Shown here piece after piece: positions 1 to 64,000 of a stretch of 64,000 bases of DNA (its first letter is position 1; every line of letters begins with the position of its first letter). The DNA comes from an uncultured Alphaproteobacteria bacterium (GTDB taxonomy: Bacteria; Pseudomonadota; Alphaproteobacteria; Micavibrionales; CSBR16-224), in assembly GCA_950054485.1 (NCBI GenBank), contig CATLPD010000001.1, positions 372,001-436,000 of the forward strand, given 5' to 3'. The translations under genes and the position numbers were made by a program. Under the pieces are notes generated by a model. That model searched no databases, was not told the origin of the DNA, and was given only the letters and a program-made list of their open reading frames with translations.

Positions 1-1
1 C

Positions 2-853
2 GCCACAGCCCTATTGGTATTTCTGGCCGTACTGGTCGTGATTATTTCACAATCCCTGTTTATCGTTCCTGAACGCGAACAGGCCTTGGTCTTGCGCTTC
101 GGTGATCCCGTTCGGATATATCCGGAACCCGGCCTGAAATGGAAGGTGCCGCTGCTGGAACAGGTCAAATCGTTCGATTCCCGTGTTCTGGATGCCGATC
201 CCCCCCCGGAAGAAGTTATTCTGGCTGACCAGAAACGTCTGGTGATTGATACATTCGCCCGTTACAAAATTACCGATATGCTATTGTTCTATCAAACATT
301 GAACACTGAAAACCAGGCGGTAACACGTCTTTCGAACCTGATTAACTCGCAGGTGCGATCACGCCTTGGTAATGTCAGCTTGAATGATATTTTGTCTGAA
401 AACCGCGCGACGATCATGAAAACGATCAGCGACCGCGTGAATGAAGAAGTTCAACGCTTCGGCATTCAAATCGTTGATGTCCGCATCGGCCGCGCCGATC
501 TGCCCGAACAAACATCGCAGGCAATTTATGCCCGTATGCGTTCGGAACGCGAACAGGAGGCCGCAGAATTCCGCGCGCAAGGTCAGGAACTGGCCCAGCA
601 AATTCGCGCCCGCGCTGACAAGGAACGCATCGTTCTGATTTCCGAAGCAAACAAAACTGCCCAAGGTTTGCGCGGGGAAGGCGATGAACAAGCGATTAAA
701 ATCTATGCTGATGCCTATAGCGCCGACCCGGATTTTTATGCTTTCTATCGTTCGCTGAATGCCTATAAAACGGCATTGGATGGTGAAAATTCGACCTTGG
801 TATTGTCACCTGACAGTGAATTTTTCAAATTCTTTCAGAACAGCAGCCCATAA
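2..853 (+). CDS. hflC: HflC, protease modulator (SPFH/Band 7), 5' end outside window
   Basis: HflC forms with HflK a periplasmic-facing inner-membrane complex that holds and modulates the FtsH protease. The frame is already open at base 2 and reads a hydrophobic anchor followed by FIVPEREQALVLRFG, the typical entry into the SPFH/Band 7 domain. The coiled-coil part rich in Glu, Arg and Ala (EREQEAAEFRAQGQELAQ) and the C-terminal YAFYRSLNAYK stretch also match the family. The true start very probably lies before the window, because the TTG at 14 would begin inside the anchor. hflK is expected just upstream. The next gene begins 6 bases after the stop, which suggests co-transcription. Confidence 0.93.
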   Translation, partial: ATALLVFLAVLVVIISQSLFIVPEREQALVLRFGDPVRIYPEPGLKWKVPLLEQVKSFDSRVLDADPPPEEVILADQKRLVIDTFARYKITDMLLFYQTLNTENQAVTRLSNLINSQVRSRLGNVSLNDILSENRATIMKTISDRVNEEVQRFGIQIVDVRIGRADLPEQTSQAIYARMRSEREQEAAEFRAQGQELAQQIRARADKERIVLISEANKTAQGLRGEGDEQAIKIYADAYSADPDFYAFYRSLNAYKTALDGENSTLVLSPDSEFFKFFQNSSP

Positions 854-859
854 GGCCCG

Positions 860-1051
860 ATGATTGAAACGGACACCATATGGATTGCCTTGTGCCTGAT
901 GCTGGTATTCGAAGGTCTGATTTACGGTTTATTTCCGAAGACCATGAAAAAAATGGTGTTACAAATTCTGGCAATGCCTGAACAAACCCTGCAGAACTTC
1001 GGGCTTGGTATCGCCGCATTCGGCGTGGCGTGTCTGTATGCTATTTTTTAG
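860..1051 (+). CDS. DUF2065 (YjeT-like) small membrane protein
   Basis: A 63-residue protein with two hydrophobic helices, roughly residues 5-25 and 42-62, separated by a short charged loop (PKTMKKM). The pattern ALCLMLVFEGLIYGLFP is typical of the DUF2065/YjeT family, which commonly sits directly after hflC or near it in proteobacteria. The function is not known. It starts 6 bases after the hflC stop and probably shares its transcript. Its 3' end overlaps by 11 bases the end of the convergent gene on the other strand. Confidence 0.82.
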   Translation: MIETDTIWIALCLMLVFEGLIYGLFPKTMKKMVLQILAMPEQTLQNFGLGIAAFGVACLYAIF

Positions 1052-1307
1052 GGCCCGGTTTTTTATCCAGCCATTCCTTCAACAGATCAGGCCCCGTACC
1101 ATTTTTATGAATAGTGATACCTTCTGCGCTGTCAGTTACAAATCTTTTTGCACGTTCCTCTGACATAGACTTTGGTTTGGTCGGGTCTTTAAAATTCAGC
1201 AAGTCATCTGGAAATACGATAATATTATCGATTTTATCGCTTATTTTTCTTGATGCTTTTTGAAACGCCGACTGGGTTGCATTTATTGCTTTTCTGATAA
1301 ACTTCAT
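1041..1307 (-). CDS. Small basic orphan protein, paralog of its upstream neighbour
   Basis: An 88-residue hypothetical protein without a recognised domain. The N-terminus is an amphipathic Lys/Arg-rich helix (MKFIRKAINATQSAFQKA) followed by a VFPDDLLNF motif. The neighbouring gene at 1318-1488 shows the same plan: an MTFIKKA start and a GLPDDLIHL motif at the same distance, so the two look like a tandem duplicate. An AGGA ribosome-binding site lies 9-12 bases before the ATG. It is last in a minus-strand group after the M20 hydrolase gene. Confidence 0.6.
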   Translation of the reverse strand: MKFIRKAINATQSAFQKASRKISDKIDNIIVFPDDLLNFKDPTKPKSMSEERAKRFVTDSAEGITIHKNGTGPDLLKEWLDKKPGPKK

Positions 1308-1317
1308 CTTGTGATTC

Positions 1318-1488
1318 CTATTTTCTGTTTTGACCGCGCAATGGCGCCAGTTTATTCAATTCGGCCTCGTTCAAATGAATCAGATCATCGGGAAGACCAA
1401 TCACTTCGTTCCATTTTTTATCACAGACTGCGCGGGCGTTATTAAATTCAGCTTGTGCTTTTTGTTTTGCTTTTTTTATAAAAGTCAT
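1318..1488 (-). CDS. Small basic orphan protein, tandem paralog
   Basis: A 56-residue hypothetical protein starting MTFIKKAKQKAQ. The ATG at 1488 is chosen over an upstream in-frame start at 1560 because AGGAAAGGAAAA lies just before it and because the N-terminus then lines up with the paralog at 1041-1307 (M-x-FI-KA...PDDL). It starts 14 bases downstream of the M20 hydrolase stop and ends 11 bases before the next start, so the three genes probably form one transcript. The function is unknown. The amphipathic N-terminal helix suggests membrane or nucleic acid contact, which is an inference. Confidence 0.58.
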   Translation of the reverse strand: MTFIKKAKQKAQAEFNNARAVCDKKWNEVIGLPDDLIHLNEAELNKLAPLRGQNRK

Positions 1489-1501
1489 GGTTTTTCCTTT
1501 C

Positions 1502-2728
1502 CTAGGCGCTTGCGGCCGGCTTTTTCTGTTTTTTAGGGGATTGTGCGGGGGCTTTGGCATTCAAAGGCAGGGCCTCTTTGGCCAATGTTACCCAATATTT
1601 GATTCCGTGGGGAATGACCGCATCATTAAAATCATAGCGCGGGCTGTGCAGCCCCTCGTTGTGGTCGGCATCCGCCTGACCCAGTGCAATATAAACGCCC
1701 GGCTTTTTCTGCAGCATGAAGGCGAAATCTTCCGATCCCATCGTCGGACGGAAATTCAGGACATTCTTTTCGCCGACCGTTTTAGCGGCAACCTTCTTAA
1801 TAAACTCAACCTTGTCTTCTGTATTTACGACAGATGGATAATTGCGGGTGTATTCAACTTCGGCCACGGCGCCGTATCCAAGGGCAATACCCTGGGCGAC
1901 TTTCTGGATTTGCTCCTCCAGCGCCAGGCGGGTTTCAGGGTTAAAGCATCTGACAGTCCCCTCCAGTTCAACAACCTCAGGCATCGCATTGGTCGAAACC
2001 CCGCCATGGAATTTCGTGACGCTGACCAGCGCGCCATCCAGCGGGTTAGTGTTTGAACTGACAACCGCATGCAACGCCAATGATATCGTTGATCCGATGG
2101 CAATTGAATCGATGTGTTTGTGCGGAAAGGCTGCGTGGCCGCCTTTGCCCTTGATTGTGATCTTGAAACGGTCGGATGATGCTGTCACAGGGCCGCCCGC
2201 AACGCCGATTTCTCCGACCTTCATATCTGGCCAGTTGTGCAGGGCATAGACTTCATCGCAGGGGAATTTCTCGAATAACTTGTCTTTGATCATGACATCC
2301 GCGCCGCCGCCGCCTTCTTCGGCGGGTTGGAAAATAAAATTCACAGTGCCGTCAAAGTCAGGATTTTGTGCAAGATATTTTGCAGCGCCCAACAACATCG
2401 CCGTATGGCCGTCATGCCCGCAGGCATGCATTTTGCCGCAGGTTTTCGAGACATGGGAAAATTTGTTATTTTCATCAATATTCAGCGCATCCATATCAGC
2501 GCGCAGGCCAATTGTTTTACCACTGGTGTTTTTGCGGCCTTTCAAAACACCGACAACGCCTGTGCGTCCGATATTCTGATGCGTTTCAATACCCCATTCC
2601 TTCAGCTTTTCTGCGACGATATCAGCCGTGCGGAATTCCTCGAACGCCGTTTCGGGGTTTTCATGCAGATCACGGCGCCATTGTGTGACATCCTTGACCA
2701 TTTCTTTAATTTCTTTTTCAAGACTCAT
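1502..2728 (-). CDS. M20-family amidohydrolase (hippurate / N-acyl amino acid hydrolase type)
   Basis: A 408-residue zinc-type amidohydrolase that would cleave the acyl or aminoacyl amide of a small N-acylated amino acid or peptide in the cytoplasm. Family motifs are intact: GLRADMDAL, the metal-binding MHACGHDGHTAMLLGA, FIFQPAEEGGGGA with the catalytic Glu, the dimerisation-domain start KGKGGHAAFPH, and MGSEDFAFML near the C-terminus. Length is slightly above the usual 380-395 because of a Lys/Pro/Ala-rich tail (QSPKKQKKPAASA). The precise substrate cannot be read from sequence. The start follows an AT-rich stretch, and two small orphans follow on the same strand. Confidence 0.88.
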   Translation of the reverse strand: MSLEKEIKEMVKDVTQWRRDLHENPETAFEEFRTADIVAEKLKEWGIETHQNIGRTGVVGVLKGRKNTSGKTIGLRADMDALNIDENNKFSHVSKTCGKMHACGHDGHTAMLLGAAKYLAQNPDFDGTVNFIFQPAEEGGGGADVMIKDKLFEKFPCDEVYALHNWPDMKVGEIGVAGGPVTASSDRFKITIKGKGGHAAFPHKHIDSIAIGSTISLALHAVVSSNTNPLDGALVSVTKFHGGVSTNAMPEVVELEGTVRCFNPETRLALEEQIQKVAQGIALGYGAVAEVEYTRNYPSVVNTEDKVEFIKKVAAKTVGEKNVLNFRPTMGSEDFAFMLQKKPGVYIALGQADADHNEGLHSPRYDFNDAVIPHGIKYWVTLAKEALPLNAKAPAQSPKKQKKPAASA

Positions 2729-2821
2729 GCGCGCTGCTTTTATGTATAAGATTTATGATTTCTTTTTTTAATAAAACATATCCATAAGACAATCAACCTT
2801 TAATTTGGCAAAACACGCGAA

Positions 2822-2850
2822 TTGACTTGCGGGCGCAAGGTGACTAACTT
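2822..2850 (+). promoter_or_regulatory. Probable sigma-70-type promoter of the htrA gene
   Basis: TTGACT and TAACTT separated by 17 bases, about 35 bases before the chosen start of the protease gene. The -35 element is good and the -10 element only fair. A stress sigma factor could use another site that was not recognised. Confidence 0.45.
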
Positions 2851-2885
2851 TATTTATGAAAGAACAAAAACAGCAGGAGACATGC

Positions 2886-4406
2886 ATGTTCGCCCGAAAC
2901 AATATCAAATATTTTCTATCGGTTTTCGCAATGACAGCTATGGTTTTAACTTCGCCCGTCATGGCGCAGGATGCCCCGACGCCGGACGCATTGGATAACA
3001 AGGCCGCCGTTCCACAAGGCGAACAGACACCGCTGACCTTGCCCGATCTGGCCGAAGCGCTACTGCCGACCGTTGTGAATGTTTCAACAACGCAGGCCAT
3101 GCCTGAAATGTCGCCCGATGAAATGCCGCAATTCCCGCCGGGATCACCTTTCGAAGATTTTTTTAATGAATTTTTCGAACGTCACCAGAACAATCCGAAT
3201 ACCATGCCGGCCCGTCCGTCTTCACTGGGGTCCGGCTTTATTATTGATGCGGAAAAAGGCTATATCGTGACGAACAACCACGTTATTCGTGATGCCGAGG
3301 AAATCAAGATCATCCTGCACGATGATTCCACTTTGGATGCCGAACTGGTCGGATCGGACGAAAAAACCGATATTGCCTTATTGAAAGTCAGTACAGACAA
3401 AAAACTGGTTGCCACAAAATGGGGCAACAGTGACGAGGCCCGTGTCGGATCATGGGTGATTGCGATCGGTAACCCGTTCGGGCTTGGCGGCACTGTAACC
3501 GCCGGCATCGTATCGGCCCGCCAGCGTGATATCAATGCCGGCCCCTATGATGATTTCATTCAGACAGATGCCTCGATCAACCGCGGAAATTCCGGCGGCC
3601 CTATGTTTAACATGAAGGGCGAGGTCATTGGCGTGAACACCGCGATCTTTTCACCATCGGGCGGATCTGTTGGAATCGGCTTTGCCGTACCGTCTTCATT
3701 GGCTGAAGGTGTTGTACGTCAACTGGTCAAATACGGTAAAACCCGCCGCGGCTGGCTGGGTGTACGTATCCAAAGCGTTACCGAGGAAATCGCCGAAAGC
3801 CTGGGCCTAAGCGACGTAGAAGGCGCATTGGTTGCCAGCGTTTCCAAAGACGGACCCGCTGAAAAAGGCGGCATCAAGGCCGGTGACATCATTCTGGAAT
3901 TTAACGGCCAATCGATCAATGCCATGCGTGGCCTGCCACGTATTGTCGCCGAAAGCGATGTCGGCCAAAAATCCGAAGTTGTTGTCTGGCGTGATAAAGC
4001 CCGCAAAACATTGACCGTAACATTGGGTGAATTGGAAAAAGCCGAAGAAGAGGGCCTGCTGGATTCTGTAACCAGCGGCAAGATGCTGACATCGCCAAAA
4101 GGCGAGAAAATCAATGAACTTGCCATTACCGTTTCACCGGCATCTGCTGCGATTAAAGAGCAATACGGCCTATCCGAAGATGTTCAGGGTGTCGTTATCA
4201 CATCTGTCGAGCCGGGATCAGCGGCCGAAGAAAAAGGCCTCAGCGAGGGCGAAGTGATTACAGAAGTAGATCAGGAAGCTGTGCGCAGTGCCGATGAAAT
4301 CAAGGCCAAGCTGGAAGCGGCAAAAGCCGAAGACAAGAAATCGGTTCTGCTGTTGATCCAACGCGGCGGCGATATGCGCTTTGTGGCTTTGAAACTGGCT
4401 GAATAA
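2886..4406 (+). CDS. degP: DegP/HtrA-family periplasmic serine protease
   Basis: A periplasmic quality-control protease and chaperone of about 506 residues. A signal peptide ends at SPVMAQ-D. The trypsin-like domain has a complete triad: His about residue 132 in TNNHVI, Asp about 162 in KTDIALLKV, and Ser about 236 in RGNSGGPMF. Two PDZ domains follow, from about residue 280 (RGWLGVRIQSV) and 400. ATG 2886 is preferred over ATG 2856 because AGGAG sits 7 bases before it and the signal peptide then starts cleanly. The gene is separated from miaA only by a palindromic repeat. DegP, DegQ and MucD types cannot be told apart safely from one sequence. Confidence 0.93.
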   Translation: MFARNNIKYFLSVFAMTAMVLTSPVMAQDAPTPDALDNKAAVPQGEQTPLTLPDLAEALLPTVVNVSTTQAMPEMSPDEMPQFPPGSPFEDFFNEFFERHQNNPNTMPARPSSLGSGFIIDAEKGYIVTNNHVIRDAEEIKIILHDDSTLDAELVGSDEKTDIALLKVSTDKKLVATKWGNSDEARVGSWVIAIGNPFGLGGTVTAGIVSARQRDINAGPYDDFIQTDASINRGNSGGPMFNMKGEVIGVNTAIFSPSGGSVGIGFAVPSSLAEGVVRQLVKYGKTRRGWLGVRIQSVTEEIAESLGLSDVEGALVASVSKDGPAEKGGIKAGDIILEFNGQSINAMRGLPRIVAESDVGQKSEVVVWRDKARKTLTVTLGELEKAEEEGLLDSVTSGKMLTSPKGEKINELAITVSPASAAIKEQYGLSEDVQGVVITSVEPGSAAEEKGLSEGEVITEVDQEAVRSADEIKAKLEAAKAEDKKSVLLLIQRGGDMRFVALKLAE

Positions 4407-4407
4407 C

Positions 4408-4475
4408 TGTCATACCGGCGCAGGCCGGTATCCAGACTTATAAATAACTGGACTCCGGCCTACGCCAGAGTGACA
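4408..4475. repeat. 68-bp intergenic inverted repeat (REP-like palindrome)
   Basis: Two 28-base arms (4408-4435 and 4448-4475) are imperfect reverse complements: TGTCA...CCAG on the left and CTGG...TGACA on the right. Each arm holds its own GC-rich inner palindrome (ACCGGC-GCA-GGCCGGT on the left). The loop is an AT-rich 12 bases. It starts right after the htrA stop and ends 7 bases before the miaA start. Elements with CCGGC...GCCGG arms and a TCCAG end are common dispersed intergenic repeats in proteobacteria. A terminator role is also possible, but there is no T-tract. Confidence 0.75.
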
Positions 4476-4482
4476 ATGTATC

Positions 4483-5445
4483 ATGACTTCAGAAAACGAT
4501 AATAAACCCGTTGTCATCATTAACGGCCCGACCGCGTCGGGAAAATCCGCACTGGCCCTCGCCATAGCCACCGCGCATAACGGCGTGATCATCAATGCAG
4601 ATTCCATGCAGATATATGACGCGCTGGCGACCCTGACCGCCCAGCCCGATACCAACGAGCTGGCACGCGCCCCGCATAGATTATATGGCGTTCTTGACCC
4701 GTCCGAGGGACTTGATGCCGAAAAATGGCGCGACATGGCAACGATCGAAATCCGCAGCGCGCATGATGCAGGGCACGTACCTGTCATTGTCGGTGGTACG
4801 GGCTTTTATATTAAAACCCTAATGGAGGGGCTGAGCCCTATTCCCGCCGTCGATCCGGATATTCGCGCCCGCGGCGAAGAACAGCTGGCAAAGATCGGGA
4901 TTGAAGCCTTTTACGAAGATTTGGTCGAAAAAGACCCCCTGATAGATGGTAAAATCGATGCCCAAAACCCCCGCCGTGTCATGCGTGCGTGGGAGGTGCT
5001 GGAGGCGACAGGCCGCAGCCTGATCCATTGGCAGTCTGTCCCAAAATCAGGCCCACCAGAAGGTTTGAAATTCATCGTAATTTCTGTTATGCCGGATCGC
5101 GATTGGCTGTACGATCGCTGTAACCGCCGTTTTGAAATCATGTTTGATTCCGGCGCTGTCGACGAAGTACGCGACCTTCTGGCCTGGATCGATGCCGGTA
5201 AGGTGCCAGAAGATGCTTTAATCACCAAAGCCATCGGCTTTCCTGAAATTATCGGTTGGGTTAATGGTGAAACGTCAAAAGAGACGGCGATCGAAAGCGC
5301 CCAACAAGCCACCCGCAATTACGCCAAACGCCAGATGACATGGGCGCGCAATCAACTGGATGCCGATATCACATTCGATCCGGCATCAGATGATGTAAAA
5401 AATGTCGTTAATTCCCTTTCGGGCCTTTTGGCAAAAGCGCCTTAA
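4483..5445 (+). CDS. miaA: tRNA dimethylallyltransferase MiaA
   Basis: MiaA transfers a dimethylallyl group to the N6 of A37 in tRNAs that read codons starting with U, the first step of ms2i6A synthesis. The P-loop GPTASGKSALALAIA is at residues 13-27, followed by NADSMQIYDAL and the AHRLYG-like APHRLYGVL segment. DPQNPRR-type DAQNPRRVMRAWEV and the C-terminal QATRNYAKRQMTWARNQ confirm the family. At 320 residues it is full length. The substrate DMAPP would come from the isoprenoid pathway (dxs, ispH and ispA are also in this window). The 3' end overlaps the convergent orphan gene by 4 bases. Confidence 0.96.
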   Translation: MTSENDNKPVVIINGPTASGKSALALAIATAHNGVIINADSMQIYDALATLTAQPDTNELARAPHRLYGVLDPSEGLDAEKWRDMATIEIRSAHDAGHVPVIVGGTGFYIKTLMEGLSPIPAVDPDIRARGEEQLAKIGIEAFYEDLVEKDPLIDGKIDAQNPRRVMRAWEVLEATGRSLIHWQSVPKSGPPEGLKFIVISVMPDRDWLYDRCNRRFEIMFDSGAVDEVRDLLAWIDAGKVPEDALITKAIGFPEIIGWVNGETSKETAIESAQQATRNYAKRQMTWARNQLDADITFDPASDDVKNVVNSLSGLLAKAP

Positions 5446-6239
5446 TTACCCGGTGCATCTTTTAAAAGATAATCTTGTTTGTTCGGACGACGCTTCCAGA
5501 TCACTCTTTGCGCACGTGGGCGTATACCCGCCCCACCAATCAGGAAGAATAAAAGGCCGCTAACCGGAACGCTGCCTAAATATCCCCATAAAGATGCATC
5601 CGATTTATACCCGGCTACGTCATTGTATTCCGCCATGCAGTTTTCGACAGAATTGGCATCAAAAGCGGACAATCCGTTATCATCAAAATTCACATCCATT
5701 TGGCATTCCTGAAAGGTTGCGGCATTCAGACCTTCCAGATTGACTTCATAGGATCTGTCGCCTGACTTCCACGCGATCGAGGACATATCCGCATCAACCA
5801 GTCTGTTGCGCAAATCATCAAATTGGGTTTCGGATATCATACGATCGCTCATCAACTGCCCGTAATACGAGCGCAAGTCTTCGGTTAGTCTGCTTTGGTT
5901 ATAAGCCATTTCATCTTCCAAGGCGGCGGTGTCTCGGCCCTCAAGATCTGCCTGTGCAATGTCAACACGCAGCTGCTTAATCGCTGTTTGATCCTGAACC
6001 AGACCATTCAACTCTGTAGACAAACGTTCATAGGCCAGATTGCCTGTTTGCGTTGTCTGATCTGCCAATTCAAATTGCGGCAATTCTGCATTTTCGTACA
6101 TATAATGTCCAGAATAAGCCGAAACCCCAGCGACTGCAGCCGCATACATCAAAAAACCTGCAAAGCTGTTATGCGTCTTCGCCGCTTTATATTTGAAAAT
6201 ATCTTTATGATATTTTTTTGAAACTTTATCTTTGGCCAT
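5442..6239 (-). CDS. Orphan two-helix membrane protein with coiled-coil middle
   Basis: A 265-residue protein of no recognised family. The N-terminus is basic (MAKDKVSKKYHKDIFKYKAAK), followed by a hydrophobic segment at about residues 26-44. A long hydrophilic, Gln/Asp/Leu-rich part with heptad-like spacing comes next, including two Cys in FQECQMDV and VENCMAEY. A second membrane segment (SGLLFFLIGGAGI) lies before a basic RPRAQRVIWKRRPNK tail. The predicted topology is two helices with the middle domain in the periplasm, where the two cysteines could pair. A near-consensus promoter lies at 6271-6299. It appears to be a single-gene unit between miaA and aroA. Confidence 0.7.
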   Translation of the reverse strand: MAKDKVSKKYHKDIFKYKAAKTHNSFAGFLMYAAAVAGVSAYSGHYMYENAELPQFELADQTTQTGNLAYERLSTELNGLVQDQTAIKQLRVDIAQADLEGRDTAALEDEMAYNQSRLTEDLRSYYGQLMSDRMISETQFDDLRNRLVDADMSSIAWKSGDRSYEVNLEGLNAATFQECQMDVNFDDNGLSAFDANSVENCMAEYNDVAGYKSDASLWGYLGSVPVSGLLFFLIGGAGIRPRAQRVIWKRRPNKQDYLLKDAPGN

Positions 6240-6270
6240 GATTCTCTCCGTGTGAATAAATTTTGAAGAG

Positions 6271-6299
6271 AATATAGCAAATTACTTGTGTTATGTCAA
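6271..6299 (-). promoter_or_regulatory. Near-consensus promoter for the orphan membrane protein
   Basis: Read on the minus strand: TTGACA, 17-base spacer, TATATT, about 30 bases before the start codon at 6239. The bases after the -35 element read TAAC, as in several other orphan-gene promoters in this window. Confidence 0.75.
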
Positions 6300-6312
6300 A
6301 TTAATTATGCGG

Positions 6313-7626
6313 TTAAGCCAATTGCGCGCCCAGTTTCGTCATTTCGGATATGAAATTCGGAAAACTGGTTTGAATGGGGCCGGCATCGGCAACCCCAATG
6401 GGCTTTTGCGCCCCGCAGCCCATCACCAGAAAGCTCATGGCGATACGGTGGTCGTGATGCGTTTGAATATTCTGCACGCCCCCCATCGGCGCTGTGCCGT
6501 CACCATTGATGATCAGAAAATCAGCCCCTTCGGTCAAATCAGCGCCGCAGGCGCGCAGACCATCGGCCATCACGGTCAGGCGATTGCTTTCCTTGACGGT
6601 TAATTCATGCAGGCCCTGCATATCGGTTTGGCCATCGGCAAAGGCCGCCGCCACAAATAAAACCGGATATTCATCAATCATCGACGGCGCACGATCGGGC
6701 GGCACGGTAATGCCTTTTAATCTGCTATGGCGCACGCGCAGATCAGCCACAGGCTCGCCTGCAACCTTGCGGCGGTTATTAAATGTAATATCCGCGCCCA
6801 TTTCAACCAGCGTTTCATAGAGGCCCGCACGACGATCACTAAGGCCTATGTTTTCAAGCATAATGTCAGACCCCTTTGTGATCAGGGCCGCAACCGTCAT
6901 AAAAGCGGCGGAGCTAGGATCCCCCGGCACGATAATATCCTGTGCCTTTAAAGCGGTGCCGCCTGTCAGATAGATATCGGTGCCCTCAACGCGAATATCG
7001 GCCCCGAATGCACGCAGCATATTTTCGGAATGATCACGCGTCGGAACAGGCTCGATGATATGGGTTTGCCCCGCCAGCGGCAGGCCTGCCAATATCAAAC
7101 AGGATTTGACCTGCGCAGATGGCATCGGCAATTCATATTTAATCGGCTTTAATTCATTTCCGCCATGAACGGTCATCGGCAGGGTCATTTTATCGCCGGC
7201 CTCAGATGTCAGATGCGCCCCCATCAAGGACAGCGGTTCGGAAATGCGTTTCATCGGCCGCTTTGACAGCGATTCATCGCCGATAAAGCGGGCTGTTATA
7301 TTTTGCCCTGCAACCAGCCCCATCATCAAGCGGGCCGATGTGCCTGAATTACCCATATCAAGGCTGGCTTTCGGCTCCTGCAGGCCATTCAGGCCCACAC
7401 CTTCGATAACGGCTGTTTTTTGCGCTTCGTCAACTTCCAGCTTCACGCCCATCTGACGCAAGGCAGCAGCGGTGCTCAGCACATCTTCGCCCGTCAGCAA
7501 GCCTGATACACGCGTCGTCCCCTTGGCAATTGCGCCGAAAATCAGACTGCGGTGGGAAATCGATTTATCGCCCGGAATATCGGCATGGCCGTTCAGGCCT
7601 GAAACAGGGGTGCTGACAAGCTGCAT
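6313..7626 (-). CDS. aroA: 3-phosphoshikimate 1-carboxyvinyltransferase (EPSP synthase)
   Basis: AroA joins phosphoenolpyruvate and shikimate-3-phosphate in the shikimate pathway towards aromatic amino acids. The N-terminal GDKSISHRSLIFGAIAKG, the GNSGTSARLMMGL segment, the FIGDESLSKRPMKRI region and the late VKESNRLTVMADGLRACG and HDHRIAMSFLVMG motifs are all present. At 437 residues it is full length with both lobes. It begins only 3 bases after the stop of the GGDEF-EAL gene, so the two are likely co-transcribed even though their functions look unrelated. Confidence 0.96.
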   Translation of the reverse strand: MQLVSTPVSGLNGHADIPGDKSISHRSLIFGAIAKGTTRVSGLLTGEDVLSTAAALRQMGVKLEVDEAQKTAVIEGVGLNGLQEPKASLDMGNSGTSARLMMGLVAGQNITARFIGDESLSKRPMKRISEPLSLMGAHLTSEAGDKMTLPMTVHGGNELKPIKYELPMPSAQVKSCLILAGLPLAGQTHIIEPVPTRDHSENMLRAFGADIRVEGTDIYLTGGTALKAQDIIVPGDPSSAAFMTVAALITKGSDIMLENIGLSDRRAGLYETLVEMGADITFNNRRKVAGEPVADLRVRHSRLKGITVPPDRAPSMIDEYPVLFVAAAFADGQTDMQGLHELTVKESNRLTVMADGLRACGADLTEGADFLIINGDGTAPMGGVQNIQTHHDHRIAMSFLVMGCGAQKPIGVADAGPIQTSFPNFISEMTKLGAQLA

Positions 7627-7629
7627 AGA

Positions 7630-9822
7630 TTAAATCACGGATAGTTTCGGTGAATCTTTGGACGGTTTTTCCAGATCGTTGTTATAAGCCTTGCCGTATT
7701 CCAGCAATTCATTCAGCGGGATCGGCTTGGTATATTTAAAGCCCTGAACCTCGTCACAGTTTTCACGCAGCAGGAAGTTCTGGTGATCGGTTGTCTCGAC
7801 GCCCTCGGCAATAACCTTCAGACCCAGCGAATGACCCAGATTGATAATCGTGCGGGTGATCGCCTGATCGTCATTATTGGTCAGAACCTCGCGGACGAAC
7901 GATTGGTCAATTTTCAAACGGTCAATCGGGAACTGGCGCAGGTAACTCAAGGACGAGTAACCGGTACCGAAATCATCAATCGCCAGCTCGCAGCCCAATT
8001 CATGTAACTGACGCAGAATATCAATCGTCTGGTTAATATCATCCATAAAGACACTTTCGGTGACTTCCAGCTCCAGCATACGCGGGTCAAGGCCGGTGTC
8101 GTTCAGCACGCGTTTGACCATATTGACGATATCGCCGCGGTGGAACTGAATACCCGAAATATTGACCGCCATGCGGATCGGGTCCAGGCCTTGGGATTGC
8201 CATTCAACAGCAGCCTTACAGGCTGTTTCCATGACCCATTCGCCAATCGGTACAATCAGACCCGACTGTTCGGCAATCGGAATAAATTCAACAGGGGATA
8301 CCAGATGCGATCCCTCAGGAGAGTTATCCGGACGGTACCAGCGCAACAATGCTTCGGCGCCGATCATCTTGCCTGTTTTTAAATCGAACTGCGGATGATA
8401 ATGCAGCTTGAACTGGTTGCCTTCCAGCGCCAAACGCAAATCGCGCAGCATCTGGAAGCGTGATTGCACCGCGCGGTCGAAATCTTCGGAATAGAAACGG
8501 TATGTCGCGCGGCCATCTTCTTTCGCACGGTTCAGCGCAATATCGGCATTTTTCATGATATGACTGACTTCCATACCGTCCTGCGGGCAATGCGCAAGAC
8601 CGATCGAGGCGCGAACCTGGAATTTTTCCTGCAAAATGACCAGTGGCTCTGCAAGGCTGGCAAAAATCGCATCGACGATTTCCGAACTTTCCGAGATATC
8701 TTCATCCAGAAACGCAAGGATCGAGAATTCATCGGCACTGGCGCGCGATACGATCGCCTCGGCAGGTGTCGCATTCACAAGACGTTCGGCGACGGCCTCC
8801 AGCATCATGTCACCGACCTCGTGCCCCATGGAATCATTAATGTCTTTAAAATGATCCAAGTCGACTGACATTACGACCAGTGATTTTTCTTTTTTGACAA
8901 CATGATTTTTGATGGCCTGATCCAGACGCTCGGCGAACATTGTGCGGTTCGGCAATTTGGTCAGATTATCATAATAGGCCAACTGATGAATCTGGTCTTC
9001 GGCTTGTTCGCGCAACTTCATCAGGTTGTCGGCATTCTGACGGATCAGGTCATTCGCAATATTGACCGTCAACGTCACCTCGTCATTATCCTTGCGGCGC
9101 AATTCCTGTATCTGCGGCTTTTGCGGGTTACGCACAGCATTCAAAAGGTTTTTCCGCAACAGCAGGATCGGCTCCAGCAGTAACTGCGACAGCGCAATCA
9201 TCAAAACAGTTGTTACAAAGGCCGCCAAAAGCAGCAGGATCAAAAAATTCTGCTGCACATATTCCATGACCGCCATATCGATGTGCGATGAATCCAGTTT
9301 TGCAACGATGAAATAGGGGCGGCGCAGATCTGACGAAGAATAAATAACCTCGTAAGATGATCCATCAACGCTCCAGTATGTTGTATTCAAGTCCATAAAC
9401 TGACTGAGGTATAAGGCCGTCGTCTCGCCATATGTAGCCAATTGGCTGACATCCAGACTGTAAATACTCAGGCCTTTGACGGGTGTCACTTCGATCAGCT
9501 TTCTTGCCTGATCAGGCCTGATCGGTGAAACCAATTGATCAGATGTTTGACCGATCAAAGGCGCAACTGCATTCAGACCTGTCTGACGCAATTCATAGAG
9601 TTTTTCTTTTTCAAAATTATTGACTGTAAAAACCATCACAGCCGCCTGAATGACAATCATTGTCGCAAAAACAGACAGCGTGATTTTCCAGCTCAGCTTG
9701 CTTTTCCAGATGTTCTGCTCGACGTCCTCTTTATAGAAAACATCACTTTTGATGGAATCATCGATCGATTCTTTTTTTCCATGCCCCTGCAGAGCATCTG
9801 AGGTTTTTTTAATAATACTCAT
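7630..9822 (-). CDS. Membrane-bound degenerate-GGDEF / EAL c-di-GMP phosphodiesterase
   Basis: A two-domain c-di-GMP protein of about 730 residues. Two membrane segments (about 47-68 and 195-217) enclose a periplasmic sensory region. The GGDEF domain carries SADEF at about residue 362 in place of GGDEF, so cyclase activity is unlikely. The EAL domain looks catalytically complete: AEALLRW about 490, AVNISGIQF, ELEVTES, DDFGTGYSS about 619, LKIDQSFV and VIAEGVET. It therefore most likely hydrolyses c-di-GMP, with the GGDEF part as a regulatory module. ATG 9822 is preferred over a TTG 24 bases upstream. Its stop lies 3 bases before the aroA start. Confidence 0.93.
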   Translation of the reverse strand: MSIIKKTSDALQGHGKKESIDDSIKSDVFYKEDVEQNIWKSKLSWKITLSVFATMIVIQAAVMVFTVNNFEKEKLYELRQTGLNAVAPLIGQTSDQLVSPIRPDQARKLIEVTPVKGLSIYSLDVSQLATYGETTALYLSQFMDLNTTYWSVDGSSYEVIYSSSDLRRPYFIVAKLDSSHIDMAVMEYVQQNFLILLLLAAFVTTVLMIALSQLLLEPILLLRKNLLNAVRNPQKPQIQELRRKDNDEVTLTVNIANDLIRQNADNLMKLREQAEDQIHQLAYYDNLTKLPNRTMFAERLDQAIKNHVVKKEKSLVVMSVDLDHFKDINDSMGHEVGDMMLEAVAERLVNATPAEAIVSRASADEFSILAFLDEDISESSEIVDAIFASLAEPLVILQEKFQVRASIGLAHCPQDGMEVSHIMKNADIALNRAKEDGRATYRFYSEDFDRAVQSRFQMLRDLRLALEGNQFKLHYHPQFDLKTGKMIGAEALLRWYRPDNSPEGSHLVSPVEFIPIAEQSGLIVPIGEWVMETACKAAVEWQSQGLDPIRMAVNISGIQFHRGDIVNMVKRVLNDTGLDPRMLELEVTESVFMDDINQTIDILRQLHELGCELAIDDFGTGYSSLSYLRQFPIDRLKIDQSFVREVLTNNDDQAITRTIINLGHSLGLKVIAEGVETTDHQNFLLRENCDEVQGFKYTKPIPLNELLEYGKAYNNDLEKPSKDSPKLSVI

Positions 9823-10078
9823 GGGCCTTAACGCCCCTTTCCCCAACTGTTTAAGATGCTTTGGTTTCTTTCTGAAACGCGCACTTCTTGATTCTTATCA
9901 TCTCCCTTAATCCTACTCGCAGAATATTAACAATCCGTGTAAAAATTATGGAAAATTTTATCTATTGTTAGCCCCATATTAAGAAATTCGGGCGAACGCC
10001 CTTTTACCCTTTGATTCTCACCAAAAACCTCTCAAAAATCAAGCTGGTTTTTTGGGATATTTCTTGTAAACTGTGGCA

Positions 10079-11491
10079 ATGGAATTGAAATTATACAATA
10101 CCCGCACACGCGAAAAACAGGTTTTTACCCCGATCAATGCGAATCAGGTGGGACTTTACAGTTGCGGGCCCACCGTTTATTTCCATGCACATCTGGGCAA
10201 TATGCGCGCTTATATTTTTGCCGATCTGTTAAAGCGCACGCTGAAACTTGCCGGATATGACGTCAAACATGTCATGAATATCACCGATGTCGGCCATCTT
10301 GTCAGCGATGGCGATGACGGCGATGATAAAATGGAGGTCGGTAAAAAGCGCGAGGGCAAAAACGCCTGGCAAATTGCCGAAAAATACACCGACAGTTTTA
10401 TTGATTTTTGTGACAAGCTGAATATCGATTTGCCCCAAGGCGAATACCTCTGCCGCGCCACAGACCATATTCAGGACCAGATCAATTTGGTCAAGGCCTT
10501 GGAAGACCGCGGCCTGACATATATATTGGATGACGGTGTTTATTTCGACACCTCGAAATTCCAAAGCTATGGCGAAATGGCAAAACTGGATATCGAGGGG
10601 CTGGAAGGCGGTAAACGTGTGGCCGATGCCGGTAAAAAGGCGATCACCGATTTTGCCCTTTGGAAGTTTTCACCCAAAGATCAACAGCGCGATATGGAAT
10701 GGGATGCCCCGTGGAACCCCCAGGGGCGCAAGGGCTTTCCCGGCTGGCATATTGAATGTTCGGCGATGTCGATGCATTATCTGGGCGACCAGTTTGATAT
10801 CCATACAGGCGGTATCGACCATATTCCGGTTCACCACACCAATGAAATTGCACAGGCCGAAGGCGCAACGGGCAAAGCCCCGTTTGTGAACTTCTGGATG
10901 CATAATGAATTTTTGCAGTTTGATGAGAATACCAAAATGTCAAAATCATCGGGCAAAATCCTGACGGTCGATGATCTGATTGATCGCGGATACGACCCGC
11001 TGGCATTCCGCTATCTGATGCTGACCGCCCATTACCGCACCCCCGCCAAATTCAGCTGGGATAACATTGATGCTGCGCAAAAAACGCTGGAGCGTTTGCG
11101 TGCCAAAGCGCGCGCATTAAACAGTTCTGGCAGCCCGCACAAATCTGCGCTGGCCGATGATTATATAAATGAAATTAACAAAGCTCTTTTTGATGACTTG
11201 AATAGCGCCTCGGCACTGGCAGAAATTCACGGCGTTCTGGCGAATGAGGATTTAAGTCACTATCACAAACACATGATCCTGCATAAATTTGACGAATTCT
11301 TCGGATTGGAATTCTTTAAAGAAGAAGAACAAGCAGAAATTCCGGCCAATATCATTGAACTGGCCGAGGCCCGCAAAACAGCCCGCGATAATAAAGACTG
11401 GGCGGAATCCGACCGCCTGCGCGATGAAATTGCCGATAACGGTTATACCGTCAAAGACACCCCTGACGGGTTTGAAGTAACAAAAGCATAA
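10079..11491 (+). CDS. cysS: Cysteinyl-tRNA synthetase
   Basis: CysS charges tRNA-Cys in the cytoplasm. The zinc and ATP-binding start reads LYSCGPTVYFHAHLGNMR, with the HIGH-equivalent HAHLGN. The zinc-site residues are in GWHIECSAM and HHTNEIAQAE, and the second ATP motif is TKMSKSSG. The C-terminal DALR-type helical domain ends with ARKTARDNKDWAESDRLRDEI. Length is 470 residues, as expected. A GTG six bases upstream is the alternative start. A 250-base divergent intergenic region separates it from the GGDEF-EAL gene; it contains a short GGGC/GCCC hairpin near 9990 and no clear promoter. Confidence 0.96.
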   Translation: MELKLYNTRTREKQVFTPINANQVGLYSCGPTVYFHAHLGNMRAYIFADLLKRTLKLAGYDVKHVMNITDVGHLVSDGDDGDDKMEVGKKREGKNAWQIAEKYTDSFIDFCDKLNIDLPQGEYLCRATDHIQDQINLVKALEDRGLTYILDDGVYFDTSKFQSYGEMAKLDIEGLEGGKRVADAGKKAITDFALWKFSPKDQQRDMEWDAPWNPQGRKGFPGWHIECSAMSMHYLGDQFDIHTGGIDHIPVHHTNEIAQAEGATGKAPFVNFWMHNEFLQFDENTKMSKSSGKILTVDDLIDRGYDPLAFRYLMLTAHYRTPAKFSWDNIDAAQKTLERLRAKARALNSSGSPHKSALADDYINEINKALFDDLNSASALAEIHGVLANEDLSHYHKHMILHKFDEFFGLEFFKEEEQAEIPANIIELAEARKTARDNKDWAESDRLRDEIADNGYTVKDTPDGFEVTKA

Positions 11492-11502
11492 AGGAAAAAT
11501 AA

Positions 11503-11673
11503 ATGCCAACCAAAGCACCCGAAGTCATCACCGTTGAAAAAAACACAGACCGCGTTGAATGTTGCGGCGATGGCGGCGCATTGGGCCACCCCCGCGTTTT
11601 TTATATCTTTGACGGGCGCCAGCGCGTGACGTGCGAATATTGCGACCGTGAATTCGTCCGCAGTAAATCATGA
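11503..11673 (+). CDS. Zinc-finger protein (zf-CHCC, NDUFS6-like)
   Basis: A 56-residue protein with VECCGDGGALGHPRVFYIF followed by RVTCEYCDREFV. The Cys/His spacing (C, GH, CxxC) matches the short zf-CHCC proteins of alphaproteobacteria that resemble the respiratory complex I subunit NDUFS6. It would bind one zinc ion. It lies 11 bases after cysS and overlaps the following IscU-like gene by 4 bases (ATGA), so the three genes are probably translated from one mRNA. A complex I or Fe-S assembly role is inferred from family and neighbour only. Confidence 0.85.
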   Translation: MPTKAPEVITVEKNTDRVECCGDGGALGHPRVFYIFDGRQRVTCEYCDREFVRSKS

Positions 11674-12131
11674 AACCCGGTGTTCTAGATAGTGATGTTT
11701 CAGCGGCGCTGTACCATCAGCGTCTGGTAGAATTGGCCAATAGAATTCCCGAACAAAAAACCTGTAAACAGCCATTTATATCGATTGAAAAGCGCGCGAA
11801 ATCTTGCGGCAGTACTCTGACGCTTCAGCTGAATATCGATGGGGGCAAAATCAAAGATATCGGCTATACCTACGAAACCTGCCTTTTAACGCGCGCTGTG
11901 TTGGCTGTATTTTGCACCGCTGCCATCGGAAAAACACGGGACGAAGTCCACAATATCTATATTTTATTCAAAAGCTGGCTGCGCGGCGGCATTGATAAAT
12001 TGCCCGAAGAATGGAAAGAGCTCGGGATACTCGCCCCTGCCAAAGACTATCAGATGCGTCATAAATCCATGATGATGCCTTTTACCGCCACGCTGGAGGC
12101 CTTTGATCAACGCGCCAGCATAACCGAATAA
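11670..12131 (+). CDS. IscU/NifU-like iron-sulfur scaffold family protein
   Basis: A 153-residue protein with the NifU N-terminal fold pattern: KRAKSCGSTLTLQLNIDGGKIKDIGYTYETCLLTRA, then a helical C-terminal part. The first two family cysteines appear (SCGS and YETC), but no third Cys is visible near the usual position, so scaffold function may be altered. Alphaproteobacteria often carry such divergent IscU-like proteins outside the isc/suf operon. The start codon overlaps the zinc-finger gene stop (ATGA), which indicates translational coupling. The 3' end overlaps by 25 bases the end of a convergent gene of the pilin-like family. Confidence 0.75.
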   Translation: MKPGVLDSDVSAALYHQRLVELANRIPEQKTCKQPFISIEKRAKSCGSTLTLQLNIDGGKIKDIGYTYETCLLTRAVLAVFCTAAIGKTRDEVHNIYILFKSWLRGGIDKLPEEWKELGILAPAKDYQMRHKSMMMPFTATLEAFDQRASITE

Positions 12132-12811
12132 ATCCAGGCATAATCGTTACTGTGAAAACCGTGCTGCTGGTTAAAACAGCCTGTTGATTTCCCTTCAAGT
12201 TCTGCGGGCAGCGTGTTATTGATCCCCGAAGCACCCGCCGTATATGTCCCATCGAAAGCCCCCGCGAACAGCAGTGCGGATCCGGGAAGTTGGGGCGGCG
12301 CACCTGACGGATTATCAATACCCAGCCGCTCGTTGACCTTGATGCATGTCTCCTGCGATACCAGCAGTCCCATCAGCAATTCAGGCTGATCATCCGCGCC
12401 AAAGCCGGGCGCATAGATATTACCGGTAAAGGCATAATAGACATTCGTTGAACCGTCTTTTGAAATATCAACGGGCGGTCTATCGGCGTTGACGCCCCCG
12501 CCATCGCTGGCAAAAACTTTGCACGCAGCCGACGTACAATTGCCGTTGGCATAGCTTGCTTCAACCCACCCCGGCCAGTCGCCGCCCTCAAAACTGAATT
12601 CGGTGTCTGCAACCCCGTCAATCATCTTCATTCGTATTATGCCATTGTAATGCGCCTCCATCGTTTGCAGAACGCGGCTAAGGTTAATTTCAAACTGCTC
12701 GTTATTAACATTCCCGCCCCCGCGGCCCGTTGATGTAATGGCATAGGACAGGGCGGCGAACAGCGCCACCGCAATCAAAATCAAAAATAATGCATTACCA
12801 TTTTGTTTCAT
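12107..12811 (-). CDS. Pilin-like repeated family, member F1
   Basis: A 234-residue member of a family seen five times in this window. After MKQN it has the near-invariant hydrophobic segment [17 protein letters not shown], then SYAIT and GRGGG. The exterior part has DTEFSFEGG, CKVFASDGGG, ETCIKVNERLG and STGCFNQQ, and ends IYSVMLAR; the same landmarks occur in F4 and F5. A short polar start, a Gly before a hydrophobic helix and C-terminal cysteines recall class III (prepilin) signal sequences, but the usual Glu at position 5 is Leu. The function is not known. No pilus assembly genes are in the window. Confidence 0.72.
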   Translation of the reverse strand: MKQNGNALFLILIAVALFAALSYAITSTGRGGGNVNNEQFEINLSRVLQTMEAHYNGIIRMKMIDGVADTEFSFEGGDWPGWVEASYANGNCTSAACKVFASDGGGVNADRPPVDISKDGSTNVYYAFTGNIYAPGFGADDQPELLMGLLVSQETCIKVNERLGIDNPSGAPPQLPGSALLFAGAFDGTYTAGASGINNTLPAELEGKSTGCFNQQHGFHSNDYAWIYSVMLAR

Positions 12812-12991
12812 TACTTATATTCTAAATCATAAAAATGGCAAAAATAAGGCAAAATCTTTTTTAAATTCCAAATCAGCGGCCTAAGCCGTAAAACTGGACA
12901 AATCAGACATTTAATGCTATATTTATAGGGTAAACAGTGCCTATTGCTGGGCTGTTGAAACAATGCTTGCTTTACGATGTAAGGAGCCGAC

Positions 12992-13477
12992 ATGACAAAA
13001 CAAATCTCTATTTTTTCCAGTCCGTTTATGCTGGGCTTTGAGGATTTCGAGCGTACGCTTGATAAAATTTCGCGCAGCGGATCAGACAGCTACCCCCCCT
13101 ATAATATCGAACAATTCAGCGAAACCGATTTTCGTATTGTCATCGCGGTTGCCGGTTTTACGATGGATGACCTATCTGTTCAAATCGAACAAAATCAATT
13201 GGTCGTGCGCGGTAAACGCCAAGGGCAGGAAGATGAAGATCACGTCTATCTGCACCGTGGCATCGCCACCCGCCAGTTCCAGCGTTCATTCGTGTTGGCC
13301 GAGGATATAGAAGTCAACGGCGCCAATCTGGAAAACGGGCTTCTCAGCATCCATTTAAAGAAATTATTGCCGGAAATCACCATTCAGAAAATTGAAATCC
13401 AGAACGGTAAATCTGGCGGCGGTAAGAAAATTGCCCATGACACCGCCATTGATGTTGAAGAAAAAAAGTCTAGATAA
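12992..13477 (+). CDS. Small heat-shock protein, Hsp20/alpha-crystallin family
   Basis: A 161-residue ATP-independent holdase chaperone. The alpha-crystallin domain runs from about residue 40 (YNIEQFSETDFRIVIAVAGF) through QNQLVVRGKRQ and YLHRGIATRQFQRSFVLAE to NGLLSIHLKK. The C-terminus ends with a charged tail. AAGGAG lies 7 bases before the ATG. The DUF1150 gene follows after 40 bases, a pairing that is typical of alphaproteobacteria. Heat regulation (an RpoH promoter or a ROSE-type leader) is likely from family knowledge but was not identified. Confidence 0.93.
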   Translation: MTKQISIFSSPFMLGFEDFERTLDKISRSGSDSYPPYNIEQFSETDFRIVIAVAGFTMDDLSVQIEQNQLVVRGKRQGQEDEDHVYLHRGIATRQFQRSFVLAEDIEVNGANLENGLLSIHLKKLLPEITIQKIEIQNGKSGGGKKIAHDTAIDVEEKKSR

Positions 13478-13517
13478 GTAAAATAGGGCCGTTTTTTAAA
13501 GCGTACCTTACGGAGAT

Positions 13518-13754
13518 ATGATGAAAATGTTTTTACAAAAAAATAACCCCAAAGCCCCGCCACTTGAATTCGGCGCTATTTCAAAAGAAGATCTTTTGAA
13601 CATGGGTGCGGATTCTATCGCCTACATTCGTCCCGGTGAAAACGGCATCAGGATTTACGCCGCAAACGGGGCCCTGATTGACGAAGGCGCATCTTTGAAA
13701 GATGCCCATATCGAAATTCAGTCCAAAAACATGACCTGCGTTACATTGCATTAA
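13518..13754 (+). CDS. DUF1150 family protein
   Basis: A 78-residue protein with LLNMGADSIAYIRPG in its first half and GIRIYAANGALIDEG in the second, the hallmarks of the DUF1150 family that follows small heat-shock genes in alphaproteobacteria. A CGGAGAT ribosome-binding site precedes the ATGATG start; the second ATG at 13521 is equally possible. The function is unknown. Co-expression with hsp20 is likely from the 40-base spacing on the same strand. Confidence 0.85.
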   Translation: MMKMFLQKNNPKAPPLEFGAISKEDLLNMGADSIAYIRPGENGIRIYAANGALIDEGASLKDAHIEIQSKNMTCVTLH

Positions 13755-13769
13755 AATTTCGGGGATCGT

Positions 13770-14228
13770 CTAGGCGACTGCGTCCTGACTTTCATTACAC
13801 ACACTGATCTGTTCGACCAGATCATCATTGCTGCGTAATATCTCGCAATATTCGGGATGGCGAAAGAAATTGGATATACGCGATAATTGCATCAGAGGTG
13901 ATCCATGGCAACCTTCAGGTACGATAAACATATAAATCAAATCTACCGGCGCGCCGTCTGTTGCTTCGAAGCAGACCGGGTTTTTCAAACGGACCAAAAC
14001 GTTGAGGTTTTCTTCCAAACCCGACAGGCGGATATGCGGAATGGCAACACCGCCACCGATTGCTGTTGATCCAATATGTTCGCGTTCCAGCATTTTTTCA
14101 AGAATTTCAACACACTGTGCGTTTTGTCGGCCTAAATAATGGCAGACTTCGCGCGCGATTTCTTCAAGGGCTTGTTTCTTGCTGGTCGCACGAATATCCG
14201 TCAGGGTGATATCAGGTTCTATAATCAT
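13770..14228 (-). CDS. ptsN: Nitrogen PTS EIIA protein PtsN
   Basis: A 152-residue EIIA(Ntr) regulator that accepts phosphate from NPr and signals nitrogen, carbon and potassium status. The phosphorylated His lies in IGGGVAIPHIRL at about residue 67. IVPEGCHGSPLMQLSRIS matches the C-terminal half. In many proteobacteria ptsN follows rpoN and hpf. Here ptsN and hpf remain neighbours with one gene between, but rpoN lies about 13 kb away with the LPS transport genes. Confidence 0.92.
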   Translation of the reverse strand: MIIEPDITLTDIRATSKKQALEEIAREVCHYLGRQNAQCVEILEKMLEREHIGSTAIGGGVAIPHIRLSGLEENLNVLVRLKNPVCFEATDGAPVDLIYMFIVPEGCHGSPLMQLSRISNFFRHPEYCEILRSNDDLVEQISVCNESQDAVA

Positions 14229-14289
14229 CTTTTTCTTCTTATATTACAGAAGTAAGACTATACAGATTCGTGACTAAAAAATCAAGTTT

Positions 14290-14610
14290 TTATGGAATGT
14301 CGGGCCCTTTGCCCAGCGGTGGCAAGGCTTTTTCGACTACAGCCTCCAGCGTTTCCAAAGGGTCGGCGATATGTTTTCTGGATTTGTACATGCCGTAAAG
14401 ACTGATAGCGCCCCACGAAATGTTACAAATGACCGCCGCAAGGTTGAAATGCTGGCACAAAGACACCAGTACCAGCCCCGCAGCTGTAAAGTTCATGAAT
14501 GAATATTGAAAGGATTTTGCGAAATCGCGTTTGAATTGTAATAAAATATAAGAATAAAGATATAAGATCGAGCCCATAACGCCCAAAACATCAAAAAAGG
14601 ATATTTCCAT
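14290..14610 (-). CDS. CBU_0592-type small membrane protein
   Basis: A 106-residue membrane protein with three hydrophobic helices, about residues 6-27, 38-56 and 60-76. The opening FDVLGVMGSILYLYSYILLQ and the later NISWGAISLYGMYK fit the CBU_0592-like membrane protein family, whose role is unknown. It sits between hpf and ptsN on the same strand. A terminator just upstream (14672-14700) means it likely needs its own promoter. Confidence 0.7.
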   Translation of the reverse strand: MEISFFDVLGVMGSILYLYSYILLQFKRDFAKSFQYSFMNFTAAGLVLVSLCQHFNLAAVICNISWGAISLYGMYKSRKHIADPLETLEAVVEKALPPLGKGPDIP

Positions 14611-14671
14611 CCGACCCCCCTTTCGCCTTCAAGAGTCCAGAATATCAAAAACGCATTAACAAATGATTTCA

Positions 14672-14700
14672 CAAAAAAACCGCCCCATCACAGGGCGGCT
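14672..14700 (-). terminator. Rho-independent terminator after hpf
   Basis: On the minus strand, CCGCCC and GGGCGG form a stem around a 7-base loop and are followed by seven T. It would end transcription coming from hpf, past the structured repeat at 14741-14805. Confidence 0.85.
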
Positions 14701-14740
14701 TTCAAAAAATCTAAAAGACTTAATCGAAGGGATTTGTTTT

Positions 14741-14805
14741 GAGGCTAGGAACGGATATGCGAAACGTATGAATTATACGTGAGCATAGACGTAACGCTGA
14801 CCTCA
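14741..14805. repeat. Dispersed structured element, copy A
   Basis: An intergenic 65-base element with nested inverted repeats. ACGTAT/ATACGT encloses GAATT; TATGC/GCATA lies outside; GAGGCTAG/CTGACCTC closes the ends with one mismatch. It shares the layout CTAGGA, then a hairpin with a TAT-AT apex, then a GACG stretch, with copies B (43852-43917) and C (54500-54566). It lies between hpf and its terminator, so it may be transcribed as part of the hpf 3' UTR. It could equally be a REP-like DNA element. Confidence 0.5.
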
Positions 14806-14824
14806 AAGCAAAGGCCAAAGATTG

Positions 14825-15412
14825 TTATTTGTTCCAGGTCGGGTCAACCCATCCGATATGTCCATCATTACGACGATAAACCATGTTGATTTCGCCGTTT
14901 TCCTGATTTTCAAACATCATCGCATTGGCATCTGCCAGTTCAAGCCGCATAACAGCATCACTGACCGACATTTTCTGTATGGTTGTTACCATTTCAGCCA
15001 CAACGGTTGGCTCGCCCGGATCTGTTTCCGATGAATCATCGCCATGTTGCAAAGCTTCCAGCGTTTTATAAACAGCCGGCGTTTCTTTTTCAGCCGGAAT
15101 TTCATGGATTTTACGCTGATGGTCCTTCATACGGCTTTTATAGCGGCGCATACGTTTGGCCAGCTTTTCAGTGGCGGAATCAAATGCGGCATAGGCTTCA
15201 CCCGCCTCGTTATGGGCCTTTAGAATAATGTCTTTTCCCAGATGGACCGTGATATCCGATTTGATACGATGGTCGTCTTCTTTGGAAAAAAGGACAGTTG
15301 CCTCGATCGGGTTTGGAAAATACTTTTCCGCCGCCTGTGTCAAATGATCGCGCACGTGTTCACGCAGTGAATCACCAACGTCGATATGTTTTCCCTGTAC
15401 AATAAGTTGCAT
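14825..15412 (-). CDS. hpf: Ribosome hibernation promoting factor, long form
   Basis: A 195-residue HPF that binds the 30S decoding centre and promotes 100S ribosome dimers in stationary phase. The N-terminal S30AE domain spans about residues 1-105 (MQLIVQGKHIDVGDSLREHV to KLAKRMRRYKSRMKDHQRK). A linker follows, and the C-terminal dimerisation domain contains MSVSDAVMRLELADANAMMFEN and IGWVDP. The two-domain length defines the long form. The RNA- or DNA-structured element A and a strong terminator follow on the same strand. Confidence 0.94.
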   Translation of the reverse strand: MQLIVQGKHIDVGDSLREHVRDHLTQAAEKYFPNPIEATVLFSKEDDHRIKSDITVHLGKDIILKAHNEAGEAYAAFDSATEKLAKRMRRYKSRMKDHQRKIHEIPAEKETPAVYKTLEALQHGDDSSETDPGEPTVVAEMVTTIQKMSVSDAVMRLELADANAMMFENQENGEINMVYRRNDGHIGWVDPTWNK

Positions 15413-15472
15413 GTTTTAATCTCCCAATGGTTTTATTGTTATCCTTACATTGTCTCGCATAAAGAATAACAA

Positions 15473-16105
15473 TCATTTAAAATTAAGATAGGTATTTTTT
15501 TGTCCGCGTCCAGACCTTATGACAGCTGAAATTTCTTTATATAGCTTTGAAATTTCCGCATCGTTTCTAAAGTCCCGACAGGCATCAATCCGCAAAACCG
15601 TGACGGCGTCAGGTATTTCTGCAAGTTGCTTTTCAATCGCCACATTCAGCCCCCGCAAAAATTCCATCGGCAGGTCTTTTTCGGATATACGGCCGCGGCT
15701 TTGAATGCGCTTCATTTGTTCTTGGGTCGGCAGGTCAAGGACAATAACCACATCGGGCCAGCCGCACTGTTCAATTGCATCTTTCCATTTATTCATCAGC
15801 GTCGCTTTGTTTTCAGGCGTGTTCAAACCCGCCATTATATAGGCCTGACTCAGCACACAGGAATAATCCACAATAAACGGGCCTGTCTTATCCTTTAAGT
15901 CCTGTAATTGACGACCTTGGTCCTCGATATACCAAAGATCTTTGGCATAAGCTGTATCGGGCCCCGGCGCGGCGTAAAAAGCATCCAGATGCGGGTTCTT
16001 TTCGAAATTTTCATGTACGGCTGTAAAACCATGAGACTCAAGCGCCTTGGTCAGCGTTGTTTTGCCTGACCCCAAGCCTGCACATATTTCAATTCTAAAG
16101 GGCAT
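15473..16105 (-). CDS. Deoxynucleoside-kinase-like P-loop protein
   Basis: A 210-residue P-loop protein resembling deoxynucleoside kinases, which phosphorylate deoxynucleosides for salvage. The P-loop GLGSGKTTLTKAL is at residues 9-21. HENFEKNPHLDAFYA corresponds to the substrate-site Glu region, and IQSRGRISEKDLP resembles the Arg-rich lid. The ERS motif of well-studied enzymes is not obvious; DYSCVLSQAYI occupies its place. ATG 16105 is chosen because an upstream start at 16207 would run into the tRNA gene and lacks family-like sequence. The downstream neighbour is hpf. The substrate is unknown. Confidence 0.72.
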   Translation of the reverse strand: MPFRIEICAGLGSGKTTLTKALESHGFTAVHENFEKNPHLDAFYAAPGPDTAYAKDLWYIEDQGRQLQDLKDKTGPFIVDYSCVLSQAYIMAGLNTPENKATLMNKWKDAIEQCGWPDVVIVLDLPTQEQMKRIQSRGRISEKDLPMEFLRGLNVAIEKQLAEIPDAVTVLRIDACRDFRNDAEISKLYKEISAVIRSGRGQKNTYLNFK

Positions 16106-16125
16106 GTTTGTTTTTGTCTTGCATG

Positions 16126-16151
16126 TCTCAACCGACTTTGGAAAGGCTGAA
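16126..16151. repeat. TCTCAACC-hairpin repeat, single copy near tRNA-Leu
   Basis: Starts TCTCAACCGACTTTGG and ends AAGGCTGAA. It matches in length and layout the two copies at 24278-24303 and 24314-24339. The ends can pair as TCA-CC with GG-TGA around an A/C mismatch. It lies between the tRNA-Leu gene and the kinase-like gene, both on the minus strand. Confidence 0.5.
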
Positions 16152-16162
16152 CAGATTTTATA

Positions 16163-16250
16163 TGGTGCGGCCAAGAGGACTTGAACCTCCACGGGATTAT
16201 CTCCCACAGCGACCTCAACGCTGCGCGTCTACCAATTCCGCCATGGCCGC
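16163..16250 (-). tRNA. tRNA-Leu (anticodon GAG)
   Basis: A class II tRNA of 88 bases including an encoded CCA. The acceptor stem is GCGGCCA/TGGCCGC. The D-arm GGCGGAATTGGTAGAC, the anticodon stem CAGCG/CGCTG with loop TTGAGGT (anticodon GAG, reading CUC and CUU), a variable arm pairing GGGA/TCCC, and the T-arm loop GTTCAAGTC are all visible. The 58 bases to the following kinase-like gene hold one copy of a hairpin repeat. Confidence 0.95.
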
Positions 16251-16454
16251 ACGGTAGATTGTTATGATATATCAGGCTTTATATAAATTGACAAGATGAT
16301 AAGGCAATCTTCATAACCCGATTCCATAAGTAAAATTTATGTCATAATCTTGAAACTATCTTTTAATTTTAACGATTTAGTTAAGAAATCGCTTGCGCCG
16401 TTAAGTTTTCACTGTAAACATTCATAATATCAAGAACATACAGGGGTGAAATAT

Positions 16455-17156
16455 ATGTTTCAAATCAAAGATGCCTTAGAACTGCATCCTTTCGGCGCGG
16501 AAGAGGTCGAGACATTTGAATGGAAAATAGAAGACAGGCCCGTTCCCTATGAGCGGGCTTTGGCATTTATGGAAGCGCGCGTGCGCACCATCCGCGAACG
16601 TGATGCGGCCGAAATGGTCTGGCTGTTGGAACACCCGCCGGTCTATACCGCAGGCACCAGCGCTAACCCGAAGGATTTAAAAGAAAAACGTTTTCCAATC
16701 CACCATACGGGGCGTGGTGGTCAATACACATATCACGGACCGGGCCAACGCATCGCCTATCTGATGCTGGACTTGCAAAAACGCGAACCGGATCTGCGTA
16801 AATATGTGCACAACCTTGAACAGTGGATCATCAATACGCTTGCCGAATTCAATATCGTCGGGGAACGCCGCGAAGGCCGCGTCGGGATCTGGGTTGATAT
16901 GGAACGCTACGGCCACCCCAAGGGATACGAGGCCAAAATCGCCGCCATCGGTGTACGCGTACAGAAATGGGTCACGTTACACGGTATTGCCATTAACCTG
17001 AACCCGAACCTGGATCATTATTCGGGGATCGTGCCTTGCGGTATCAAAGACCACGGCGTGACATCTATCGCCGATCTGCAACGCAATGTATCGATGGCTG
17101 AACTGGACGAGGCCCTGCGCCGTAATTTCGAAAAGGTTTTCGGCGAAATCCTGTAA
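16455..17156 (+). CDS. lipB: Octanoyl-[acyl-carrier-protein] transferase LipB
   Basis: LipB moves octanoyl groups from ACP to the lipoyl domains of 2-oxo acid dehydrogenases and the glycine cleavage H protein. [16 protein letters not shown] is the family signature. The catalytic pair is visible: Lys in [11 protein letters not shown] and Cys in [18 protein letters not shown] 16455 has AGGGGTG seven bases before it and is preferred over GTG 16446. The length of 233 residues is normal. The preceding 200 bases up to the tRNA are AT-rich, with no clear gene. Confidence 0.94.
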
Positions 17157-17253
17157 GGCTTTTCAGGACATATGAATTGCATCTTTTTGGATAAATCGGG
17201 AGAATCTTCTTGAGATGATTCCATAATTATGCTACCCATAATAAAGCCAACCT

Positions 17254-18630
17254 ATGAAAACGGGCCACAGGGTGACAGAACCAGCAATAACGTCACATTC
17301 TATTAAACAAATTACACGCCGCGCTGCGTATGCGGCGCCTTCGACCCCTCCGCCCAGTATCAAAAAGATCTTTAACAGCAAATCGAAACGCGCATCTATT
17401 CTGGTTGATTTCCAAAAAGCCGCACGTCCTGAATACGGCAAAAAACATCCTGTGCGTGATCGCGACATTCATGCTGCGAATAAGGCGCTGAATGATATTC
17501 CCGAGGGCTTTCGCCTGGAGCCAATTGTCTATACCCGCGTATCAAAAGACCAAAATAAAATTGTCTATAACGAATTCCGCGATTTCGTGCGTCCGCGCTT
17601 TATGCGTTTTCTGGCAAATTATTATGCTGATGATCTGAAGACGCTGGGTATCTGTGATTACGGTATCAAGCGTATGTCGCAGGGTATTGACCCTTGTGAT
17701 TCAGACGGGCGTCTCTATGACATCAGCGTCGATCATATTATCGAACGTGCCGGGTCGGGTAAAATGGCTTATACAAAAGCCGAAGATCAAAAACTGCAGG
17801 GCATGTGCGAATTTGAAGATTTTAAACCGACCTATTGGGTCAATCATTTTGACAATCTGATGCTATTGCCGAACCAGATTCATTTTGACCGTAAGAATGC
17901 AATCAATGATATTCAGCAAATGCACCGCGGGCTTAAGGAACATGAATCCGTCTGGGGCGTGATGATGGCCCCCGTGCGTACAAAGAATGCGGGTGAATAT
18001 ATCTATCGCCCGATGGCAAACCGTATGGATGAATACGGCGTTCAAAAACGTAAAATGACATTCGAGACCCACGTTCATCACACGTTCTATCTGTCCCAAC
18101 AGCTGGACGAAGCGCTAAACGGTTTCAATGACGATCCGCATATCAAAAAGACCTATCACCTGTTGCACCAGATCGCGAGCGACAATAACGCGCGCCTGTC
18201 ACAATATTGGGAGCAGGTTGATATCGGGCGCAAACAATCCGCGCAACTGCGCCATCTGTTCCATGCGTCACTTGCAACCTGTGACAAAGACCAGAAAGAT
18301 GAATACAAACGTATTCTGGGCCTGTCAGATGAAATTTACCGCAACCTTAAAAGGGCGGTTGAAAAGCTGGAAGCCGTACCCGAAGACAAACGCGACGATC
18401 AATATTGGGTGCGCGTTGAAAAACTGGAAAAAATATATACAGGCCCATTGAAAATGTTGCTGCCGCGCCTGCACAACACACCGGCGCAAAATGATGGATC
18501 GGCCGCCAAAATTGTCCTGCGCATGGATGATCAGATCCAAAAGCTGATCCAATCGCGCCAAATTTCACGGGCGAAAAACGATAATGATATATCGCCGCCC
18601 GCTAAAAAGCGTAACAACTACAAGCGCTAA
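17254..18630 (+). CDS. Orphan protein with HNH-nuclease-like motif
   Basis: A 458-residue protein of no family I recognise. Its middle shows an HNH/beta-beta-alpha metal pattern: VDHII with Asp160-His161, then Asn201 and His210 in DNLMLLPNQIHFDRKN, exactly N-x8-H. A zinc-type CxxC cage is not evident. The region after residue 250 is largely helical and charged, and the C-terminus is strongly basic (PPAKKRNNYKR). No signal peptide is seen. The nearest upstream ribosome-binding site is weak, so the start is tentative. It stands alone between lipB and a nucleotide-sugar dehydrogenase. Nuclease activity is an inference. Confidence 0.7.
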   Translation: MKTGHRVTEPAITSHSIKQITRRAAYAAPSTPPPSIKKIFNSKSKRASILVDFQKAARPEYGKKHPVRDRDIHAANKALNDIPEGFRLEPIVYTRVSKDQNKIVYNEFRDFVRPRFMRFLANYYADDLKTLGICDYGIKRMSQGIDPCDSDGRLYDISVDHIIERAGSGKMAYTKAEDQKLQGMCEFEDFKPTYWVNHFDNLMLLPNQIHFDRKNAINDIQQMHRGLKEHESVWGVMMAPVRTKNAGEYIYRPMANRMDEYGVQKRKMTFETHVHHTFYLSQQLDEALNGFNDDPHIKKTYHLLHQIASDNNARLSQYWEQVDIGRKQSAQLRHLFHASLATCDKDQKDEYKRILGLSDEIYRNLKRAVEKLEAVPEDKRDDQYWVRVEKLEKIYTGPLKMLLPRLHNTPAQNDGSAAKIVLRMDDQIQKLIQSRQISRAKNDNDISPPAKKRNNYKR

Positions 18631-18697
18631 GGCTTGTATTTTTCCCTTTTATATCATATGACTGAAACGGAATAACCTTACGCAAGGATGTAGAATT

Positions 18698-20062
18698 ATG
18701 AGCCTTCAGCCCGTAGAAAACACCAAAGCCGGACTTGATCTGGAAACCATGGTTGAAAAATATAAAAACCGCGAGGCTGTCATCGGCGTCATTGGTCTGG
18801 GCTATGTCGGCATTCCGTTGATTTGTGCGGCCTGCGATCAGAACTTCCGCGCCATCGGCTTTGATATCGACCGGGGAAAAGTTGATAAAATCAATAACGG
18901 CATTTCTTATATCGGCAACATCCACAACGATCGTATTAAAAAACTGCGCAACGACAACCTTTTACAGGCGACAGCCGATTTTAACAAGCTGGCCGAGGCT
19001 GATACCATTTTGATGTGTGTACCGACACCGCTAACAAAATACCGTGATCCCGATTTATCTTATATCGAAAAAACTGCCGAAACCATTGCCAAAACACTGC
19101 GTCCCGGTCAATTGATTATTCTGGAATCAACAACATACCCCGGTACGATGCGCGATGTCGTCAAACCGATCCTCGAGAAAACAGGTTTGAAATCAGGTGT
19201 TGATTTTTATCTCGCCTATTCACCCGAACGCGAAGACCCCGGCAATATCAATTTCGAAACTTCGACCATTCCAAAGGTTGTCGGCGGTGACGGCGAAGAT
19301 GCATTAAAGCTGGCCTGCACCATGTATGAACAATTCGTGTCAAAGATCGTGCCCGTTTCATCGCCCGAAACGGCGGAGGCCGTGAAGCTGACCGAGAATA
19401 TCTTCCGCAGCGTCAATATCGCCCTCGTGAACGAGCTGAAAACCATTTACGATGCAATGGACATTGATATCTGGGAGGTAATCGATGCCGCAGCAACCAA
19501 ACCATTCGGCTATATGCCGTTTTACCCCGGCCCGGGCCTTGGGGGTCACTGTATTCCGATTGACCCCTTTTATCTGACATGGAAAGCGCGCGAACATGAA
19601 ATCACCACCCGCTTTATCGAGCTGGCAGGTGAAATCAATATCGCGATGCCGGCCTATGTCGTGAATAAAGCGGCTGAAGTTTTCGATACAAAGACAGGAC
19701 GCGGTCTTCGCGGGACAAATATTCTACTGTTGGGTGCGGCCTATAAGAAAAACGTGTCTGATGACCGCGAAAGCCCCTTTTATGCTGTCGCTGATCTTTT
19801 GAAAAAGCGCGGCGCAGAAATCGCCTATCACGACCCGCACGTCGATCAACTGCCGCCGAAACGCGACTTCCCTGAATATAAGGACATGAAATCGGTTGAA
19901 TTGACAGCTGAAAATTTGAAATCCTATGACCTTATCATGATCATCACCAACCATGATGATATTGATTATAAACTGGTCGGCCAAAGCAGTAATATCATTA
20001 TTGATACCCGCAACGTTATGGCGGATTATCCCGAATTTTCGGATAAAGTCTTCAAAGCCTAA
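18698..20062 (+). CDS. Nucleotide sugar dehydrogenase (UDP-GlcNAc/UDP-ManNAc type)
   Basis: A 454-residue NAD-dependent four-electron dehydrogenase that oxidises a UDP-sugar to its uronic acid for surface polysaccharides. The N-terminal Rossmann motif is GVIGLGYVGIPLICAA. VPTPLTKYRDPDLSYI and ESTTYPGTM follow, the catalytic Cys is in GPGLGGHCIPIDPFYL, and GAAYKKNVSDDRESP starts the C-terminal NAD-like domain. The features fit the WbpA/WecC group more than UDP-glucose dehydrogenase, but the sugar cannot be fixed. No other polysaccharide genes are adjacent. The sequence GCAAGGATG lies just upstream of the start. Confidence 0.9.
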   Translation: MSLQPVENTKAGLDLETMVEKYKNREAVIGVIGLGYVGIPLICAACDQNFRAIGFDIDRGKVDKINNGISYIGNIHNDRIKKLRNDNLLQATADFNKLAEADTILMCVPTPLTKYRDPDLSYIEKTAETIAKTLRPGQLIILESTTYPGTMRDVVKPILEKTGLKSGVDFYLAYSPEREDPGNINFETSTIPKVVGGDGEDALKLACTMYEQFVSKIVPVSSPETAEAVKLTENIFRSVNIALVNELKTIYDAMDIDIWEVIDAAATKPFGYMPFYPGPGLGGHCIPIDPFYLTWKAREHEITTRFIELAGEINIAMPAYVVNKAAEVFDTKTGRGLRGTNILLLGAAYKKNVSDDRESPFYAVADLLKKRGAEIAYHDPHVDQLPPKRDFPEYKDMKSVELTAENLKSYDLIMIITNHDDIDYKLVGQSSNIIIDTRNVMADYPEFSDKVFKA

Positions 20063-20068
20063 TTATAT

Positions 20069-20097
20069 TTGACATAACTTAAAAGTTTTGCTATATC
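20069..20097 (+). promoter_or_regulatory. Near-consensus promoter for the 99-residue orphan
   Basis: TTGACA, 17-base spacer beginning TAAC, and TATATC, ending about 30 bases before the ATG at 20129. The -35 element begins only 7 bases after the preceding stop codon. Confidence 0.78.
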
Positions 20098-20128
20098 TTT
20101 AAGGGATTAAACCTTTAGGAATTGCAAG

Positions 20129-20428
20129 ATGACGAATTTGTCACACACAGAGTTACGCGAGATTTTCGATATGTGGGTAGGCGCACAAAAGCCTGCCGAA
20201 CAGGCAGCAATCGCCCATTTTGCCGTTAATATGAACGCATCCGATCAGGCGCAGCTGGCCCAGATTATCATGGAGGGCATGAAAATCGGCGGTGGCTATA
20301 TGACCGAAGAAATTATACAGGCGATGTGGCCACGCGGCTATGCGATGCAGGTCGCAATGTATGACGGAAAAACGCGCGCCGAAACCTCTCAAAAGCTACA
20401 GCAAAAATTCGGATCCCCTTCAAAATAA
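20129..20428 (+). CDS. Orphan 99-residue soluble protein
   Basis: A small helical protein of no recognised family. It contains GAQKPAEQAAIAHFAVN and a glycine turn in MKIGGGYMTEEIIQAMWPRGYAMQVAMY, and lacks membrane segments or a signal peptide. It has its own consensus promoter directly upstream, so it is expressed apart from the sugar dehydrogenase. A possible terminator was not seen before the next gene, 67 bases on. Confidence 0.65.
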   Translation: MTNLSHTELREIFDMWVGAQKPAEQAAIAHFAVNMNASDQAQLAQIIMEGMKIGGGYMTEEIIQAMWPRGYAMQVAMYDGKTRAETSQKLQQKFGSPSK

Positions 20429-20495
20429 TCCATCTCAAATATCACATTGCCTAAAATCTTCGCCCCGCTTATCATAAAAGAAAAGGGGAAGTTTA

Positions 20496-21017
20496 ATGGT
20501 ATTTAACAAAGACAAATCCGCACCCAAACCCGGGGCTGACCGCATGGATGTATCACGCAAGATCACCAAGGGCGGTGTCGTTGTTGAAGAAGAGCGCTTT
20601 AAAGCCCGTAAAAACCACAATAATAGCGCCGCGATCGTCGCGTTTTTATTCAGTGTCATTTTTGCCGCCCTTTATTCGGAATTCTATATCAATGATTCAG
20701 CCCTTTTGACGTTTTTCGATGATGCCAATTTGAACAAAGTTTTCTTTGGTCCGGGTTATGCAACCATTATGGCTGATCCTATGATTGATATGGTTCTGAT
20801 CGTATTGGTGCGAGCCGTATTCTTTTTTGCTCTGTTTGGTGTTATTCCTTTTCTAACGTCACGTTATGCGCGTTCCCGCAATTTACCGGGTCAGGATGCC
20901 TATAAACTGATGTGGGGTATGACCGCCTTTACGTTTTTTGCCTTTGCCTTGCTACACAATTTATTACTGCCATTTGCCGGTGAAATCATGGCGCAATTCC
21001 AATTGGATACAAACTAA
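20496..21017 (+). CDS. Orphan membrane protein with three hydrophobic segments
   Basis: A 173-residue protein. The first 45 residues are charged and cytosolic-like (NKDKSAPKPGADRMDVSRKITKGG). Hydrophobic segments follow at about 47-66, 92-117 and 137-158. There are no recognised motifs. AAAAGGGGA lies before the ATG. The strong terminator at 21148-21178 is the first one downstream, leaving a 3' UTR of about 130 bases unless a separate RNA is made there. Confidence 0.65.
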   Translation: MVFNKDKSAPKPGADRMDVSRKITKGGVVVEEERFKARKNHNNSAAIVAFLFSVIFAALYSEFYINDSALLTFFDDANLNKVFFGPGYATIMADPMIDMVLIVLVRAVFFFALFGVIPFLTSRYARSRNLPGQDAYKLMWGMTAFTFFAFALLHNLLLPFAGEIMAQFQLDTN

Positions 21018-21147
21018 GGTATAGGTTTTATCGGCCTATTAACAATCTTTAACTTTCGTTAACACTTTTGTGATCTAATAATAGATGCCACATACGTAAT
21101 TTTCTCCGCGCGAGTCGTTAAGATTTTTGGGGGAGAGGTTAAAGAAA

Positions 21148-21178
21148 GGCCGCAGCGGAAGTCTGCGGTCTTTTTTTT
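21148..21178 (+). terminator. Strong rho-independent terminator
   Basis: GGCCGCAG and CTGCGGTC form an 8-bp stem (one G-T pair) around CGGAAGT, followed by eight T. It ends plus-strand transcripts from the orphan membrane protein gene or from a possible small RNA between 21018 and 21178. Confidence 0.88.
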
Positions 21179-21188
21179 ATAAACAAGA

Positions 21189-22532
21189 TTAGTTGCCGGC
21201 AATGGTCATGCCGTCAATGCGAAGGGTCGGGACCTCGGTCCCTCTCTCGAAAATCAAATCGTTCGCGGGCTGCATATGCATCCACATATCTTTCAGATTG
21301 CCGGCGATTGTAATTTCACTGACCGGATGGGTAATCTGACCATTTTCAATCCAGAAACCAGCCGCCCCGCGGCTGTAATCACCCGTCAAAAGGCTGACTG
21401 AATTCCCCATCAATTCGGTCACGTAAAAACCGTTTTTGATATCTGCGATCATGTCTTCGCGTGATTGTTCGCCCGCCATCATATACAGGTTATGCGATGA
21501 CGGCGACGGCAGGCCCCCCGCACCGCGCTGGCCATTCCCTGTTGGCGGCAAGCCTAATTGACGCGCCGCTTTTAAATCCAGAAACCAGCCTTTTAGATGA
21601 CCATCTTCGATAATATTGCGTTTTGATGGAATAATCCCTTCGCCGTCAAAATATTTCGATGCCAATCCCCGCGCCAGATAGGGATCATCACAAATCGTAA
21701 TATGCGGCGCACAGACCAATTGGTCCATTTTATCTTTTAACATCGTTGTGCCGCGTGCAACAGATGTGCCTGACAGGCCACCAGCCAGATGTCCCAAAAT
21801 CGATGTTGAAACACGGCGATCATAAATAACGGGTACTTTTTGGGTTTTGATTTTTTGCGGGTGCATGCGTGATGTGGCACGCTCTGCCGCATGTCTGCCG
21901 ACAAAATCAGCTGCTTTCAAATCTTCGGTGTGGCGGGCACGGGTATATTCGGAATCGCGTTCTTTTTCCTCGCCCTTTCCAACAACGACAGAGGCAGAAA
22001 TACCGCGCGATGTGCCCTTTTTCTCACCCATAAATCCGGTTGATGTCGCATACAGGCTTTGCCCCGCACTGAAAAATGCATCCCCCTCCGAATTTGTAAC
22101 GTTTTTTACAGCGCGCGCCGCATCTTCGGCTTGGGCAGCCATCTCCAAAAGCTCCTCGGTGCTGGGGGTTTTATCATCCCATAAATCCAGATCGCCCTTA
22201 AAGGCTATCGGCGCATATTCATTTTCAAGACCGCACCATTCATCTTCCGGCACAACGCGCGCCATGGCAATCGCCTGATCGGTCAGCGCCTCCAGCGTTT
22301 TTTTATCATCATCCGCGCTTGCTACCATCGCCTGGCGCTTGCCGATAAAAACGCGGATACCGATATCAATATCTTCAGAACGTAAAACAGCCTCGCGTTT
22401 ACCCAGTCTTTGGGTCACTTCGGTACTTTCGCCGCGGCTGATCATAACATCGGCCTGATCAGCACCATTTGATCTGGCATAGGCCAGAATATGGTCTGCA
22501 ATGGTTTTATCTGAAATGTTTTGATTTGGCAT
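21189..22532 (-). CDS. pmbA: TldD/PmbA family protein, PmbA-type
   Basis: A 447-residue subunit of the TldD-TldE (PmbA) peptidase, which trims small peptides such as microcin precursors. The opening ADQADVMISRGESTEVTQRLGKRE, the middle SSSILG-like VSTSILGHLAGGLSG, and RGAAGFWIENGQITHPVSEITIAGNLK near the C-terminus define the family. The HExxxH metal site of TldD is absent, so this is the PmbA/TldE partner. Its start overlaps the stop of the response-regulator gene by one base, which suggests translational coupling. Confidence 0.9.
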   Translation of the reverse strand: MPNQNISDKTIADHILAYARSNGADQADVMISRGESTEVTQRLGKREAVLRSEDIDIGIRVFIGKRQAMVASADDDKKTLEALTDQAIAMARVVPEDEWCGLENEYAPIAFKGDLDLWDDKTPSTEELLEMAAQAEDAARAVKNVTNSEGDAFFSAGQSLYATSTGFMGEKKGTSRGISASVVVGKGEEKERDSEYTRARHTEDLKAADFVGRHAAERATSRMHPQKIKTQKVPVIYDRRVSTSILGHLAGGLSGTSVARGTTMLKDKMDQLVCAPHITICDDPYLARGLASKYFDGEGIIPSKRNIIEDGHLKGWFLDLKAARQLGLPPTGNGQRGAGGLPSPSSHNLYMMAGEQSREDMIADIKNGFYVTELMGNSVSLLTGDYSRGAAGFWIENGQITHPVSEITIAGNLKDMWMHMQPANDLIFERGTEVPTLRIDGMTIAGN

Positions 22533-23344
22533 TAATAATTCTCGTTAATCGCGATAACGGCGGTCTCGTTCGGGGTGACGCGGGTATGGATGTGGCGCGT
22601 GCCGATCGGAATTTCAATCAGGCGCAAATCGATTTCAACCTTGGGCGCGCCTTCCAGTTCACTGACATGCTGGCTGAGAACCTCGGTAAAGCGTGTCGTC
22701 GCGTCAAAAGGCTCGGATTCATACATCGGGCGCTGCAGCAAAATACCGAATTCTTTTGCCCCCGTACGTCCGATCACGTCACTCTGGCGGCGAATATATC
22801 GAATACGGTTTGAAATCGTCTCGAATGTTTTATCATCCGTATTGATGCTGATGAAAACGACAAAACTGCGTTCCGCATAGCGGTGCGAGCGGTCAATCGC
22901 AGATAAAAACAGCTCGTTAAAAGCTTCTTTGTTAATCACACCACGAAGGGCGCTGTGCTCTTCCTCTTTTGCCAGCTGGTTCGTGTATTTTAACAGCCGC
23001 TCCATATTATCGAGTTTTTCTTCCAGCGCCTGCGGGCTGACCGGCTTTGAAATCAAATCATTCGCCCCTGCCGCCAATGCGCTTTCCTGATCTATGTTTT
23101 TCGAAAGGATCAGGAATTGCGGCTCGTAGCGACCGCGCAATGTTTTATAAATGCCGATAATAACGGGACGTGCATCCTGAACCGGCGTCGGGTCCAGCAT
23201 GATGATTTCATAGTCATTTTCCTTTAACAGCTCCAGCGCGGCGTTTTTATCCTGCTCGCAGGTGACCTTGTACCCGCGGTCTGTCAGACGTGTCTGCAAA
23301 AGCTGGCATGATAAAGCATCTTTATCAATAATCAGTATTTTCAT
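22532..23344 (-). CDS. Response regulator with degenerate GGDEF-like output domain
   Basis: A 270-residue protein. The receiver domain covers about residues 1-120: MKILIIDKDALSC, the phospho-acceptor Asp about residue 52 in EIIMLDPTP, and the conserved Lys in NDLISKPVSP. The second half has GGDEF-like helices (RYAERSFVVFISIN, IRRQSDVIGRTGAKEFGILLQRP), but GAKEF replaces the active motif, so it should not make c-di-GMP. No histidine kinase is nearby. The gene ends at the first base of the pmbA start codon region. Confidence 0.82.
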   Translation of the reverse strand: MKILIIDKDALSCQLLQTRLTDRGYKVTCEQDKNAALELLKENDYEIIMLDPTPVQDARPVIIGIYKTLRGRYEPQFLILSKNIDQESALAAGANDLISKPVSPQALEEKLDNMERLLKYTNQLAKEEEHSALRGVINKEAFNELFLSAIDRSHRYAERSFVVFISINTDDKTFETISNRIRYIRRQSDVIGRTGAKEFGILLQRPMYESEPFDATTRFTEVLSQHVSELEGAPKVEIDLRLIEIPIGTRHIHTRVTPNETAVIAINENY

Positions 23345-23473
23345 GACCGGTGTTCCCCCTCATCCGATCTATATTTTACGTGGTCTATCTAATTTAGCAA
23401 ATGAAGATTTATAATATATAAAGATTGACTCGTGTGCTGCGAATTGATAAAAATCCTTTCATAAATGGTACTT

Positions 23474-23560
23474 GCCCAGGTGGCGGAATTGGTAGACGCG
23501 CAGGTTTCAGGTATCTGTGGCCGCAAGGCCGTGGAGGTTCAAGTCCTCTCCTGGGCACCA
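23474..23560 (+). tRNA. tRNA-Leu (anticodon CAG)
   Basis: A class II tRNA of 87 bases with encoded CCA. The acceptor stem is GCCCAGG/CCTGGGC. The anticodon stem CAGGT/ATCTG encloses TTCAGGT (anticodon CAG, reading CUG). The variable arm pairs GGCC-GCAA-GGCC, and the T-loop is GTTCAAGTC. The RNase D gene begins 33 bases after CCA. Confidence 0.95.
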
Positions 23561-23593
23561 TTTATATTTTTAAAACAGATACGCGATTTTATC

Positions 23594-24208
23594 ATGAACA
23601 TTACCCTACACCACGGCGACCTTCCGGCAGACATAGACTTCGGGGGTAGTGTGGCCGTTGACACGGAAACCATGGGTCTGAACCCGATACGCGACCGTTT
23701 ATGTCTGGTGCAGTTATCCGCAGGTGATGGCACGTGCCATCTGGTTAAATTTGACGGGGAAAACTATGATGCGCCCAATTTGCGTCGCTTGATGTCAGAT
23801 CAGAACGTCCTGAAAATTTTTCATTACGCACGTTTTGATATCGCTGTTATCAGCGCCTATCTAGGTGTGATTACAACGCCCGTCTATTGCACAAAAATTG
23901 CATCACGCCTGATCCGTACCTTTACCAGCTACCACGGACTGAAAAACCTGTGCCGCGATCTTTTGGGCGTCGAGATTTCCAAACAACAGCAATCATCTGA
24001 CTGGGGCGCGGCCGAACTGTCACCCGAACAGCAGGAATATGCCGCATCAGACGTTTTATATCTGCACCAGCTGAAAGAAAAACTGGATGAAATGCTGATT
24101 CGCGAAGACCGCATGGAATTTGCAAATTCCTGTTATAATTTTCTGCCGACACGCGCGCTTTTGGACCTGCATGGCTGGCCGGAAGAGGACATCTTCGCGC
24201 ATTCCTGA
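23594..24208 (+). CDS. rnd: Short ribonuclease D (DEDD exonuclease domain only)
   Basis: A 3'-5' exoribonuclease of 204 residues consisting of the DnaQ-like DEDDy domain without the HRDC domains of E. coli RNase D, as is usual for the short alphaproteobacterial form. Catalytic motifs: VAVDTETMGL (first Asp and Glu), FHYARFDIAV (second Asp) and YAASDVLYLHQL (Tyr and last Asp). The start ATG 23594 is used because upstream in-frame sequence is tRNA. Its place right after a tRNA fits a role in tRNA 3' maturation, and it may share the tRNA promoter. Confidence 0.9.
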   Translation: MNITLHHGDLPADIDFGGSVAVDTETMGLNPIRDRLCLVQLSAGDGTCHLVKFDGENYDAPNLRRLMSDQNVLKIFHYARFDIAVISAYLGVITTPVYCTKIASRLIRTFTSYHGLKNLCRDLLGVEISKQQQSSDWGAAELSPEQQEYAASDVLYLHQLKEKLDEMLIREDRMEFANSCYNFLPTRALLDLHGWPEEDIFAHS

Positions 24209-24277
24209 TGTTTTTATGTGGGGTGGGTGTGGTATTTACGTAAAAAGTATGTTATTGTACTGGGCTAATAAACAATG

Positions 24278-24339
24278 TCTCAACCCACTTTAGGAAAGTT
24301 GAACATTTTTACATCTCAACGGACTTTAGGAACGTTGAA
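24278..24339. repeat. Two tandem TCTCAAC hairpin repeats upstream of kdsD
   Basis: Two 26-base copies (24278-24303 and 24314-24339) repeat with a 36-base period. Each starts TCTCAAC and ends GTTGAA around ACTTTAGGAA. The arms are TCAAC/GTTGA in the first copy and TCAACG/CGTTGA in the second, so both strands change together. A third copy lies at 16126-16151. They occupy the leader 24-85 bases before the kdsD start and could be RNA hairpins or operator sites. Confidence 0.6.
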
Positions 24340-24362
24340 TAATTTAATAAGGATATTTAACG

Positions 24363-25373
24363 ATGGAAATTAAAAAATTCCCTGTCCAAAAGACATCTGA
24401 AGACAACGACACTTTGAAATCAGCACGCAAGGTTCTATTGACCGAAGCACAGGCGCTGGAAGAACAGGCCAAACTGCTGAATGATGAATTCGTGCAGGCC
24501 GTTGATGTGATGTCAAATATCGAAGGCCGCGTGATTGTGACCGGCATGGGAAAAAGCGGCCATGTCGCGCGTAAAATCGCAGCAACCATGGCCTCGACAG
24601 GTACGCCTGCATTCTTTGTTCACCCAGGCGAAGCCAGCCACGGTGATCTGGGTATGATCGTACGCGGCGACGTCGTACTGGCGCTATCAAATTCAGGCGG
24701 CAGCAAGGAACTGGCCGATCTGATCGCCTATACTCGCCGTTTTGCCATTCCGCTGATCGGCATGACCAAAAACCGCGATTCCGATCTCGGATCCCAATCC
24801 GATATCGTTTTACAACTTCCCGATTTTCCCGAGGCCTGCCCGAACGGTTTGGCCCCGACGACATCGACAACCCTGTCGCTTGCCCTTGGTGATGCACTGG
24901 CTGTCGCCCTTTTGGAGCGTAAAAACTTTACAGCGACCGATTTCAACACTTACCACCCCGGCGGCAAGCTGGGCGCGCAGCTGTTAAAAGTTGCCGAAAT
25001 CATGCATACAGGTGACGAGCTGCCATTGATTAACGAAACAAACAGCGTGCCGGATGCCTTGGCCAAAATCACTGAAAAAGGCTTTGGCTGTGTGGGTGTT
25101 GTCAATGATGACGGTGTTCTGACAGGTATGATTACCGATGGTGACGTGCGCCGCCATGCGGGTGACGGTTTCCTTGAAAAATTAGTGACAGACGTCATGA
25201 CCAAAGACCCCAAAACAATCGGTGAAAACACATTGGCAGGCACCGCCATTGGCCTGATGAACAACGTTGACGGATCATTCCGCCAGATTACGGTTTTGTT
25301 TGTTGTTGATGATAACAACAAGCCGGCAGGCCTGTTGCACCTTCACGATTGCCTGCGCGCAGGTCTCATCTAA
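24363..25373 (+). CDS. kdsD: Arabinose-5-phosphate isomerase (KdsD/KpsF/GutQ family)
   Basis: Converts ribulose-5-phosphate to arabinose-5-phosphate, the first committed step to Kdo for LPS. The SIS domain spans about residues 40-190 (VTGMGKSGHVARKIAATMASTGTPAFFVHPGEASHGDLGM, ALSNSGGSKEL). Two CBS domains follow from about 215 (IMHTGDELPLINE, VTDVMTKDPKTI). Length is 336 residues. It leads the lptC-lptA-lptB cluster, which fits LPS supply and export being made together. AAGGATATTTAACG precedes the ATG. Two hairpin repeats lie in the leader and could regulate the cluster. Confidence 0.92.
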   Translation: MEIKKFPVQKTSEDNDTLKSARKVLLTEAQALEEQAKLLNDEFVQAVDVMSNIEGRVIVTGMGKSGHVARKIAATMASTGTPAFFVHPGEASHGDLGMIVRGDVVLALSNSGGSKELADLIAYTRRFAIPLIGMTKNRDSDLGSQSDIVLQLPDFPEACPNGLAPTTSTTLSLALGDALAVALLERKNFTATDFNTYHPGGKLGAQLLKVAEIMHTGDELPLINETNSVPDALAKITEKGFGCVGVVNDDGVLTGMITDGDVRRHAGDGFLEKLVTDVMTKDPKTIGENTLAGTAIGLMNNVDGSFRQITVLFVVDDNNKPAGLLHLHDCLRAGLI

Positions 25374-25385
25374 AAAGGACGCCTT

Positions 25386-26051
25386 ATGACGGATGATCAG
25401 CCGAAACGCTATACAGGCGGCTATGCGGGTGATGTGCCGTCGGACATAAAGGTCAATTACGGCTATTCTAAATTTATCCGTTTTTTCAGAAAATTCATGA
25501 TTTTAATCGCGATCGGCTTTATCGCGGCAGTTGCCGTATGGATGCAATATTACAACGAGGGTAATGCGCCTGTCACCCCGACACCTGATGAAACGGCCCC
25601 GCGCGGCCAGGCCGCCCTGATCGAGGCACAATTCGACGGCATCGACAGTGAAAATCGCCCCTATCGCGTCACAGCCGACAAGGCCACACGATCAACAGAC
25701 AATGCCGATTTGGTTGATCTGGATCGTCCAACGGCTGACCTTTTGACTTCAGATGAAAAATGGCTGGTCGGCAAAGCCAACACCGGCGCCTTTGATCAGA
25801 CAACATCGGTTTTGGATCTGAACGGCAGTGTAAAATTATATTATGATGACGGCACCGAATTTACACTGGATCAGGCCAGATTGAATTTAAAAGATACCAG
25901 CGCCACATCCGACGACCCCGTCATGGGTCAGGGCCCGTCGGGACGTATAACAGGACAGGCCTTGAATATTACAGAGGGCGGGAATATGATAACCTTTAAA
26001 GGGCCCGCGACCCTGCGGCTGCGTACGGCAAAAGCAAAGTATAACGAATGA
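25386..26051 (+). CDS. lptC: LptC, LPS export ABC transporter periplasmic protein
   Basis: LptC is the bitopic protein that passes LPS from LptB2FG to LptA. The N-terminal about 35 residues are cytosolic, followed by one membrane helix at about residues 37-56 (FMILIAIGFIAAVAVWM). The beta-jellyroll domain contains FDGIDSENRPYRVTADKA, and VLDLNGSVKLYYDDGTEF is typical. AAAAGGAC lies before the ATG, 12 bases after kdsD. The 3' end overlaps lptA by 4 bases. Confidence 0.88.
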   Translation: MTDDQPKRYTGGYAGDVPSDIKVNYGYSKFIRFFRKFMILIAIGFIAAVAVWMQYYNEGNAPVTPTPDETAPRGQAALIEAQFDGIDSENRPYRVTADKATRSTDNADLVDLDRPTADLLTSDEKWLVGKANTGAFDQTTSVLDLNGSVKLYYDDGTEFTLDQARLNLKDTSATSDDPVMGQGPSGRITGQALNITEGGNMITFKGPATLRLRTAKAKYNE

Positions 26052-26848
26052 GATTATTTTTACTGCTGGCATTTCTGATCTTCTCTGTTCCTGTGTTTGC
26101 ACAGGGCGCAGATACCGTTGATGCGGGCAATACCCCCATTGATATTTCGGCCGATACGGCCCTTGAATGGGACCGCGAAGGCGCGAAATATATCGCCCGC
26201 GGCAATGCCCGCGCCGCGCAGGGTGAAACCGTTGTTCTGGGTGATATTTTAACCGCCCATTATGACCCATCAGGTGATGGCGCAACCGATCTGACAGAAT
26301 TACACGCCGATAAAAATGTTCAAATTATCAATGGCGCCGCAACAGTATCGGGCGATCATGCGGTTTATAACCTTTTGGATGAAACGGCAAAGGTTACGGG
26401 CGATAATCTTAAAATGACGAATGAAGATATGGTCGTCACAGCAAATGATCATTTTATCTATGATGCGGGGGCAGGCACCGTCACCGCGGTTGGTAATGCG
26501 GTTGTCACACAGGGTGATAAAAAGCTGAAAACACAAAAATTAACGGCCTATCTGGAACAAAATACCGACGGCAAAAGCGAGATTAAACGCATTGAGGCGC
26601 CCGGCGCTGTCACGATCACGACACCGACCGAGGTCATTGTCGGCAATCGCGGCAGCTATAATGTTGCGGGTGACAAAGCCGTTTTAACGGGCGATGTCAA
26701 AATCACGCAGGATAAAAACGAGCTGACCGGCCAAAAGGCCGAGGTCAATATGACGACAGGTGTCAGCAAAATGTTTGCGGGCGAAAACAAAGACGGGTCT
26801 GACGGGCGTGTGCGTGGTATTTTCTATCCGAAAGATAAAGACAAATGA
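26048..26848 (+). CDS. lptA: LptA-like LPS transport periplasmic protein (long form)
   Basis: LptA forms the periplasmic bridge that carries LPS to LptD. A signal peptide (MRLFLLLAFLIFSVPVFAQ) is followed by repeated OstA-type beta strands, such as PIDISADTALEWDREGAKYIARGNA and VVTANDHFIYDAGAGTVTAVG. At 266 residues it is longer than the about 170-190 of enterobacterial LptA, with extra beta-jellyroll repeats, and so resembles the longer alphaproteobacterial proteins. It overlaps lptC by 4 bases and lptB by 4 bases, so translation is probably coupled. Confidence 0.87.
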   Translation: MRLFLLLAFLIFSVPVFAQGADTVDAGNTPIDISADTALEWDREGAKYIARGNARAAQGETVVLGDILTAHYDPSGDGATDLTELHADKNVQIINGAATVSGDHAVYNLLDETAKVTGDNLKMTNEDMVVTANDHFIYDAGAGTVTAVGNAVVTQGDKKLKTQKLTAYLEQNTDGKSEIKRIEAPGAVTITTPTEVIVGNRGSYNVAGDKAVLTGDVKITQDKNELTGQKAEVNMTTGVSKMFAGENKDGSDGRVRGIFYPKDKDK

Positions 26849-27612
26849 TGGATAAAACAGAACATAAAAAGCCAAGACTGGTTTCGGAATCCAAAGGATT
26901 ATCCGCCGAACACCTCGTGAAACACTATAAGAAACGCCCCGTTCTGCGTGACGTCAGTGTATCTGTACGTCAGGGTGAAGTCGTCGGCCTTTTGGGTCCG
27001 AACGGGGCGGGTAAAACCACAACCTTTTATATCATGACGGGTCTGATCGACCCGAACGGCGGGAAAGTCAAAATCGACGGTCAGGATATTACATCCCTGC
27101 CGATGTATCGCCGGGCGCGTTTGGGCGTCGGATATCTGCCGCAGGAATCATCCATTTTTCGCGGCCTTTCGGTTGAGGATAACATTCGCGCTGTTTTGCA
27201 AATGATCGAGCCTGATTATCACAGGCGCGAGGAAACGCTTGAAGAGCTATTGGGTGAATTTTCAATCTCGCACCTGCGTCATACGCCGGCGATTGCCCTG
27301 TCGGGGGGGGAGCGCCGCAGAACGGAAATCGCCCGCGCCCTTGCATCACGTCCGCGCTTTATATTGCTGGATGAACCGCTGGCGGGGATTGACCCGATTG
27401 CGATCAATGACATTCGTGATCTGATCATGCATTTAAAAGACCGCAACATCGGCGTTTTGATTACCGATCACAATGTGCGTGATATGCTGGATATCGTCGA
27501 CCGCGCCTATATCCTACATGGCGGCCGCGTACTGATGGAAGGCAAACCCAAAGATGTTGTCGAACATAAAGATGTCCGCCGCGTCTATCTGGGTGAGGGC
27601 TTCTCCCTTTAA
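26845..27612 (+). CDS. lptB: LptB, LPS export ABC transporter ATPase
   Basis: LptB is the cytoplasmic ATPase of the LPS extractor LptB2FGC. Walker A is GLLGPNGAGKTTTFY (about residues 49-63), the Q-loop region is GYLPQESSIFRGL, the signature LSGGERRRTEIARAL, Walker B FILLDEPLAGID and the switch His is in ITDHNVRDML. The C-terminal GRVLMEGKP and YLGEGFSL are family specific. The start reads ATGATG; either ATG overlaps or abuts the lptA stop. lptF and lptG are not in the window. Confidence 0.95.
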   Translation: MMDKTEHKKPRLVSESKGLSAEHLVKHYKKRPVLRDVSVSVRQGEVVGLLGPNGAGKTTTFYIMTGLIDPNGGKVKIDGQDITSLPMYRRARLGVGYLPQESSIFRGLSVEDNIRAVLQMIEPDYHRREETLEELLGEFSISHLRHTPAIALSGGERRRTEIARALASRPRFILLDEPLAGIDPIAINDIRDLIMHLKDRNIGVLITDHNVRDMLDIVDRAYILHGGRVLMEGKPKDVVEHKDVRRVYLGEGFSL

Positions 27613-27745
27613 TAAAGCAACTTCTGTGCCGTTTTTAAAAATTTTAACGACTTGGTAACCCTTTTTTGCTATTCTGTATTTGGGTGAGTAAATCACAAAT
27701 TATTTTGTGGTGGTAATAAGAGCAATAAAAGAGGGGTGTGTTTTT

Positions 27746-29338
27746 ATGGCACAACAGGGTCCACGTTTAGAATTACGTCAATCACAACAGCTTTCGATGA
27801 CGCCGCAGCTTCAGCAGGCGATCAAACTGTTGCAAATGTCGAACCTTGAGCTTTCCGAATACCTTGAAGAACAACTTGAAACAAACCCGCTGCTCGAACG
27901 CGGGTCTGACGAGGATATCACATCACTGGATAAAAGCGATCCGCTGCAATCCGCATCCGAGGCTGATTACCACAGCCTGCGCGAAGACCGCGAAAAAACA
28001 AATCAACGTCAGGATGAAATCCGCCAACAAAAAGAAATCGAAAAAGATAACGAGGCCCCGATGGCTTCGGAATCCGATCTGGATACCGACTTCGACAATA
28101 ACTGGACCAATACGGGGAATGGCGATCTGGAAGACCCCAGCGTTTATGATACGCGCGATCAATCGATGAACGGCATTACCGGCAGCGGCGGATCGATGAA
28201 ATTCGACAGCCCTGATTATGATTTTGAAAACCGCATTTCGGACGAAACCGACCTGCACCAGCATCTGGCCGATCAGGTGCGTCTGACATTTACCGATGAT
28301 AAAGACCGTATGTTGGCCGCTGTCTTTATCGACCATCTGGACGAAGCCGGATATCTACGCGCAGATCTGACAGCAATGGCCGAAGGCATCGGCGCATCGG
28401 TGCAAAAACTGCATGAAATTTTGAAAAAATTACAAGGGTTTGAACCGACAGGCATTTTCGCCCGTACGCCGGCTGAATGTTTTGCCCTGCAGCTCGAGGA
28501 GAAAAACCGCCTCGACCCCATGATGCAGAAGTTTCTGGATAATATGCATTATCTGGAGCGCCACGATTTCGCGGGCCTGCGCAAAGCGGTCGGCTGCAGC
28601 GAAGAAGACATGTCGGACATGTTAAAAGAAATCCGTGCGCTGGACCCGAAACCCGCAACACAATTCGATAACCATATCAGCCAGACAATGATCCCCGATG
28701 CGATCATGACGCCTTTGCCGAAAACCGAAGGCGGCGGCTGGGCCGTGAAACTGAATAGCGAAACATTACCGCGCGTTCTGGTGAATAAAACCTATTACGC
28801 CGAAATCAAGGCCGTTGCCAAAGATAAAGATTCCAAAGCCTTTGTGAACGAACATTGGAACAACGCCAGCTGGCTGGTAAAGGCGATGGACCAGCGCGCC
28901 AATACGATTTTAAAGGTCGCGCAGGAAATCATTAAAAAGCAGGATCTGTTTTTCCTATATGGTATTGAATATCTGAAACCATTGGTTTTGCGTGATGTGG
29001 CCGAAGCCATTGGCATGCACGAAAGCACAATTTCACGCGTCACCACCAATAAATTCATGGCAACCCCGCGCGGCGTGTTCGAATTGAAATATTTTTTCAC
29101 ATCATCGATCAATTCATCAAACGGTATGATGGACTATTCGTCCGAGGCTGTAAAAGCCAAGATCAAATCACTGATCGATGGGGAAAATCCGCATAAAATC
29201 CTGTCAGATGCCAAAATCGTCAAGGCGCTGAAAGATGACGGCGTTGATATTGCCCGCCGTACGGTTGTGAAATACCGCGAGCAAATGGGCTTTGGATCAT
29301 CGGTCGACCGCCGCCGCCAGAAAAATCCCAGAATGTAA
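27746..29338 (+). CDS. rpoN: RNA polymerase sigma-54 factor
   Basis: Sigma-54 directs transcription from -24/-12 promoters with AAA+ activators. The N-terminal activator-contact region reads QSQQLSMTPQLQQAIKLLQ and is followed by an acidic region II of about 110 residues. The core-binding domain and HTH region contain RDVAEAIGMHESTISRVT, and the RpoN box ARRTVVKYREQMGF lies near the C-terminus. ATG 27746 follows GAGGGGTG; an upstream in-frame start lacks the conserved beginning. Length is 530 residues. The last codons lie in a 15-base tandem repeat. In many relatives rpoN is followed by hpf, which here is elsewhere. Confidence 0.95.
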   Translation: MAQQGPRLELRQSQQLSMTPQLQQAIKLLQMSNLELSEYLEEQLETNPLLERGSDEDITSLDKSDPLQSASEADYHSLREDREKTNQRQDEIRQQKEIEKDNEAPMASESDLDTDFDNNWTNTGNGDLEDPSVYDTRDQSMNGITGSGGSMKFDSPDYDFENRISDETDLHQHLADQVRLTFTDDKDRMLAAVFIDHLDEAGYLRADLTAMAEGIGASVQKLHEILKKLQGFEPTGIFARTPAECFALQLEEKNRLDPMMQKFLDNMHYLERHDFAGLRKAVGCSEEDMSDMLKEIRALDPKPATQFDNHISQTMIPDAIMTPLPKTEGGGWAVKLNSETLPRVLVNKTYYAEIKAVAKDKDSKAFVNEHWNNASWLVKAMDQRANTILKVAQEIIKKQDLFFLYGIEYLKPLVLRDVAEAIGMHESTISRVTTNKFMATPRGVFELKYFFTSSINSSNGMMDYSSEAVKAKIKSLIDGENPHKILSDAKIVKALKDDGVDIARRTVVKYREQMGFGSSVDRRRQKNPRM

Positions 29339-29381
29339 AATCCCAGAATGTAAAATCCCAGAATGTAAAACCCCAAAATGT
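29322..29381 (+). repeat. 15-bp tandem repeat at the rpoN 3' end
   Basis: Four units of AAAATCCCAGAATGT: three identical (29322, 29337, 29352) and a fourth (29367) with three changes. The first unit supplies the last rpoN codons and stop. Because the unit is a multiple of three, each repeat spells NPRM-stop (NPKM in the fourth), giving several in-frame stops in series. Confidence 0.9.
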
Positions 29382-29431
29382 AAATTCGCATAAAAAAACG
29401 AACATTTTCGGTTTCGGGGCGTTTGTGGCCT

Positions 29432-30205
29432 ATGAAACGGATTCTTGTTTTAACATTTTTGATGCTTTTTGCCCCGCTGGTTGCGGGATGCGATGATGCA
29501 CCGGACAAGCCTGAAAACCCGGGCGAGGCCGCGATGGTCAGCAATGATCTGTTACAGTTCGACTATAAATACCCTGCAAAATACGATGAAATCGAAGATG
29601 TGCAGAATTGGCTGCGCGCTGACAAAAAGATGTCCTATGAAGATTACATGAAAAAGGCGGAAGAGGGTAAATCAGATAATGAAATCAATAACATTCCCTT
29701 TAAACAGCATGTTTTCACTAAAAAATGGGACGTGACCGCCGATACTGCAGGTCTTTATGCCATTACCAGTGAAACTTATAATATGATGGGCGGCGCAAAT
29801 GGTCAGACCACCCACGATACACTGGTCTGGAGCAAGGCCGAGCAAAAATTCCTGATCACTCCGCAAATCTTTGAAAAACCGCTGGAATTTATCGATATGA
29901 TCAGACCTGCCTTTTGCGAGGGGCTTGAAGAGCAACGCGCGGAAAAACGTATAGGAACAGAGGCCACAAAAACTGACGCCCCTACCCCAAAGGAAGATGA
30001 AGAAGACCCCTTTGAAACCTGCCCTGCATTGGGTCAATTTGCCATTATCCCCTTCGCCGGCGGTCAGACTATCACGGGTTTCAACGTTTACGTGCCCGCA
30101 GGCAAAGCTGGACCCATGTCCGAAGGCACATATATTATTCACCTCATCGTAACTGAAGATATTATCAATAACGCCCGCGCGATTTATATATCAGACTTTA
30201 AATAG
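29432..30205 (+). CDS. Orphan lipoprotein
   Basis: A 257-residue protein with a lipoprotein signal: MKRILVLTFLMLFAPLVAGC, in which LVAGC is a good lipobox. ATG 29432 is used, because the upstream ATG at 29423 adds only MWP. The mature part has no recognised domain and includes a Lys/Glu/Thr-rich low-complexity stretch (TEATKTDAPTPKEDEEDPF). Two cysteines (AFCEGLEEQ and ETCPALGQF) bracket that stretch and may pair in the periplasm. A bidirectional terminator follows directly. Confidence 0.72.
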   Translation: MKRILVLTFLMLFAPLVAGCDDAPDKPENPGEAAMVSNDLLQFDYKYPAKYDEIEDVQNWLRADKKMSYEDYMKKAEEGKSDNEINNIPFKQHVFTKKWDVTADTAGLYAITSETYNMMGGANGQTTHDTLVWSKAEQKFLITPQIFEKPLEFIDMIRPAFCEGLEEQRAEKRIGTEATKTDAPTPKEDEEDPFETCPALGQFAIIPFAGGQTITGFNVYVPAGKAGPMSEGTYIIHLIVTEDIINNARAIYISDFK

Positions 30206-30207
30206 AA

Positions 30208-30245
30208 AAAAGCCGCCGAAGTAATCGGGCGGCTTTCTTTTTGTT
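30208..30245. terminator. Bidirectional rho-independent terminator
   Basis: AGCCGCC (30211-30217) and GGCGGCT (30228-30234) form a 7-bp stem. T-rich tails follow on both strands: TTTCTTTTT on plus, and on minus six T's followed by C. It separates the lipoprotein gene from the minus-strand small open frame at 30260-30301. Confidence 0.85.
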
Positions 30246-30259
30246 AAAATTTTAATCGG

Positions 30260-30301
30260 CTATTTCTTAGCGGCGGGTTTTTTGGCAACTGCTTTTGTCA
30301 T
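30260..30301 (-). CDS. Possible 13-residue Lys/Ala-rich peptide
   Basis: A tiny open frame reading MTKAVAKKPAAKK. An AAGGGAGA ribosome-binding site is placed about 6 bases before the ATG, and the terminator at 30208-30245 follows on the same strand. The KKPAAKK pattern recalls tails of histone H1-like basic proteins. Its length makes coding hard to prove; it could also be the remnant of a longer gene. Confidence 0.4.
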   Translation of the reverse strand: MTKAVAKKPAAKK

Positions 30302-30476
30302 TTCAAGTCTCCCTTATGACTGTTGTGGTAATTATCAAGATGCCGGGAAATATACCTTAAGAACAAAAGTATTCTTCCCCTGTTTTCATTATATATCAAA
30401 AAAAAATTTCACACTAAAAAGCTTTCGCCTGTTTCAAAAGATTGTTAATCTTGGGATAGATAGAAGAGAGAGCAAA

Positions 30477-32834
30477 ATGCCAACAAAAGAACAAGACGAA
30501 AAGAAACAGAAACTCTATGCCGCAGCGCTGGAATATCACATAGCGCCAAATGGCCCGGGTAAGATTGCGATTGTTCCGACTAAGGAGCTGGCAACCGCCC
30601 GCGATTTATCGCTGGCCTATTCCCCCGGTGTGGCCGCCCCGTGTGAGGAAATTGCAAAAGACCCTTTAAAAGCAATGGATTATACCGCCCGCGGAAATCT
30701 GGTTGCGGTCATTACAGATGGTACGGCCGTTCTGGGGCTGGGCGACATCGGCCCGCTGGCTGCCAAACCGGTGATGGAGGGTAAATCCGTCCTGTTCAAA
30801 AAATTCGCCGGGCTTGATTCAATCGATATTGAAATTGATGAAAAGGATATCGACAAACTGGTCGATCATATCGCAGCGCTAGAACCCAGTTTTGGCGGCG
30901 TCAATCTGGAAGATATCAAGGCGCCCGAATGTTTCGAGGTCGAACGCCGTCTGAAAGAACGTATGAATATTCCGGTATTCCATGATGACCAGCACGGCAC
31001 CGCGATTATCGTTGGCGCTGCCTTTTCAAACTGGATTGACTGGTCAGGCCGTAACATCAAAGACATTAAACTGGTCGCAAGCGGTGCGGGCGCATCTGCC
31101 ATTGCCTGTCTAAACCTTTTGGTCGGTCTGGGCCTGCCGCGTGAAAATATCTTTGTCACCGATCGTACAGGTGTCGTTTACAAGGGCCGCAATGAATCGA
31201 TGGACCCACAAAAAGAAGAATTTGCACAGGATACTGATTTGCGCACATTGGAAGATGCCATCAAAGGCGCTGACGTCTTTCTAGGCCTGTCAGGGCCGAA
31301 TGTCCTTAGCCAGAAGATGGTGAAATCGATGGGCGATGCGCCCTTATTGATGACGCTGGCAAACCCAACGCCGGAGATCATGCCCGAAGATGCCAAGGCC
31401 GCAAAGCCCGACGCTGTTATTTGTACGGGCCGCTCGGATTATCCGAACCAGGTCAATAACGTTTTGTGTTTCCCATTCATTTTCCGTGGCGCGCTGGATG
31501 TCGGCGCAACCGGTATTAACGAAGAAATGAAACTCGCCTGTGTTAAGGCGCTGGCGAAACTGGCCCAGCAGGAAGCCACCGCTGAAGTCGCCGCCGTTTA
31601 CGGCAACGAGAACCTGGATTTCGGGCCTGATTATCTGATTCCTAAGCCCTTTGATCCGCGCCTGATTGTCGAATTGGCACCCGCTGTTGCCAAGGCTGCT
31701 ATGGATTCAGGTCTGGCAACCCGCCCGATCACAGACTTTAAAGCCTACCGCCAAAAGCTGGAGCGCTATATCTTTAAATCGGGCCAGCTGATGCGCCCGG
31801 TCTATGATAAGGCGAAATCCGATCCGAAGCGTGTTGCCTTTGTCGAAGGCGAAGAATACAAGGTCCTGCGCGCTGTCCAGACCATTGTCGATGACAATAT
31901 CGCCAAACCGATCCTGATCGGGCGCGAGGAAGTCATCAAAGACCGCATCGAAAAACTGGGTCTGCGCCTTGAAAAAGGCCGTGATTTTGAACTGGTGAAC
32001 CCGCAATCCGATCCGCGCTATAACGAATATTGGTCGATGTATCACGATATTATGGCGCGCAATGGCGTATCGCCGGCAACAGCCAAAAAAGTCATTCGCA
32101 CGTCATCCACCGCAATTGCCAGCATCATGGTTAAACGCGGCGAGGCTGATGCTCTGATCTGCGGCACCTTCGGGCGTTATCGCAAGCACCTCAGACATAT
32201 CCGCGAAATTATCGGCCTGCATGAAAATGCAGCCGCCATGGCGGCGATGTCGGTTCTGATTTTATCAAAGGGCACATTCTTTATCTGTGATGCTTTTGTG
32301 AATCCTGATCCCAATGCCGAAGAACTGGCTGAAATGACTATTTTGGCCGCAGAAGCCGTCAAGCGTTTCGGGATTGCACCGAAAATCGCGCTGCTATCCC
32401 ATTCCGATTTCGGATCGCACGAGGGACCATCCGTTAATAAAATGCGCGAAGCCACCGCCATGATCAAACAACGCGCCCCCGATCTGGAAGTTGACGGTGA
32501 AATGCAGGCGGATTCCGCGCTGATGCCGTCAATCCGCGAGGATATCTTCCCGGGGTCCAGTCTGACCGATGCCGCAAACCTGTTAATATTGCCGAATATT
32601 GACGCCGCAAATATCACGCATAATATGCTGAAAATTCTGGGCGATGGTATTCTGGTTGGCCCGTTGCTGCTGGGTACGCAAAAACCCGCCTATATTTTGA
32701 CACCGTCTGTCACAACGCGCGGCATTATCAATGCCACCGCCGTTGCCACGGTCGAGGCACAATTCGCCGCCAAAGGCGGCCTTGCCAAAGTTCAAGGGCT
32801 GACAGGTAAAGAGAAAAAGAAAAAGACAGCTTAA
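30477..32834 (+). CDS. maeB: NADP-dependent malic enzyme with phosphotransacetylase-like C-terminus (MaeB)
   Basis: Oxidatively decarboxylates malate to pyruvate, making NADPH. The malic enzyme part covers about residues 1-430: [56 protein letters not shown] and [19 protein letters not shown] for NADP. The C-terminal about 330 residues resemble phosphate acetyltransferase ([42 protein letters not shown]), a regulatory domain in MaeB. ATG 30477 with AGAGAGAG is chosen over an upstream start because family sequence begins here. Length is 785 residues. The last about 16 codons are duplicated at 33356-33406. Confidence 0.95.
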
Positions 32835-32840
32835 ATATTA
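32784..32840 (+). repeat. Direct repeat, left copy (intact maeB 3' end)
   Basis: The maeB codons for [16 protein letters not shown], the stop and some bases beyond recur at 33356-33415 with about 80 percent identity by eye. The two copies flank a single minus-strand orphan gene. Confidence 0.75.
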
Positions 32841-33254
32841 TTTACGTCGTACAGGCATAACGTCTTTTTTATTCATGTATCCTGCGCCCTCGACTTTGAC
32901 GGCACGGTACATTTCTTTGTTTTTCGGCACAATAGCGATTGTAAATTTTCGCTCTTGTGTTTTAGCCTCATCATTAAAAATCATATAAAACTCGGTTTTT
33001 TCACCTTGTTTTGAAACTTGTATATCGCTTAGTTCCGCATCAAGGCAAACAAGCTCGACCCAATCATTTTTTGAAATTTTCACGTTTTCCGGAGGCTCCT
33101 GACCAACATAACGCCATGCAGCACGCCAAGCCTCTTGTGCGTTGTCAGGTAATTCCTGTTGTAATGGCGGAGCGGATGTCACACCCTCAAAAAAAACAAC
33201 ATGTTCTTTAATATCGCCATCTGCAATCCGCTGCTTAAAAATTCTACTTAACAT
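32838..33254 (-). CDS. Orphan 138-residue protein between direct repeats
   Basis: A soluble protein of unknown family. It begins MLSRIFKQRIADGDIKEHVVFFEG and contains QEAWRAAWRYVGQEPPENVKI and TEFYMIFNDEAKTQERKFTIAIV. It has no membrane segment or signal peptide. The stop lies 3 bases from the convergent maeB stop. It has its own near-consensus promoter at 33289-33317. A decayed copy of the maeB 3' end lies upstream of it, so gene and promoter look like a unit inserted at the end of maeB. Confidence 0.65.
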   Translation of the reverse strand: MLSRIFKQRIADGDIKEHVVFFEGVTSAPPLQQELPDNAQEAWRAAWRYVGQEPPENVKISKNDWVELVCLDAELSDIQVSKQGEKTEFYMIFNDEAKTQERKFTIAIVPKNKEMYRAVKVEGAGYMNKKDVMPVRRK

Positions 33255-33288
33255 AGTGACCTATCCTCTACTAAGTTTGATTATAGAA

Positions 33289-33317
33289 ATCATAACACAT
33301 ACCTTTTATTATGTCAA
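33289..33317 (-). promoter_or_regulatory. Near-consensus promoter for the orphan at 32838-33254
   Basis: On the minus strand: TTGACA, 17-base spacer beginning TAATA, and TATGAT, 35 bases before the ATG. Confidence 0.78.
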
Positions 33318-33355
33318 TTATTGGGCTTTGAAATCAAGCCATGCTTTTGGCAGCC

Positions 33356-33415
33356 GCCAAAGTTCAAGGGCTGAGAGGTATAGAGAGAAAAGCAAAAATA
33401 GCCTAACATAATATT
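33356..33415 (+). repeat. Direct repeat, right copy (decayed maeB 3' end)
   Basis: It reads AKVQGLRGIERKAKIA and then a stop, compared with [16 protein letters not shown] at the real maeB end. Upstream of 33356 the match fades quickly. It appears to be a leftover of a duplication and is not expected to be expressed. Confidence 0.7.
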
Positions 33416-33453
33416 TTTATTTAATTAATATAACTCTCTTATATAATTTAAAT

Positions 33454-34044
33454 ATGAAATATCAGAATGGGAATGCTCTTTTTTTGATTTTGATAGCAGT
33501 CGCTTTGTTCGCTGCTTTATCTTATGCTATTACCAGTTCCGGACGCGGCGGGGGCAGTATTGATAAAGAAACCCTGGTCATAGAAGCCGCCCAAATTCTA
33601 CAAAACGCGCATTTTGCAAGAACAATCTCCCAAAAATATGTAATATTGGGCATTACGCCAAGGGTGGCACATAATATAAATGATGTGGCTTGTGACGCAA
33701 ATTATGGCGGAGACACGTGCATTTTCCTTTCAAGCAATGATTTTTGGGCGCCCGGCTCTTTTACAGCTGGTAACAACCAGTATACATGGGGCGCTTTTGA
33801 AGAAAATTCAAATCGGGGCATTACCGGCCTTGGCGATAGCAATATTGGCGATGAGATCATCTTCCTGGAAAATTTATCTGAAGATCTTTGCAATGCTCTT
33901 AACAAAGGGCTTGGGATATCTACGACCGTACTTGCCTTTAACTATCCCGCGGGCGCCCCTTTACCATCAAATTCAGCACTCGAAGCTTGTGTAGAAAACG
34001 CCAACGGCACATTTGTTTTTTATATAGTTACAAGAATTATCTAA
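33454..34044 (+). CDS. Pilin-like repeated family, member F2
   Basis: A 196-residue member, shorter than F1, F4 and F5. It begins [19 protein letters not shown] and continues SYAITSSGRGGG, nearly identical in protein but with many different third bases from F1, which suggests selection on the N-terminus. The outer part keeps EDLCNALNKGLG and the last Cys (LEACVENANG), but ends FYIVTRII rather than LLAR. It lies downstream of the duplicated maeB tail in a low-GC stretch with a TATAAT-like box shortly before the ATG. Confidence 0.7.
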   Translation: MKYQNGNALFLILIAVALFAALSYAITSSGRGGGSIDKETLVIEAAQILQNAHFARTISQKYVILGITPRVAHNINDVACDANYGGDTCIFLSSNDFWAPGSFTAGNNQYTWGAFEENSNRGITGLGDSNIGDEIIFLENLSEDLCNALNKGLGISTTVLAFNYPAGAPLPSNSALEACVENANGTFVFYIVTRII

Positions 34045-34116
34045 AACTGTTCAATTAATGGCAAAAGCTCTTAATCTTCCTCTGGGGCTCTTAACCAACG
34101 TTACACTTAATAATTT

Positions 34117-34722
34117 TTAGTCTTTAAAATCCAAAACCGCCTGTTGGCTGCGGCCAAAGGCTGTAATCAGGCATAACGTACCGTATATCCAGCATATGGC
34201 TGTAAAAGCCGCAGGGAACAGGCATATAATCACAAAGCTGATTACGGTTTCCGTGCCCTCGGTAATGCCTTTTAAATAGTAAAAAGATTTGCGCCCCTGT
34301 TTTTCGTGATTTTGCCCGCGTTTGGCCGCAATAATCGCATAGGCCAGAAAGGATGACGCCGATCCCATGAACCCGAACAACATATATGACGCCGCAAGGC
34401 CGGTATCAGGCTGACCCAGCGCAAAAAAGAAAATAAATCCCGCATAAAATATGAAATCACTGACGATATCAAGATAACCACCCAAATCGCTGGCTTTTGT
34501 CTGGCGTGCGATTGGACCATCCAGACCGTCACAGAGACGGTTTAAAATCAGCAAAAACAGTGCGGCACTATAGGCCTGAAAATAAAGCGCAACAAAACAT
34601 AGGCACCCGATCCCAAAACCTAAAATGGTCACAGCATCAGCCGTGATCCTCATTTTGACAGCCGCTTTTGCGATCGCGTTTAGTGGGGGGTCAATATAGG
34701 GCCGAACATAGGAATCAAGCAT
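34117..34722 (-). CDS. CDP-alcohol phosphatidyltransferase family protein
   Basis: A 201-residue integral membrane enzyme with five or six helices. It would transfer a phosphatidyl group from CDP-diacylglycerol to an alcohol. The catalytic motif is complete: DGLDGPIARQTKASDLGGYLD followed by IVSD, matching DG-x2-AR-x8-G-x3-D-x3-D. The acceptor alcohol cannot be told; similarity in layout to PgsA-like and orphan alphaproteobacterial members is all that can be said. An orphan membrane protein gene ends 17 bases upstream of its start on the same strand. Confidence 0.87.
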   Translation of the reverse strand: MLDSYVRPYIDPPLNAIAKAAVKMRITADAVTILGFGIGCLCFVALYFQAYSAALFLLILNRLCDGLDGPIARQTKASDLGGYLDIVSDFIFYAGFIFFFALGQPDTGLAASYMLFGFMGSASSFLAYAIIAAKRGQNHEKQGRKSFYYLKGITEGTETVISFVIICLFPAAFTAICWIYGTLCLITAFGRSQQAVLDFKD

Positions 34723-34739
34723 TTATCAGAATGCCCCGA

Positions 34740-35099
34740 TCAGTTAGGCGCCAGGTCTTTTAATTTTTTCTTTTTCTTCGGTTTCGTCGCTTTGGGCTCT
34801 TTTGGTTTAGAGTTATTTAAAAAAGCATAGCCCAAACCGATGGCACCGGCTGCCGCCAGAAACGGCGAGATTTTGGCCATAAATAATAAACCGTAGATGG
34901 AAGCAACACCCATACCGCCATAAATCAAGGCTGTCCCGACAAACTGTACAAAGGATGCGCCCGCTGATCCCGTAAATTCAGTTTCGGAAACGGCTGTTTC
35001 CTTTGGCAGGGCTGTTGGTTTTTTAGGTGCTTGTTCAACCTGCTCTTTTTGACTTACGCCGTCAAACTCTTCACAAATCACTTCAGAGATCATAATCAT
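34740..35099 (-). CDS. Orphan two-helix membrane protein with Lys-rich tail
   Basis: A 119-residue protein. About 50 polar residues precede a hydrophobic hairpin (FVQFVGTALIYGGMGVASIYGLL and FLAAAGAIGLGYAFL), and the C-terminus is strongly basic (KPKEPKATKPKKKKKLKDLAP). There is no recognised family. The Gly/Ala-rich hairpin plus charged ends resembles several other small orphans in this window. It probably forms an operon with the downstream phosphatidyltransferase gene. Confidence 0.6.
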   Translation of the reverse strand: MIMISEVICEEFDGVSQKEQVEQAPKKPTALPKETAVSETEFTGSAGASFVQFVGTALIYGGMGVASIYGLLFMAKISPFLAAAGAIGLGYAFLNNSKPKEPKATKPKKKKKLKDLAPN

Positions 35100-35297
35100 T
35101 TTTATTCCTTATTCGTAATCTTGATAATGTCTGATCCTAGCATTTTGGATGCGCTAAAATCAATAATATTCAGCATATATTAACATAAATTTAACTTTTT
35201 TATACTGCTATGGAAATTATAAAAACTATGTATTCCTAATTTTTTTTAATCTACTGAAAATAAATTTTTAAGATATTTTAAATAAAAGATTTCACTC

Positions 35298-36005
35298 ATG
35301 GCAAAAGAAAACGGAAACGCTTTATTCCTTATATTAATAGCTGTCGCGTTATTTGCGGCTTTATCCTATGCTCTGACTACTTCGGGACGTGGCGGAGGCG
35401 ATATTTCAAAAGAATAAGCCGATATTACGGCATCCCAGATCATGCAGCAAATTGCAAATTATCAACAAGCCATCATGCGCCTTGAGATAACTGCTTACGA
35501 TGCTGTTTTGTTTGATGAGAGTGCTGAAAACACAGGGGGGACTTGTTATACGGGCGGTGTGGCTACAACACCTTGTCATACAATCGGCCTTTTTCATCCT
35601 TCAACAGGTGTTGCCAAACCCCCGGCTGAACAGGCCGAATATTCGGCAGGCCTGGCATATCAAGGTACCTGGCAATATTTCAATGCGCGTTATCAGGCCA
35701 ACGGAGCCGATGTTGGCAGCGCGCAACCCGACATATTTTTCTAGATAGAACCCTTACAACAGGAGGTTTGTCATGCCCTGAACGCAAGATTACGCGATGG
35801 GGCAACAGATTACTTAACCATTATATCATCTGTATCCAGCGGAGGTGTTGGATATCACAATGCCTATCGCATTGAAGGCGGCTCGCCCGAGTTCAATATC
35901 TCCACAAATACATCATATGATTTTGATAACTATAACGGATCTGAAGGCTGTGTAGACTGGGGATCAAACTATTATTCTCTGGTTTACCTTTTGCAGGCAA
36001 AATAA
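35298..36005 (+). pseudogene. Pilin-like repeated family, member F3 (two in-frame stops)
   Basis: Starts [19 protein letters not shown] and continues [17 protein letters not shown], then hits TAA at 35415-35417. The same frame stays open and family-like to TAG at 35742-35744, then runs on as EPLQQEVCHALNARLRDG and SEGCVDWG to TAA at 36003-36005. These late pieces match the conserved cysteine regions of the intact members. With two premature stops in one frame and no shift, it is a recently broken gene. The intact first part could still make a 39-residue hydrophobic peptide. Confidence 0.85.
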
Positions 36006-36094
36006 TCTATTGATGACATCTTTATTATAATCAATACAATAAAGATGCATTTTCTAAATATGCAAGACAAATAAAAACTGCTGCAAGGCCTCCT

Positions 36095-37504
36095 ATGAGT
36101 GATAACGATCAAACAGAATTTCAGCCCAAAGAGCCCGACGAGCACGAGGGAGAACACGGATTTACCGTGTCGGATGATTTTATCCGCCGCCTGCAGGACC
36201 TGTTTGATTCCGCCGAGGCGCGCGAGGAAATCCGCATCGCCTGTATCGAGCTGTCTGCCGCAGATGTTGCCGAAGTAATTTCAAAAATCGGCTTTGACCG
36301 TGCGCTCGAACTAATTGATATTCTGGGTGAAGATATCGATGCCGAGGTGTTTGTTTATCTTGATAACGATCTGGTGACCCGTCTTTTTGAAAATATGCCG
36401 GATTGGGATGTCGCATCCATCATCAACCAGATGGAATCCGATGATGCGCTGGATCTGATCGAAGATCTGGACGAAGAGGCCCAGACCAAAATCCTGAAAA
36501 CCCTGTCCAGTAAAATGCGCGCCGCGATCGAGGAAGGCCTGACCTTCCCGGAAGATTCCGCGGGTCGTTTGATGCAGCGCTCTCTGGTCGCCGTGCCGCA
36601 ATTCTGGACTGTCGGTAAAACCCTTGATTATTTGCGGGTTGCCAAAAACAGCCTGCCCGATGATTTTTATGACATCATCGTTGTCGATCCGATGCACCAT
36701 GTGGTGGGCGAAGTGCCCGCGGGGCACATCCTGAAGGCACAGCGCACCGAACGCATCGCCGATCTGGCACTTGATAATTTCCACCCGATTCCGGCCGGTA
36801 CGGACCAGGAAGAGGTCGCACACATGTTCCGCCGCGAAGGGCTGGTTTCCGCCCCCGTTGTCAATGAAGATAACCGTTTAATCGGTGTAATTACGGTTGA
36901 TGACATTGTTGACGTTATCGATGAAGAAGCACAGGAAGATTTATTAAAACTGGCGGGTATGTCTGACACCCACCTATACAAGGATGTGCTTTATACAACG
37001 CGTGCGCGTTTTTATTGGCTTTTGGTCAATCTGATGACGGCGATTGCAGCATCCGTTGTGATTGGATTGTTTGAAGGCACAATCCAGCAAATCGTCGCGC
37101 TTGCGATTCTAATGCCGATTGTGGCCTCCATGGGCGGGAACGCCGGCACACAGGCGATGACGGTTGCCGTGCGCGGTTTGGCCACCAAAGAATTATCAAA
37201 AGCCAACGCCCATAAGATTATCGGCAAGGAAGTCGTTGTCGGCGCGTTAAACGGCATATCTTTTGCCATTATCATCGGTCTTGTCACATGGTTGTGGTTT
37301 CACAGTGCGGCGCTGGGCCTGATTATCGGTGTTGCGATGGTTTTGAATTTGATTGTTGCTGGTTTCAGCGGGGCGGCTATCCCCGTTATACTTGACCGTT
37401 TGGGCCTTGACCCTGCCGTATCATCCAGCGTGTTTCTGACGACCGTCACCGATGTGATCGGCTTTTTCGCCTTCCTCGGCCTTGCCGCCGCTTTTCTCAT
37501 TTAG
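36095..37504 (+). CDS. mgtE: Magnesium transporter MgtE
   Basis: A 469-residue homodimeric Mg2+ channel of the inner membrane. The N domain (about 30-140) contains LSAADVAEVISKIGFDRA. Paired CBS domains lie at about 145-270 (EDSAGRLMQRSLVAVP, LVSAPVVNEDNRLIGVITVDDI). Five membrane helices follow from about 300, with the pore motifs MPIVASMGGNAGTQ and SGAAIPVILDRLGLDPA. Mg2+ binding at the N-CBS interface would gate it. Its 3' end overlaps by 8 bases the end of the convergent orphan gene. Confidence 0.94.
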   Translation: MSDNDQTEFQPKEPDEHEGEHGFTVSDDFIRRLQDLFDSAEAREEIRIACIELSAADVAEVISKIGFDRALELIDILGEDIDAEVFVYLDNDLVTRLFENMPDWDVASIINQMESDDALDLIEDLDEEAQTKILKTLSSKMRAAIEEGLTFPEDSAGRLMQRSLVAVPQFWTVGKTLDYLRVAKNSLPDDFYDIIVVDPMHHVVGEVPAGHILKAQRTERIADLALDNFHPIPAGTDQEEVAHMFRREGLVSAPVVNEDNRLIGVITVDDIVDVIDEEAQEDLLKLAGMSDTHLYKDVLYTTRARFYWLLVNLMTAIAASVVIGLFEGTIQQIVALAILMPIVASMGGNAGTQAMTVAVRGLATKELSKANAHKIIGKEVVVGALNGISFAIIIGLVTWLWFHSAALGLIIGVAMVLNLIVAGFSGAAIPVILDRLGLDPAVSSSVFLTTVTDVIGFFAFLGLAAAFLI

Positions 37505-37802
37505 TCGGAATAGACTTTTTCTCTGGCAATTTTGCCCAGCCTTCAATGCGCTTTTTATTTTTAAGACCCAGAACCGATGTTCCGGCACATCCCGCCAAAG
37601 TCGCAATATATAGAGGTGAAAGAGATAAAAATGTCGCTGCTGCACCGCCCATAATAACGCTGGGCGCCAAATTAGCTGTTAAAAATTTAGCGGTCATAAA
37701 TTCGCCGCGTCTTGGGTCTACAAAAGCCTTGGCAAACTTGCGTTTCACATCATCGCTACCGTGAAGGTTCAGCTTGTCTTGGATTTTTTTGATCGCTTTC
37801 AT
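37497..37802 (-). CDS. Small orphan membrane protein, paralog of its neighbour
   Basis: A 101-residue protein starting MKAIKKIQDKLNLHG. KRKFAKAFVDPRRGEFMTAKF and a hydrophobic hairpin (about residues 41-80) align with the gene just upstream on the minus strand (GKFAKAVLNDKGQLSNTAF and a hairpin). They look like a tandem duplicate. The start at 37802 is preferred over 37853, which would begin inside the neighbouring gene. The function is unknown. Confidence 0.58.
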   Translation of the reverse strand: MKAIKKIQDKLNLHGSDDVKRKFAKAFVDPRRGEFMTAKFLTANLAPSVIMGGAAATFLSLSPLYIATLAGCAGTSVLGLKNKKRIEGWAKLPEKKSIPTK

Positions 37803-37809
37803 ATAGACC

Positions 37810-38076
37810 TCAGACTTTCTTTGCCCAGTTTTGCAAGGTTTCCTGTTTTTCAATCATAAGGGCGGCTGCACCCGTTCCCGCATAAAAGCCTGCAACAAAT
37901 ACGCCCAGCGCGGCTGTGGATGTCGAAACCAGCGGCATAATAGCCAGCGCCGGCACAATACCGGCAGCGCATGTCAATGTGAAGGCCGTATTTGACAACT
38001 GCCCCTTATCATTCAAAACAGCTTTTGCAAATTTGCCTTTTAGGTTTTGAAACTTTGATAATGTCTGTGTTCGCAT
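37810..38076 (-). CDS. Small orphan membrane protein, tandem paralog
   Basis: An 88-residue protein starting MRTQTLSKFQNLKGKFAKA. AAGGTGG lies 6 bases before ATG 38076, which is preferred to GTG 38085. Two hydrophobic segments (FTLTCAAGIVPALAIMPLVS and TAALGVFVAGFYAGTGAAAL) are followed by a short charged tail. It lies 7 bases ahead of its paralog, so both are probably in one transcript. A promoter with TTGACA and a weak -10 (TAGGCT) at 17-base spacing lies at 38106-38134. Confidence 0.6.
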   Translation of the reverse strand: MRTQTLSKFQNLKGKFAKAVLNDKGQLSNTAFTLTCAAGIVPALAIMPLVSTSTAALGVFVAGFYAGTGAAALMIEKQETLQNWAKKV

Positions 38077-38105
38077 GATTGCCACCTTTTTAATGACCAG
38101 GCCTC

Positions 38106-38134
38106 AGCCTAGCACTTATTTTTCATATTGTCAA
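38106..38134 (-). promoter_or_regulatory. Possible promoter for the small membrane pair
   Basis: On the minus strand: TTGACA, 17-base spacer, TAGGCT, about 30 bases before ATG 38076. The -10 element is weak. Confidence 0.45.
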
Positions 38135-38151
38135 ACGGGGAAGAGCTATCG

Positions 38152-38475
38152 TTATAACTTGAAAGATTGGACCTGCGCTTTTTGTAATTTCTGTAACGTG
38201 CGCTCTTTGTTCATATCAAATTTTGTACGTAAATCCTGCCTTTGCCCATGCTTAGTTGATGGTGGTAAATCTTTACACCTGAATTCAGGCGGGGGCGGCG
38301 GCACTTCAGCTGCATTTTTTTCAATAAGATAACGACAGACAGGTTCGGACATAATAGCCGATTCAGCCCTAAGGTCCATATTATTGTCTATAACGATAAT
38401 ATTCGGATCATCCTTTGTCGCTTTTGCAAGCGCCTTTGCCAAGGCCGCCAAATCAGATATTATAAAAACGGTCAT
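38152..38475 (-). CDS. Orphan 107-residue soluble protein
   Basis: Starts MTVFIISDLAALAKALAKATKDD at 38475, just after the stop of the 46-residue gene. The first half is a small alpha/beta pattern (NIIVIDNNMDLRAESAIM), followed by a proline run (EVPPPPPEF) and a charged C-terminus ending QSFKL. There is no known family. An alternative start at 38553 would overlap the upstream gene and is less likely. Confidence 0.55.
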   Translation of the reverse strand: MTVFIISDLAALAKALAKATKDDPNIIVIDNNMDLRAESAIMSEPVCRYLIEKNAAEVPPPPPEFRCKDLPPSTKHGQRQDLRTKFDMNKERTLQKLQKAQVQSFKL

Positions 38476-38479
38476 TACA

Positions 38480-38620
38480 TTATTTCCCGTTCTTAAAACT
38501 ACGGGGGTTTTTGCCCTTGGCATATTCTGTTGGCAATTTGCCTTCGCATTCAAGCTGTTTCAAAATACCGCCTTTTTTTGCAGCTTTGCCCATTTGTTTT
38601 TTTAATTTCTCAGGTTTCAT
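38480..38620 (-). CDS. Orphan 46-residue basic protein
   Basis: Reads MKPEKLKKQMGKAAKKGGIL and ends PRSFKNGK, with 14 Lys in 46 residues and one Cys (QLECEGK). GGAG lies 6 bases before the ATG. The stop is 4 bases before the next start, so the two are probably co-translated. A GC-rich hairpin followed by a T-rich tract at about 38638-38660 lies in its leader on the same strand and might act as an attenuator or a terminator of an upstream transcript. Confidence 0.55.
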   Translation of the reverse strand: MKPEKLKKQMGKAAKKGGILKQLECEGKLPTEYAKGKNPRSFKNGK

Positions 38621-38769
38621 TTGTTACTCCATTATCACCTCAAAAAATAATACGGGGCTTTGGGCCCCGCAAGGAAACCATGGCACGATTCTTTGATTTA
38701 TGTCAAGACACTCTATTGCTTTTCCTACGTATCTAACACATAATGTCTAAAAATTTTCAGGAGATCAAA

Positions 38770-39942
38770 ATGCCTTTATATCCTTTTCCCAGCCTCAAAT
38801 TTGATTTAGGTGAAAATGCCGAGATGCTGCGCGAAAGCGTCTATAATTTTGCATCCGATAAAATCGCGCCACGGGCTGAAGACATCGATCACAAAAACGA
38901 ATTCCCGAACGAACTGTGGCCCGAGCTGGGTGCAATGGGCCTTTTGGGTATTACGGTTGATGAAAAATACGGTGGGTCCGGTATGGGATATATAGAACAT
39001 ATCATCGCGATGGAGGAAATCAGCCGTGCCTCGGCTTCGGTCGGCCTGTCATATGGTGCCTTTTCGAACCTGTGCGTCAATCAGATTCACCTGAATGGTA
39101 ATGAAGATCAAAAACAAAAATATCTGCCAGAACTTTGTGCCGGCACCAAAATCGGGGCGCTGGCAATGTCAGAACCGGGGGCCGGGTCTGACGTTGTATC
39201 CATGCGCCTAAAAGCCGAAAAACAAGGCGATCATTATGTTCTAAACGGTAATAAAATGTGGATCACAAACGGTCCCGATGCCGATGTCCTTGTGGTCTAT
39301 GCCAAGACTGACCCGAATGCAGGGGCCAAGGGTATTACCGCTTTTATCATTGAAAAAGATATGGCCGGTTTTTCAACCGCCCAAAAACTCGACAAATTGG
39401 GTATGCGCGGCAGTAACACCTGCGAGCTGGTTTTTGAAGACTGCATCGTTCCCGCCGAAAACATCCTAGGCAGCGAAGGCGGGGGTGTACGTGTCCTTAT
39501 GAGCGGCCTGGATTACGAGCGCGCCGTTCTGGCCGCCGGCCCCATCGGCATCATGGCCGCCTGTATGGATATTGTTGTGCCCTATGTGCATGAACGCAAA
39601 CAATTCGACCAGCCGATTGGTGAATTTCAATTGATGCAGGGGAAACTGGCGGATATGTATGTCGCGCTGAATACATCACGCGCCTATGTCTATGCCGTCG
39701 GGCAGGCCTGTGACCGTGGTGAAGTCACCCGCAAGGATGCCGCAGGCGCCATTTTATATGCGGCAGAAAAAGCAACATGGTGTGCCAATCAAGCAATCCA
39801 AACCCTTGGCGGTAACGGGTATATCAATGAATATCCAACAGGCCGCCTGTGGCGTGATGCGAAATTGTATGAAATTGGTGCGGGAACATCAGAAATCCGC
39901 CGCATGCTGATCGGGCGCGAGCTGTTTAAAGAAACGGCCTAA
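38770..39942 (+). CDS. Acyl-CoA dehydrogenase, isovaleryl-CoA dehydrogenase-like
   Basis: A 390-residue FAD enzyme. The N-terminal helical domain contains [19 protein letters not shown]; the beta domain [13 protein letters not shown] and [16 protein letters not shown] bind FAD; the C-terminal [20 protein letters not shown] and [17 protein letters not shown] are typical. The catalytic Glu appears in [13 protein letters not shown], the location used by isovaleryl-CoA dehydrogenases, which supports leucine breakdown. CAGGAG lies 6 bases before ATG 38770. No other leucine-degradation genes are next to it. Confidence 0.9.
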
Positions 39943-40178
39943 GAGGGCTGAGACCAGCCCTTAACATTGACTTTAATTGGTGTGTTATAAAGCGCCATAC
40001 GATTTTGGTGACGTGCCTCGGAAAAGCCCGCCAGCCCGCCTGTCATCGCCCCGATTGTCAGGAGGAGTGGAGCCAGCGGCGCTGCAACCATCAAAGCTGC
40101 CGCCCCGCCAATTGCCAAACCGACAGCACCCCCTACAGCAGCATAGAAATCTTCACGACATGGTTTTTGATAATGCAT
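39939..40178 (-). CDS. Small orphan membrane protein
   Basis: A 79-residue protein. It starts [16 protein letters not shown], followed by a Gly/Ala-rich hydrophobic stretch from about residue 14 to 52 that could form a hairpin, and a polar end ([17 protein letters not shown]). GGGAGA lies just before ATG 40178, and a near-consensus promoter is at 40210-40238. It overlaps by 4 bases the convergent acyl-CoA dehydrogenase stop. It looks like a self-contained single-gene unit. Confidence 0.6.
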
Positions 40179-40209
40179 TTTTCTCTCCCGAATATTATTT
40201 ATCAAAGCT

Positions 40210-40238
40210 ATAATAATAAATATAATATATTATGTCAA
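40210..40238 (-). promoter_or_regulatory. Near-consensus promoter for the small membrane orphan
   Basis: On the minus strand: TTGACA, 17-base spacer beginning TAATA, and TATTAT, about 30 bases before ATG 40178. Confidence 0.78.
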
Positions 40239-40316
40239 ATATTTTATTTTGTCATTTTTAAGATTTTCTTTCTATAATCAAAAGATACGGCCCATTTTGA
40301 TAGATGGAGAAATACA

Positions 40317-41090
40317 ATAACGAAATATAAAGAACGCGGTAACGCGCTATTCCTTATTTTAATTGCGGTCGCTCTGTTCGCAGCGCTTTCCTATGCGATC
40401 ACGCAATCAGGGCGCGGCGGGGGCAATATTAATAAGGAAAGCCTTGAAATTAAGACAGCACAAATGGTCCAGTATTTCGGGCAGCTTGAAAATGCGTTTC
40501 AGCGCATGAAAATCATCAATGGCTGTTCCGACACAGAAGTCAGTTTCCATTTTGATGCAGACGGAAATGGTACCCTCGATACGGCATGGCCAGACGGCTA
40601 TTACTACAATCCATCTGCAACACGCAACGAATGTTTTGTTTTCCATCCTGATGGTGGTGGTTTAAATTACAGGGATCCGCCGCTTGAATATTTGATTGAC
40701 GCGGCTGACTACCTTCAAAGCGGTTACGGCATGTATGATTTTACCGGCGGTTTAAATTATGACGGGATCGGGTCGACATGTTTCGGCGGAAGTAGTGACT
40801 GTACCGACTTATCAGTTACTCTCAAAGGCGTAACAGAAGAGTTTTGTAGAGCCTTTAACAAAAAGGTTTTTAACGATGATACGATCCCCGAACATGAAAC
40901 ATGGGCATGGAACCCCAGCTATGGTGATGCCACCAGCTTTTTTAGGGGCCAATACAGGGGATGGAGCGCCACACCAACTCTGGCGCATCCCGCAGTGTCT
41001 TTTTTAAGCGGCAATCCGATGGGATGTTTTAAAGTTTTCACAAGTTCCCCTGCACAATACGTCATTTATTCGGTATTATTGGCACGATGA
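40317..41090 (+). CDS. Pilin-like repeated family, member F4 (no AUG/GUG/UUG start)
   Basis: About 257 residues with the full family plan: [70 protein letters not shown] and an end YSVLLAR. The frame is open from the TAA at 40275, but no ATG, GTG or TTG occurs before the hydrophobic segment. ATA at 40317 sits 7 bases after GGAG where the paralogs have ATG. The first normal start (40464) would lose the whole N-terminal segment. It is either a rare AUA start, a start-loss mutation, or a sequence error. F5 follows with an ATGA overlap. Confidence 0.7.
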   Translation: MTKYKERGNALFLILIAVALFAALSYAITQSGRGGGNINKESLEIKTAQMVQYFGQLENAFQRMKIINGCSDTEVSFHFDADGNGTLDTAWPDGYYYNPSATRNECFVFHPDGGGLNYRDPPLEYLIDAADYLQSGYGMYDFTGGLNYDGIGSTCFGGSSDCTDLSVTLKGVTEEFCRAFNKKVFNDDTIPEHETWAWNPSYGDATSFFRGQYRGWSATPTLAHPAVSFLSGNPMGCFKVFTSSPAQYVIYSVLLAR

Positions 41091-41863
41091 TGTTGAAAGA
41101 TAAGAAACAAAGCGGTAACGCGCTATTCCTCATTCTAATTGCGGTCGCATTATTCGCGGCGCTTTCCTATGCGATCACGCAATCGGGACGTGGCGGCGGA
41201 AGTATCGAAAAGGAAAACGCACAGCTGATCGCATCACGAATTGTGCAATATGCGGGGCAAGTTCAAAATGCCGTCAATAAAATGCGGATTATAAACGGGT
41301 GTTCCGATATCGAAATCAGCTTTCACCATGATTACGATCAAGACGGTATTCTGGAGACTACAATGCCGGACGCAATATTCTTAAATCCTAATACCACCGG
41401 AAACGATTGCTATGTCTTTAACGAGGAAGGCGGCGACATACCATATATCCAGCCATCAACAGACTGGTTCATTGATGCTGCCGATATTCCGGGGTCAGCC
41501 TATGCCGAATATGTATTCACTGGTGGGCTTCAGTTTGCAGATGTGGGCAGTAATTGCGTCACCACCAGTAATTGCACAGATTTGGCGATGGTCTTAATCG
41601 GTCTTTCGGATGATTTGTGTCAGGCCATAAATAAAGAGCTTTTTGACGATCCCAGCGTGCCTGCACATGAAACCTGGTCGTGGACACCTGATCAATCCGG
41701 CCCTGATGATTTCTTTCGCGGTCAGTACCAAGTCTGGAATGCGGCCTATACTTTAAACCATCCAACAACTTCAATCGTCACCGGTGCGTCAATGGGGTGT
41801 TTTAAAAAACTGTCCCTGACACCAGATGTGAATATTTTCTTTTCAATATTGTGGGCTAGATAG
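41087..41863 (+). CDS. Pilin-like repeated family, member F5
   Basis: A 258-residue member, closest to F4: [20 protein letters not shown], then [17 protein letters not shown]. Outer landmarks are [50 protein letters not shown] and [10 protein letters not shown], ending FFSILWAR. The D-x-D-x-DG pattern in DYDQDG (also DADGNG in F4) resembles a calcium-binding loop, an inference. It overlaps the F4 stop by 4 bases (ATGA), so it may depend on F4 translation. It overlaps by 8 bases the convergent dxs end. Confidence 0.75.
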
Positions 41864-43778
41864 CTTTTAAATGCGCGGCCTTAACACCTGTCAAGCGAAC
41901 GGCATTTTCAACGATATGCGATGCATTCAAACCTGCGACATCATACATTTTCGATGGGCTGTCCTGATCGATATAAATATCGGGCAGGGTCATCGTTTGA
42001 ATGTTCAGACCTTTTGATACCAGACCTTCACGATTGTAAAGATCCATCACATATGATCCGAATCCGCCGATTGAACCTTCCTCGATCGTGATCATCGCCT
42101 TGTGGTTTTTCGCAATGCGGATCAGGTTTTCCGCATCCAAAGGCTTTGCAAAACGGGCATCAAATACAGTTACGGACAGACCCAAATTAACCAGCGTCTC
42201 GCGTGCTTTCAGACATTCACCTAAACGGCCACCATAATTAATCAGGGCAATGTCATCGCCCTCGAACAGGAAACGGCCTTTACCGATCTCCAGAATTTTC
42301 GGGGTCTTTGGAATTTGTACGCCTAGGCCTTCACCGCGCGGATATCTGAAGGCGATCGGCCCGTCATCATAGGCCGCAGCCGTACGTGTCATCGCTGCCA
42401 ATTCGGCCTCGTCACCCGCTGCCATCAAAACCATATTCGGTAAACACCCAAGATATGCGGTATCAAATGCGCCTGCATGTGTTGCGCCATCCGCGCCAAC
42501 CAAGCCCGCACGATCGATTGCAAAGCGAACCGGAATATTTTGCAAGGCGACATCATGGACAACCTGATCATATCCGCGTTGCAAAAACGTTGAATAAATC
42601 GTCGCAAAGGGTTTCATGCCTTCGGCAGCCATACCCGCGGCAAAGGTCACAGCATGCTGTTCGGCAATCCCAACATCAAACATGCGATCGGGGAATGCGG
42701 CGCCAAATTTATCAAGGCCTGTGCCTGACGGCATCGCGCCTGTAACGGCGACAATTCTGTCATCTTCACGTGCATCGGCAATCAGCTGGTTTGCAAAAAC
42801 GGATGTATAGGATGGAATATCAGATTTTGTCTTATTCTGCGCCCCTGTTTCAACATCGAATTTTGAAACACCGTGCATTTTACAGCTGGCGGCTTCGGCC
42901 GGGGCGTACCCCTTGCCTTTTTGTGTACGTACGTGTATCAAAACGGGCCCCATATCCGCCGTATCACGCACATTTTTCAAAACAGGGACCAGCTGGTCCA
43001 GATCGTGCCCATCAATCGGCCCGATGTAATAAAAGCCCATTTCTTCGAAAATTGTGCCCTCGGTCAAGGCGCCGCGGGCGTATTCCTCGGCCCGTTTTGC
43101 CGCGCGCTCCATCGGAGCAGGCAGGCGGTTTGTAACTTTTTTGGCAACTTCGCGTAAATCACGATAGGGGCGCGATGATGTCAGGCGCGCCAGATATCGA
43201 TGCAATGCGCCCACGGGCGGCGCAATCGACATTTCATTGTCATTCAGGATAACGATCAGATTTTGTTTCAGTACCCCGGCGTTATTCATCGCCTCGTAGG
43301 CCATACCGGCTGTCATCGCACCATCCCCAATGACAGCTATGACATTCTTCGGGTTATTTTGCAGATCGGATGCAACCGCCATCCCCAAACCTGCCGAAAT
43401 CGAGGTCGAAGAATGCGCCGCACCAAAGGGATCATATTCAGATTCGCTGCGTTTGGTAAAACCGGACAGCCCGCCGCCCTGACGCAGGGTTTTCATGCGG
43501 TCTTTACGGCCTGTCAGAATTTTATGCGGATAACATTGGTGGGATACGTCCCAAATCAAACGATCATTCGGGGTATCGAAAATATGATGCAGGGCAACCG
43601 TCAGCTCGACAACGCCCAGTCCCGCGCCCAGATGGCCGCCCGTCACAGAAACGGCATCAATCATCGTATCGCGTACGTCATCCGCCAGTGATTTTAAATC
43701 ATCGCGGGATAAATCCTTGATATCGGCGGGCAGGTTTACGCGGTCCAGAACAGGTGTGTTTTTATTATCTTTTTGCAT
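41856..43778 (-). CDS. dxs: 1-deoxy-D-xylulose-5-phosphate synthase
   Basis: Dxs condenses pyruvate with glyceraldehyde-3-phosphate using thiamine diphosphate, the first step of the MEP isoprenoid pathway. [20 protein letters not shown] at the start, the TPP motif [32 protein letters not shown], the second-domain [10 protein letters not shown] and [17 protein letters not shown], and a transketolase C-terminal domain are all present. At 640 residues it is full length. A TTGCAT/TTATGT promoter-like pair lies about 20-50 bases before the start. Structured element B separates it from ispA upstream on the same strand. Confidence 0.96.
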
Positions 43779-43851
43779 GTGTTGAACATAATCCGATTCA
43801 GCCCCAAATGCAATTTATAAATTTTAAATTTGTAATAGAGAGTATTTGTGT

Positions 43852-43917
43852 AGGACTAAGTAAGGAGCGACGACGTGTATGACTTATACACGAGGCGCGA
43901 ACTGATGACGTCATGCG
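43852..43917. repeat. Dispersed structured element, copy B
   Basis: Lies between ispA and dxs. Its centre is a hairpin GTGTAT-GACTT-ATACAC preceded by GCGACGAC and followed by AGGCGCG; further out is the self-complementary TGACGTCA. It shares GACGAYGTGTAT, ATACAC and an ATGACG stretch with copy C, and the layout with copy A. It may be in the ispA 3' UTR. Confidence 0.5.
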
Positions 43918-43931
43918 GAAATAATCGAATA

Positions 43932-44843
43932 TTACTGACGGCGAGCAAGAACGTAATCAGCCACATCGCATAACATGTTACCACGGCCACCATCAAAACA
44001 ACGCAAATGGCGTTTCGCCTGTGCGCTCAACATTTCAGCGCGGCTGCGTGCAGCTTCAAGACCCAGTTCGGTGACGAATGTCGCCTTGCCGGCATCGGCA
44101 TCTTTACCTGTGTCTTTGCCCATCTCGATGGCATTGCCTTCAACATCCAACAGGTCATCTGTCACCTGGAATGCCAGACCCAGATCCTGCGCATAATTAC
44201 GCAGCGCCTGACGGTGTGCAGGGTTGGCTTTACCCAATATCGCGCCCGCCTCGCAACAAAATGAAATCAGCTTGCCTGTTTTCAGGCGTTGCAGGCGGCT
44301 GATGGTACCGATATCAAAGCTTTCACCCTCGGCAATTAAATCCAGCATCTGTCCGCCAACCATACCGTGCGGGCCGGCAGCGCTGGCCAGTTCTTTGACC
44401 AGTTCGACACGTACGCGCGGGTCGGCGTGTGTTTCCTCGTCTGCCAGAACCTCGAAGGCCATCGTCAACAGCGCATCACCTGCCAGAATGGCAGTTGCAT
44501 CATCATAGGCTTTGTGAAGAGATGGTTTACCGCGGCGTTTGTCTGCATCATCCATCGCCGGCAAATCATCATGAATCAGGGAATAGCTGTGCACCAGTTC
44601 AATCGCTGCACCCACACGGCGCGCGCGCATTTCATCAACACCGAACAATTTGGCACCCTGCAACACCAGAAACGGGCGCAGACGTTTACCGCCGTTTAAA
44701 ACGCCATATCGCATCGCTTCAAACAGGGGCTGTTCGGCAAGATCGGATTCGGGCAGCAAATGTTTCAACGTCTTGTTGATTTTTTCGCGGCAGGCGTCCA
44801 TTTCCTGTTGAAGTTCGGGGCTGGCTATCCGTGGTGAAGGCAT
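43932..44843 (-). CDS. ispA: Polyprenyl synthetase, farnesyl diphosphate synthase type
   Basis: Builds farnesyl (or geranyl) diphosphate from IPP and DMAPP. The first Asp-rich motif is IHDDLPAMDDADKRRGKPS, with the two residues between the Asp pairs typical of short-chain bacterial enzymes. The second motif is FQVTDDLLDVEG. GGKRLRPFLVLQ near the start binds IPP. Length is 303 residues. It is transcribed towards dxs, and xseB lies just upstream, the common xseB-ispA-dxs order of proteobacteria. Confidence 0.94.
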   Translation of the reverse strand: MPSPRIASPELQQEMDACREKINKTLKHLLPESDLAEQPLFEAMRYGVLNGGKRLRPFLVLQGAKLFGVDEMRARRVGAAIELVHSYSLIHDDLPAMDDADKRRGKPSLHKAYDDATAILAGDALLTMAFEVLADEETHADPRVRVELVKELASAAGPHGMVGGQMLDLIAEGESFDIGTISRLQRLKTGKLISFCCEAGAILGKANPAHRQALRNYAQDLGLAFQVTDDLLDVEGNAIEMGKDTGKDADAGKATFVTELGLEAARSRAEMLSAQAKRHLRCFDGGRGNMLCDVADYVLARRQ

Positions 44844-44931
44844 TTTATGTATCCCTTAAAAAGATGTGACAATTAATCTTGCCAATAGTTATACCCCAAA
44901 AGCAGGGCGAATTCTATCCCCGTATTGTGCT

Positions 44932-45162
44932 TTATGCATCCAGCGGTTCGGTTTTAACCTGTCCTGCACCATCAAGCGAGATTTTCTCGATTCTGGCCTC
45001 GGCCTCTTTCAGTTTGTCCTCGCAAAATTTGCGAAGAGCAACGCCGCGTTCGTATATCTTGATTGAATTTTCAAGGTCACCCTGACCTGATTCCAGCTGG
45101 GCGACGATTTTTTCCAATTCGCCGAGGGCGGTTTCGAAATTCATGTCTTTTTGTTCTGTCAT
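44932..45162 (-). CDS. xseB: Exodeoxyribonuclease VII small subunit
   Basis: A 76-residue helical subunit that joins XseA to degrade single-stranded DNA. FETALGELEKIVAQLESGQGDLENSIKIYERGVALRKFCEDKL is the typical two-helix pattern (positions about 8-50). It sits upstream of ispA and dxs on the same strand, as in many proteobacteria, and starts 12 bases after the stop of a small lipoprotein gene. Confidence 0.92.
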   Translation of the reverse strand: MTEQKDMNFETALGELEKIVAQLESGQGDLENSIKIYERGVALRKFCEDKLKEAEARIEKISLDGAGQVKTEPLDA

Positions 45163-45174
45163 ATCGTTATATCC

Positions 45175-45642
45175 TTATTCGGGAAAGCCATAGATGACTT
45201 TGATTTTACCGGACTGTTCGGGCGATGTAATCGGAATGGATTGTTCTAGCTCCTCGGTGGCAAGGCCATAGCCGTTTGCCTTGACTTCAATATTTGCGAA
45301 AAATTCGCGGCGCTGGATGACATTTTCATCCTGATCCAATATCACAGCCGTATATGGCACACGCAATTTGGCCCCTTCAGCCGCCGTTTTATCGGATGAT
45401 TTCGCCACAACCGAGAATACCGTTTTCAGCATCACTTCCGTTTCTGACGGGAAACGGCATGATCCGTTCAGACCTGTCATCGCAACGTCATAGCTGACAC
45501 CGTCATGGGTAAAGGCGCTGCGGTCCAGCCCACGCAAAAATCCCGTATCAGGGCATGAAAATCCCTGTATATCTTTCAGGCCTGTTACAGTCGTACAAGA
45601 CACACAGAAAACGGCGCATATAATCCAGATCAGATGTTTCAT
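45175..45642 (-). CDS. Orphan lipoprotein
   Basis: A 155-residue protein with a lipoprotein signal ([16 protein letters not shown]), in which FCVSC fits a lipobox. The mature part is beta-rich: [36 protein letters not shown] and [12 protein letters not shown]. Two further Cys (GFSCPDTGF and GSCRFPS) could form a disulfide. Alphaproteobacteria often carry a similar-sized lipoprotein near xseB, but no named family is claimed. It probably leads the xseB-ispA transcript and is divergent from ispH, with only 43 bases between the two starts. Confidence 0.72.
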
Positions 45643-45685
45643 AGGCTTTTACTTTCCTTTGGTTTGGCAGTATACTGCCGAAATC

Positions 45686-46630
45686 ATGAAAAAGCCAGAG
45701 TTGAAAATATACCTAGCCAACCCGCGCGGTTTTTGCGCCGGCGTTGACCGTGCGATTGAAATCGTTAAAAAGGCCCTCGATAAATATGGCGCGCCCGTCT
45801 ATGTGCGCCATGAAATCGTGCATAACCAGCATGTCTTACAGGACCTTCGCGCACGCGGCGCCATTTTTGTCAAAGAACTGGACGAGGTTCCGGATGACGC
45901 GCCCGTTATCTTTTCTGCCCACGGCGTGCCGAAATCGGTACCGAATGCGGCCGCTGCCCGTAAAATGCTATTTATCGATGCGACCTGCCCATTGGTCAGC
46001 AAAGTCCACCGCGAATCCGAACGCCATTTCAAAGACGGTCATCATGTAATTTTGATCGGTCATGCGGGCCATCCCGAAGTGATCGGCACAATGGGGCAAA
46101 TCCCGAAAGGGCAAATGAGCCTTGTCGAAACCGTCGATGATGTGAACAGCCTTCAGATTGATGCCGGCCAGCCGCTGGCCTATGTGACGCAGACCACCTT
46201 GTCCGTTGACGATACGGCCGATATCATTGACGCCCTGCAGGCGCGTTTTCCGCATATTCACGGCCCGAAAAAAGAAGATATCTGTTATGCCACAACCAAC
46301 CGCCAGTCAGCCGTCAAAGATATGGCAGAAAACTGCGATGTCATGTTCGTAGTCGGCGCGCCGAATTCATCGAATTCAAACCGCCTGGTCGAAGTCGCAC
46401 TGAATTACGGCAGTCCACGCGCAGCCTTGGTGCAATCGGCTGATGAAGTTGATTGGAATGAATATAAGGACATTCAAACTTTGGGCCTGACAGCTGGCGC
46501 CTCTGCCCCAGAACATCTGGTGCAGGGCATTATTGAATCAGCCCGGCTGCATTATACTGTCTCAGTCGTAACCCTGACCACGGCGGAGGAGAATATTACC
46601 TTTAAGCTGCCGCGCGTCTTATCTTCTTGA
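45686..46630 (+). CDS. ispH: 4-hydroxy-3-methylbut-2-enyl diphosphate reductase IspH
   Basis: The last enzyme of the MEP pathway, an Fe-S protein that makes IPP and DMAPP. The three cluster cysteines are visible: [23 protein letters not shown] and [11 protein letters not shown]. The substrate residues EIVHN, HGVP, HAGHPEV and [11 protein letters not shown] are also present. ATG 45686 is chosen because the family starts with a short [11 protein letters not shown]; the upstream start at 45659 lacks support. Length is 314 residues. It is divergent from the xseB-ispA genes. Confidence 0.95.
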
Positions 46631-46690
46631 CGTTCAGATTATTTGCTATTAAACATATTCTGTTCAATGTATTTTTTAAGGAGTATTGAT

Positions 46691-47077
46691 ATGTCAGAAA
46701 CCCAAATGATTGAAAGCACAGATACATCCGCCGTGAAAAAGCCGGGGCTGCGCGCACAATTTAAAAAAGCCATGCCGGTTACATATTTTGTAACAAAATG
46801 GGGGGGCATTACAACAGCGGGCGTTTCAGGTGTAACCGGAATCGTAACAACTTTGGCCATGGCCGGCGCCGGTGCAGGCATAATGTCAGCCGTTGGCGGT
46901 TTGATGATGGGCGGCGTTGTCGCCCTTGGCCTCGGCTTGCAGGTTTTATTGCCTGCCATGGTCATGTTTGCTGCAGGTGAATCCCTGATTCGTTATGGCA
47001 TCAACAGCAATTCAAAACAGGAAAAGCCGGCCGAGCCGCAAATTAAAAAACCTGTTGCCAAACCACAAATCGCTTAG
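46691..47077 (+). CDS. Orphan Gly/Ala-rich membrane protein, first of a pair
   Basis: A 128-residue protein with a polar N-terminus (MSETQMIESTDTSAVKKPGLRAQFKKA) and a very Gly/Ala/Val-rich hydrophobic region (about 39-105) that could form two or three helices. The C-terminal tail (KQEKPAEPQIKKPVAKPQ) is Lys/Pro-rich. AAGGAG lies 7 bases before ATG 46691. The next gene has the same plan (MTDTKVQNTGLRAKFKQVAP), so the two are paralogs. The function is unknown; repeated glycine suggests a packed hairpin. Confidence 0.63.
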   Translation: MSETQMIESTDTSAVKKPGLRAQFKKAMPVTYFVTKWGGITTAGVSGVTGIVTTLAMAGAGAGIMSAVGGLMMGGVVALGLGLQVLLPAMVMFAAGESLIRYGINSNSKQEKPAEPQIKKPVAKPQIA

Positions 47078-47096
47078 GCTTGTAACGGATAAAAAC

Positions 47097-47486
47097 ATGA
47101 CAGATACAAAAGTACAAAATACCGGTCTGCGCGCAAAATTCAAACAAGTCGCACCAACAACAGCCGGAATGCTAAACAGAGCCGTTCCCAACAGTATATT
47201 CCTGACGGGTACACTGACAGCCGTTGGTGCCGTTGGCGGATTTATCGCCCCTAGCACAACATTTACAGCTGCCAGCGCCGCTATGTTGGGTGCCGCATCG
47301 TTCTTTGCCTTTGGTGTTGCCCTTTCAATCGCAATTGTTGGCTGTTCTCTGGCCATTTGCACACCATTGGAACTGGGGCTTCGCAGCAAATTTGCACGCG
47401 AAACGGCACAAAAGATCAAGACTTCGGTTATAAAGTCTAAGCCGGCGACAAAGAATACAAAACCCGGCACCCCAGCTGCGGCATAA
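47097..47486 (+). CDS. Orphan Gly/Ala-rich membrane protein, second of a pair
   Basis: A 129-residue protein starting MTDTKVQNTGLRAKFKQ, matching its upstream neighbour in N-terminus, membrane region (about residues 36-100) and Lys/Pro-rich tail (KPATKNTKPGTPAAA). ATG 47097 gives this alignment and is preferred to a longer start overlapping the first gene. It lies 19 bases after its paralog and is followed by a terminator, so the two form a bicistronic unit. Confidence 0.63.
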   Translation: MTDTKVQNTGLRAKFKQVAPTTAGMLNRAVPNSIFLTGTLTAVGAVGGFIAPSTTFTAASAAMLGAASFFAFGVALSIAIVGCSLAICTPLELGLRSKFARETAQKIKTSVIKSKPATKNTKPGTPAAA

Positions 47487-47510
47487 AATACAAACTGATA
47501 CAATATATAA

Positions 47511-47544
47511 GCGGGCCGGGAATTAAAATCTTCGGCCTGTTTTT
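47511..47544 (+). terminator. Terminator after the membrane-protein pair
   Basis: CGGGCCG (47512-47518) pairs with CGGCCTG (47533-47539) around a 14-base loop, followed by five T. Confidence 0.7.
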
Positions 47545-47611
47545 ACAGCTTTGATTTGCTTTATGTAAATTGTTGTGCTATCATTTTTGAAACAGCTATC
47601 AGGATAACGAC

Positions 47612-48241
47612 ATGCCAATCGACTACGAAAAACTTGAAGACAATCTTAAACTTGATCCCGCCGGCGAATTGCTGACCGCTATTCAGGAAAAAAATATAGC
47701 GCTGGTGCGTGAAATTCTAAAATATGACCCGAACCTTATGGTCGAGGCACCCGCGAATAACAATTTTAATATCCGACTTGGATCAGAGGTCTATATACAA
47801 GCCGTGAAAGACTGCATCATGAACGAGACCTATATCACCGCAGGCGAAATTCTGGAAGCGGCAGAACCGCTGCTTACTTATAACCAGTTGTTTCTTCTGG
47901 CGGGCGGCATCGTCGATCAATTAAAAGTGGATTGCAAAGATCCGAAATCAGCAGCCGCATGCCTCGGTCAGATTACCTATATGATGAGCAATTTAAAGCA
48001 CGATAACCCGTCACTTGCATGCTTTACGCAGGTTTCGCGCGCGAAAGATCCGAGAAAACAGGCAAAGGAAATCAAACCGACACTGGATTGGCAAAATCAG
48101 AAAATGAAAATGCTGCGCGAAAAAAAGCTGCCGTGGTATAAGCTTGAAATCGGTAAGGCCAAAGTAACGAGCATTTCTGAGGCTTGGACGAAAAAACAGG
48201 CCCGCCGTTCCGGACAACCACCGTCTTTCCGCGGACATTGA
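47612..48241 (+). CDS. Orphan protein with an ankyrin-like N-terminus
   Basis: A 209-residue soluble protein. LLTAIQEKNIALVREILKYDPN at about residues 20-41 looks like one ankyrin-type helix pair, but the rest does not repeat clearly. The C-terminus is basic (KLEIGKAKVTSISEAWTKKQARRSG). No signal peptide or catalytic motif was seen. A promoter-like TTGCTT and TATCAT pair at 17-base spacing lies shortly upstream, with GGATAACGAC before the ATG. thrB follows 42 bases later. Confidence 0.6.
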   Translation: MPIDYEKLEDNLKLDPAGELLTAIQEKNIALVREILKYDPNLMVEAPANNNFNIRLGSEVYIQAVKDCIMNETYITAGEILEAAEPLLTYNQLFLLAGGIVDQLKVDCKDPKSAAACLGQITYMMSNLKHDNPSLACFTQVSRAKDPRKQAKEIKPTLDWQNQKMKMLREKKLPWYKLEIGKAKVTSISEAWTKKQARRSGQPPSFRGH

Positions 48242-48283
48242 TTTCAGGCTTGCCTTTTAACGGCTTTGTTCCTAGCCTTTGGT

Positions 48284-49225
48284 ATGGCTGTTTTTACCAA
48301 CATTACATTGGATGATGCACAAGGGTTTTGCGCCCGCTATCCTGATATCGACGCAATTAGCTCTATCCAACCGATTGCGGAGGGGACGGATAATTCAAAT
48401 TTTATTCTAGAAACCGACACCCGGAAATACATCCTGACGATTTTTGAAGGACGCATCCCCGCCACAGACTTGCCTGCAATGTTTGATTTTGCGCAACAGC
48501 TTTCTTCTGTTGTTCCAACCCCGATTGTCTATCGCGATAAAAACGGGGAACAGCTGAATGTTTTAAAAGACAAGCCCGCGGCCCTTATCTCGTTTTTAAG
48601 TGGTAAATCCTGCAATACACCCGAAGAAAGTCACTGTCACCAATTGGGGCAAATGCTCGGCAAAATGCACAGCGTAAAGATTGCATCGGACTTGCACCCA
48701 AATCCGCTGTCTGTTCAAAAATGGCATGAATTATATCGGGATAATGTCGTTGTTATCCAAAAACATGGCGCAGGTAAATTGATTGAAAGACTGATGGCGC
48801 GTATTGACGCTGAATGGCCCAAGGATGAAATTCCCTATGGCCCGATTCATGCCGATATTTTCCCTGATAATGTCTTTTTTGAAAGCGGGCACATCAGCGG
48901 TCTAATTGATTTTTATTTTTCATGTCGGGATTTTTATATCTATGACCTGATGCTGGCGCTGAACGCCTGGTGTTTTGATGCAAAGGGCTCTGCCCAGGGC
49001 CCGCTTATCCGCACCTTCCTTCAGGCCTATACAGACGAACGCCGCCTGAACAATGCGGAGCACGAATATCTATCATTGATGGGGCAGGCCGCCGCCCTTC
49101 GTATTGCCCTGACACGCTTTCGCGATCTTGAAAAGCCCGGTCATTTCACCCCGCGCGATCCGATGGCCTATGTCAATATCATTAAATTTTATCAGCAAAA
49201 CGAAATTCGGGATTATCTATCATGA
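48284..49225 (+). CDS. thrB: Homoserine kinase, ThrB of the APH-fold type
   Basis: Phosphorylates homoserine on the way to threonine. The protein starts [20 protein letters not shown] and has the family entry [15 protein letters not shown], then YILTIFEGR. The phosphotransfer loop is [12 protein letters not shown], with the metal Asp in LIDFYFSC. This is the aminoglycoside-phosphotransferase-like form usual in alphaproteobacteria, not the GHMP kinase form. Length is 313 residues. The stop overlaps the rnhA start by 4 bases (ATGA), the common thrB-rnhA pairing. Confidence 0.92.
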
Positions 49226-49656
49226 CAAAACGGGTCGAACTATATACGGACGGGGCCTGTTCGGGCAACCCCGGCCCCGGCGGATGGGGTACAATTTTAC
49301 GTTTCGGCGATGTTGAAAAAGAACTTTCCGGCGGCGAGGCTGAAACCACCAATAACCGTATGGAGCTGACCGCTGTGATCAAGGGCCTTGAAGCCCTGAC
49401 ACGCCCCTGTCCTGTCACAATCTATACCGACAGCAAATATGTGATGGATGGCGCCACAAAATGGCTGGAAGGCTGGGTGAAAAAGGGTTGGAAAACCGCA
49501 TCAAAGAAAAAAGTCAAAAATCAGGACTTGTGGGAAATATTATACCAGATCTTGAAAACACATGATATTTCATGGCAATGGGTCAAGGGCCACAGCGGAC
49601 ATCCTGAAAACGAACGCGCTGACGCGCTGGCACGCCAATATCAGGAAAGTCTTTAA
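49222..49656 (+). CDS. rnhA: Ribonuclease HI
   Basis: Cleaves RNA in RNA-DNA hybrids. The four catalytic acids are all visible: [39 protein letters not shown] and ERADALAR. The basic handle region reads [20 protein letters not shown], and [11 protein letters not shown] carries the flexible His. Length is 144 residues. It is translationally coupled to thrB. Confidence 0.96.
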
Positions 49657-49679
49657 AGTACCACATAGTCTTTAATTAT

Positions 49680-49708
49680 TTGACATAACAATAAATCTCG
49701 TGTATTGT
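49680..49708 (+). promoter_or_regulatory. Near-consensus promoter for the orphan at 49745
   Basis: TTGACA, 17-base spacer beginning TAACA, and TATTGT, about 36 bases before the ATG at 49745. Confidence 0.78.
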
Positions 49709-49744
49709 ACCTATGAAGAAATAGATATGTTACGGAGATTCGAA

Positions 49745-50338
49745 ATGCCGAAAAAGAAAAAAGCCATTACCGATAAAGGCCTCGCCCTGATCATGAATGC
49801 GGCAGCGCAGGAACAACAAAAAAAACAGCGTGAAGCTGACGAATTAAGCACCGAACAGCATAATCTGGCCAAAGATTTTTCGGCCTTGGAAAGCTTTCAA
49901 AAACTGCAAAAAGAGATACTACCCTACCTCAGCGCTTATTTATACGCCGCACGCATAACGCAAATTACAAAGCTTAGCGATGACAAGCAGTTTGATCTAT
50001 GGGCTGACACAGAAAACGATACCGCAGCAATCGCTGTACGTATCAGCCACTCTGACTATTTCGTTTTCGGTGTCTGCAGTGACGGATATTACAAACATAA
50101 AAAGCCTTCAACACCGCAATATCTTTCAACCAGCGACCTGAAAAAGCCTGAATCCGGCGAATTTTTTGAGGTCTCGGATATATACGAGGATATCGGCTGC
50201 CGTCTGGAAAATAAACACGACCAAAGCTTCAAAGACTATTTTGAAAAATATATTCAAAGTAACGGAAAATGCCTGTTCACACATCAACAGGATGTATCAC
50301 CGAAATTAAGAAAGCATAATCACGCGCGTCCGCAGTAA
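49745..50338 (+). CDS. Orphan 197-residue soluble protein
   Basis: Starts MPKKKKAITDKGLALIMNAA, then a Gln/Lys/Glu-rich probable coiled coil (residues about 22-55) and an alpha/beta domain (FDLWADTENDTAAIAVRISHSDYFVFGVCSDGYY). Two cysteines lie near the end (DIGCRLEN and GKCLFTHQ). GGAG lies 8 bases before ATG 49745. It has its own near-consensus promoter and ends 7 bases from the convergent PBP1a end. It has no recognised family. Confidence 0.65.
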   Translation: MPKKKKAITDKGLALIMNAAAQEQQKKQREADELSTEQHNLAKDFSALESFQKLQKEILPYLSAYLYAARITQITKLSDDKQFDLWADTENDTAAIAVRISHSDYFVFGVCSDGYYKHKKPSTPQYLSTSDLKKPESGEFFEVSDIYEDIGCRLENKHDQSFKDYFEKYIQSNGKCLFTHQQDVSPKLRKHNHARPQ

Positions 50339-50345
50339 TTTCTGC

Positions 50346-52379
50346 CTAATCGTTATAATTGACATCACCTGCAGGCGCGGATTGCACTTCAACTTCCTCG
50401 CCGAAAATTTCGCGCGTCTCTGTTTTAACATCGTCGCCGCCATAATTGCGATTCCCGCCTGCCGTGCGACTGTCACCGCCCCAGCTGTGGATCATACGGT
50501 CAAACAGGCCGATAGACCCCCAGCCTTGTGATGTCATATCACGGTAGTTCACAGGACGTGTCTGTAACGTATCACGCATGATCGCATGCCACAGGCGGGC
50601 AGGCTCGCTGCCGCCGGTCACGCTTTTCATCGGTCTGTTATTGTCATTCCCCATCCAGACACCCAGAACATAACCATTCGCATAGCCGATAAACAGGGCA
50701 TCTTTATAATTCTGGCTGGTTCCGGTTTTACCACCCTGATCGGCAACATCTGTCAAATAAGCCGCACGCCCCGTGCCGTTCTGAACAACACCGCGCATCA
50801 TATATTTCATATCCCGCATCAGCGAACTTGAAAAAACCCGTGGGCCCATTGCATCAGCGCCACGCTGATAAACCAAACGCCCGCCCTTGTCCTTAATCCG
50901 CAAAATCGTTTTCGGGTAAACTGCACGCCCGCCGTTTGCAATCACAGCATAGGCCGCTGTCATTTCGATCAGGCGTGTTTCGCTGGCACCAAGGGCGCTG
51001 GCCAGCTCGGGCTTGATATCGCTTGTGATGCCCAGATTGCGGGCTGTTTCGATCACGTTGGCCATACCGGCATCTTCTGCCAATCTGACAGCAGCCGTAT
51101 TCAATGATCGCATCAGCGCCTCTGAGATTGGAACCTCGCCGTAATATTTATTGCCGAAATTCTGCGGTCTGTATTTTCCGCTTTCAAAGGGGGAATCCCA
51201 GACCAATGTTGAGGGGCTATGCCCGCGCTGCAGGGCCGCCAGATAAACAACAGGTTTGAATGATGATCCGGGTTGGCGCATCGCCTGCACCGCACGATTA
51301 TATTGACTGGCCGCATAGGATTTACCACCGATCAACATACGGACCGTACCGTCATATTCCATCAGAACCGCAGCTACCTGACCGATATTTTTCCCTGTTG
51401 CGCGCGTTTCGAACAGATCCTGGATATGTTTTTGCGCGATTTCATACAGTTTCGGGTCATGTGCCGTATAAATATTCATCCCGTCTGGCACGCGTGTTGT
51501 ATAATTGCCGATCTGGTCCAAAACCCAATCGGTGTAATAATGGGGCAATGCATCCTCGCTCAGCTCCAGCGATCGGGCTTTGCGGTTTTCCAACGCTTTT
51601 TTACCTGCCTGCAGTTCACTGTCGTCAATGTATCCCTCTTCCAACATCGCATCCAAAACCAGCGCTGCGCGTTCAGCTGATGCTTTCGGGTCCGCTTTCG
51701 GGTTTGTGCGCGATGGCGCCCGTAAACTTGCAGCCAGCATGGCTGATTCCGGCAAGGTTAATTGTTCGGGCTTTTTGCTGAAATAATGGTTGGCGGCCGC
51801 CGTAATACCATAAGCACCCGACCCGAAATAAACACGGTTCAGATAAGCCGTCAGGATTTCATCCTTTGTCAGTTTCGCTTCCAGCCACAGGGCCAACATG
51901 GCCTCCTGAATTTTACGGCTGATGGTCTTATCGGGCTCCAGAAACAGGTTCTTGGCAAGCTGCTGGGTCAATGTCGATCCGCCCTGTACAAAGCCGCCCT
52001 TGGCAACATTTGTCACCATCGCGCGGCTGATCCCCAGAATATCAACGCCCGGATGTTTGTAAAAACGGCGATCTTCAATCGAGATCACAGCTTCTTTTAA
52101 ATGGGTCGGCATCTTATCGACGACAACAGTTTCACCGCGCGCCTGACCGAATCTTGCAATACGAATATCATTGCGATCATAGATTTCAACGCCCGCATTC
52201 TGTTCAATGGTTTTGATGTCATCAATGTCAGGCAGCGTAATATAGTAATATGTGCCGATGAAAAAGGCGAAAATAATGCCCCATATGGCCGCCAATGACA
52301 TCAGCCGGAATAGGCGGCTGAACATCGAATCTTTGGTTTTATTTGTCTTTTTTGCAGGCTTTGACTTTTTTGCGGCCAT
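50346..52379 (-). CDS. mrcA: Penicillin-binding protein 1A-type bifunctional peptidoglycan synthase
   Basis: A class A PBP of 677 residues. A short basic cytoplasmic tail and a membrane helix (about 27-47) precede the glycosyltransferase GT51 domain: EDRRFYKHPGVD with its catalytic Glu, GGSTLTQQLAKNLFL, and KDEILTAYLNRVYFG. The transpeptidase follows with the active Ser in PGSSFKPVVYL, then SLN in LMRSLNTAAV and KTGTSQ. ATG 52379 is chosen as the start of the Lys-rich tail, and the ribosome-binding site is weak. It begins 1 base after the stop of a small exported-protein gene, so it shares a transcript with the two paralogs and probably the thiolase. Confidence 0.95.
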   Translation of the reverse strand: MAAKKSKPAKKTNKTKDSMFSRLFRLMSLAAIWGIIFAFFIGTYYYITLPDIDDIKTIEQNAGVEIYDRNDIRIARFGQARGETVVVDKMPTHLKEAVISIEDRRFYKHPGVDILGISRAMVTNVAKGGFVQGGSTLTQQLAKNLFLEPDKTISRKIQEAMLALWLEAKLTKDEILTAYLNRVYFGSGAYGITAAANHYFSKKPEQLTLPESAMLAASLRAPSRTNPKADPKASAERAALVLDAMLEEGYIDDSELQAGKKALENRKARSLELSEDALPHYYTDWVLDQIGNYTTRVPDGMNIYTAHDPKLYEIAQKHIQDLFETRATGKNIGQVAAVLMEYDGTVRMLIGGKSYAASQYNRAVQAMRQPGSSFKPVVYLAALQRGHSPSTLVWDSPFESGKYRPQNFGNKYYGEVPISEALMRSLNTAAVRLAEDAGMANVIETARNLGITSDIKPELASALGASETRLIEMTAAYAVIANGGRAVYPKTILRIKDKGGRLVYQRGADAMGPRVFSSSLMRDMKYMMRGVVQNGTGRAAYLTDVADQGGKTGTSQNYKDALFIGYANGYVLGVWMGNDNNRPMKSVTGGSEPARLWHAIMRDTLQTRPVNYRDMTSQGWGSIGLFDRMIHSWGGDSRTAGGNRNYGGDDVKTETREIFGEEVEVQSAPAGDVNYND

Positions 52380-52380
52380 T

Positions 52381-52800
52381 TTATATATCTTTTCTACATA
52401 CGATTTTGTCGGTCCCAATATCAACCGGGCCGTTTTCCAGATCGATTGATATCACATCCAGATCTCTTATGGCAACAAATTCGTATTCGATCGGTAACGG
52501 GCTGATAACCTGCAGCGCCATGCCTTCGGGCTTTTGAAAAATCATTGTATATTCATGCTCGTCAAAATTCTGATTATCAAGACGCATCGAATATCCGTAG
52601 CCCGGTGTCGGCATATCCAGAACGCCGTTTAGGAAAAAACGCGCCTTTTCATCGGAAAAAGTCGCCGCGCGGCGCATTGTAAAACCGTCAATGTTACAGC
52701 TGTATCCCGTCGCCGCGCTTTGTAGAATATCTTCCATTTCTATTTCCTGTGCAGCCGCCGGAACAGAAAATACAATGAACAGGAACAATAAAAAGCGCAT
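52381..52800 (-). CDS. Exported orphan protein, second of a paralogous pair
   Basis: A 139-residue protein with a signal peptide (MRFLLFLFIVFSVPAAAQ-E). Its body matches the upstream gene at several points: MPTPGYGYSMRL against MPTPGYSYVIEE, and FQKPEGMALQVISPLPIEYEF against FQKPSGMALQVITPMEINYSF. Two Cys (YSCNIDGFTM and KIVCRKDI) also recur as YSC and AEC. The predicted location is periplasmic with one disulfide. It lies 5 bases after its paralog and 1 base before PBP1a, which hints at a cell-envelope role. Confidence 0.7.
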   Translation of the reverse strand: MRFLLFLFIVFSVPAAAQEIEMEDILQSAATGYSCNIDGFTMRRAATFSDEKARFFLNGVLDMPTPGYGYSMRLDNQNFDEHEYTMIFQKPEGMALQVISPLPIEYEFVAIRDLDVISIDLENGPVDIGTDKIVCRKDI

Positions 52801-52805
52801 ATTTT

Positions 52806-53240
52806 TTAATCCCGCATACATTCAGCCAACAGGCTTTCTTCAGCAGGGCTATCATGGCGCATGAAAACAGCGCGTTGCAAAACGGGCGATCCGGGGAAAC
52901 TATAATTGATTTCCATCGGTGTGATCACCTGCAATGCCATGCCGGATGGTTTTTGAAAATAGACCGAGAAATTTTGCTGATCGAATTTTTCTGACGGGCG
53001 TTCTTCAATCACATAAGAATAACCGGGGGTCGGCATATCGATCGTGCCGTTCAATTCGTAATAAGCACCCGTATCCAGAACATCCTTTTGATCAAGTGTA
53101 AAAGACGAAGGCGTACAGCTGTACGTGCCGGCTGTAACATAGGGGATTGGCTGATTATCAGGTGTTGCGACGGTCTCTGAATCAGGGGCGGGCGTACAGG
53201 CAGCCAGCGCGACAAAGGCCAAAGGTATGAATTTTTTCAT
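52806..53240 (-). CDS. Exported orphan lipoprotein, first of a paralogous pair
   Basis: A 144-residue protein with a lipoprotein signal (MKKFIPLAFVALAAC) and lipobox ALAAC. Mature-part landmarks are YSCTPSSFTLDQKD, GTIDMPTPGYSYVIEE, YFQKPSGMALQVITP and a C-terminal LLAECMRD. It shares the same layout with the next gene. The pair differs in anchoring: this one should be lipidated and the other free. It begins 12 bases after the thiolase stop. Confidence 0.72.
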   Translation of the reverse strand: MKKFIPLAFVALAACTPAPDSETVATPDNQPIPYVTAGTYSCTPSSFTLDQKDVLDTGAYYELNGTIDMPTPGYSYVIEERPSEKFDQQNFSVYFQKPSGMALQVITPMEINYSFPGSPVLQRAVFMRHDSPAEESLLAECMRD

Positions 53241-53252
53241 GAATAAATCCTG

Positions 53253-54440
53253 TTATGAACGTTCAATAGCAACGGCAACAGCTTCACCGCCGCCAATACA
53301 CAAAGAGGCCAGCCCGCGTTTAAGTTCCTTTTGCTGCAGCGCATTCAGCAATGTCACCAGAATACGCGCACCGCTGGCGCCGATCGGATGACCCAGCGCA
53401 CAGGCACCGCCGTAAACATTGACTTTATCATGGGGCAAATTCAGGGATTTCATCGCCGCCAGTGTGACGACGGCAAAAGCCTCGTTAATTTCAAACAGAT
53501 CGACCTCTTCTGCTTTCCAGCCCGCCTTTTCCAGTGCCTTTTCCATCGCACCGATTGGCGCCAATGTGAATTCTGCCGGCGCCTGTGCATGTGTTGAAAT
53601 AGTTTTGATTTCAGCCAGAATATTAAGGCCGCGTTTTTCAGCCTCGCTTTTGCGCATCAGCACAAGGGCCGCGGCACCATCGGAAATACCGCTGGATGTG
53701 GCCGCCGTAACGGTCCCTTCGGGTGTAAAGGCCGGGCGCAATTCAGGGATTTTTTCCGGACGCGCCTTGCGGGGCAGCTCGTCGTTATTGATGGTAACAT
53801 CGCCCTTGCGCGTTTTGATCGTGATCGGGGTAATTTCCCCTTCGAATGCGCCGCTTTCCTGCGCTTTTTGCGCGCGGGACAGCGATTCCAACGCAAAATT
53901 ATCCATTTCCTCGCGTGTGATTTTTTGCGATTCGGCCGTTGCATCGGCAAAAACACCCATTGATTTACCTGCATCATAGGCATCTTCCAAACCGTCGTGG
54001 AACATATGGTCAATCACTTTGCCATGGCCCATGCGCATACCGCCGCGCGCCTTATCCAACAGGTATGGTGCATTCGTCATGCTTTCCATACCGCCGGCGA
54101 TAATAATATCAGCCGATTCAGCCTTGATCTGGTCATGGGCGTACATCACAGCCTTCATACCCGATCCGCACATTTTATTGATTGTAGTCGCACCGGTTTT
54201 CTGGGGTAATCCCGCATGAATTGCGGCCTGGCGCGCAGGCGCCTGACCTTGGCCCGCCGGTAAAACACAGCCCATAATCACTTCATCGATATCATCGCCT
54301 TTTATATTGATATGTGACAAAGCAGCCCGGATGGCTTCGGTTCCCAATTGGTGGCCTTTCAGGTCAGATAATTCCCCCTGAAAAGCGCCCATCGGTGTGC
54401 GGGCCATAGAAACAATAACGACTGGATCGTGGTTTGACAT
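53253..54440 (-). CDS. Acetyl-CoA acetyltransferase (thiolase)
   Basis: A 395-residue thiolase that condenses or cleaves acetoacetyl-CoA. The active Cys is in TINKMCGSGMKAV, and ISDGAAALVLM, FEINEAFAVVTLA (His-region NEAF), GGACALGHPIGASGARI and the terminal CIGGGEAVA with its catalytic Cys are all present. AAGGAGAATCAC precedes ATG 54440, which is preferred to an upstream in-frame start. It is first in a minus-strand group ending with PBP1a. Whether it serves PHB synthesis, ketone or fatty acid metabolism cannot be told. Confidence 0.93.
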   Translation of the reverse strand: MSNHDPVVIVSMARTPMGAFQGELSDLKGHQLGTEAIRAALSHINIKGDDIDEVIMGCVLPAGQGQAPARQAAIHAGLPQKTGATTINKMCGSGMKAVMYAHDQIKAESADIIIAGGMESMTNAPYLLDKARGGMRMGHGKVIDHMFHDGLEDAYDAGKSMGVFADATAESQKITREEMDNFALESLSRAQKAQESGAFEGEITPITIKTRKGDVTINNDELPRKARPEKIPELRPAFTPEGTVTAATSSGISDGAAALVLMRKSEAEKRGLNILAEIKTISTHAQAPAEFTLAPIGAMEKALEKAGWKAEEVDLFEINEAFAVVTLAAMKSLNLPHDKVNVYGGACALGHPIGASGARILVTLLNALQQKELKRGLASLCIGGGEAVAVAIERS

Positions 54441-54499
54441 GTGATTCTCCTTAATCTTCTTTAGAACTATATAGCATCTAAGCACAGCTTTTTCTACTG

Positions 54500-54566
54500 C
54501 CTAGGAATGAACGACGATGTGTATAAAAATACACAAGGAGTGATATGACGAAGTCAGTAAGAAAAG
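54500..54566. repeat. Dispersed structured element, copy C
   Basis: Lies between the porin terminator and the thiolase promoter region. It reads CTAGGA, then a hairpin TGTGTAT-AAA-ATACACA flanked by ACGACGA and AGGAGTGA, then TGACGAAGTCA, itself a short palindrome. It shares these landmarks and order with copy B at 43852-43917 and more loosely with copy A. Confidence 0.5.
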
Positions 54567-54569
54567 GAG

Positions 54570-54604
54570 AAAAGAAAAAGAGAGGCTCCCGAAGGAACCT
54601 CTCT
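54570..54604 (-). terminator. Strong terminator after the porin gene
   Basis: On the minus strand GAGAGGTTCC-TTCG-GGAGCCTCTC makes a 10-bp stem with a stable TTCG loop, followed by TTTTTCTTT. It ends the abundant porin transcript. Confidence 0.92.
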
Positions 54605-54648
54605 CGATCTTTAGACTTCTAAGGTCTTAAAGCATCTCGCTTTTAAGA

Positions 54649-55767
54649 TTAGAAGTTGATTTCTGTACCCAGAGTAACCTGTGTGAAATCGTTTTCAGCA
54701 GCACCTGTGTCGATGTCACCAAAGGCAACAGCACCACGGAATGTCATGCCAGGACCGTAAGTGTATGTACCACCAACTGTCCAACGATCAGCGTCAGTTT
54801 CTGTACCTGGACCTGTTTCGTATTCACGATCCAAATATGTTACGCCAGCTGTCCATGGACCGTTGTTCCAGCCAAGACCGGCAACCCATGTATCTGTATC
54901 GCCATCATCGTCGATACCGTTGTTTGTTTCTGTGTAAGCAGCACCGAATTCAAATGCTGTCCACTGGAAGTTCAAACCAACGTTCCACTGATCGAAATCG
55001 TCAGAACCGACAGCGCCGGCACCTGAAGCAACTTCGTTCTCAGCGTCAGCTGTACCATAGCCACCGCCTACAGAGAAACCAACTTCATCCCAAGCACCGT
55101 CGAAACGAAGACCGGCTTCAAGAAGGTTATCAAACTGGTTAGCGTTAGCGTTACCAGCCATACCGCCGATACCGTTACCAACTACGTTTGGATCATCAGA
55201 TACTTCTGGAGCGTAAGAAACACCAGCCTGGAAACCACCGAATTTTGGTGTCAGGTATGTGATCTTTGTCGCAGCTTCACCCAGACCGTTATAGTCTTGT
55301 GCGTAATCAAGAACAGCGTCCTGACCAGCAGCTACTAGGCCTGTACCGAAACCTTGGAAGTATGTGCGCAGACCATCGATGTTAGAATCAGCTGAAGGAG
55401 CAGCTACCTGCAATAGGTATGCAGCGCCATCTTCTTGACCCCAGTTTACACGGCCCCATGTGCCTTCCATATAGGCATAGATTTCATCTTGTTGAAGCTG
55501 GCCAGCAGCGTTTGCGTCATCAGCCAATTCCATTTCTGAGTGAACACCAACTGTCAGACCGTTGTCCAATGTTGTTTCACCTGTGAAGTGAATCTCAGCA
55601 TCGTGACGCAGATCGAAATCGCGTACAGCAGCTGTATCATCATCAACCCACATGCCGTAACCACGGTAGAAACCACCAAGGTCCAGCTCAAGTGCATCAG
55701 CCATAGCAGGTGTAGCAACTGTGGCCATACCAGCGATTACTGTAGTAGCAAGTAGAAGTTTTTTCAT
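54649..55767 (-). CDS. Outer-membrane porin
   Basis: A 372-residue general porin. The signal peptide MKKLLLATTVIAGMATVATPAMA-D is followed by a beta-barrel sequence with alternating polar and nonpolar residues, starting LELDLGGFYRGYGMWVDDD. FTGETTLDNGLTVGVHSEMEL and VNWGQEDGAAYLLQVAAPS (L3-like segment) resemble gram-negative porins. It ends in Phe (VTLGTEINF), as needed for BAM recognition. Codon use is markedly biased (GTA, GCA, CTG), as in highly expressed genes. GGAGG lies 7 bases before the ATG and a strong terminator follows. Substrate selectivity is unknown. Confidence 0.92.
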   Translation of the reverse strand: MKKLLLATTVIAGMATVATPAMADALELDLGGFYRGYGMWVDDDTAAVRDFDLRHDAEIHFTGETTLDNGLTVGVHSEMELADDANAAGQLQQDEIYAYMEGTWGRVNWGQEDGAAYLLQVAAPSADSNIDGLRTYFQGFGTGLVAAGQDAVLDYAQDYNGLGEAATKITYLTPKFGGFQAGVSYAPEVSDDPNVVGNGIGGMAGNANANQFDNLLEAGLRFDGAWDEVGFSVGGGYGTADAENEVASGAGAVGSDDFDQWNVGLNFQWTAFEFGAAYTETNNGIDDDGDTDTWVAGLGWNNGPWTAGVTYLDREYETGPGTETDADRWTVGGTYTYGPGMTFRGAVAFGDIDTGAAENDFTQVTLGTEINF

Positions 55768-56073
55768 TCGTTTCCTCCAAATGATTTTGAACTATTCAAC
55801 CTAGAATAATTCGTTTTCTAGTTAATGTACTAAAAGACGGGGTTACCCCCACCATTCGTTACAGTCTTATTTTTATAGGAAATGCATACAGGGTCAAATC
55901 GAATTGTGAGAAAAATGTCACATTTATATTTTTGTGTGTTATTTTTGCAACACTGTATTTTGCGCCATTTTTAATGAAAAACCATCGGATAATAGGCTTT
56001 ATTCTATAGTTTTGTCTTTTATTATATTATATAGTGTTGGCAATAATAAAAATGACCCAAGGATATATATGCC
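55768..56073. other. Divergent intergenic region between porin and DUF3576 gene
   Basis: 306 bases with no gene. It is AT-rich and should hold the promoters of both genes. Near 55838-55851, GGGG-TTA-CCCC can form a small hairpin in the porin leader. No clear TTGACA/TATAAT pair was fixed for either gene. Confidence 0.5.
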
Positions 56074-56619
56074 ATGAAAAAGCTGTCTTTTATCTATTCA
56101 TTATGTGCTGTTCTCGCACTGGGCGCCTGCGATGGTGTCAAGCCCGAAGCAAGCTATCCGACCCGACCCGATGCCGGTGGCAATGGTGATATTGTCTATA
56201 GTGATGAAAAACGCGATACGATTTTCGGCGAAGGTGAAACATTGGGCTCCACCCTGTTCGGCCGTGACGATGAAGAAGAAAAAGGCGGATCCGGTATTGG
56301 CGTAAACAGCTTTTTATGGCGCGCGGCGCTGGATACGATTTCTTTTATGCCGGTCCAAAGCGCCGATCCCTTCGGCGGCGTCATCCTGACAGACTGGTAT
56401 GAAAACCCCGATGCACCGGGCGAGCGTTTTAAAATGAATGTTCTGATTCTCGATAAACAATTGCGGGCCGACGGTATCCGTGTTGCTGTCTTTAAACAAA
56501 AAGCTGCCGGTGGCGGATGGCGCGATGCCGCAGTGCCCGAAGACATGGCCTTCAATATCGAGAACGCGATTCTAAAGCGTGCACGCGAGTTGAAAGTCCA
56601 GCAGGCAGCTGCACAGTAA
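56074..56619 (+). CDS. DUF3576 family lipoprotein
   Basis: A 181-residue lipoprotein with signal MKKLSFIYSLCAVLALGAC (lipobox ALGAC). SGIGVNSFLWRAALDTISFMPVQSADPFGGVILTDWYENPDAPGERF is the hallmark of DUF3576, an alphaproteobacterial envelope protein usually encoded just before leuS and lptE. That order is kept here except that four minus-strand genes lie between it and leuS. The function is unknown; an outer-membrane assembly link is suggested by the lptE context. Confidence 0.88.
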   Translation: MKKLSFIYSLCAVLALGACDGVKPEASYPTRPDAGGNGDIVYSDEKRDTIFGEGETLGSTLFGRDDEEEKGGSGIGVNSFLWRAALDTISFMPVQSADPFGGVILTDWYENPDAPGERFKMNVLILDKQLRADGIRVAVFKQKAAGGGWRDAAVPEDMAFNIENAILKRARELKVQQAAAQ

Positions 56620-56638
56620 TCATTCTATATAATTATTT

Positions 56639-57262
56639 TCAAGGTGTGGACGTAGGTCTTTGATCGCGCGGCAGCATATACGTGCAAATATTGTCCGGCC
56701 CCAGATCAATACACCATTGCGGTAATTTGCCACTCATTAATGTTTCAATATCCTGTGCGCGCTGTTCTTCCCGACGGATCAGGCTATAGGTAAAGCTATT
56801 AAATTCTCTGGCCTCGCGCTGCAATCTGTTCAACCCGTCCAGATCGTTTCTTTGAACGCAATTCCGGAAATAATTTTGCAAATCCAGTTCAATAGATTCT
56901 GGCTCGTACGTACGTTCTTCCAACTTAGTAAAAAAGAACTTGCGGTCAAATTTGGCAGATTCAAATGAAATGCTGACCGCTTGATTAAAATCGATTTGTA
57001 TGCGTGGGGTTACACCCTTACATATATATATGTGTTGACGTCCGTCATTTGCGGCGCGATCAGCGAAAACCACCATCGCGCGGTTATGTTTATATAAACT
57101 GTATTCAGACTGATCAATTGTCTGGCCGCCCAGTTCTGCATATTTTGGGCCATCCCTGTCAATCGGGTCATACGGGTAGCCTAATGTGCTATCTTGTGCT
57201 GCGGCTGGCAGACTGACTGCGGCGGCAAAGGACAGGGCCAGATTTCGGATCGCTTTTCTCAT
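56639..57262 (-). CDS. Exported two-cysteine orphan, array member P1
   Basis: A 207-residue protein, last in a four-gene tandem array. A signal peptide (LALSFAAAVSLPAAAQ-D) is followed by family landmarks: YAELGGQTIDQSEYSL, HIYICKGV, IQIDFNQAVSISF, FRNCVQRNDLDGLNRL and EFNSFTYSLIRREEQRAQD. The Y-x-C and N-C cysteines recur in all members. P1 also has an extra C-terminal Cys pair (QWCIDLG and DNICTYM). It is periplasmic by prediction, with unknown function. It lies 22 bases after P2. Confidence 0.7.
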   Translation of the reverse strand: MRKAIRNLALSFAAAVSLPAAAQDSTLGYPYDPIDRDGPKYAELGGQTIDQSEYSLYKHNRAMVVFADRAANDGRQHIYICKGVTPRIQIDFNQAVSISFESAKFDRKFFFTKLEERTYEPESIELDLQNYFRNCVQRNDLDGLNRLQREAREFNSFTYSLIRREEQRAQDIETLMSGKLPQWCIDLGPDNICTYMLPRDQRPTSTP

Positions 57263-57284
57263 TTTATATCTTCAAATCATAATT

Positions 57285-57758
57285 TTAACGTGGTGCCCGC
57301 AACATCATATGATCGCGACGCATGATATTAACCGTATCATGGTTGAAACCGGCCGTTTTTTGAACCAGAGCGCCCAAAGCCTCGGGGCTGTTCATATTGG
57401 CGCAGCCTTCACGCGTATCCTGTGCGGCCATATTAAAAGTTTCCAGCGTGTAAAAAACCGAATAATTATAACGGTTTTCCGCCATCGGGCCGTAATGGGC
57501 AATTTGATATTGATACCCGTTATAGGCACACAAGTATAATTGTTGCGCATTAGTGTCATCATGCTGGTTGATCAAATCCTGAACCGCCGTTGCATGCTGA
57601 AAAATATGATTGTTATGCATATCAATCGCGGCTTCAAACCAGTTGATATTCGCCTCGATTGACGGGGGGCTGTATACCACAACCTGATCATGCGCCATCG
57701 CAGGTATTGCCGTCGTATAAAAAAGGGCCGAAATGGAAAGCGCTGTTTTCTTCATCAT
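57285..57758 (-). CDS. Exported two-cysteine orphan, array member P2 (divergent)
   Basis: The most divergent member at 157 residues. It starts at ATGATG with AGGGGAAC before it; the signal is ALSISALFYTTAIPAMA-H. It keeps QQLYLCAYNG and REGCANMNSPEALGAL followed by AGFNHDTVNIMRR, matching the cysteine and N-terminal helix landmarks of P1, P3 and P4, but the IDFNQAV segment is replaced by YQIAHYGPMA. An upstream start at 57848 is rejected because it reads through the neighbouring gene end without a signal peptide. Confidence 0.66.
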   Translation of the reverse strand: MMKKTALSISALFYTTAIPAMAHDQVVVYSPPSIEANINWFEAAIDMHNNHIFQHATAVQDLINQHDDTNAQQLYLCAYNGYQYQIAHYGPMAENRYNYSVFYTLETFNMAAQDTREGCANMNSPEALGALVQKTAGFNHDTVNIMRRDHMMLRAPR

Positions 57759-57777
57759 GTTCCCCTGATTTCGCAAC

Positions 57778-58356
57778 TTACATTCCAGGCGCAGGCGGCT
57801 GGTCAGCTTTAGGGGCCTCATTCGCCGTAACAGTAGGCACCGGAACAATCAGGTCACGTGCCAAGGCTTCAAAGAATCGAATCTGGCCGAAAGTATTGGC
57901 GTTATATTCATTAACCTGGCCCAACAAGTTTTGAACAGCCGGTACGTTGCTAGTACGGGCGCACAAGTTGAATGTATTCGAAATACTGCGGAATTCTTCC
58001 TCTGTTGTCACCATCTGGGGATTCAATCTTAACAAAGTGAAAGCTTCACCGAATGTGACATTGTCCATAGATGATTGAACCGCCTGATTAAAATCGATTT
58101 CAAAGGTCGTAAACTCGTCAATACAAACATACGGGCTTTGCGTCGGGTCTTGCAGGTGATTGGCAACCGCCGTATCGGCAACAAGCGCGTTTACATTTCT
58201 AACGTATGATTCAGCCCCGTCAATATTACCGTTCAGCTCGGTGTATTCGACATCCGATGCAGATGTGGCAGCTTGATCCTGCGCCATGGCAGGAACAGAC
58301 GATAAACCGATGGCCGCGGCCGCCGATAGTGCGAATGTTTTAAGTGTCTTTTTCAT
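57778..58356 (-). CDS. Exported two-cysteine orphan, array member P3
   Basis: A 192-residue protein with signal peptide (LSAAAAIGLSSVPAMAQ-D). Family landmarks: YTELNGNIDGAESYV, SPYVCIDEF, FEIDFNQAVQSSM, FNLCARTSNVPAVQNLLGQ and EYNANTFGQIRFFEAL. It ends in a Pro/Ala-rich tail (EAPKADQPPAPGM). It is closest to P4 by eye. The spacing to neighbours (19 and 32 bases) supports one transcript for the array. Confidence 0.72.
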   Translation of the reverse strand: MKKTLKTFALSAAAAIGLSSVPAMAQDQAATSASDVEYTELNGNIDGAESYVRNVNALVADTAVANHLQDPTQSPYVCIDEFTTFEIDFNQAVQSSMDNVTFGEAFTLLRLNPQMVTTEEEFRSISNTFNLCARTSNVPAVQNLLGQVNEYNANTFGQIRFFEALARDLIVPVPTVTANEAPKADQPPAPGM

Positions 58357-58388
58357 GAGATGTCCTTTTTTATATATTCAAATGTCAA

Positions 58389-59024
58389 TTACATACGGAG
58401 TTGTGTCGTTATAGACGCATTCGGGTTAAAAGGCGGGGTTGTTTCTGCCGCACTTTCATCAGGCTGCGGGTTTATCGCCGGCAATTCCAGACGCAGGGAA
58501 TGTCCTACCAGCATCTTTTCTGCAAATTCTTCGTAAAAGCGGACTTGTGTGAATAGATTGTTATTATAGTTGTCTGCGATTGTCATTACGCGGCTGATAT
58601 CATCTCTGTCGTCTGTTTTTGCGCACATTGTAACCGTGTTATCAATATCTTCGGGTGCAATTTCCTGTGCGACCAAAGTCATGGCGTAAAACTTTTTGCC
58701 AAAATTCAAATCGCGCACACTTGTATTGATCCCTTGGGCAAAATCAATCATCAACGGGCCCATAGGATTCAGACAAACGTATATATTCTCTCTAAATTGT
58801 GATTGTATAACCGCTTGGGCAACACGGTTTCCGTTTTCCTCGTTCAAACGGGCTTCGGCCTGGTTAATCGTCATTTGACCGAATTCGCGATATTCTGTTT
58901 CCGTATTTGCTGTCAACTGTGATGTTTCAGCCTCGGCTGGCGTGTCCTGTGCAATGGCGATCGCGGGGATTATACCTGTTGCCAGTGCAAAAGACAGCAT
59001 CAGACTGCGAAATGTTTTTTTCAT
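58389..59024 (-). CDS. Exported two-cysteine orphan, array member P4
   Basis: A 211-residue protein, first in the array. Signal peptide LSFALATGIIPAIAIAQ-D. Landmarks: YREFGQMTINQAEARL, NIYVCLNPMGPLMIDFAQGINTSV, VTMCAKTDDRDDISRV and NYNNNLFTQVRFYEEFAEK. A TTGACATA-type promoter lies upstream at 59060-59087. No family name can be given. Confidence 0.72.
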   Translation of the reverse strand: MKKTFRSLMLSFALATGIIPAIAIAQDTPAEAETSQLTANTETEYREFGQMTINQAEARLNEENGNRVAQAVIQSQFRENIYVCLNPMGPLMIDFAQGINTSVRDLNFGKKFYAMTLVAQEIAPEDIDNTVTMCAKTDDRDDISRVMTIADNYNNNLFTQVRFYEEFAEKMLVGHSLRLELPAINPQPDESAAETTPPFNPNASITTQLRM

Positions 59025-59059
59025 GGATCGATTCCCGTAATAATTTGATTTAATGCGTT

Positions 59060-59087
59060 ACCATAAATGTTTTTGCAAATATGTCAA
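59060..59087 (-). promoter_or_regulatory. Promoter of the P4-P3-P2-P1 array
   Basis: On the minus strand: TTGACA, 16-base spacer beginning TATT, and TATGGT, about 36 bases before the P4 ATG. Confidence 0.6.
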
Positions 59088-59169
59088 GCGCAGGGGCGTG
59101 TATTTTATATTTCAAATCCTGATCATCTTGCGCTACATATAAATAAAGATAACCTTCAGGAAACATGAA

Positions 59170-61725
59170 ATGTCGGAACGCTATAATATCAAGGAAACAG
59201 AACAAAAATGGCAAAAGCTCTGGTCGGATGAAAAATCATTCGAAGTCAGCGAGGACCCTTCGAAACAAAAATACTATGTTCTGGCGATGTTTCCCTATCC
59301 ATCAGGCCGCCTGCACATGGGCCATGTGCGCAATTATTCGCTGTCGGATGTGGTTGCACGCTTCAGACGCGCCGAAGGATATAACGTTTTACACCCCATG
59401 GGCTGGGATGCTTTCGGTCTGCCGGCTGAAAACGCAGCATTGGAACGCGGCGTTCACCCGGGGTCATGGACCTACCAGAATATCGGGTCCATGAAGGATC
59501 AGTTGAATTCCATGGGCCTTGCCATTGACTGGAGCCGCGAAATTGCAACCTGTCATCCCGAATATTACCGTCACGAACAAAAAATGTTCCTTGATTTCCT
59601 AAAAGCTGGCCTCGCCTATCAGAAAGAAAGCATGGTCAACTGGGACCCTGTTGAAAATACCGTTCTGGCAAATGAACAGGTGGTCGACGGCAAAGGCTGG
59701 CGATCCGGCGCAACTGTCGAGCGCCGCGCGATGACCCAGTGGTTTTTGAAAATCACCGATTTTGCCGAAGACCTGTTGCAGGGTCTTGAAACCCTGGACG
59801 GCTGGCCTGAAAAAGTCCGCCTGATGCAGGAAAACTGGATCGGCAAATCATCCGGCCTGCAATTTAAATTCGATGTTGTTGAAAACGATGACGAGATCGA
59901 GGTCTATACCACTCGCCCCGATACGCTGTTCGGTGCGTCGTTTGTTGCCGTTTCTGCCGATCATCCATTCGCCGCAAAAGTGGCCACTGAAAAACCCGAA
60001 GCTATTGAATTTATTAAACAATGCCATGCCGGCGGCACCAGCGAGGCTGATCTGGAAAAAGCCGAAAAACACGGATTTTTCACAGGATACCACGCACAGC
60101 ATCCGTTTCTACCCGATACCAAATTACCGGTTTATATCGCAAATTTTGTCCTAATGGACTATGGGACAGGCGCGATTTTCGCCTGCCCTGCGCATGACCA
60201 GCGCGATCTGGATTTCGCCCGCAAATATGATCTGCCGGTCATCCCCGTTGTCGCGCCGGAAGGCAAGGACGACATCGAAATCGGCAGCGAAGCCTATACA
60301 GACGGCGGAGTCATGATCAATTCCGATTTTATGGATGGTATGGATATCGAAAGCGCCAAACAGGCTGCCATCGAAAAAATTGAAAAGATGAATAAGGGGC
60401 AAGGTACCACAACCTATCGTCTGCGTGACTGGGGCGTATCGCGTCAGCGTTATTGGGGCTGCCCGATCCCGATCATTTATTGTGATGATTGCGGGGTTGT
60501 TCCAGTTCCTGAAGATCAATTGCCTGTTGAACTGCCAACAGATGTTACATTCGACCAGCCGGGTAACCCGCTGGACCGTCATCCGACATGGAAAAACGTC
60601 GATTGCCCGACCTGCGGGTCAAAAGCCACCCGCGAAACCGATACATTCGATACCTTTTTTGAAAGTTCGTGGTATTACGCGCGCTATTGCGATCCACGCA
60701 ATGAAACTGCACCTTTTGATAAAGACAAGGCCGATTACTGGTGCCCGGTCGACCAATATGTCGGCGGGATCGAACATGCGGTTTTACATTTGCTCTATGC
60801 CCGTTTCTTTAACCGTGCGATGAAACACGTCGGTCTGATAACATGCGATGAGCCGTTCAAGGGCCTTTTCACCCAAGGTATGGTCACACATGAAACCTAT
60901 AAGGATGCTGATGGCAACTGGGTTTATCCACATGAATTACAGGAAAAAGACGGCGGATATGTGCATGCCGGAAACGGCCAGCCGATCACTGTGGGCCGTA
61001 TTGAAAAAATGTCAAAATCAAAACGCAATACGATTGATCCGACAGACATCATGTCAACCTACGGCGCGGATGCGGCGCGTTTGTTTATCCTGTCTGATTC
61101 TCCGCCCGAGCGCGATCTGGAATGGACCGAAAGCGGTATTGAAGGCGCATGGAAATATATCAACCGCCTGCACCGCATGATCACACATCCGACAACGACG
61201 CTCTCGGGTGGTGAAATGCCATCCGATCTGAACGATGCGGCACAAAAAATGCGGACGGCCGTTCATAAGGCCATCGATGGCCTGACGGGCGACTTACAGC
61301 AACTGCATTTTAACCGCGCGGTTGCCCGCATTCGCGAATTATCGAACGATATTGCGGCCTATGATGCATCTGGTAATGCCGATGGCGCGGTATTGCGCGA
61401 GGCCTTTGAAAATCTGATCCTGATGTTTGCGCCGATCATGCCGCATCTGGCCGAGGAACTATGGCAGCACCTGGGCCATAAAACAATGGTGATTGATACG
61501 CCATGGCCCAAGGCGGACACGAAACTGCTGGTTGATGACGAGGTCACCATCGCCGTTCAGGTCAACGGCAAGGTGCGCGCCACGATTACCCTGCCGCAGA
61601 ATGCCGACAAACAGCTGACGCAGGAGAAGGCAATGGCCAACGAAAACGTGCAAAAAGCGATTGGCGATAACCCCGTTAAAAAAGTCATCGTTGTACCGAA
61701 CAGAATTGTCAATGTCGTTGTGTAA
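59170..61725 (+). CDS. leuS: Leucyl-tRNA synthetase
   Basis: An 851-residue class I synthetase. The ATP-binding HIGH motif is in [16 protein letters not shown] (about residues 41-56). The CP1 editing domain has [20 protein letters not shown] and the [17 protein letters not shown] segment with the conserved Asp. [24 protein letters not shown] is typical, and KMSKS is in [14 protein letters not shown]. The anticodon-binding and C-terminal domains follow to [11 protein letters not shown]. Both tRNA-Leu genes of this window would be substrates. An orphan cassette, with its own promoter starting 3 bases after the stop, separates leuS from lptE. Confidence 0.97.
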
Positions 61726-61727
61726 TC

Positions 61728-61755
61728 TTGACATATAACTTTTCACCATTAAGAT
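61728..61755 (+). promoter_or_regulatory. Promoter of the orphan cassette after leuS
   Basis: TTGACA, 16-base spacer beginning TATAAC, and TAAGAT, about 28 bases before the ATG at 61784. It starts 3 bases after the leuS stop. Confidence 0.65.
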
Positions 61756-61783
61756 TGGCACATTCAAATACAGGAGTTACATA

Positions 61784-62056
61784 ATGAATAATGAAACCAA
61801 ATTAAAAAACATTTTTGCACAATTCGCCGGCAAAGAAATTAAAAATCCAAACCGTATGACACGCGATATGTGTGACGTTGTTGATTCTGACCTGCAAAGA
61901 AAAGTGAGCGGCCTTGGCTTTATTTTCGGCATGCATAAAAAAGGTACTGCTGAAACTATGGTTTTAAAACCTGAAAATCTAGTGCGCGCCGAATATGAAG
62001 AAACCAATGGCAAATTTCGCCTGACCGGAAAATATAAAATCGGGAATCAAAGATAA
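61784..62056 (+). CDS. Orphan 90-residue protein in a promoter-to-terminator cassette
   Basis: A soluble, basic protein with no recognised family: MNNETKLKNIFAQFAGKEI, a middle DVVDSDLQRKVSGLGFIFGM, and an end LVRAEYEETNGKFRLTGKYK. CAGGAGTTACATA precedes the ATG. With its own promoter at 61728 and terminator at 62090 it forms a compact unit of about 390 bases sitting between leuS and lptE, which are usually adjacent in alphaproteobacteria. Confidence 0.65.
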   Translation: MNNETKLKNIFAQFAGKEIKNPNRMTRDMCDVVDSDLQRKVSGLGFIFGMHKKGTAETMVLKPENLVRAEYEETNGKFRLTGKYKIGNQR

Positions 62057-62089
62057 TTTTTACCCATCTTAAAAATATAAAAAATGCCC

Positions 62090-62116
62090 TTCCCGCAAAA
62101 GCGGGAATCTTTTTTT
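62090..62116 (+). terminator. Terminator after the orphan, overlapping the lptE 5' region
   Basis: TTCCCGC-AAAA-GCGGGAA is a perfect 7-bp stem followed by TC and seven T. It also falls inside the open frame that continues into lptE, which raises the question where lptE starts. Confidence 0.85.
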
Positions 62117-62124
62117 CTTTATTT

Positions 62125-62607
62125 TTGGCAGTAGTATCTCTGCCTGCCTGCGGGTTTCAACCCCTTTACGTCGATCAGAATGCCTCGGGCGTCAGTAAAA
62201 GCAATATCGTACCGTTTTCTGAAATATCGATTGCAAATATCCCTGACCGCGAAGGGCAATATCTGCGCAACCAACTGGTTGATATGATTTACATGGATGG
62301 ATACCCGCAAAATCCGCAATTTAATCTGACGATCCGCCAGTTAAACGAGCAAATCACACGCCTCGGCATCCAAAAAGATGCGACAGCGACCCGTGCGCAG
62401 ATGCGCCTGACGGCTGAAATGCAGTTAAACGATTTAACAGACGGCACTATATTATTAACGCGTAATCTGATTGCGACCAACAGCTTTAATATTCTCGACA
62501 GTCAATATACCACGAATGTTTCGACGGATTACGCCCGTAATCGCGCGCTGGATGAACTGGCGCGGCAGGTCACGACCCAACTGTCGCTTTATTTTCAGCG
62601 TCAATAG
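62125..62607 (+). CDS. lptE: LptE-like LPS-assembly lipoprotein, start uncertain
   Basis: LptE plugs the LptD barrel in the outer membrane. SLPACGFQPLYV carries the lipobox Cys and the family's GF-PLY start. IRQLNEQITRLGIQKDATATRAQMRLTAEMQL and the late YARNRALDELARQVTTQLSLYFQR fit the alphaproteobacterial form. TTG 62125 is the only normal start, but it leaves just eight residues before the Cys. The in-frame codons upstream read a good signal core (GIFFSLFLAVVSLPAC) yet have no ATG, GTG or TTG back to the stop at 62035, only ATA/ATT, and a terminator lies among them. The 5' end seems disturbed by the inserted cassette. holA follows after two inserted genes. Confidence 0.8.
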   Translation: MAVVSLPACGFQPLYVDQNASGVSKSNIVPFSEISIANIPDREGQYLRNQLVDMIYMDGYPQNPQFNLTIRQLNEQITRLGIQKDATATRAQMRLTAEMQLNDLTDGTILLTRNLIATNSFNILDSQYTTNVSTDYARNRALDELARQVTTQLSLYFQRQ

Positions 62608-62615
62608 TTCAGGAT

Positions 62616-63179
62616 TTATAATTTAAAGGCTTGGGGTTTTGGCGGTTTTGGCTGGTGTATATTGCCCTTCGAATCAACCAGCTTTTGAATGAAGCGGCCT
62701 TCAGGGCCTTTTAAATCAGATTCATGGACCACATACAGAATTTCGCCGTCCAGCTTTTGGTCATTTTCATCAACCAATGTGATATGCTCTTCCAACTGCT
62801 GCAATGTCTTTAGAGCTTCATGTTTCTCCAGAATCAGGCCGAGCCCGTGTTCGTAGTTCTTTGCCTGGCTACGTGTCAGTTTATCCAGCTTATTTTGTAA
62901 TTTTTCTTGATATTCCTTGGCCCAGATTGGCGCCTTTAAATTTTGGCCTGCAGTATTTGGATAAGAAATCATTTTTTTTCTTTTTTTATCGTGGTTAAAG
63001 CCATTCAAAGCATTAACAGGGCCTGAAACCGCGCCACTTGCCAAAAAAGCTAAAGAAAGCCCCATATCAAGGGGTATAAAACAGATCGCAGCCGTTCCTA
63101 AAACACCTGAAGTTAAGGCGGACGCGCCTATTGTTTGTTTAAATTTTTGGGTTAAAAACCGTTTTTTCTTTTTGGCCAT
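62616..63179 (-). CDS. Orphan membrane protein, second of a paralogous pair
   Basis: A 187-residue protein starting MAKKKKRFLTQKFKQTIGAS. A hydrophobic hairpin (about 19-56) is followed by a long charged, partly coiled-coil region (KEYQEKLQNKLDKLTRSQ) and an end KPPKPQAFKL. It matches the next gene on the strand in N-terminus (RFLTQKF against KFLTKKF), middle (PNTAGQNLKAPIWAKEYQEKL against NNAGQDLKAPEWVSIFHKKL) and C-terminus (KAFKL). The function is unknown. It lies 8 bases after its paralog. Confidence 0.67.
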   Translation of the reverse strand: MAKKKKRFLTQKFKQTIGASALTSGVLGTAAICFIPLDMGLSLAFLASGAVSGPVNALNGFNHDKKRKKMISYPNTAGQNLKAPIWAKEYQEKLQNKLDKLTRSQAKNYEHGLGLILEKHEALKTLQQLEEHITLVDENDQKLDGEILYVVHESDLKGPEGRFIQKLVDSKGNIHQPKPPKPQAFKL

Positions 63180-63187
63180 AATTGATT

Positions 63188-63772
63188 CTACAGTTTAAAA
63201 GCTTTGGGTTTTGGGCGCGCAGGTTTACAGACTTTGCCGCTGCTATCGATCATATGGTTTCTATCGACCGCCAAATCTCCGGTCGGCTCCTTTATCACGT
63301 AAATAACCTGGCTTTTTAAGGTCTTACCATCTTCATTAATAACCGTGATGTAATCCTCTAAATCACGGGCGACATCCAGCAACTTCGCCTTTTTGGCCAC
63401 TAGTTGATCGTACTTTTTATTTTTTGATTTTTTACCCTTATAGGCATATTGGGCGATGCGGTCCTGCGTTTTAATCAGCTGTTTTTCCAGTTTCTTGTGG
63501 AATATGCTCACCCATTCCGGTGCCTTCAGGTCTTGGCCCGCATTATTTTTATAACTTACAATATCGCGTTTATTGTCAGCGAGACCTGCGACAAGAGATG
63601 TTGTAATTGCAACGCAGCCCACCGCAAGAACGGTTGCACCCATATCAAACGGGGCTGTCATAAGAAACAGCGCGTTTCCTGCGCCATGGCCTAATGCCAT
63701 GTTTCGTCCATTAGAAATTGATCCGTTAAATTTTTTCGTCAGAAATTTACGTTTCTTCTTCTCATCCGACAT
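63188..63772 (-). CDS. Orphan membrane protein, first of a paralogous pair
   Basis: A 194-residue protein starting MSDEKKKRKFLTKKFNGSI, with a hydrophobic hairpin at about 28-62, then a charged region with NNAGQDLKAPEWVSIFHKKL and EDYITVINEDGKTLKSQVIYV, ending ARPKPKAFKL. AAGGAAAAATAATCGT precedes the ATG and a promoter lies at 63806-63834. Together with its paralog it separates lptE from holA. Confidence 0.68.
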   Translation of the reverse strand: MSDEKKKRKFLTKKFNGSISNGRNMALGHGAGNALFLMTAPFDMGATVLAVGCVAITTSLVAGLADNKRDIVSYKNNAGQDLKAPEWVSIFHKKLEKQLIKTQDRIAQYAYKGKKSKNKKYDQLVAKKAKLLDVARDLEDYITVINEDGKTLKSQVIYVIKEPTGDLAVDRNHMIDSSGKVCKPARPKPKAFKL

Positions 63773-63805
63773 ACGATTATTTTTCCTTAAATATAAAACA
63801 ATCTT

Positions 63806-63834
63806 ACTATAGTTATGTAATTTTATTAAGTCAA
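63806..63834 (-). promoter_or_regulatory. Near-consensus promoter for the membrane pair
   Basis: On the minus strand: TTGACT, 17-base spacer beginning TAATA, and TATAGT, about 34 bases before the ATG at 63772. Confidence 0.72.
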
Positions 63835-63884
63835 TATATATTTCCGCATCTTGACGGCAAATCCTTTGTGTGGTCAGTTTAGAT

Positions 63885-64000
63885 ATGAAGCTGAATTACA
63901 AATCAATTGACGGTTTTTTGAAATCGCCCGACCCGAATGTCAAAGCCGTTCTGGTTTACGGCCCCGACGAAGGGCTGGTGCGTGAGCGCATCCAGATATT
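63885..64000 (+). CDS. holA: DNA polymerase III delta subunit, 3' end outside window
   Basis: The first 38 residues only: MKLNYKSIDGFLKSPDPN, then VKAVLVYGPDEGLVRERIQ. The VLVYGPDEGLVRER pattern is the start of the clamp-loader delta subunit in alphaproteobacteria, and lptE-holA is the usual order there. Delta opens the beta clamp during loading. The gene continues past the window edge. Confidence 0.85.
   Translation, partial: MKLNYKSIDGFLKSPDPNVKAVLVYGPDEGLVRERIQI

Follow-up and report, generated by a model that had tools for sequence, protein, structure and literature searches.

What are the four small genes that lie between a DUF3576 gene and leuS in this uncultured alphaproteobacterium, and how did they come to be there? 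The window analysed is a single stretch of 64,000 nucleotides. The reading favored here, at a probability of about 0.6, is that the genes would encode a lineage-specific family of small Sec-exported periplasmic proteins, tandem-duplicated in one operon and each stapled by a predicted disulfide, as judged from the sequences and structural models.

The array and its junction

The ORF listing gave four same-strand genes, P1 to P4, at positions 56639-59024 on the minus strand, precisely where the first-pass annotation had placed them. The features of the locus are as follows:

58389..59024, minus: P1, exported protein of 211 aa, first gene of the array; mature Cys 58 and 108 (ORF, motifs, homology)
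57778..58356, minus: P2, exported protein of 192 aa; mature Cys 53 and 107; modelled as helix, beta-hairpin, helix
57285..57758, minus: P3, exported protein of 157 aa, the shortest and most divergent; mature Cys 54 and 96
56639..57262, minus: P4, exported protein of 207 aa, last gene of the array; mature Cys 59, 113, 162 and 171
56074..56619, plus: DUF3576 lipoprotein-like gene, convergent flank (Pfam PF12100, E 1.2e-42)
59170..61725, plus: leuS, divergent flank, elsewhere the immediate downstream neighbor of DUF3576 (ORF and synteny)
59060..59087, minus: candidate array promoter, TTGACA-16 nt-TATGGT (consensus scan, 10/12 matches)

With intergenic gaps of 32, 19 and 22 bp and one upstream promoter-like site, the array is likely to be a single transcription unit, as had been proposed. 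Shine-Dalgarno-like stretches precede P1, P2 and P3, and no terminator-like site was found inside the array on the minus strand. The promoter-like site lies approximately 36 bp upstream of the P1 ATG, and such sites are only slightly raised in the region (13 observed against 8.3 by chance); from its sequence and position, a promoter common to all four genes is plausible. The start of P3 was read at 57758 (ATG ATG AAG AAA); a longer TTG frame reaching 57848, which runs into P2, is unlikely to be the gene. All four N-termini, assessed by eye, form a positively charged hydrophobic leader of the Sec type, ending in A-x-A followed by Q/H-D, in agreement with the signal peptides previously assigned to them. 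The GC content of the array genes (45-48%, compared with 47.8% for the window) corresponds to native base composition.

DUF3576 and leuS had been described as usual neighbors, which holds in nearly all of the 98 other alphaproteobacterial loci measured (named genome records and relatives of this genome, some genomes being counted twice). The distance between them is 9-284 bp in 89 loci, and most of the others have different genes or longer spacers at the junction. Here the two genes are about 2.55 kb apart, and the array, which runs on the opposite strand, fills the space between them. No part of P1-P4 stands at the junction in any of the 98 loci, and no relative carries an ortholog at this site, single-copy or otherwise; within this comparison, this lineage alone has the array inserted at the otherwise conserved junction. 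An apparent junction gap of 821 bp in locus L113 turned out to be leuS itself.

A few Micavibrio-like genomes have other inserts at the junction (L034, at L034:1818-3188, as well as L060, L081 and L095), one of which is a 5-kb block. Their genes, named by eye, include a lipoprotein and a Cys-rich exported protein, GNAT and ATP-grasp-like genes, and glycosyltransferase-like genes. As candidate relatives of the array these inserts were rejected, the genes being unrelated. Overall, the data suggest that the DUF3576-leuS junction is mildly insertion-prone.

Other possible tandem pairs were seen in the window. Just after lptE and antisense to it, 62616-63179 and 63188-63772 (minus) encode tandem, apparently paralogous basic proteins of 187 and 194 aa (MAKKKKRFLTQKF.../MSDEKKKRKFLTKKF..., ending in -KPQAFKL/-KPKAFKL), which have no Pfam match and form another tandem pair beside a conserved gene. 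The C-terminus of the ORF at 38152-38553 (minus), -QSFKL, resembles these ends. The DNA pattern for such an end occurs twice in the window against 0.07 by chance, and five times in the genome against four in the control; since it is not above the control genome-wide, the likeness is probably a coincidence. Two adjacent small ORFs of 118 and 91 aa at 37497-38085 (minus), with similar starts (KRKFAKAF.../KGKFAKAV...), also look like a tandem pair.

Homology and shared motifs of P1-P4

Homology was assessed by Smith-Waterman alignment of the proteins with leaders removed, expressed as z scores against 2000 shuffles. The pairs among P1, P2 and P4 reached z 22-24 (22 and 24 for P1 against P2 and P4, respectively), a score attained by 0/2000 shuffles, at a pairwise identity of 25-31% (19-31% for the paralogs overall). 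Based on these alignments, P1, P2 and P4 are certainly paralogs. The position of P3 is less certain, since it is significant only against P4 (z 6.9, 0/2000 shuffles) and not against P1 or P2 (z 0.7 and 1.0); phmmer gave the same pattern. In a leave-one-out profile test, 5/2000 shuffles outscored P3 against the three-member profile, and none beat P1, P2 or P4. These low scores would fit an unrelated exported gene that shares a leader and two cysteines with its neighbors by happenstance, which is improbable given the P4 alignment, the location of P3 within the array and the hhalign comparison with the P1/P2/P4 profile, which, for all its weak E value (0.021), brings the two cysteines and the C-terminal helix motif (N-x-x-T-x-x-x-x-R) into register. 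Most probably, P3 is a fast-diverged fourth member, and the earlier claim of one related family stands, with less certainty for this protein.

The Y-x-C motif reported for all four proteins is present as YVC in P1 and P2, YLC in P3 and YIC in P4, and together with the second cysteine it is invariant across the alignments of members. The first-pass annotation expected the second cysteine some 45-65 residues later, which fits P1, P2 and P4 (50, 54 and 54 residues) and falls just short in P3 (42). Likewise, the description as two-cysteine proteins applies to P1, P2 and P3, whereas P4 carries two more cysteines near its C-terminus (mature 162 and 171) and is therefore a four-cysteine protein. The IDF-Q element does occur in three members (P1, P2 and P4), and the helix N-x-x-(T/L)-x-x-x-(I/V)-R is exact in three, P3 having M in place of I/V. 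A near-identical DNA stretch of 22 bp common to P2 and P4 encodes IDFNQAV. Gene conversion between the two genes was considered for it, and the likeness was judged unremarkable because the encoded peptide is identical.

Relatives and predicted structure

Profile searches, which the first-pass annotation had suggested, found no convincing P1-P4 homolog at the level of the order (142 genomes), the class (385) or the phylum (398). Six genomes of the same family and five others, searched with E values up to 10, likewise gave none, although distant relatives can escape a profile built from 3-4 paralogs of one genome. There were no further copies in the genome itself beyond these four. Several matches were rejected: those in G133, G055 and G282 are anthranilate synthase glutamine amidotransferase (its YDSFTYNLV aligned with the N-x-x-T helix), as is likely for G134, matched over the same span; those in G034 and G018 are signal peptides of unrelated proteins; that in G028 falls within an AMP-binding enzyme; and those in G468, G372 and G641 have internal stops or no comparable ORF. 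A weak profile match in G120 (E 0.05) lies within a 456-aa frame. Nothing credible for the family was found in Pfam, NCBIfam, PHROGs, PADLOC or PDB sequences, and up to E 1 the one Pfam match was a sub-threshold LidA coiled-coil match for P3. The literature on DUF3576 and on orphan periplasmic tandem families yielded nothing useful. On sequence grounds, the four-gene family is real and, within the genomes and collections searched, confined to this lineage. It resembles a known general kind, the lineage-specific tandem array of small exported proteins, in having tandem paralogs with leaders, likely disulfides, strong divergence and no detectable relatives, while matching no sequence family of the above collections.

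AlphaFold2 models of P2 (mean pLDDT 63, pTM 0.59) and P3 (pLDDT 64, pTM 0.53) are of low confidence, being built from 3-4 sequences, with the paralogs' alignment used for P3. Both have the same order of elements, i.e., a helix, a beta-hairpin, a short strand at the second cysteine and a long helix, and thus do not point to unrelated folds; their agreement is not independent because the aligned sequences are common to both. Foldseek found no match to the P2 model at E<=0.001 in PDB or BFVD. With VIA-align, the best match of the P3 model was prefoldin (Z 6.9, rmsd 4.2 A over 82 residues), and the P2 model gave a best Z of 5.3 (4.3 for prefoldin); Z values of 5.3-6.9 lie in the range where the tool warns of a merely common arrangement. 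The predicted order is like that of prefoldin/Skp-type holdases, with two long helices around a beta-hairpin. P1-P4 differ from these in the disulfide expected, and they have no match to the Pfam OmpH model of Skp/OmpH. A prefoldin- or Skp-like role may be taken as a lead only. At their low confidence, the models suggest a disulfide between the two conserved cysteines and resemble no fold that could be recognised as known.

Each protein would be exported and its leader removed at A-x-A, to fold in the oxidising periplasm into two long antiparallel helices joined by a beta-hairpin, with a disulfide stapling the hairpin strand (Y-x-C) to the segment before the last helix. Of the possible roles, the likeliest, though at low certainty, is that of soluble periplasmic binding or chaperone-like subunits acting together as a hetero-oligomer, in which each paralog would keep the core and diverge in surface and tails. 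A long shot is the stronger version, in which four co-transcribed paralogs with a new disulfide-stapled periplasmic fold of a single lineage form an obligate hetero-oligomer, such as a prefoldin-like chaperone or envelope adaptor.

Origin and divergence of the array

In the favored reading of a lineage-specific periplasmic family, repeated tandem duplication within one operon would have produced the four paralogs. The array would have been inserted antisense between DUF3576 and leuS after the split from the sampled relatives, or acquired as a block. The envelope lipoprotein LptE, encoded just downstream of leuS, served as a yardstick: its identity between this genome and most Micavibrio-like loci is ~39-52%, and 23-40% with most other Alphaproteobacteria (leuS, mostly 58-69%). 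At 19-31% identity, the P1-P4 paralogs thus lie further apart than LptE orthologs do among related genera, which implies old duplications or fast-evolving genes. In the leuS tree, where the same-family relative G004 corresponds to L051 by position and leuS, this genome sits on a long, isolated end branch (0.41) and is not grouped with its family with support. Such a branch leaves enough time for divergence.

If the array had diverged before it was transferred horizontally from a source outside the sample, both its old-looking divergence, greater than that between LptE orthologs of the order, and the absence of array relatives in the order would be explained; Micavibrio-like genomes have also received other inserts at this junction. 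However, the base composition is native-like, no recognised integrase, transposase or tRNA gene adjoins the array, and there are no convincing flanking repeats. Moreover, no donor was matched in plasmids (P4 query), phages or viral contigs (both P1 query), which leaves transfer somewhat unlikely.

The first-pass annotation attributed the divergence to adaptation to varied partners, for example, prey- or host-facing targets. On this view, in a Micavibrio-like epibiotic predator, selection would drive the copies apart so that they bind different targets on a surface, prey or host. The excess of paralog over LptE divergence is compatible with this, and the loci closest to this genome include Micavibrio sp.; in Micavibrio aeruginosavorus, epibiotic predation goes with phase-specific secretion (PMC3189940). 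That lifestyle, however, is on record for M. aeruginosavorus and not for this genome, and the array is absent from other genomes of the order. No orthologs were found on which selection could be measured, the branch is long and isolated, and the sequences of P1-P4 have no lipobox, adhesin domain, secretion-system link or known family pointing to the cell surface. The attribution is not upheld, and prey-facing diversification appears quite improbable. Judged from the sequences, adaptive diversification is one possible route to this divergence among others, and time and relaxed constraint could also give identities of 25-31%.

The array by itself says nothing on predation. It offers a clear case of an exported family, confined to one taxon, that has expanded by tandem duplication at a junction conserved elsewhere. 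Were a few further genomes of the genus at hand, it could be used to trace how orphan envelope proteins arise and diverge.
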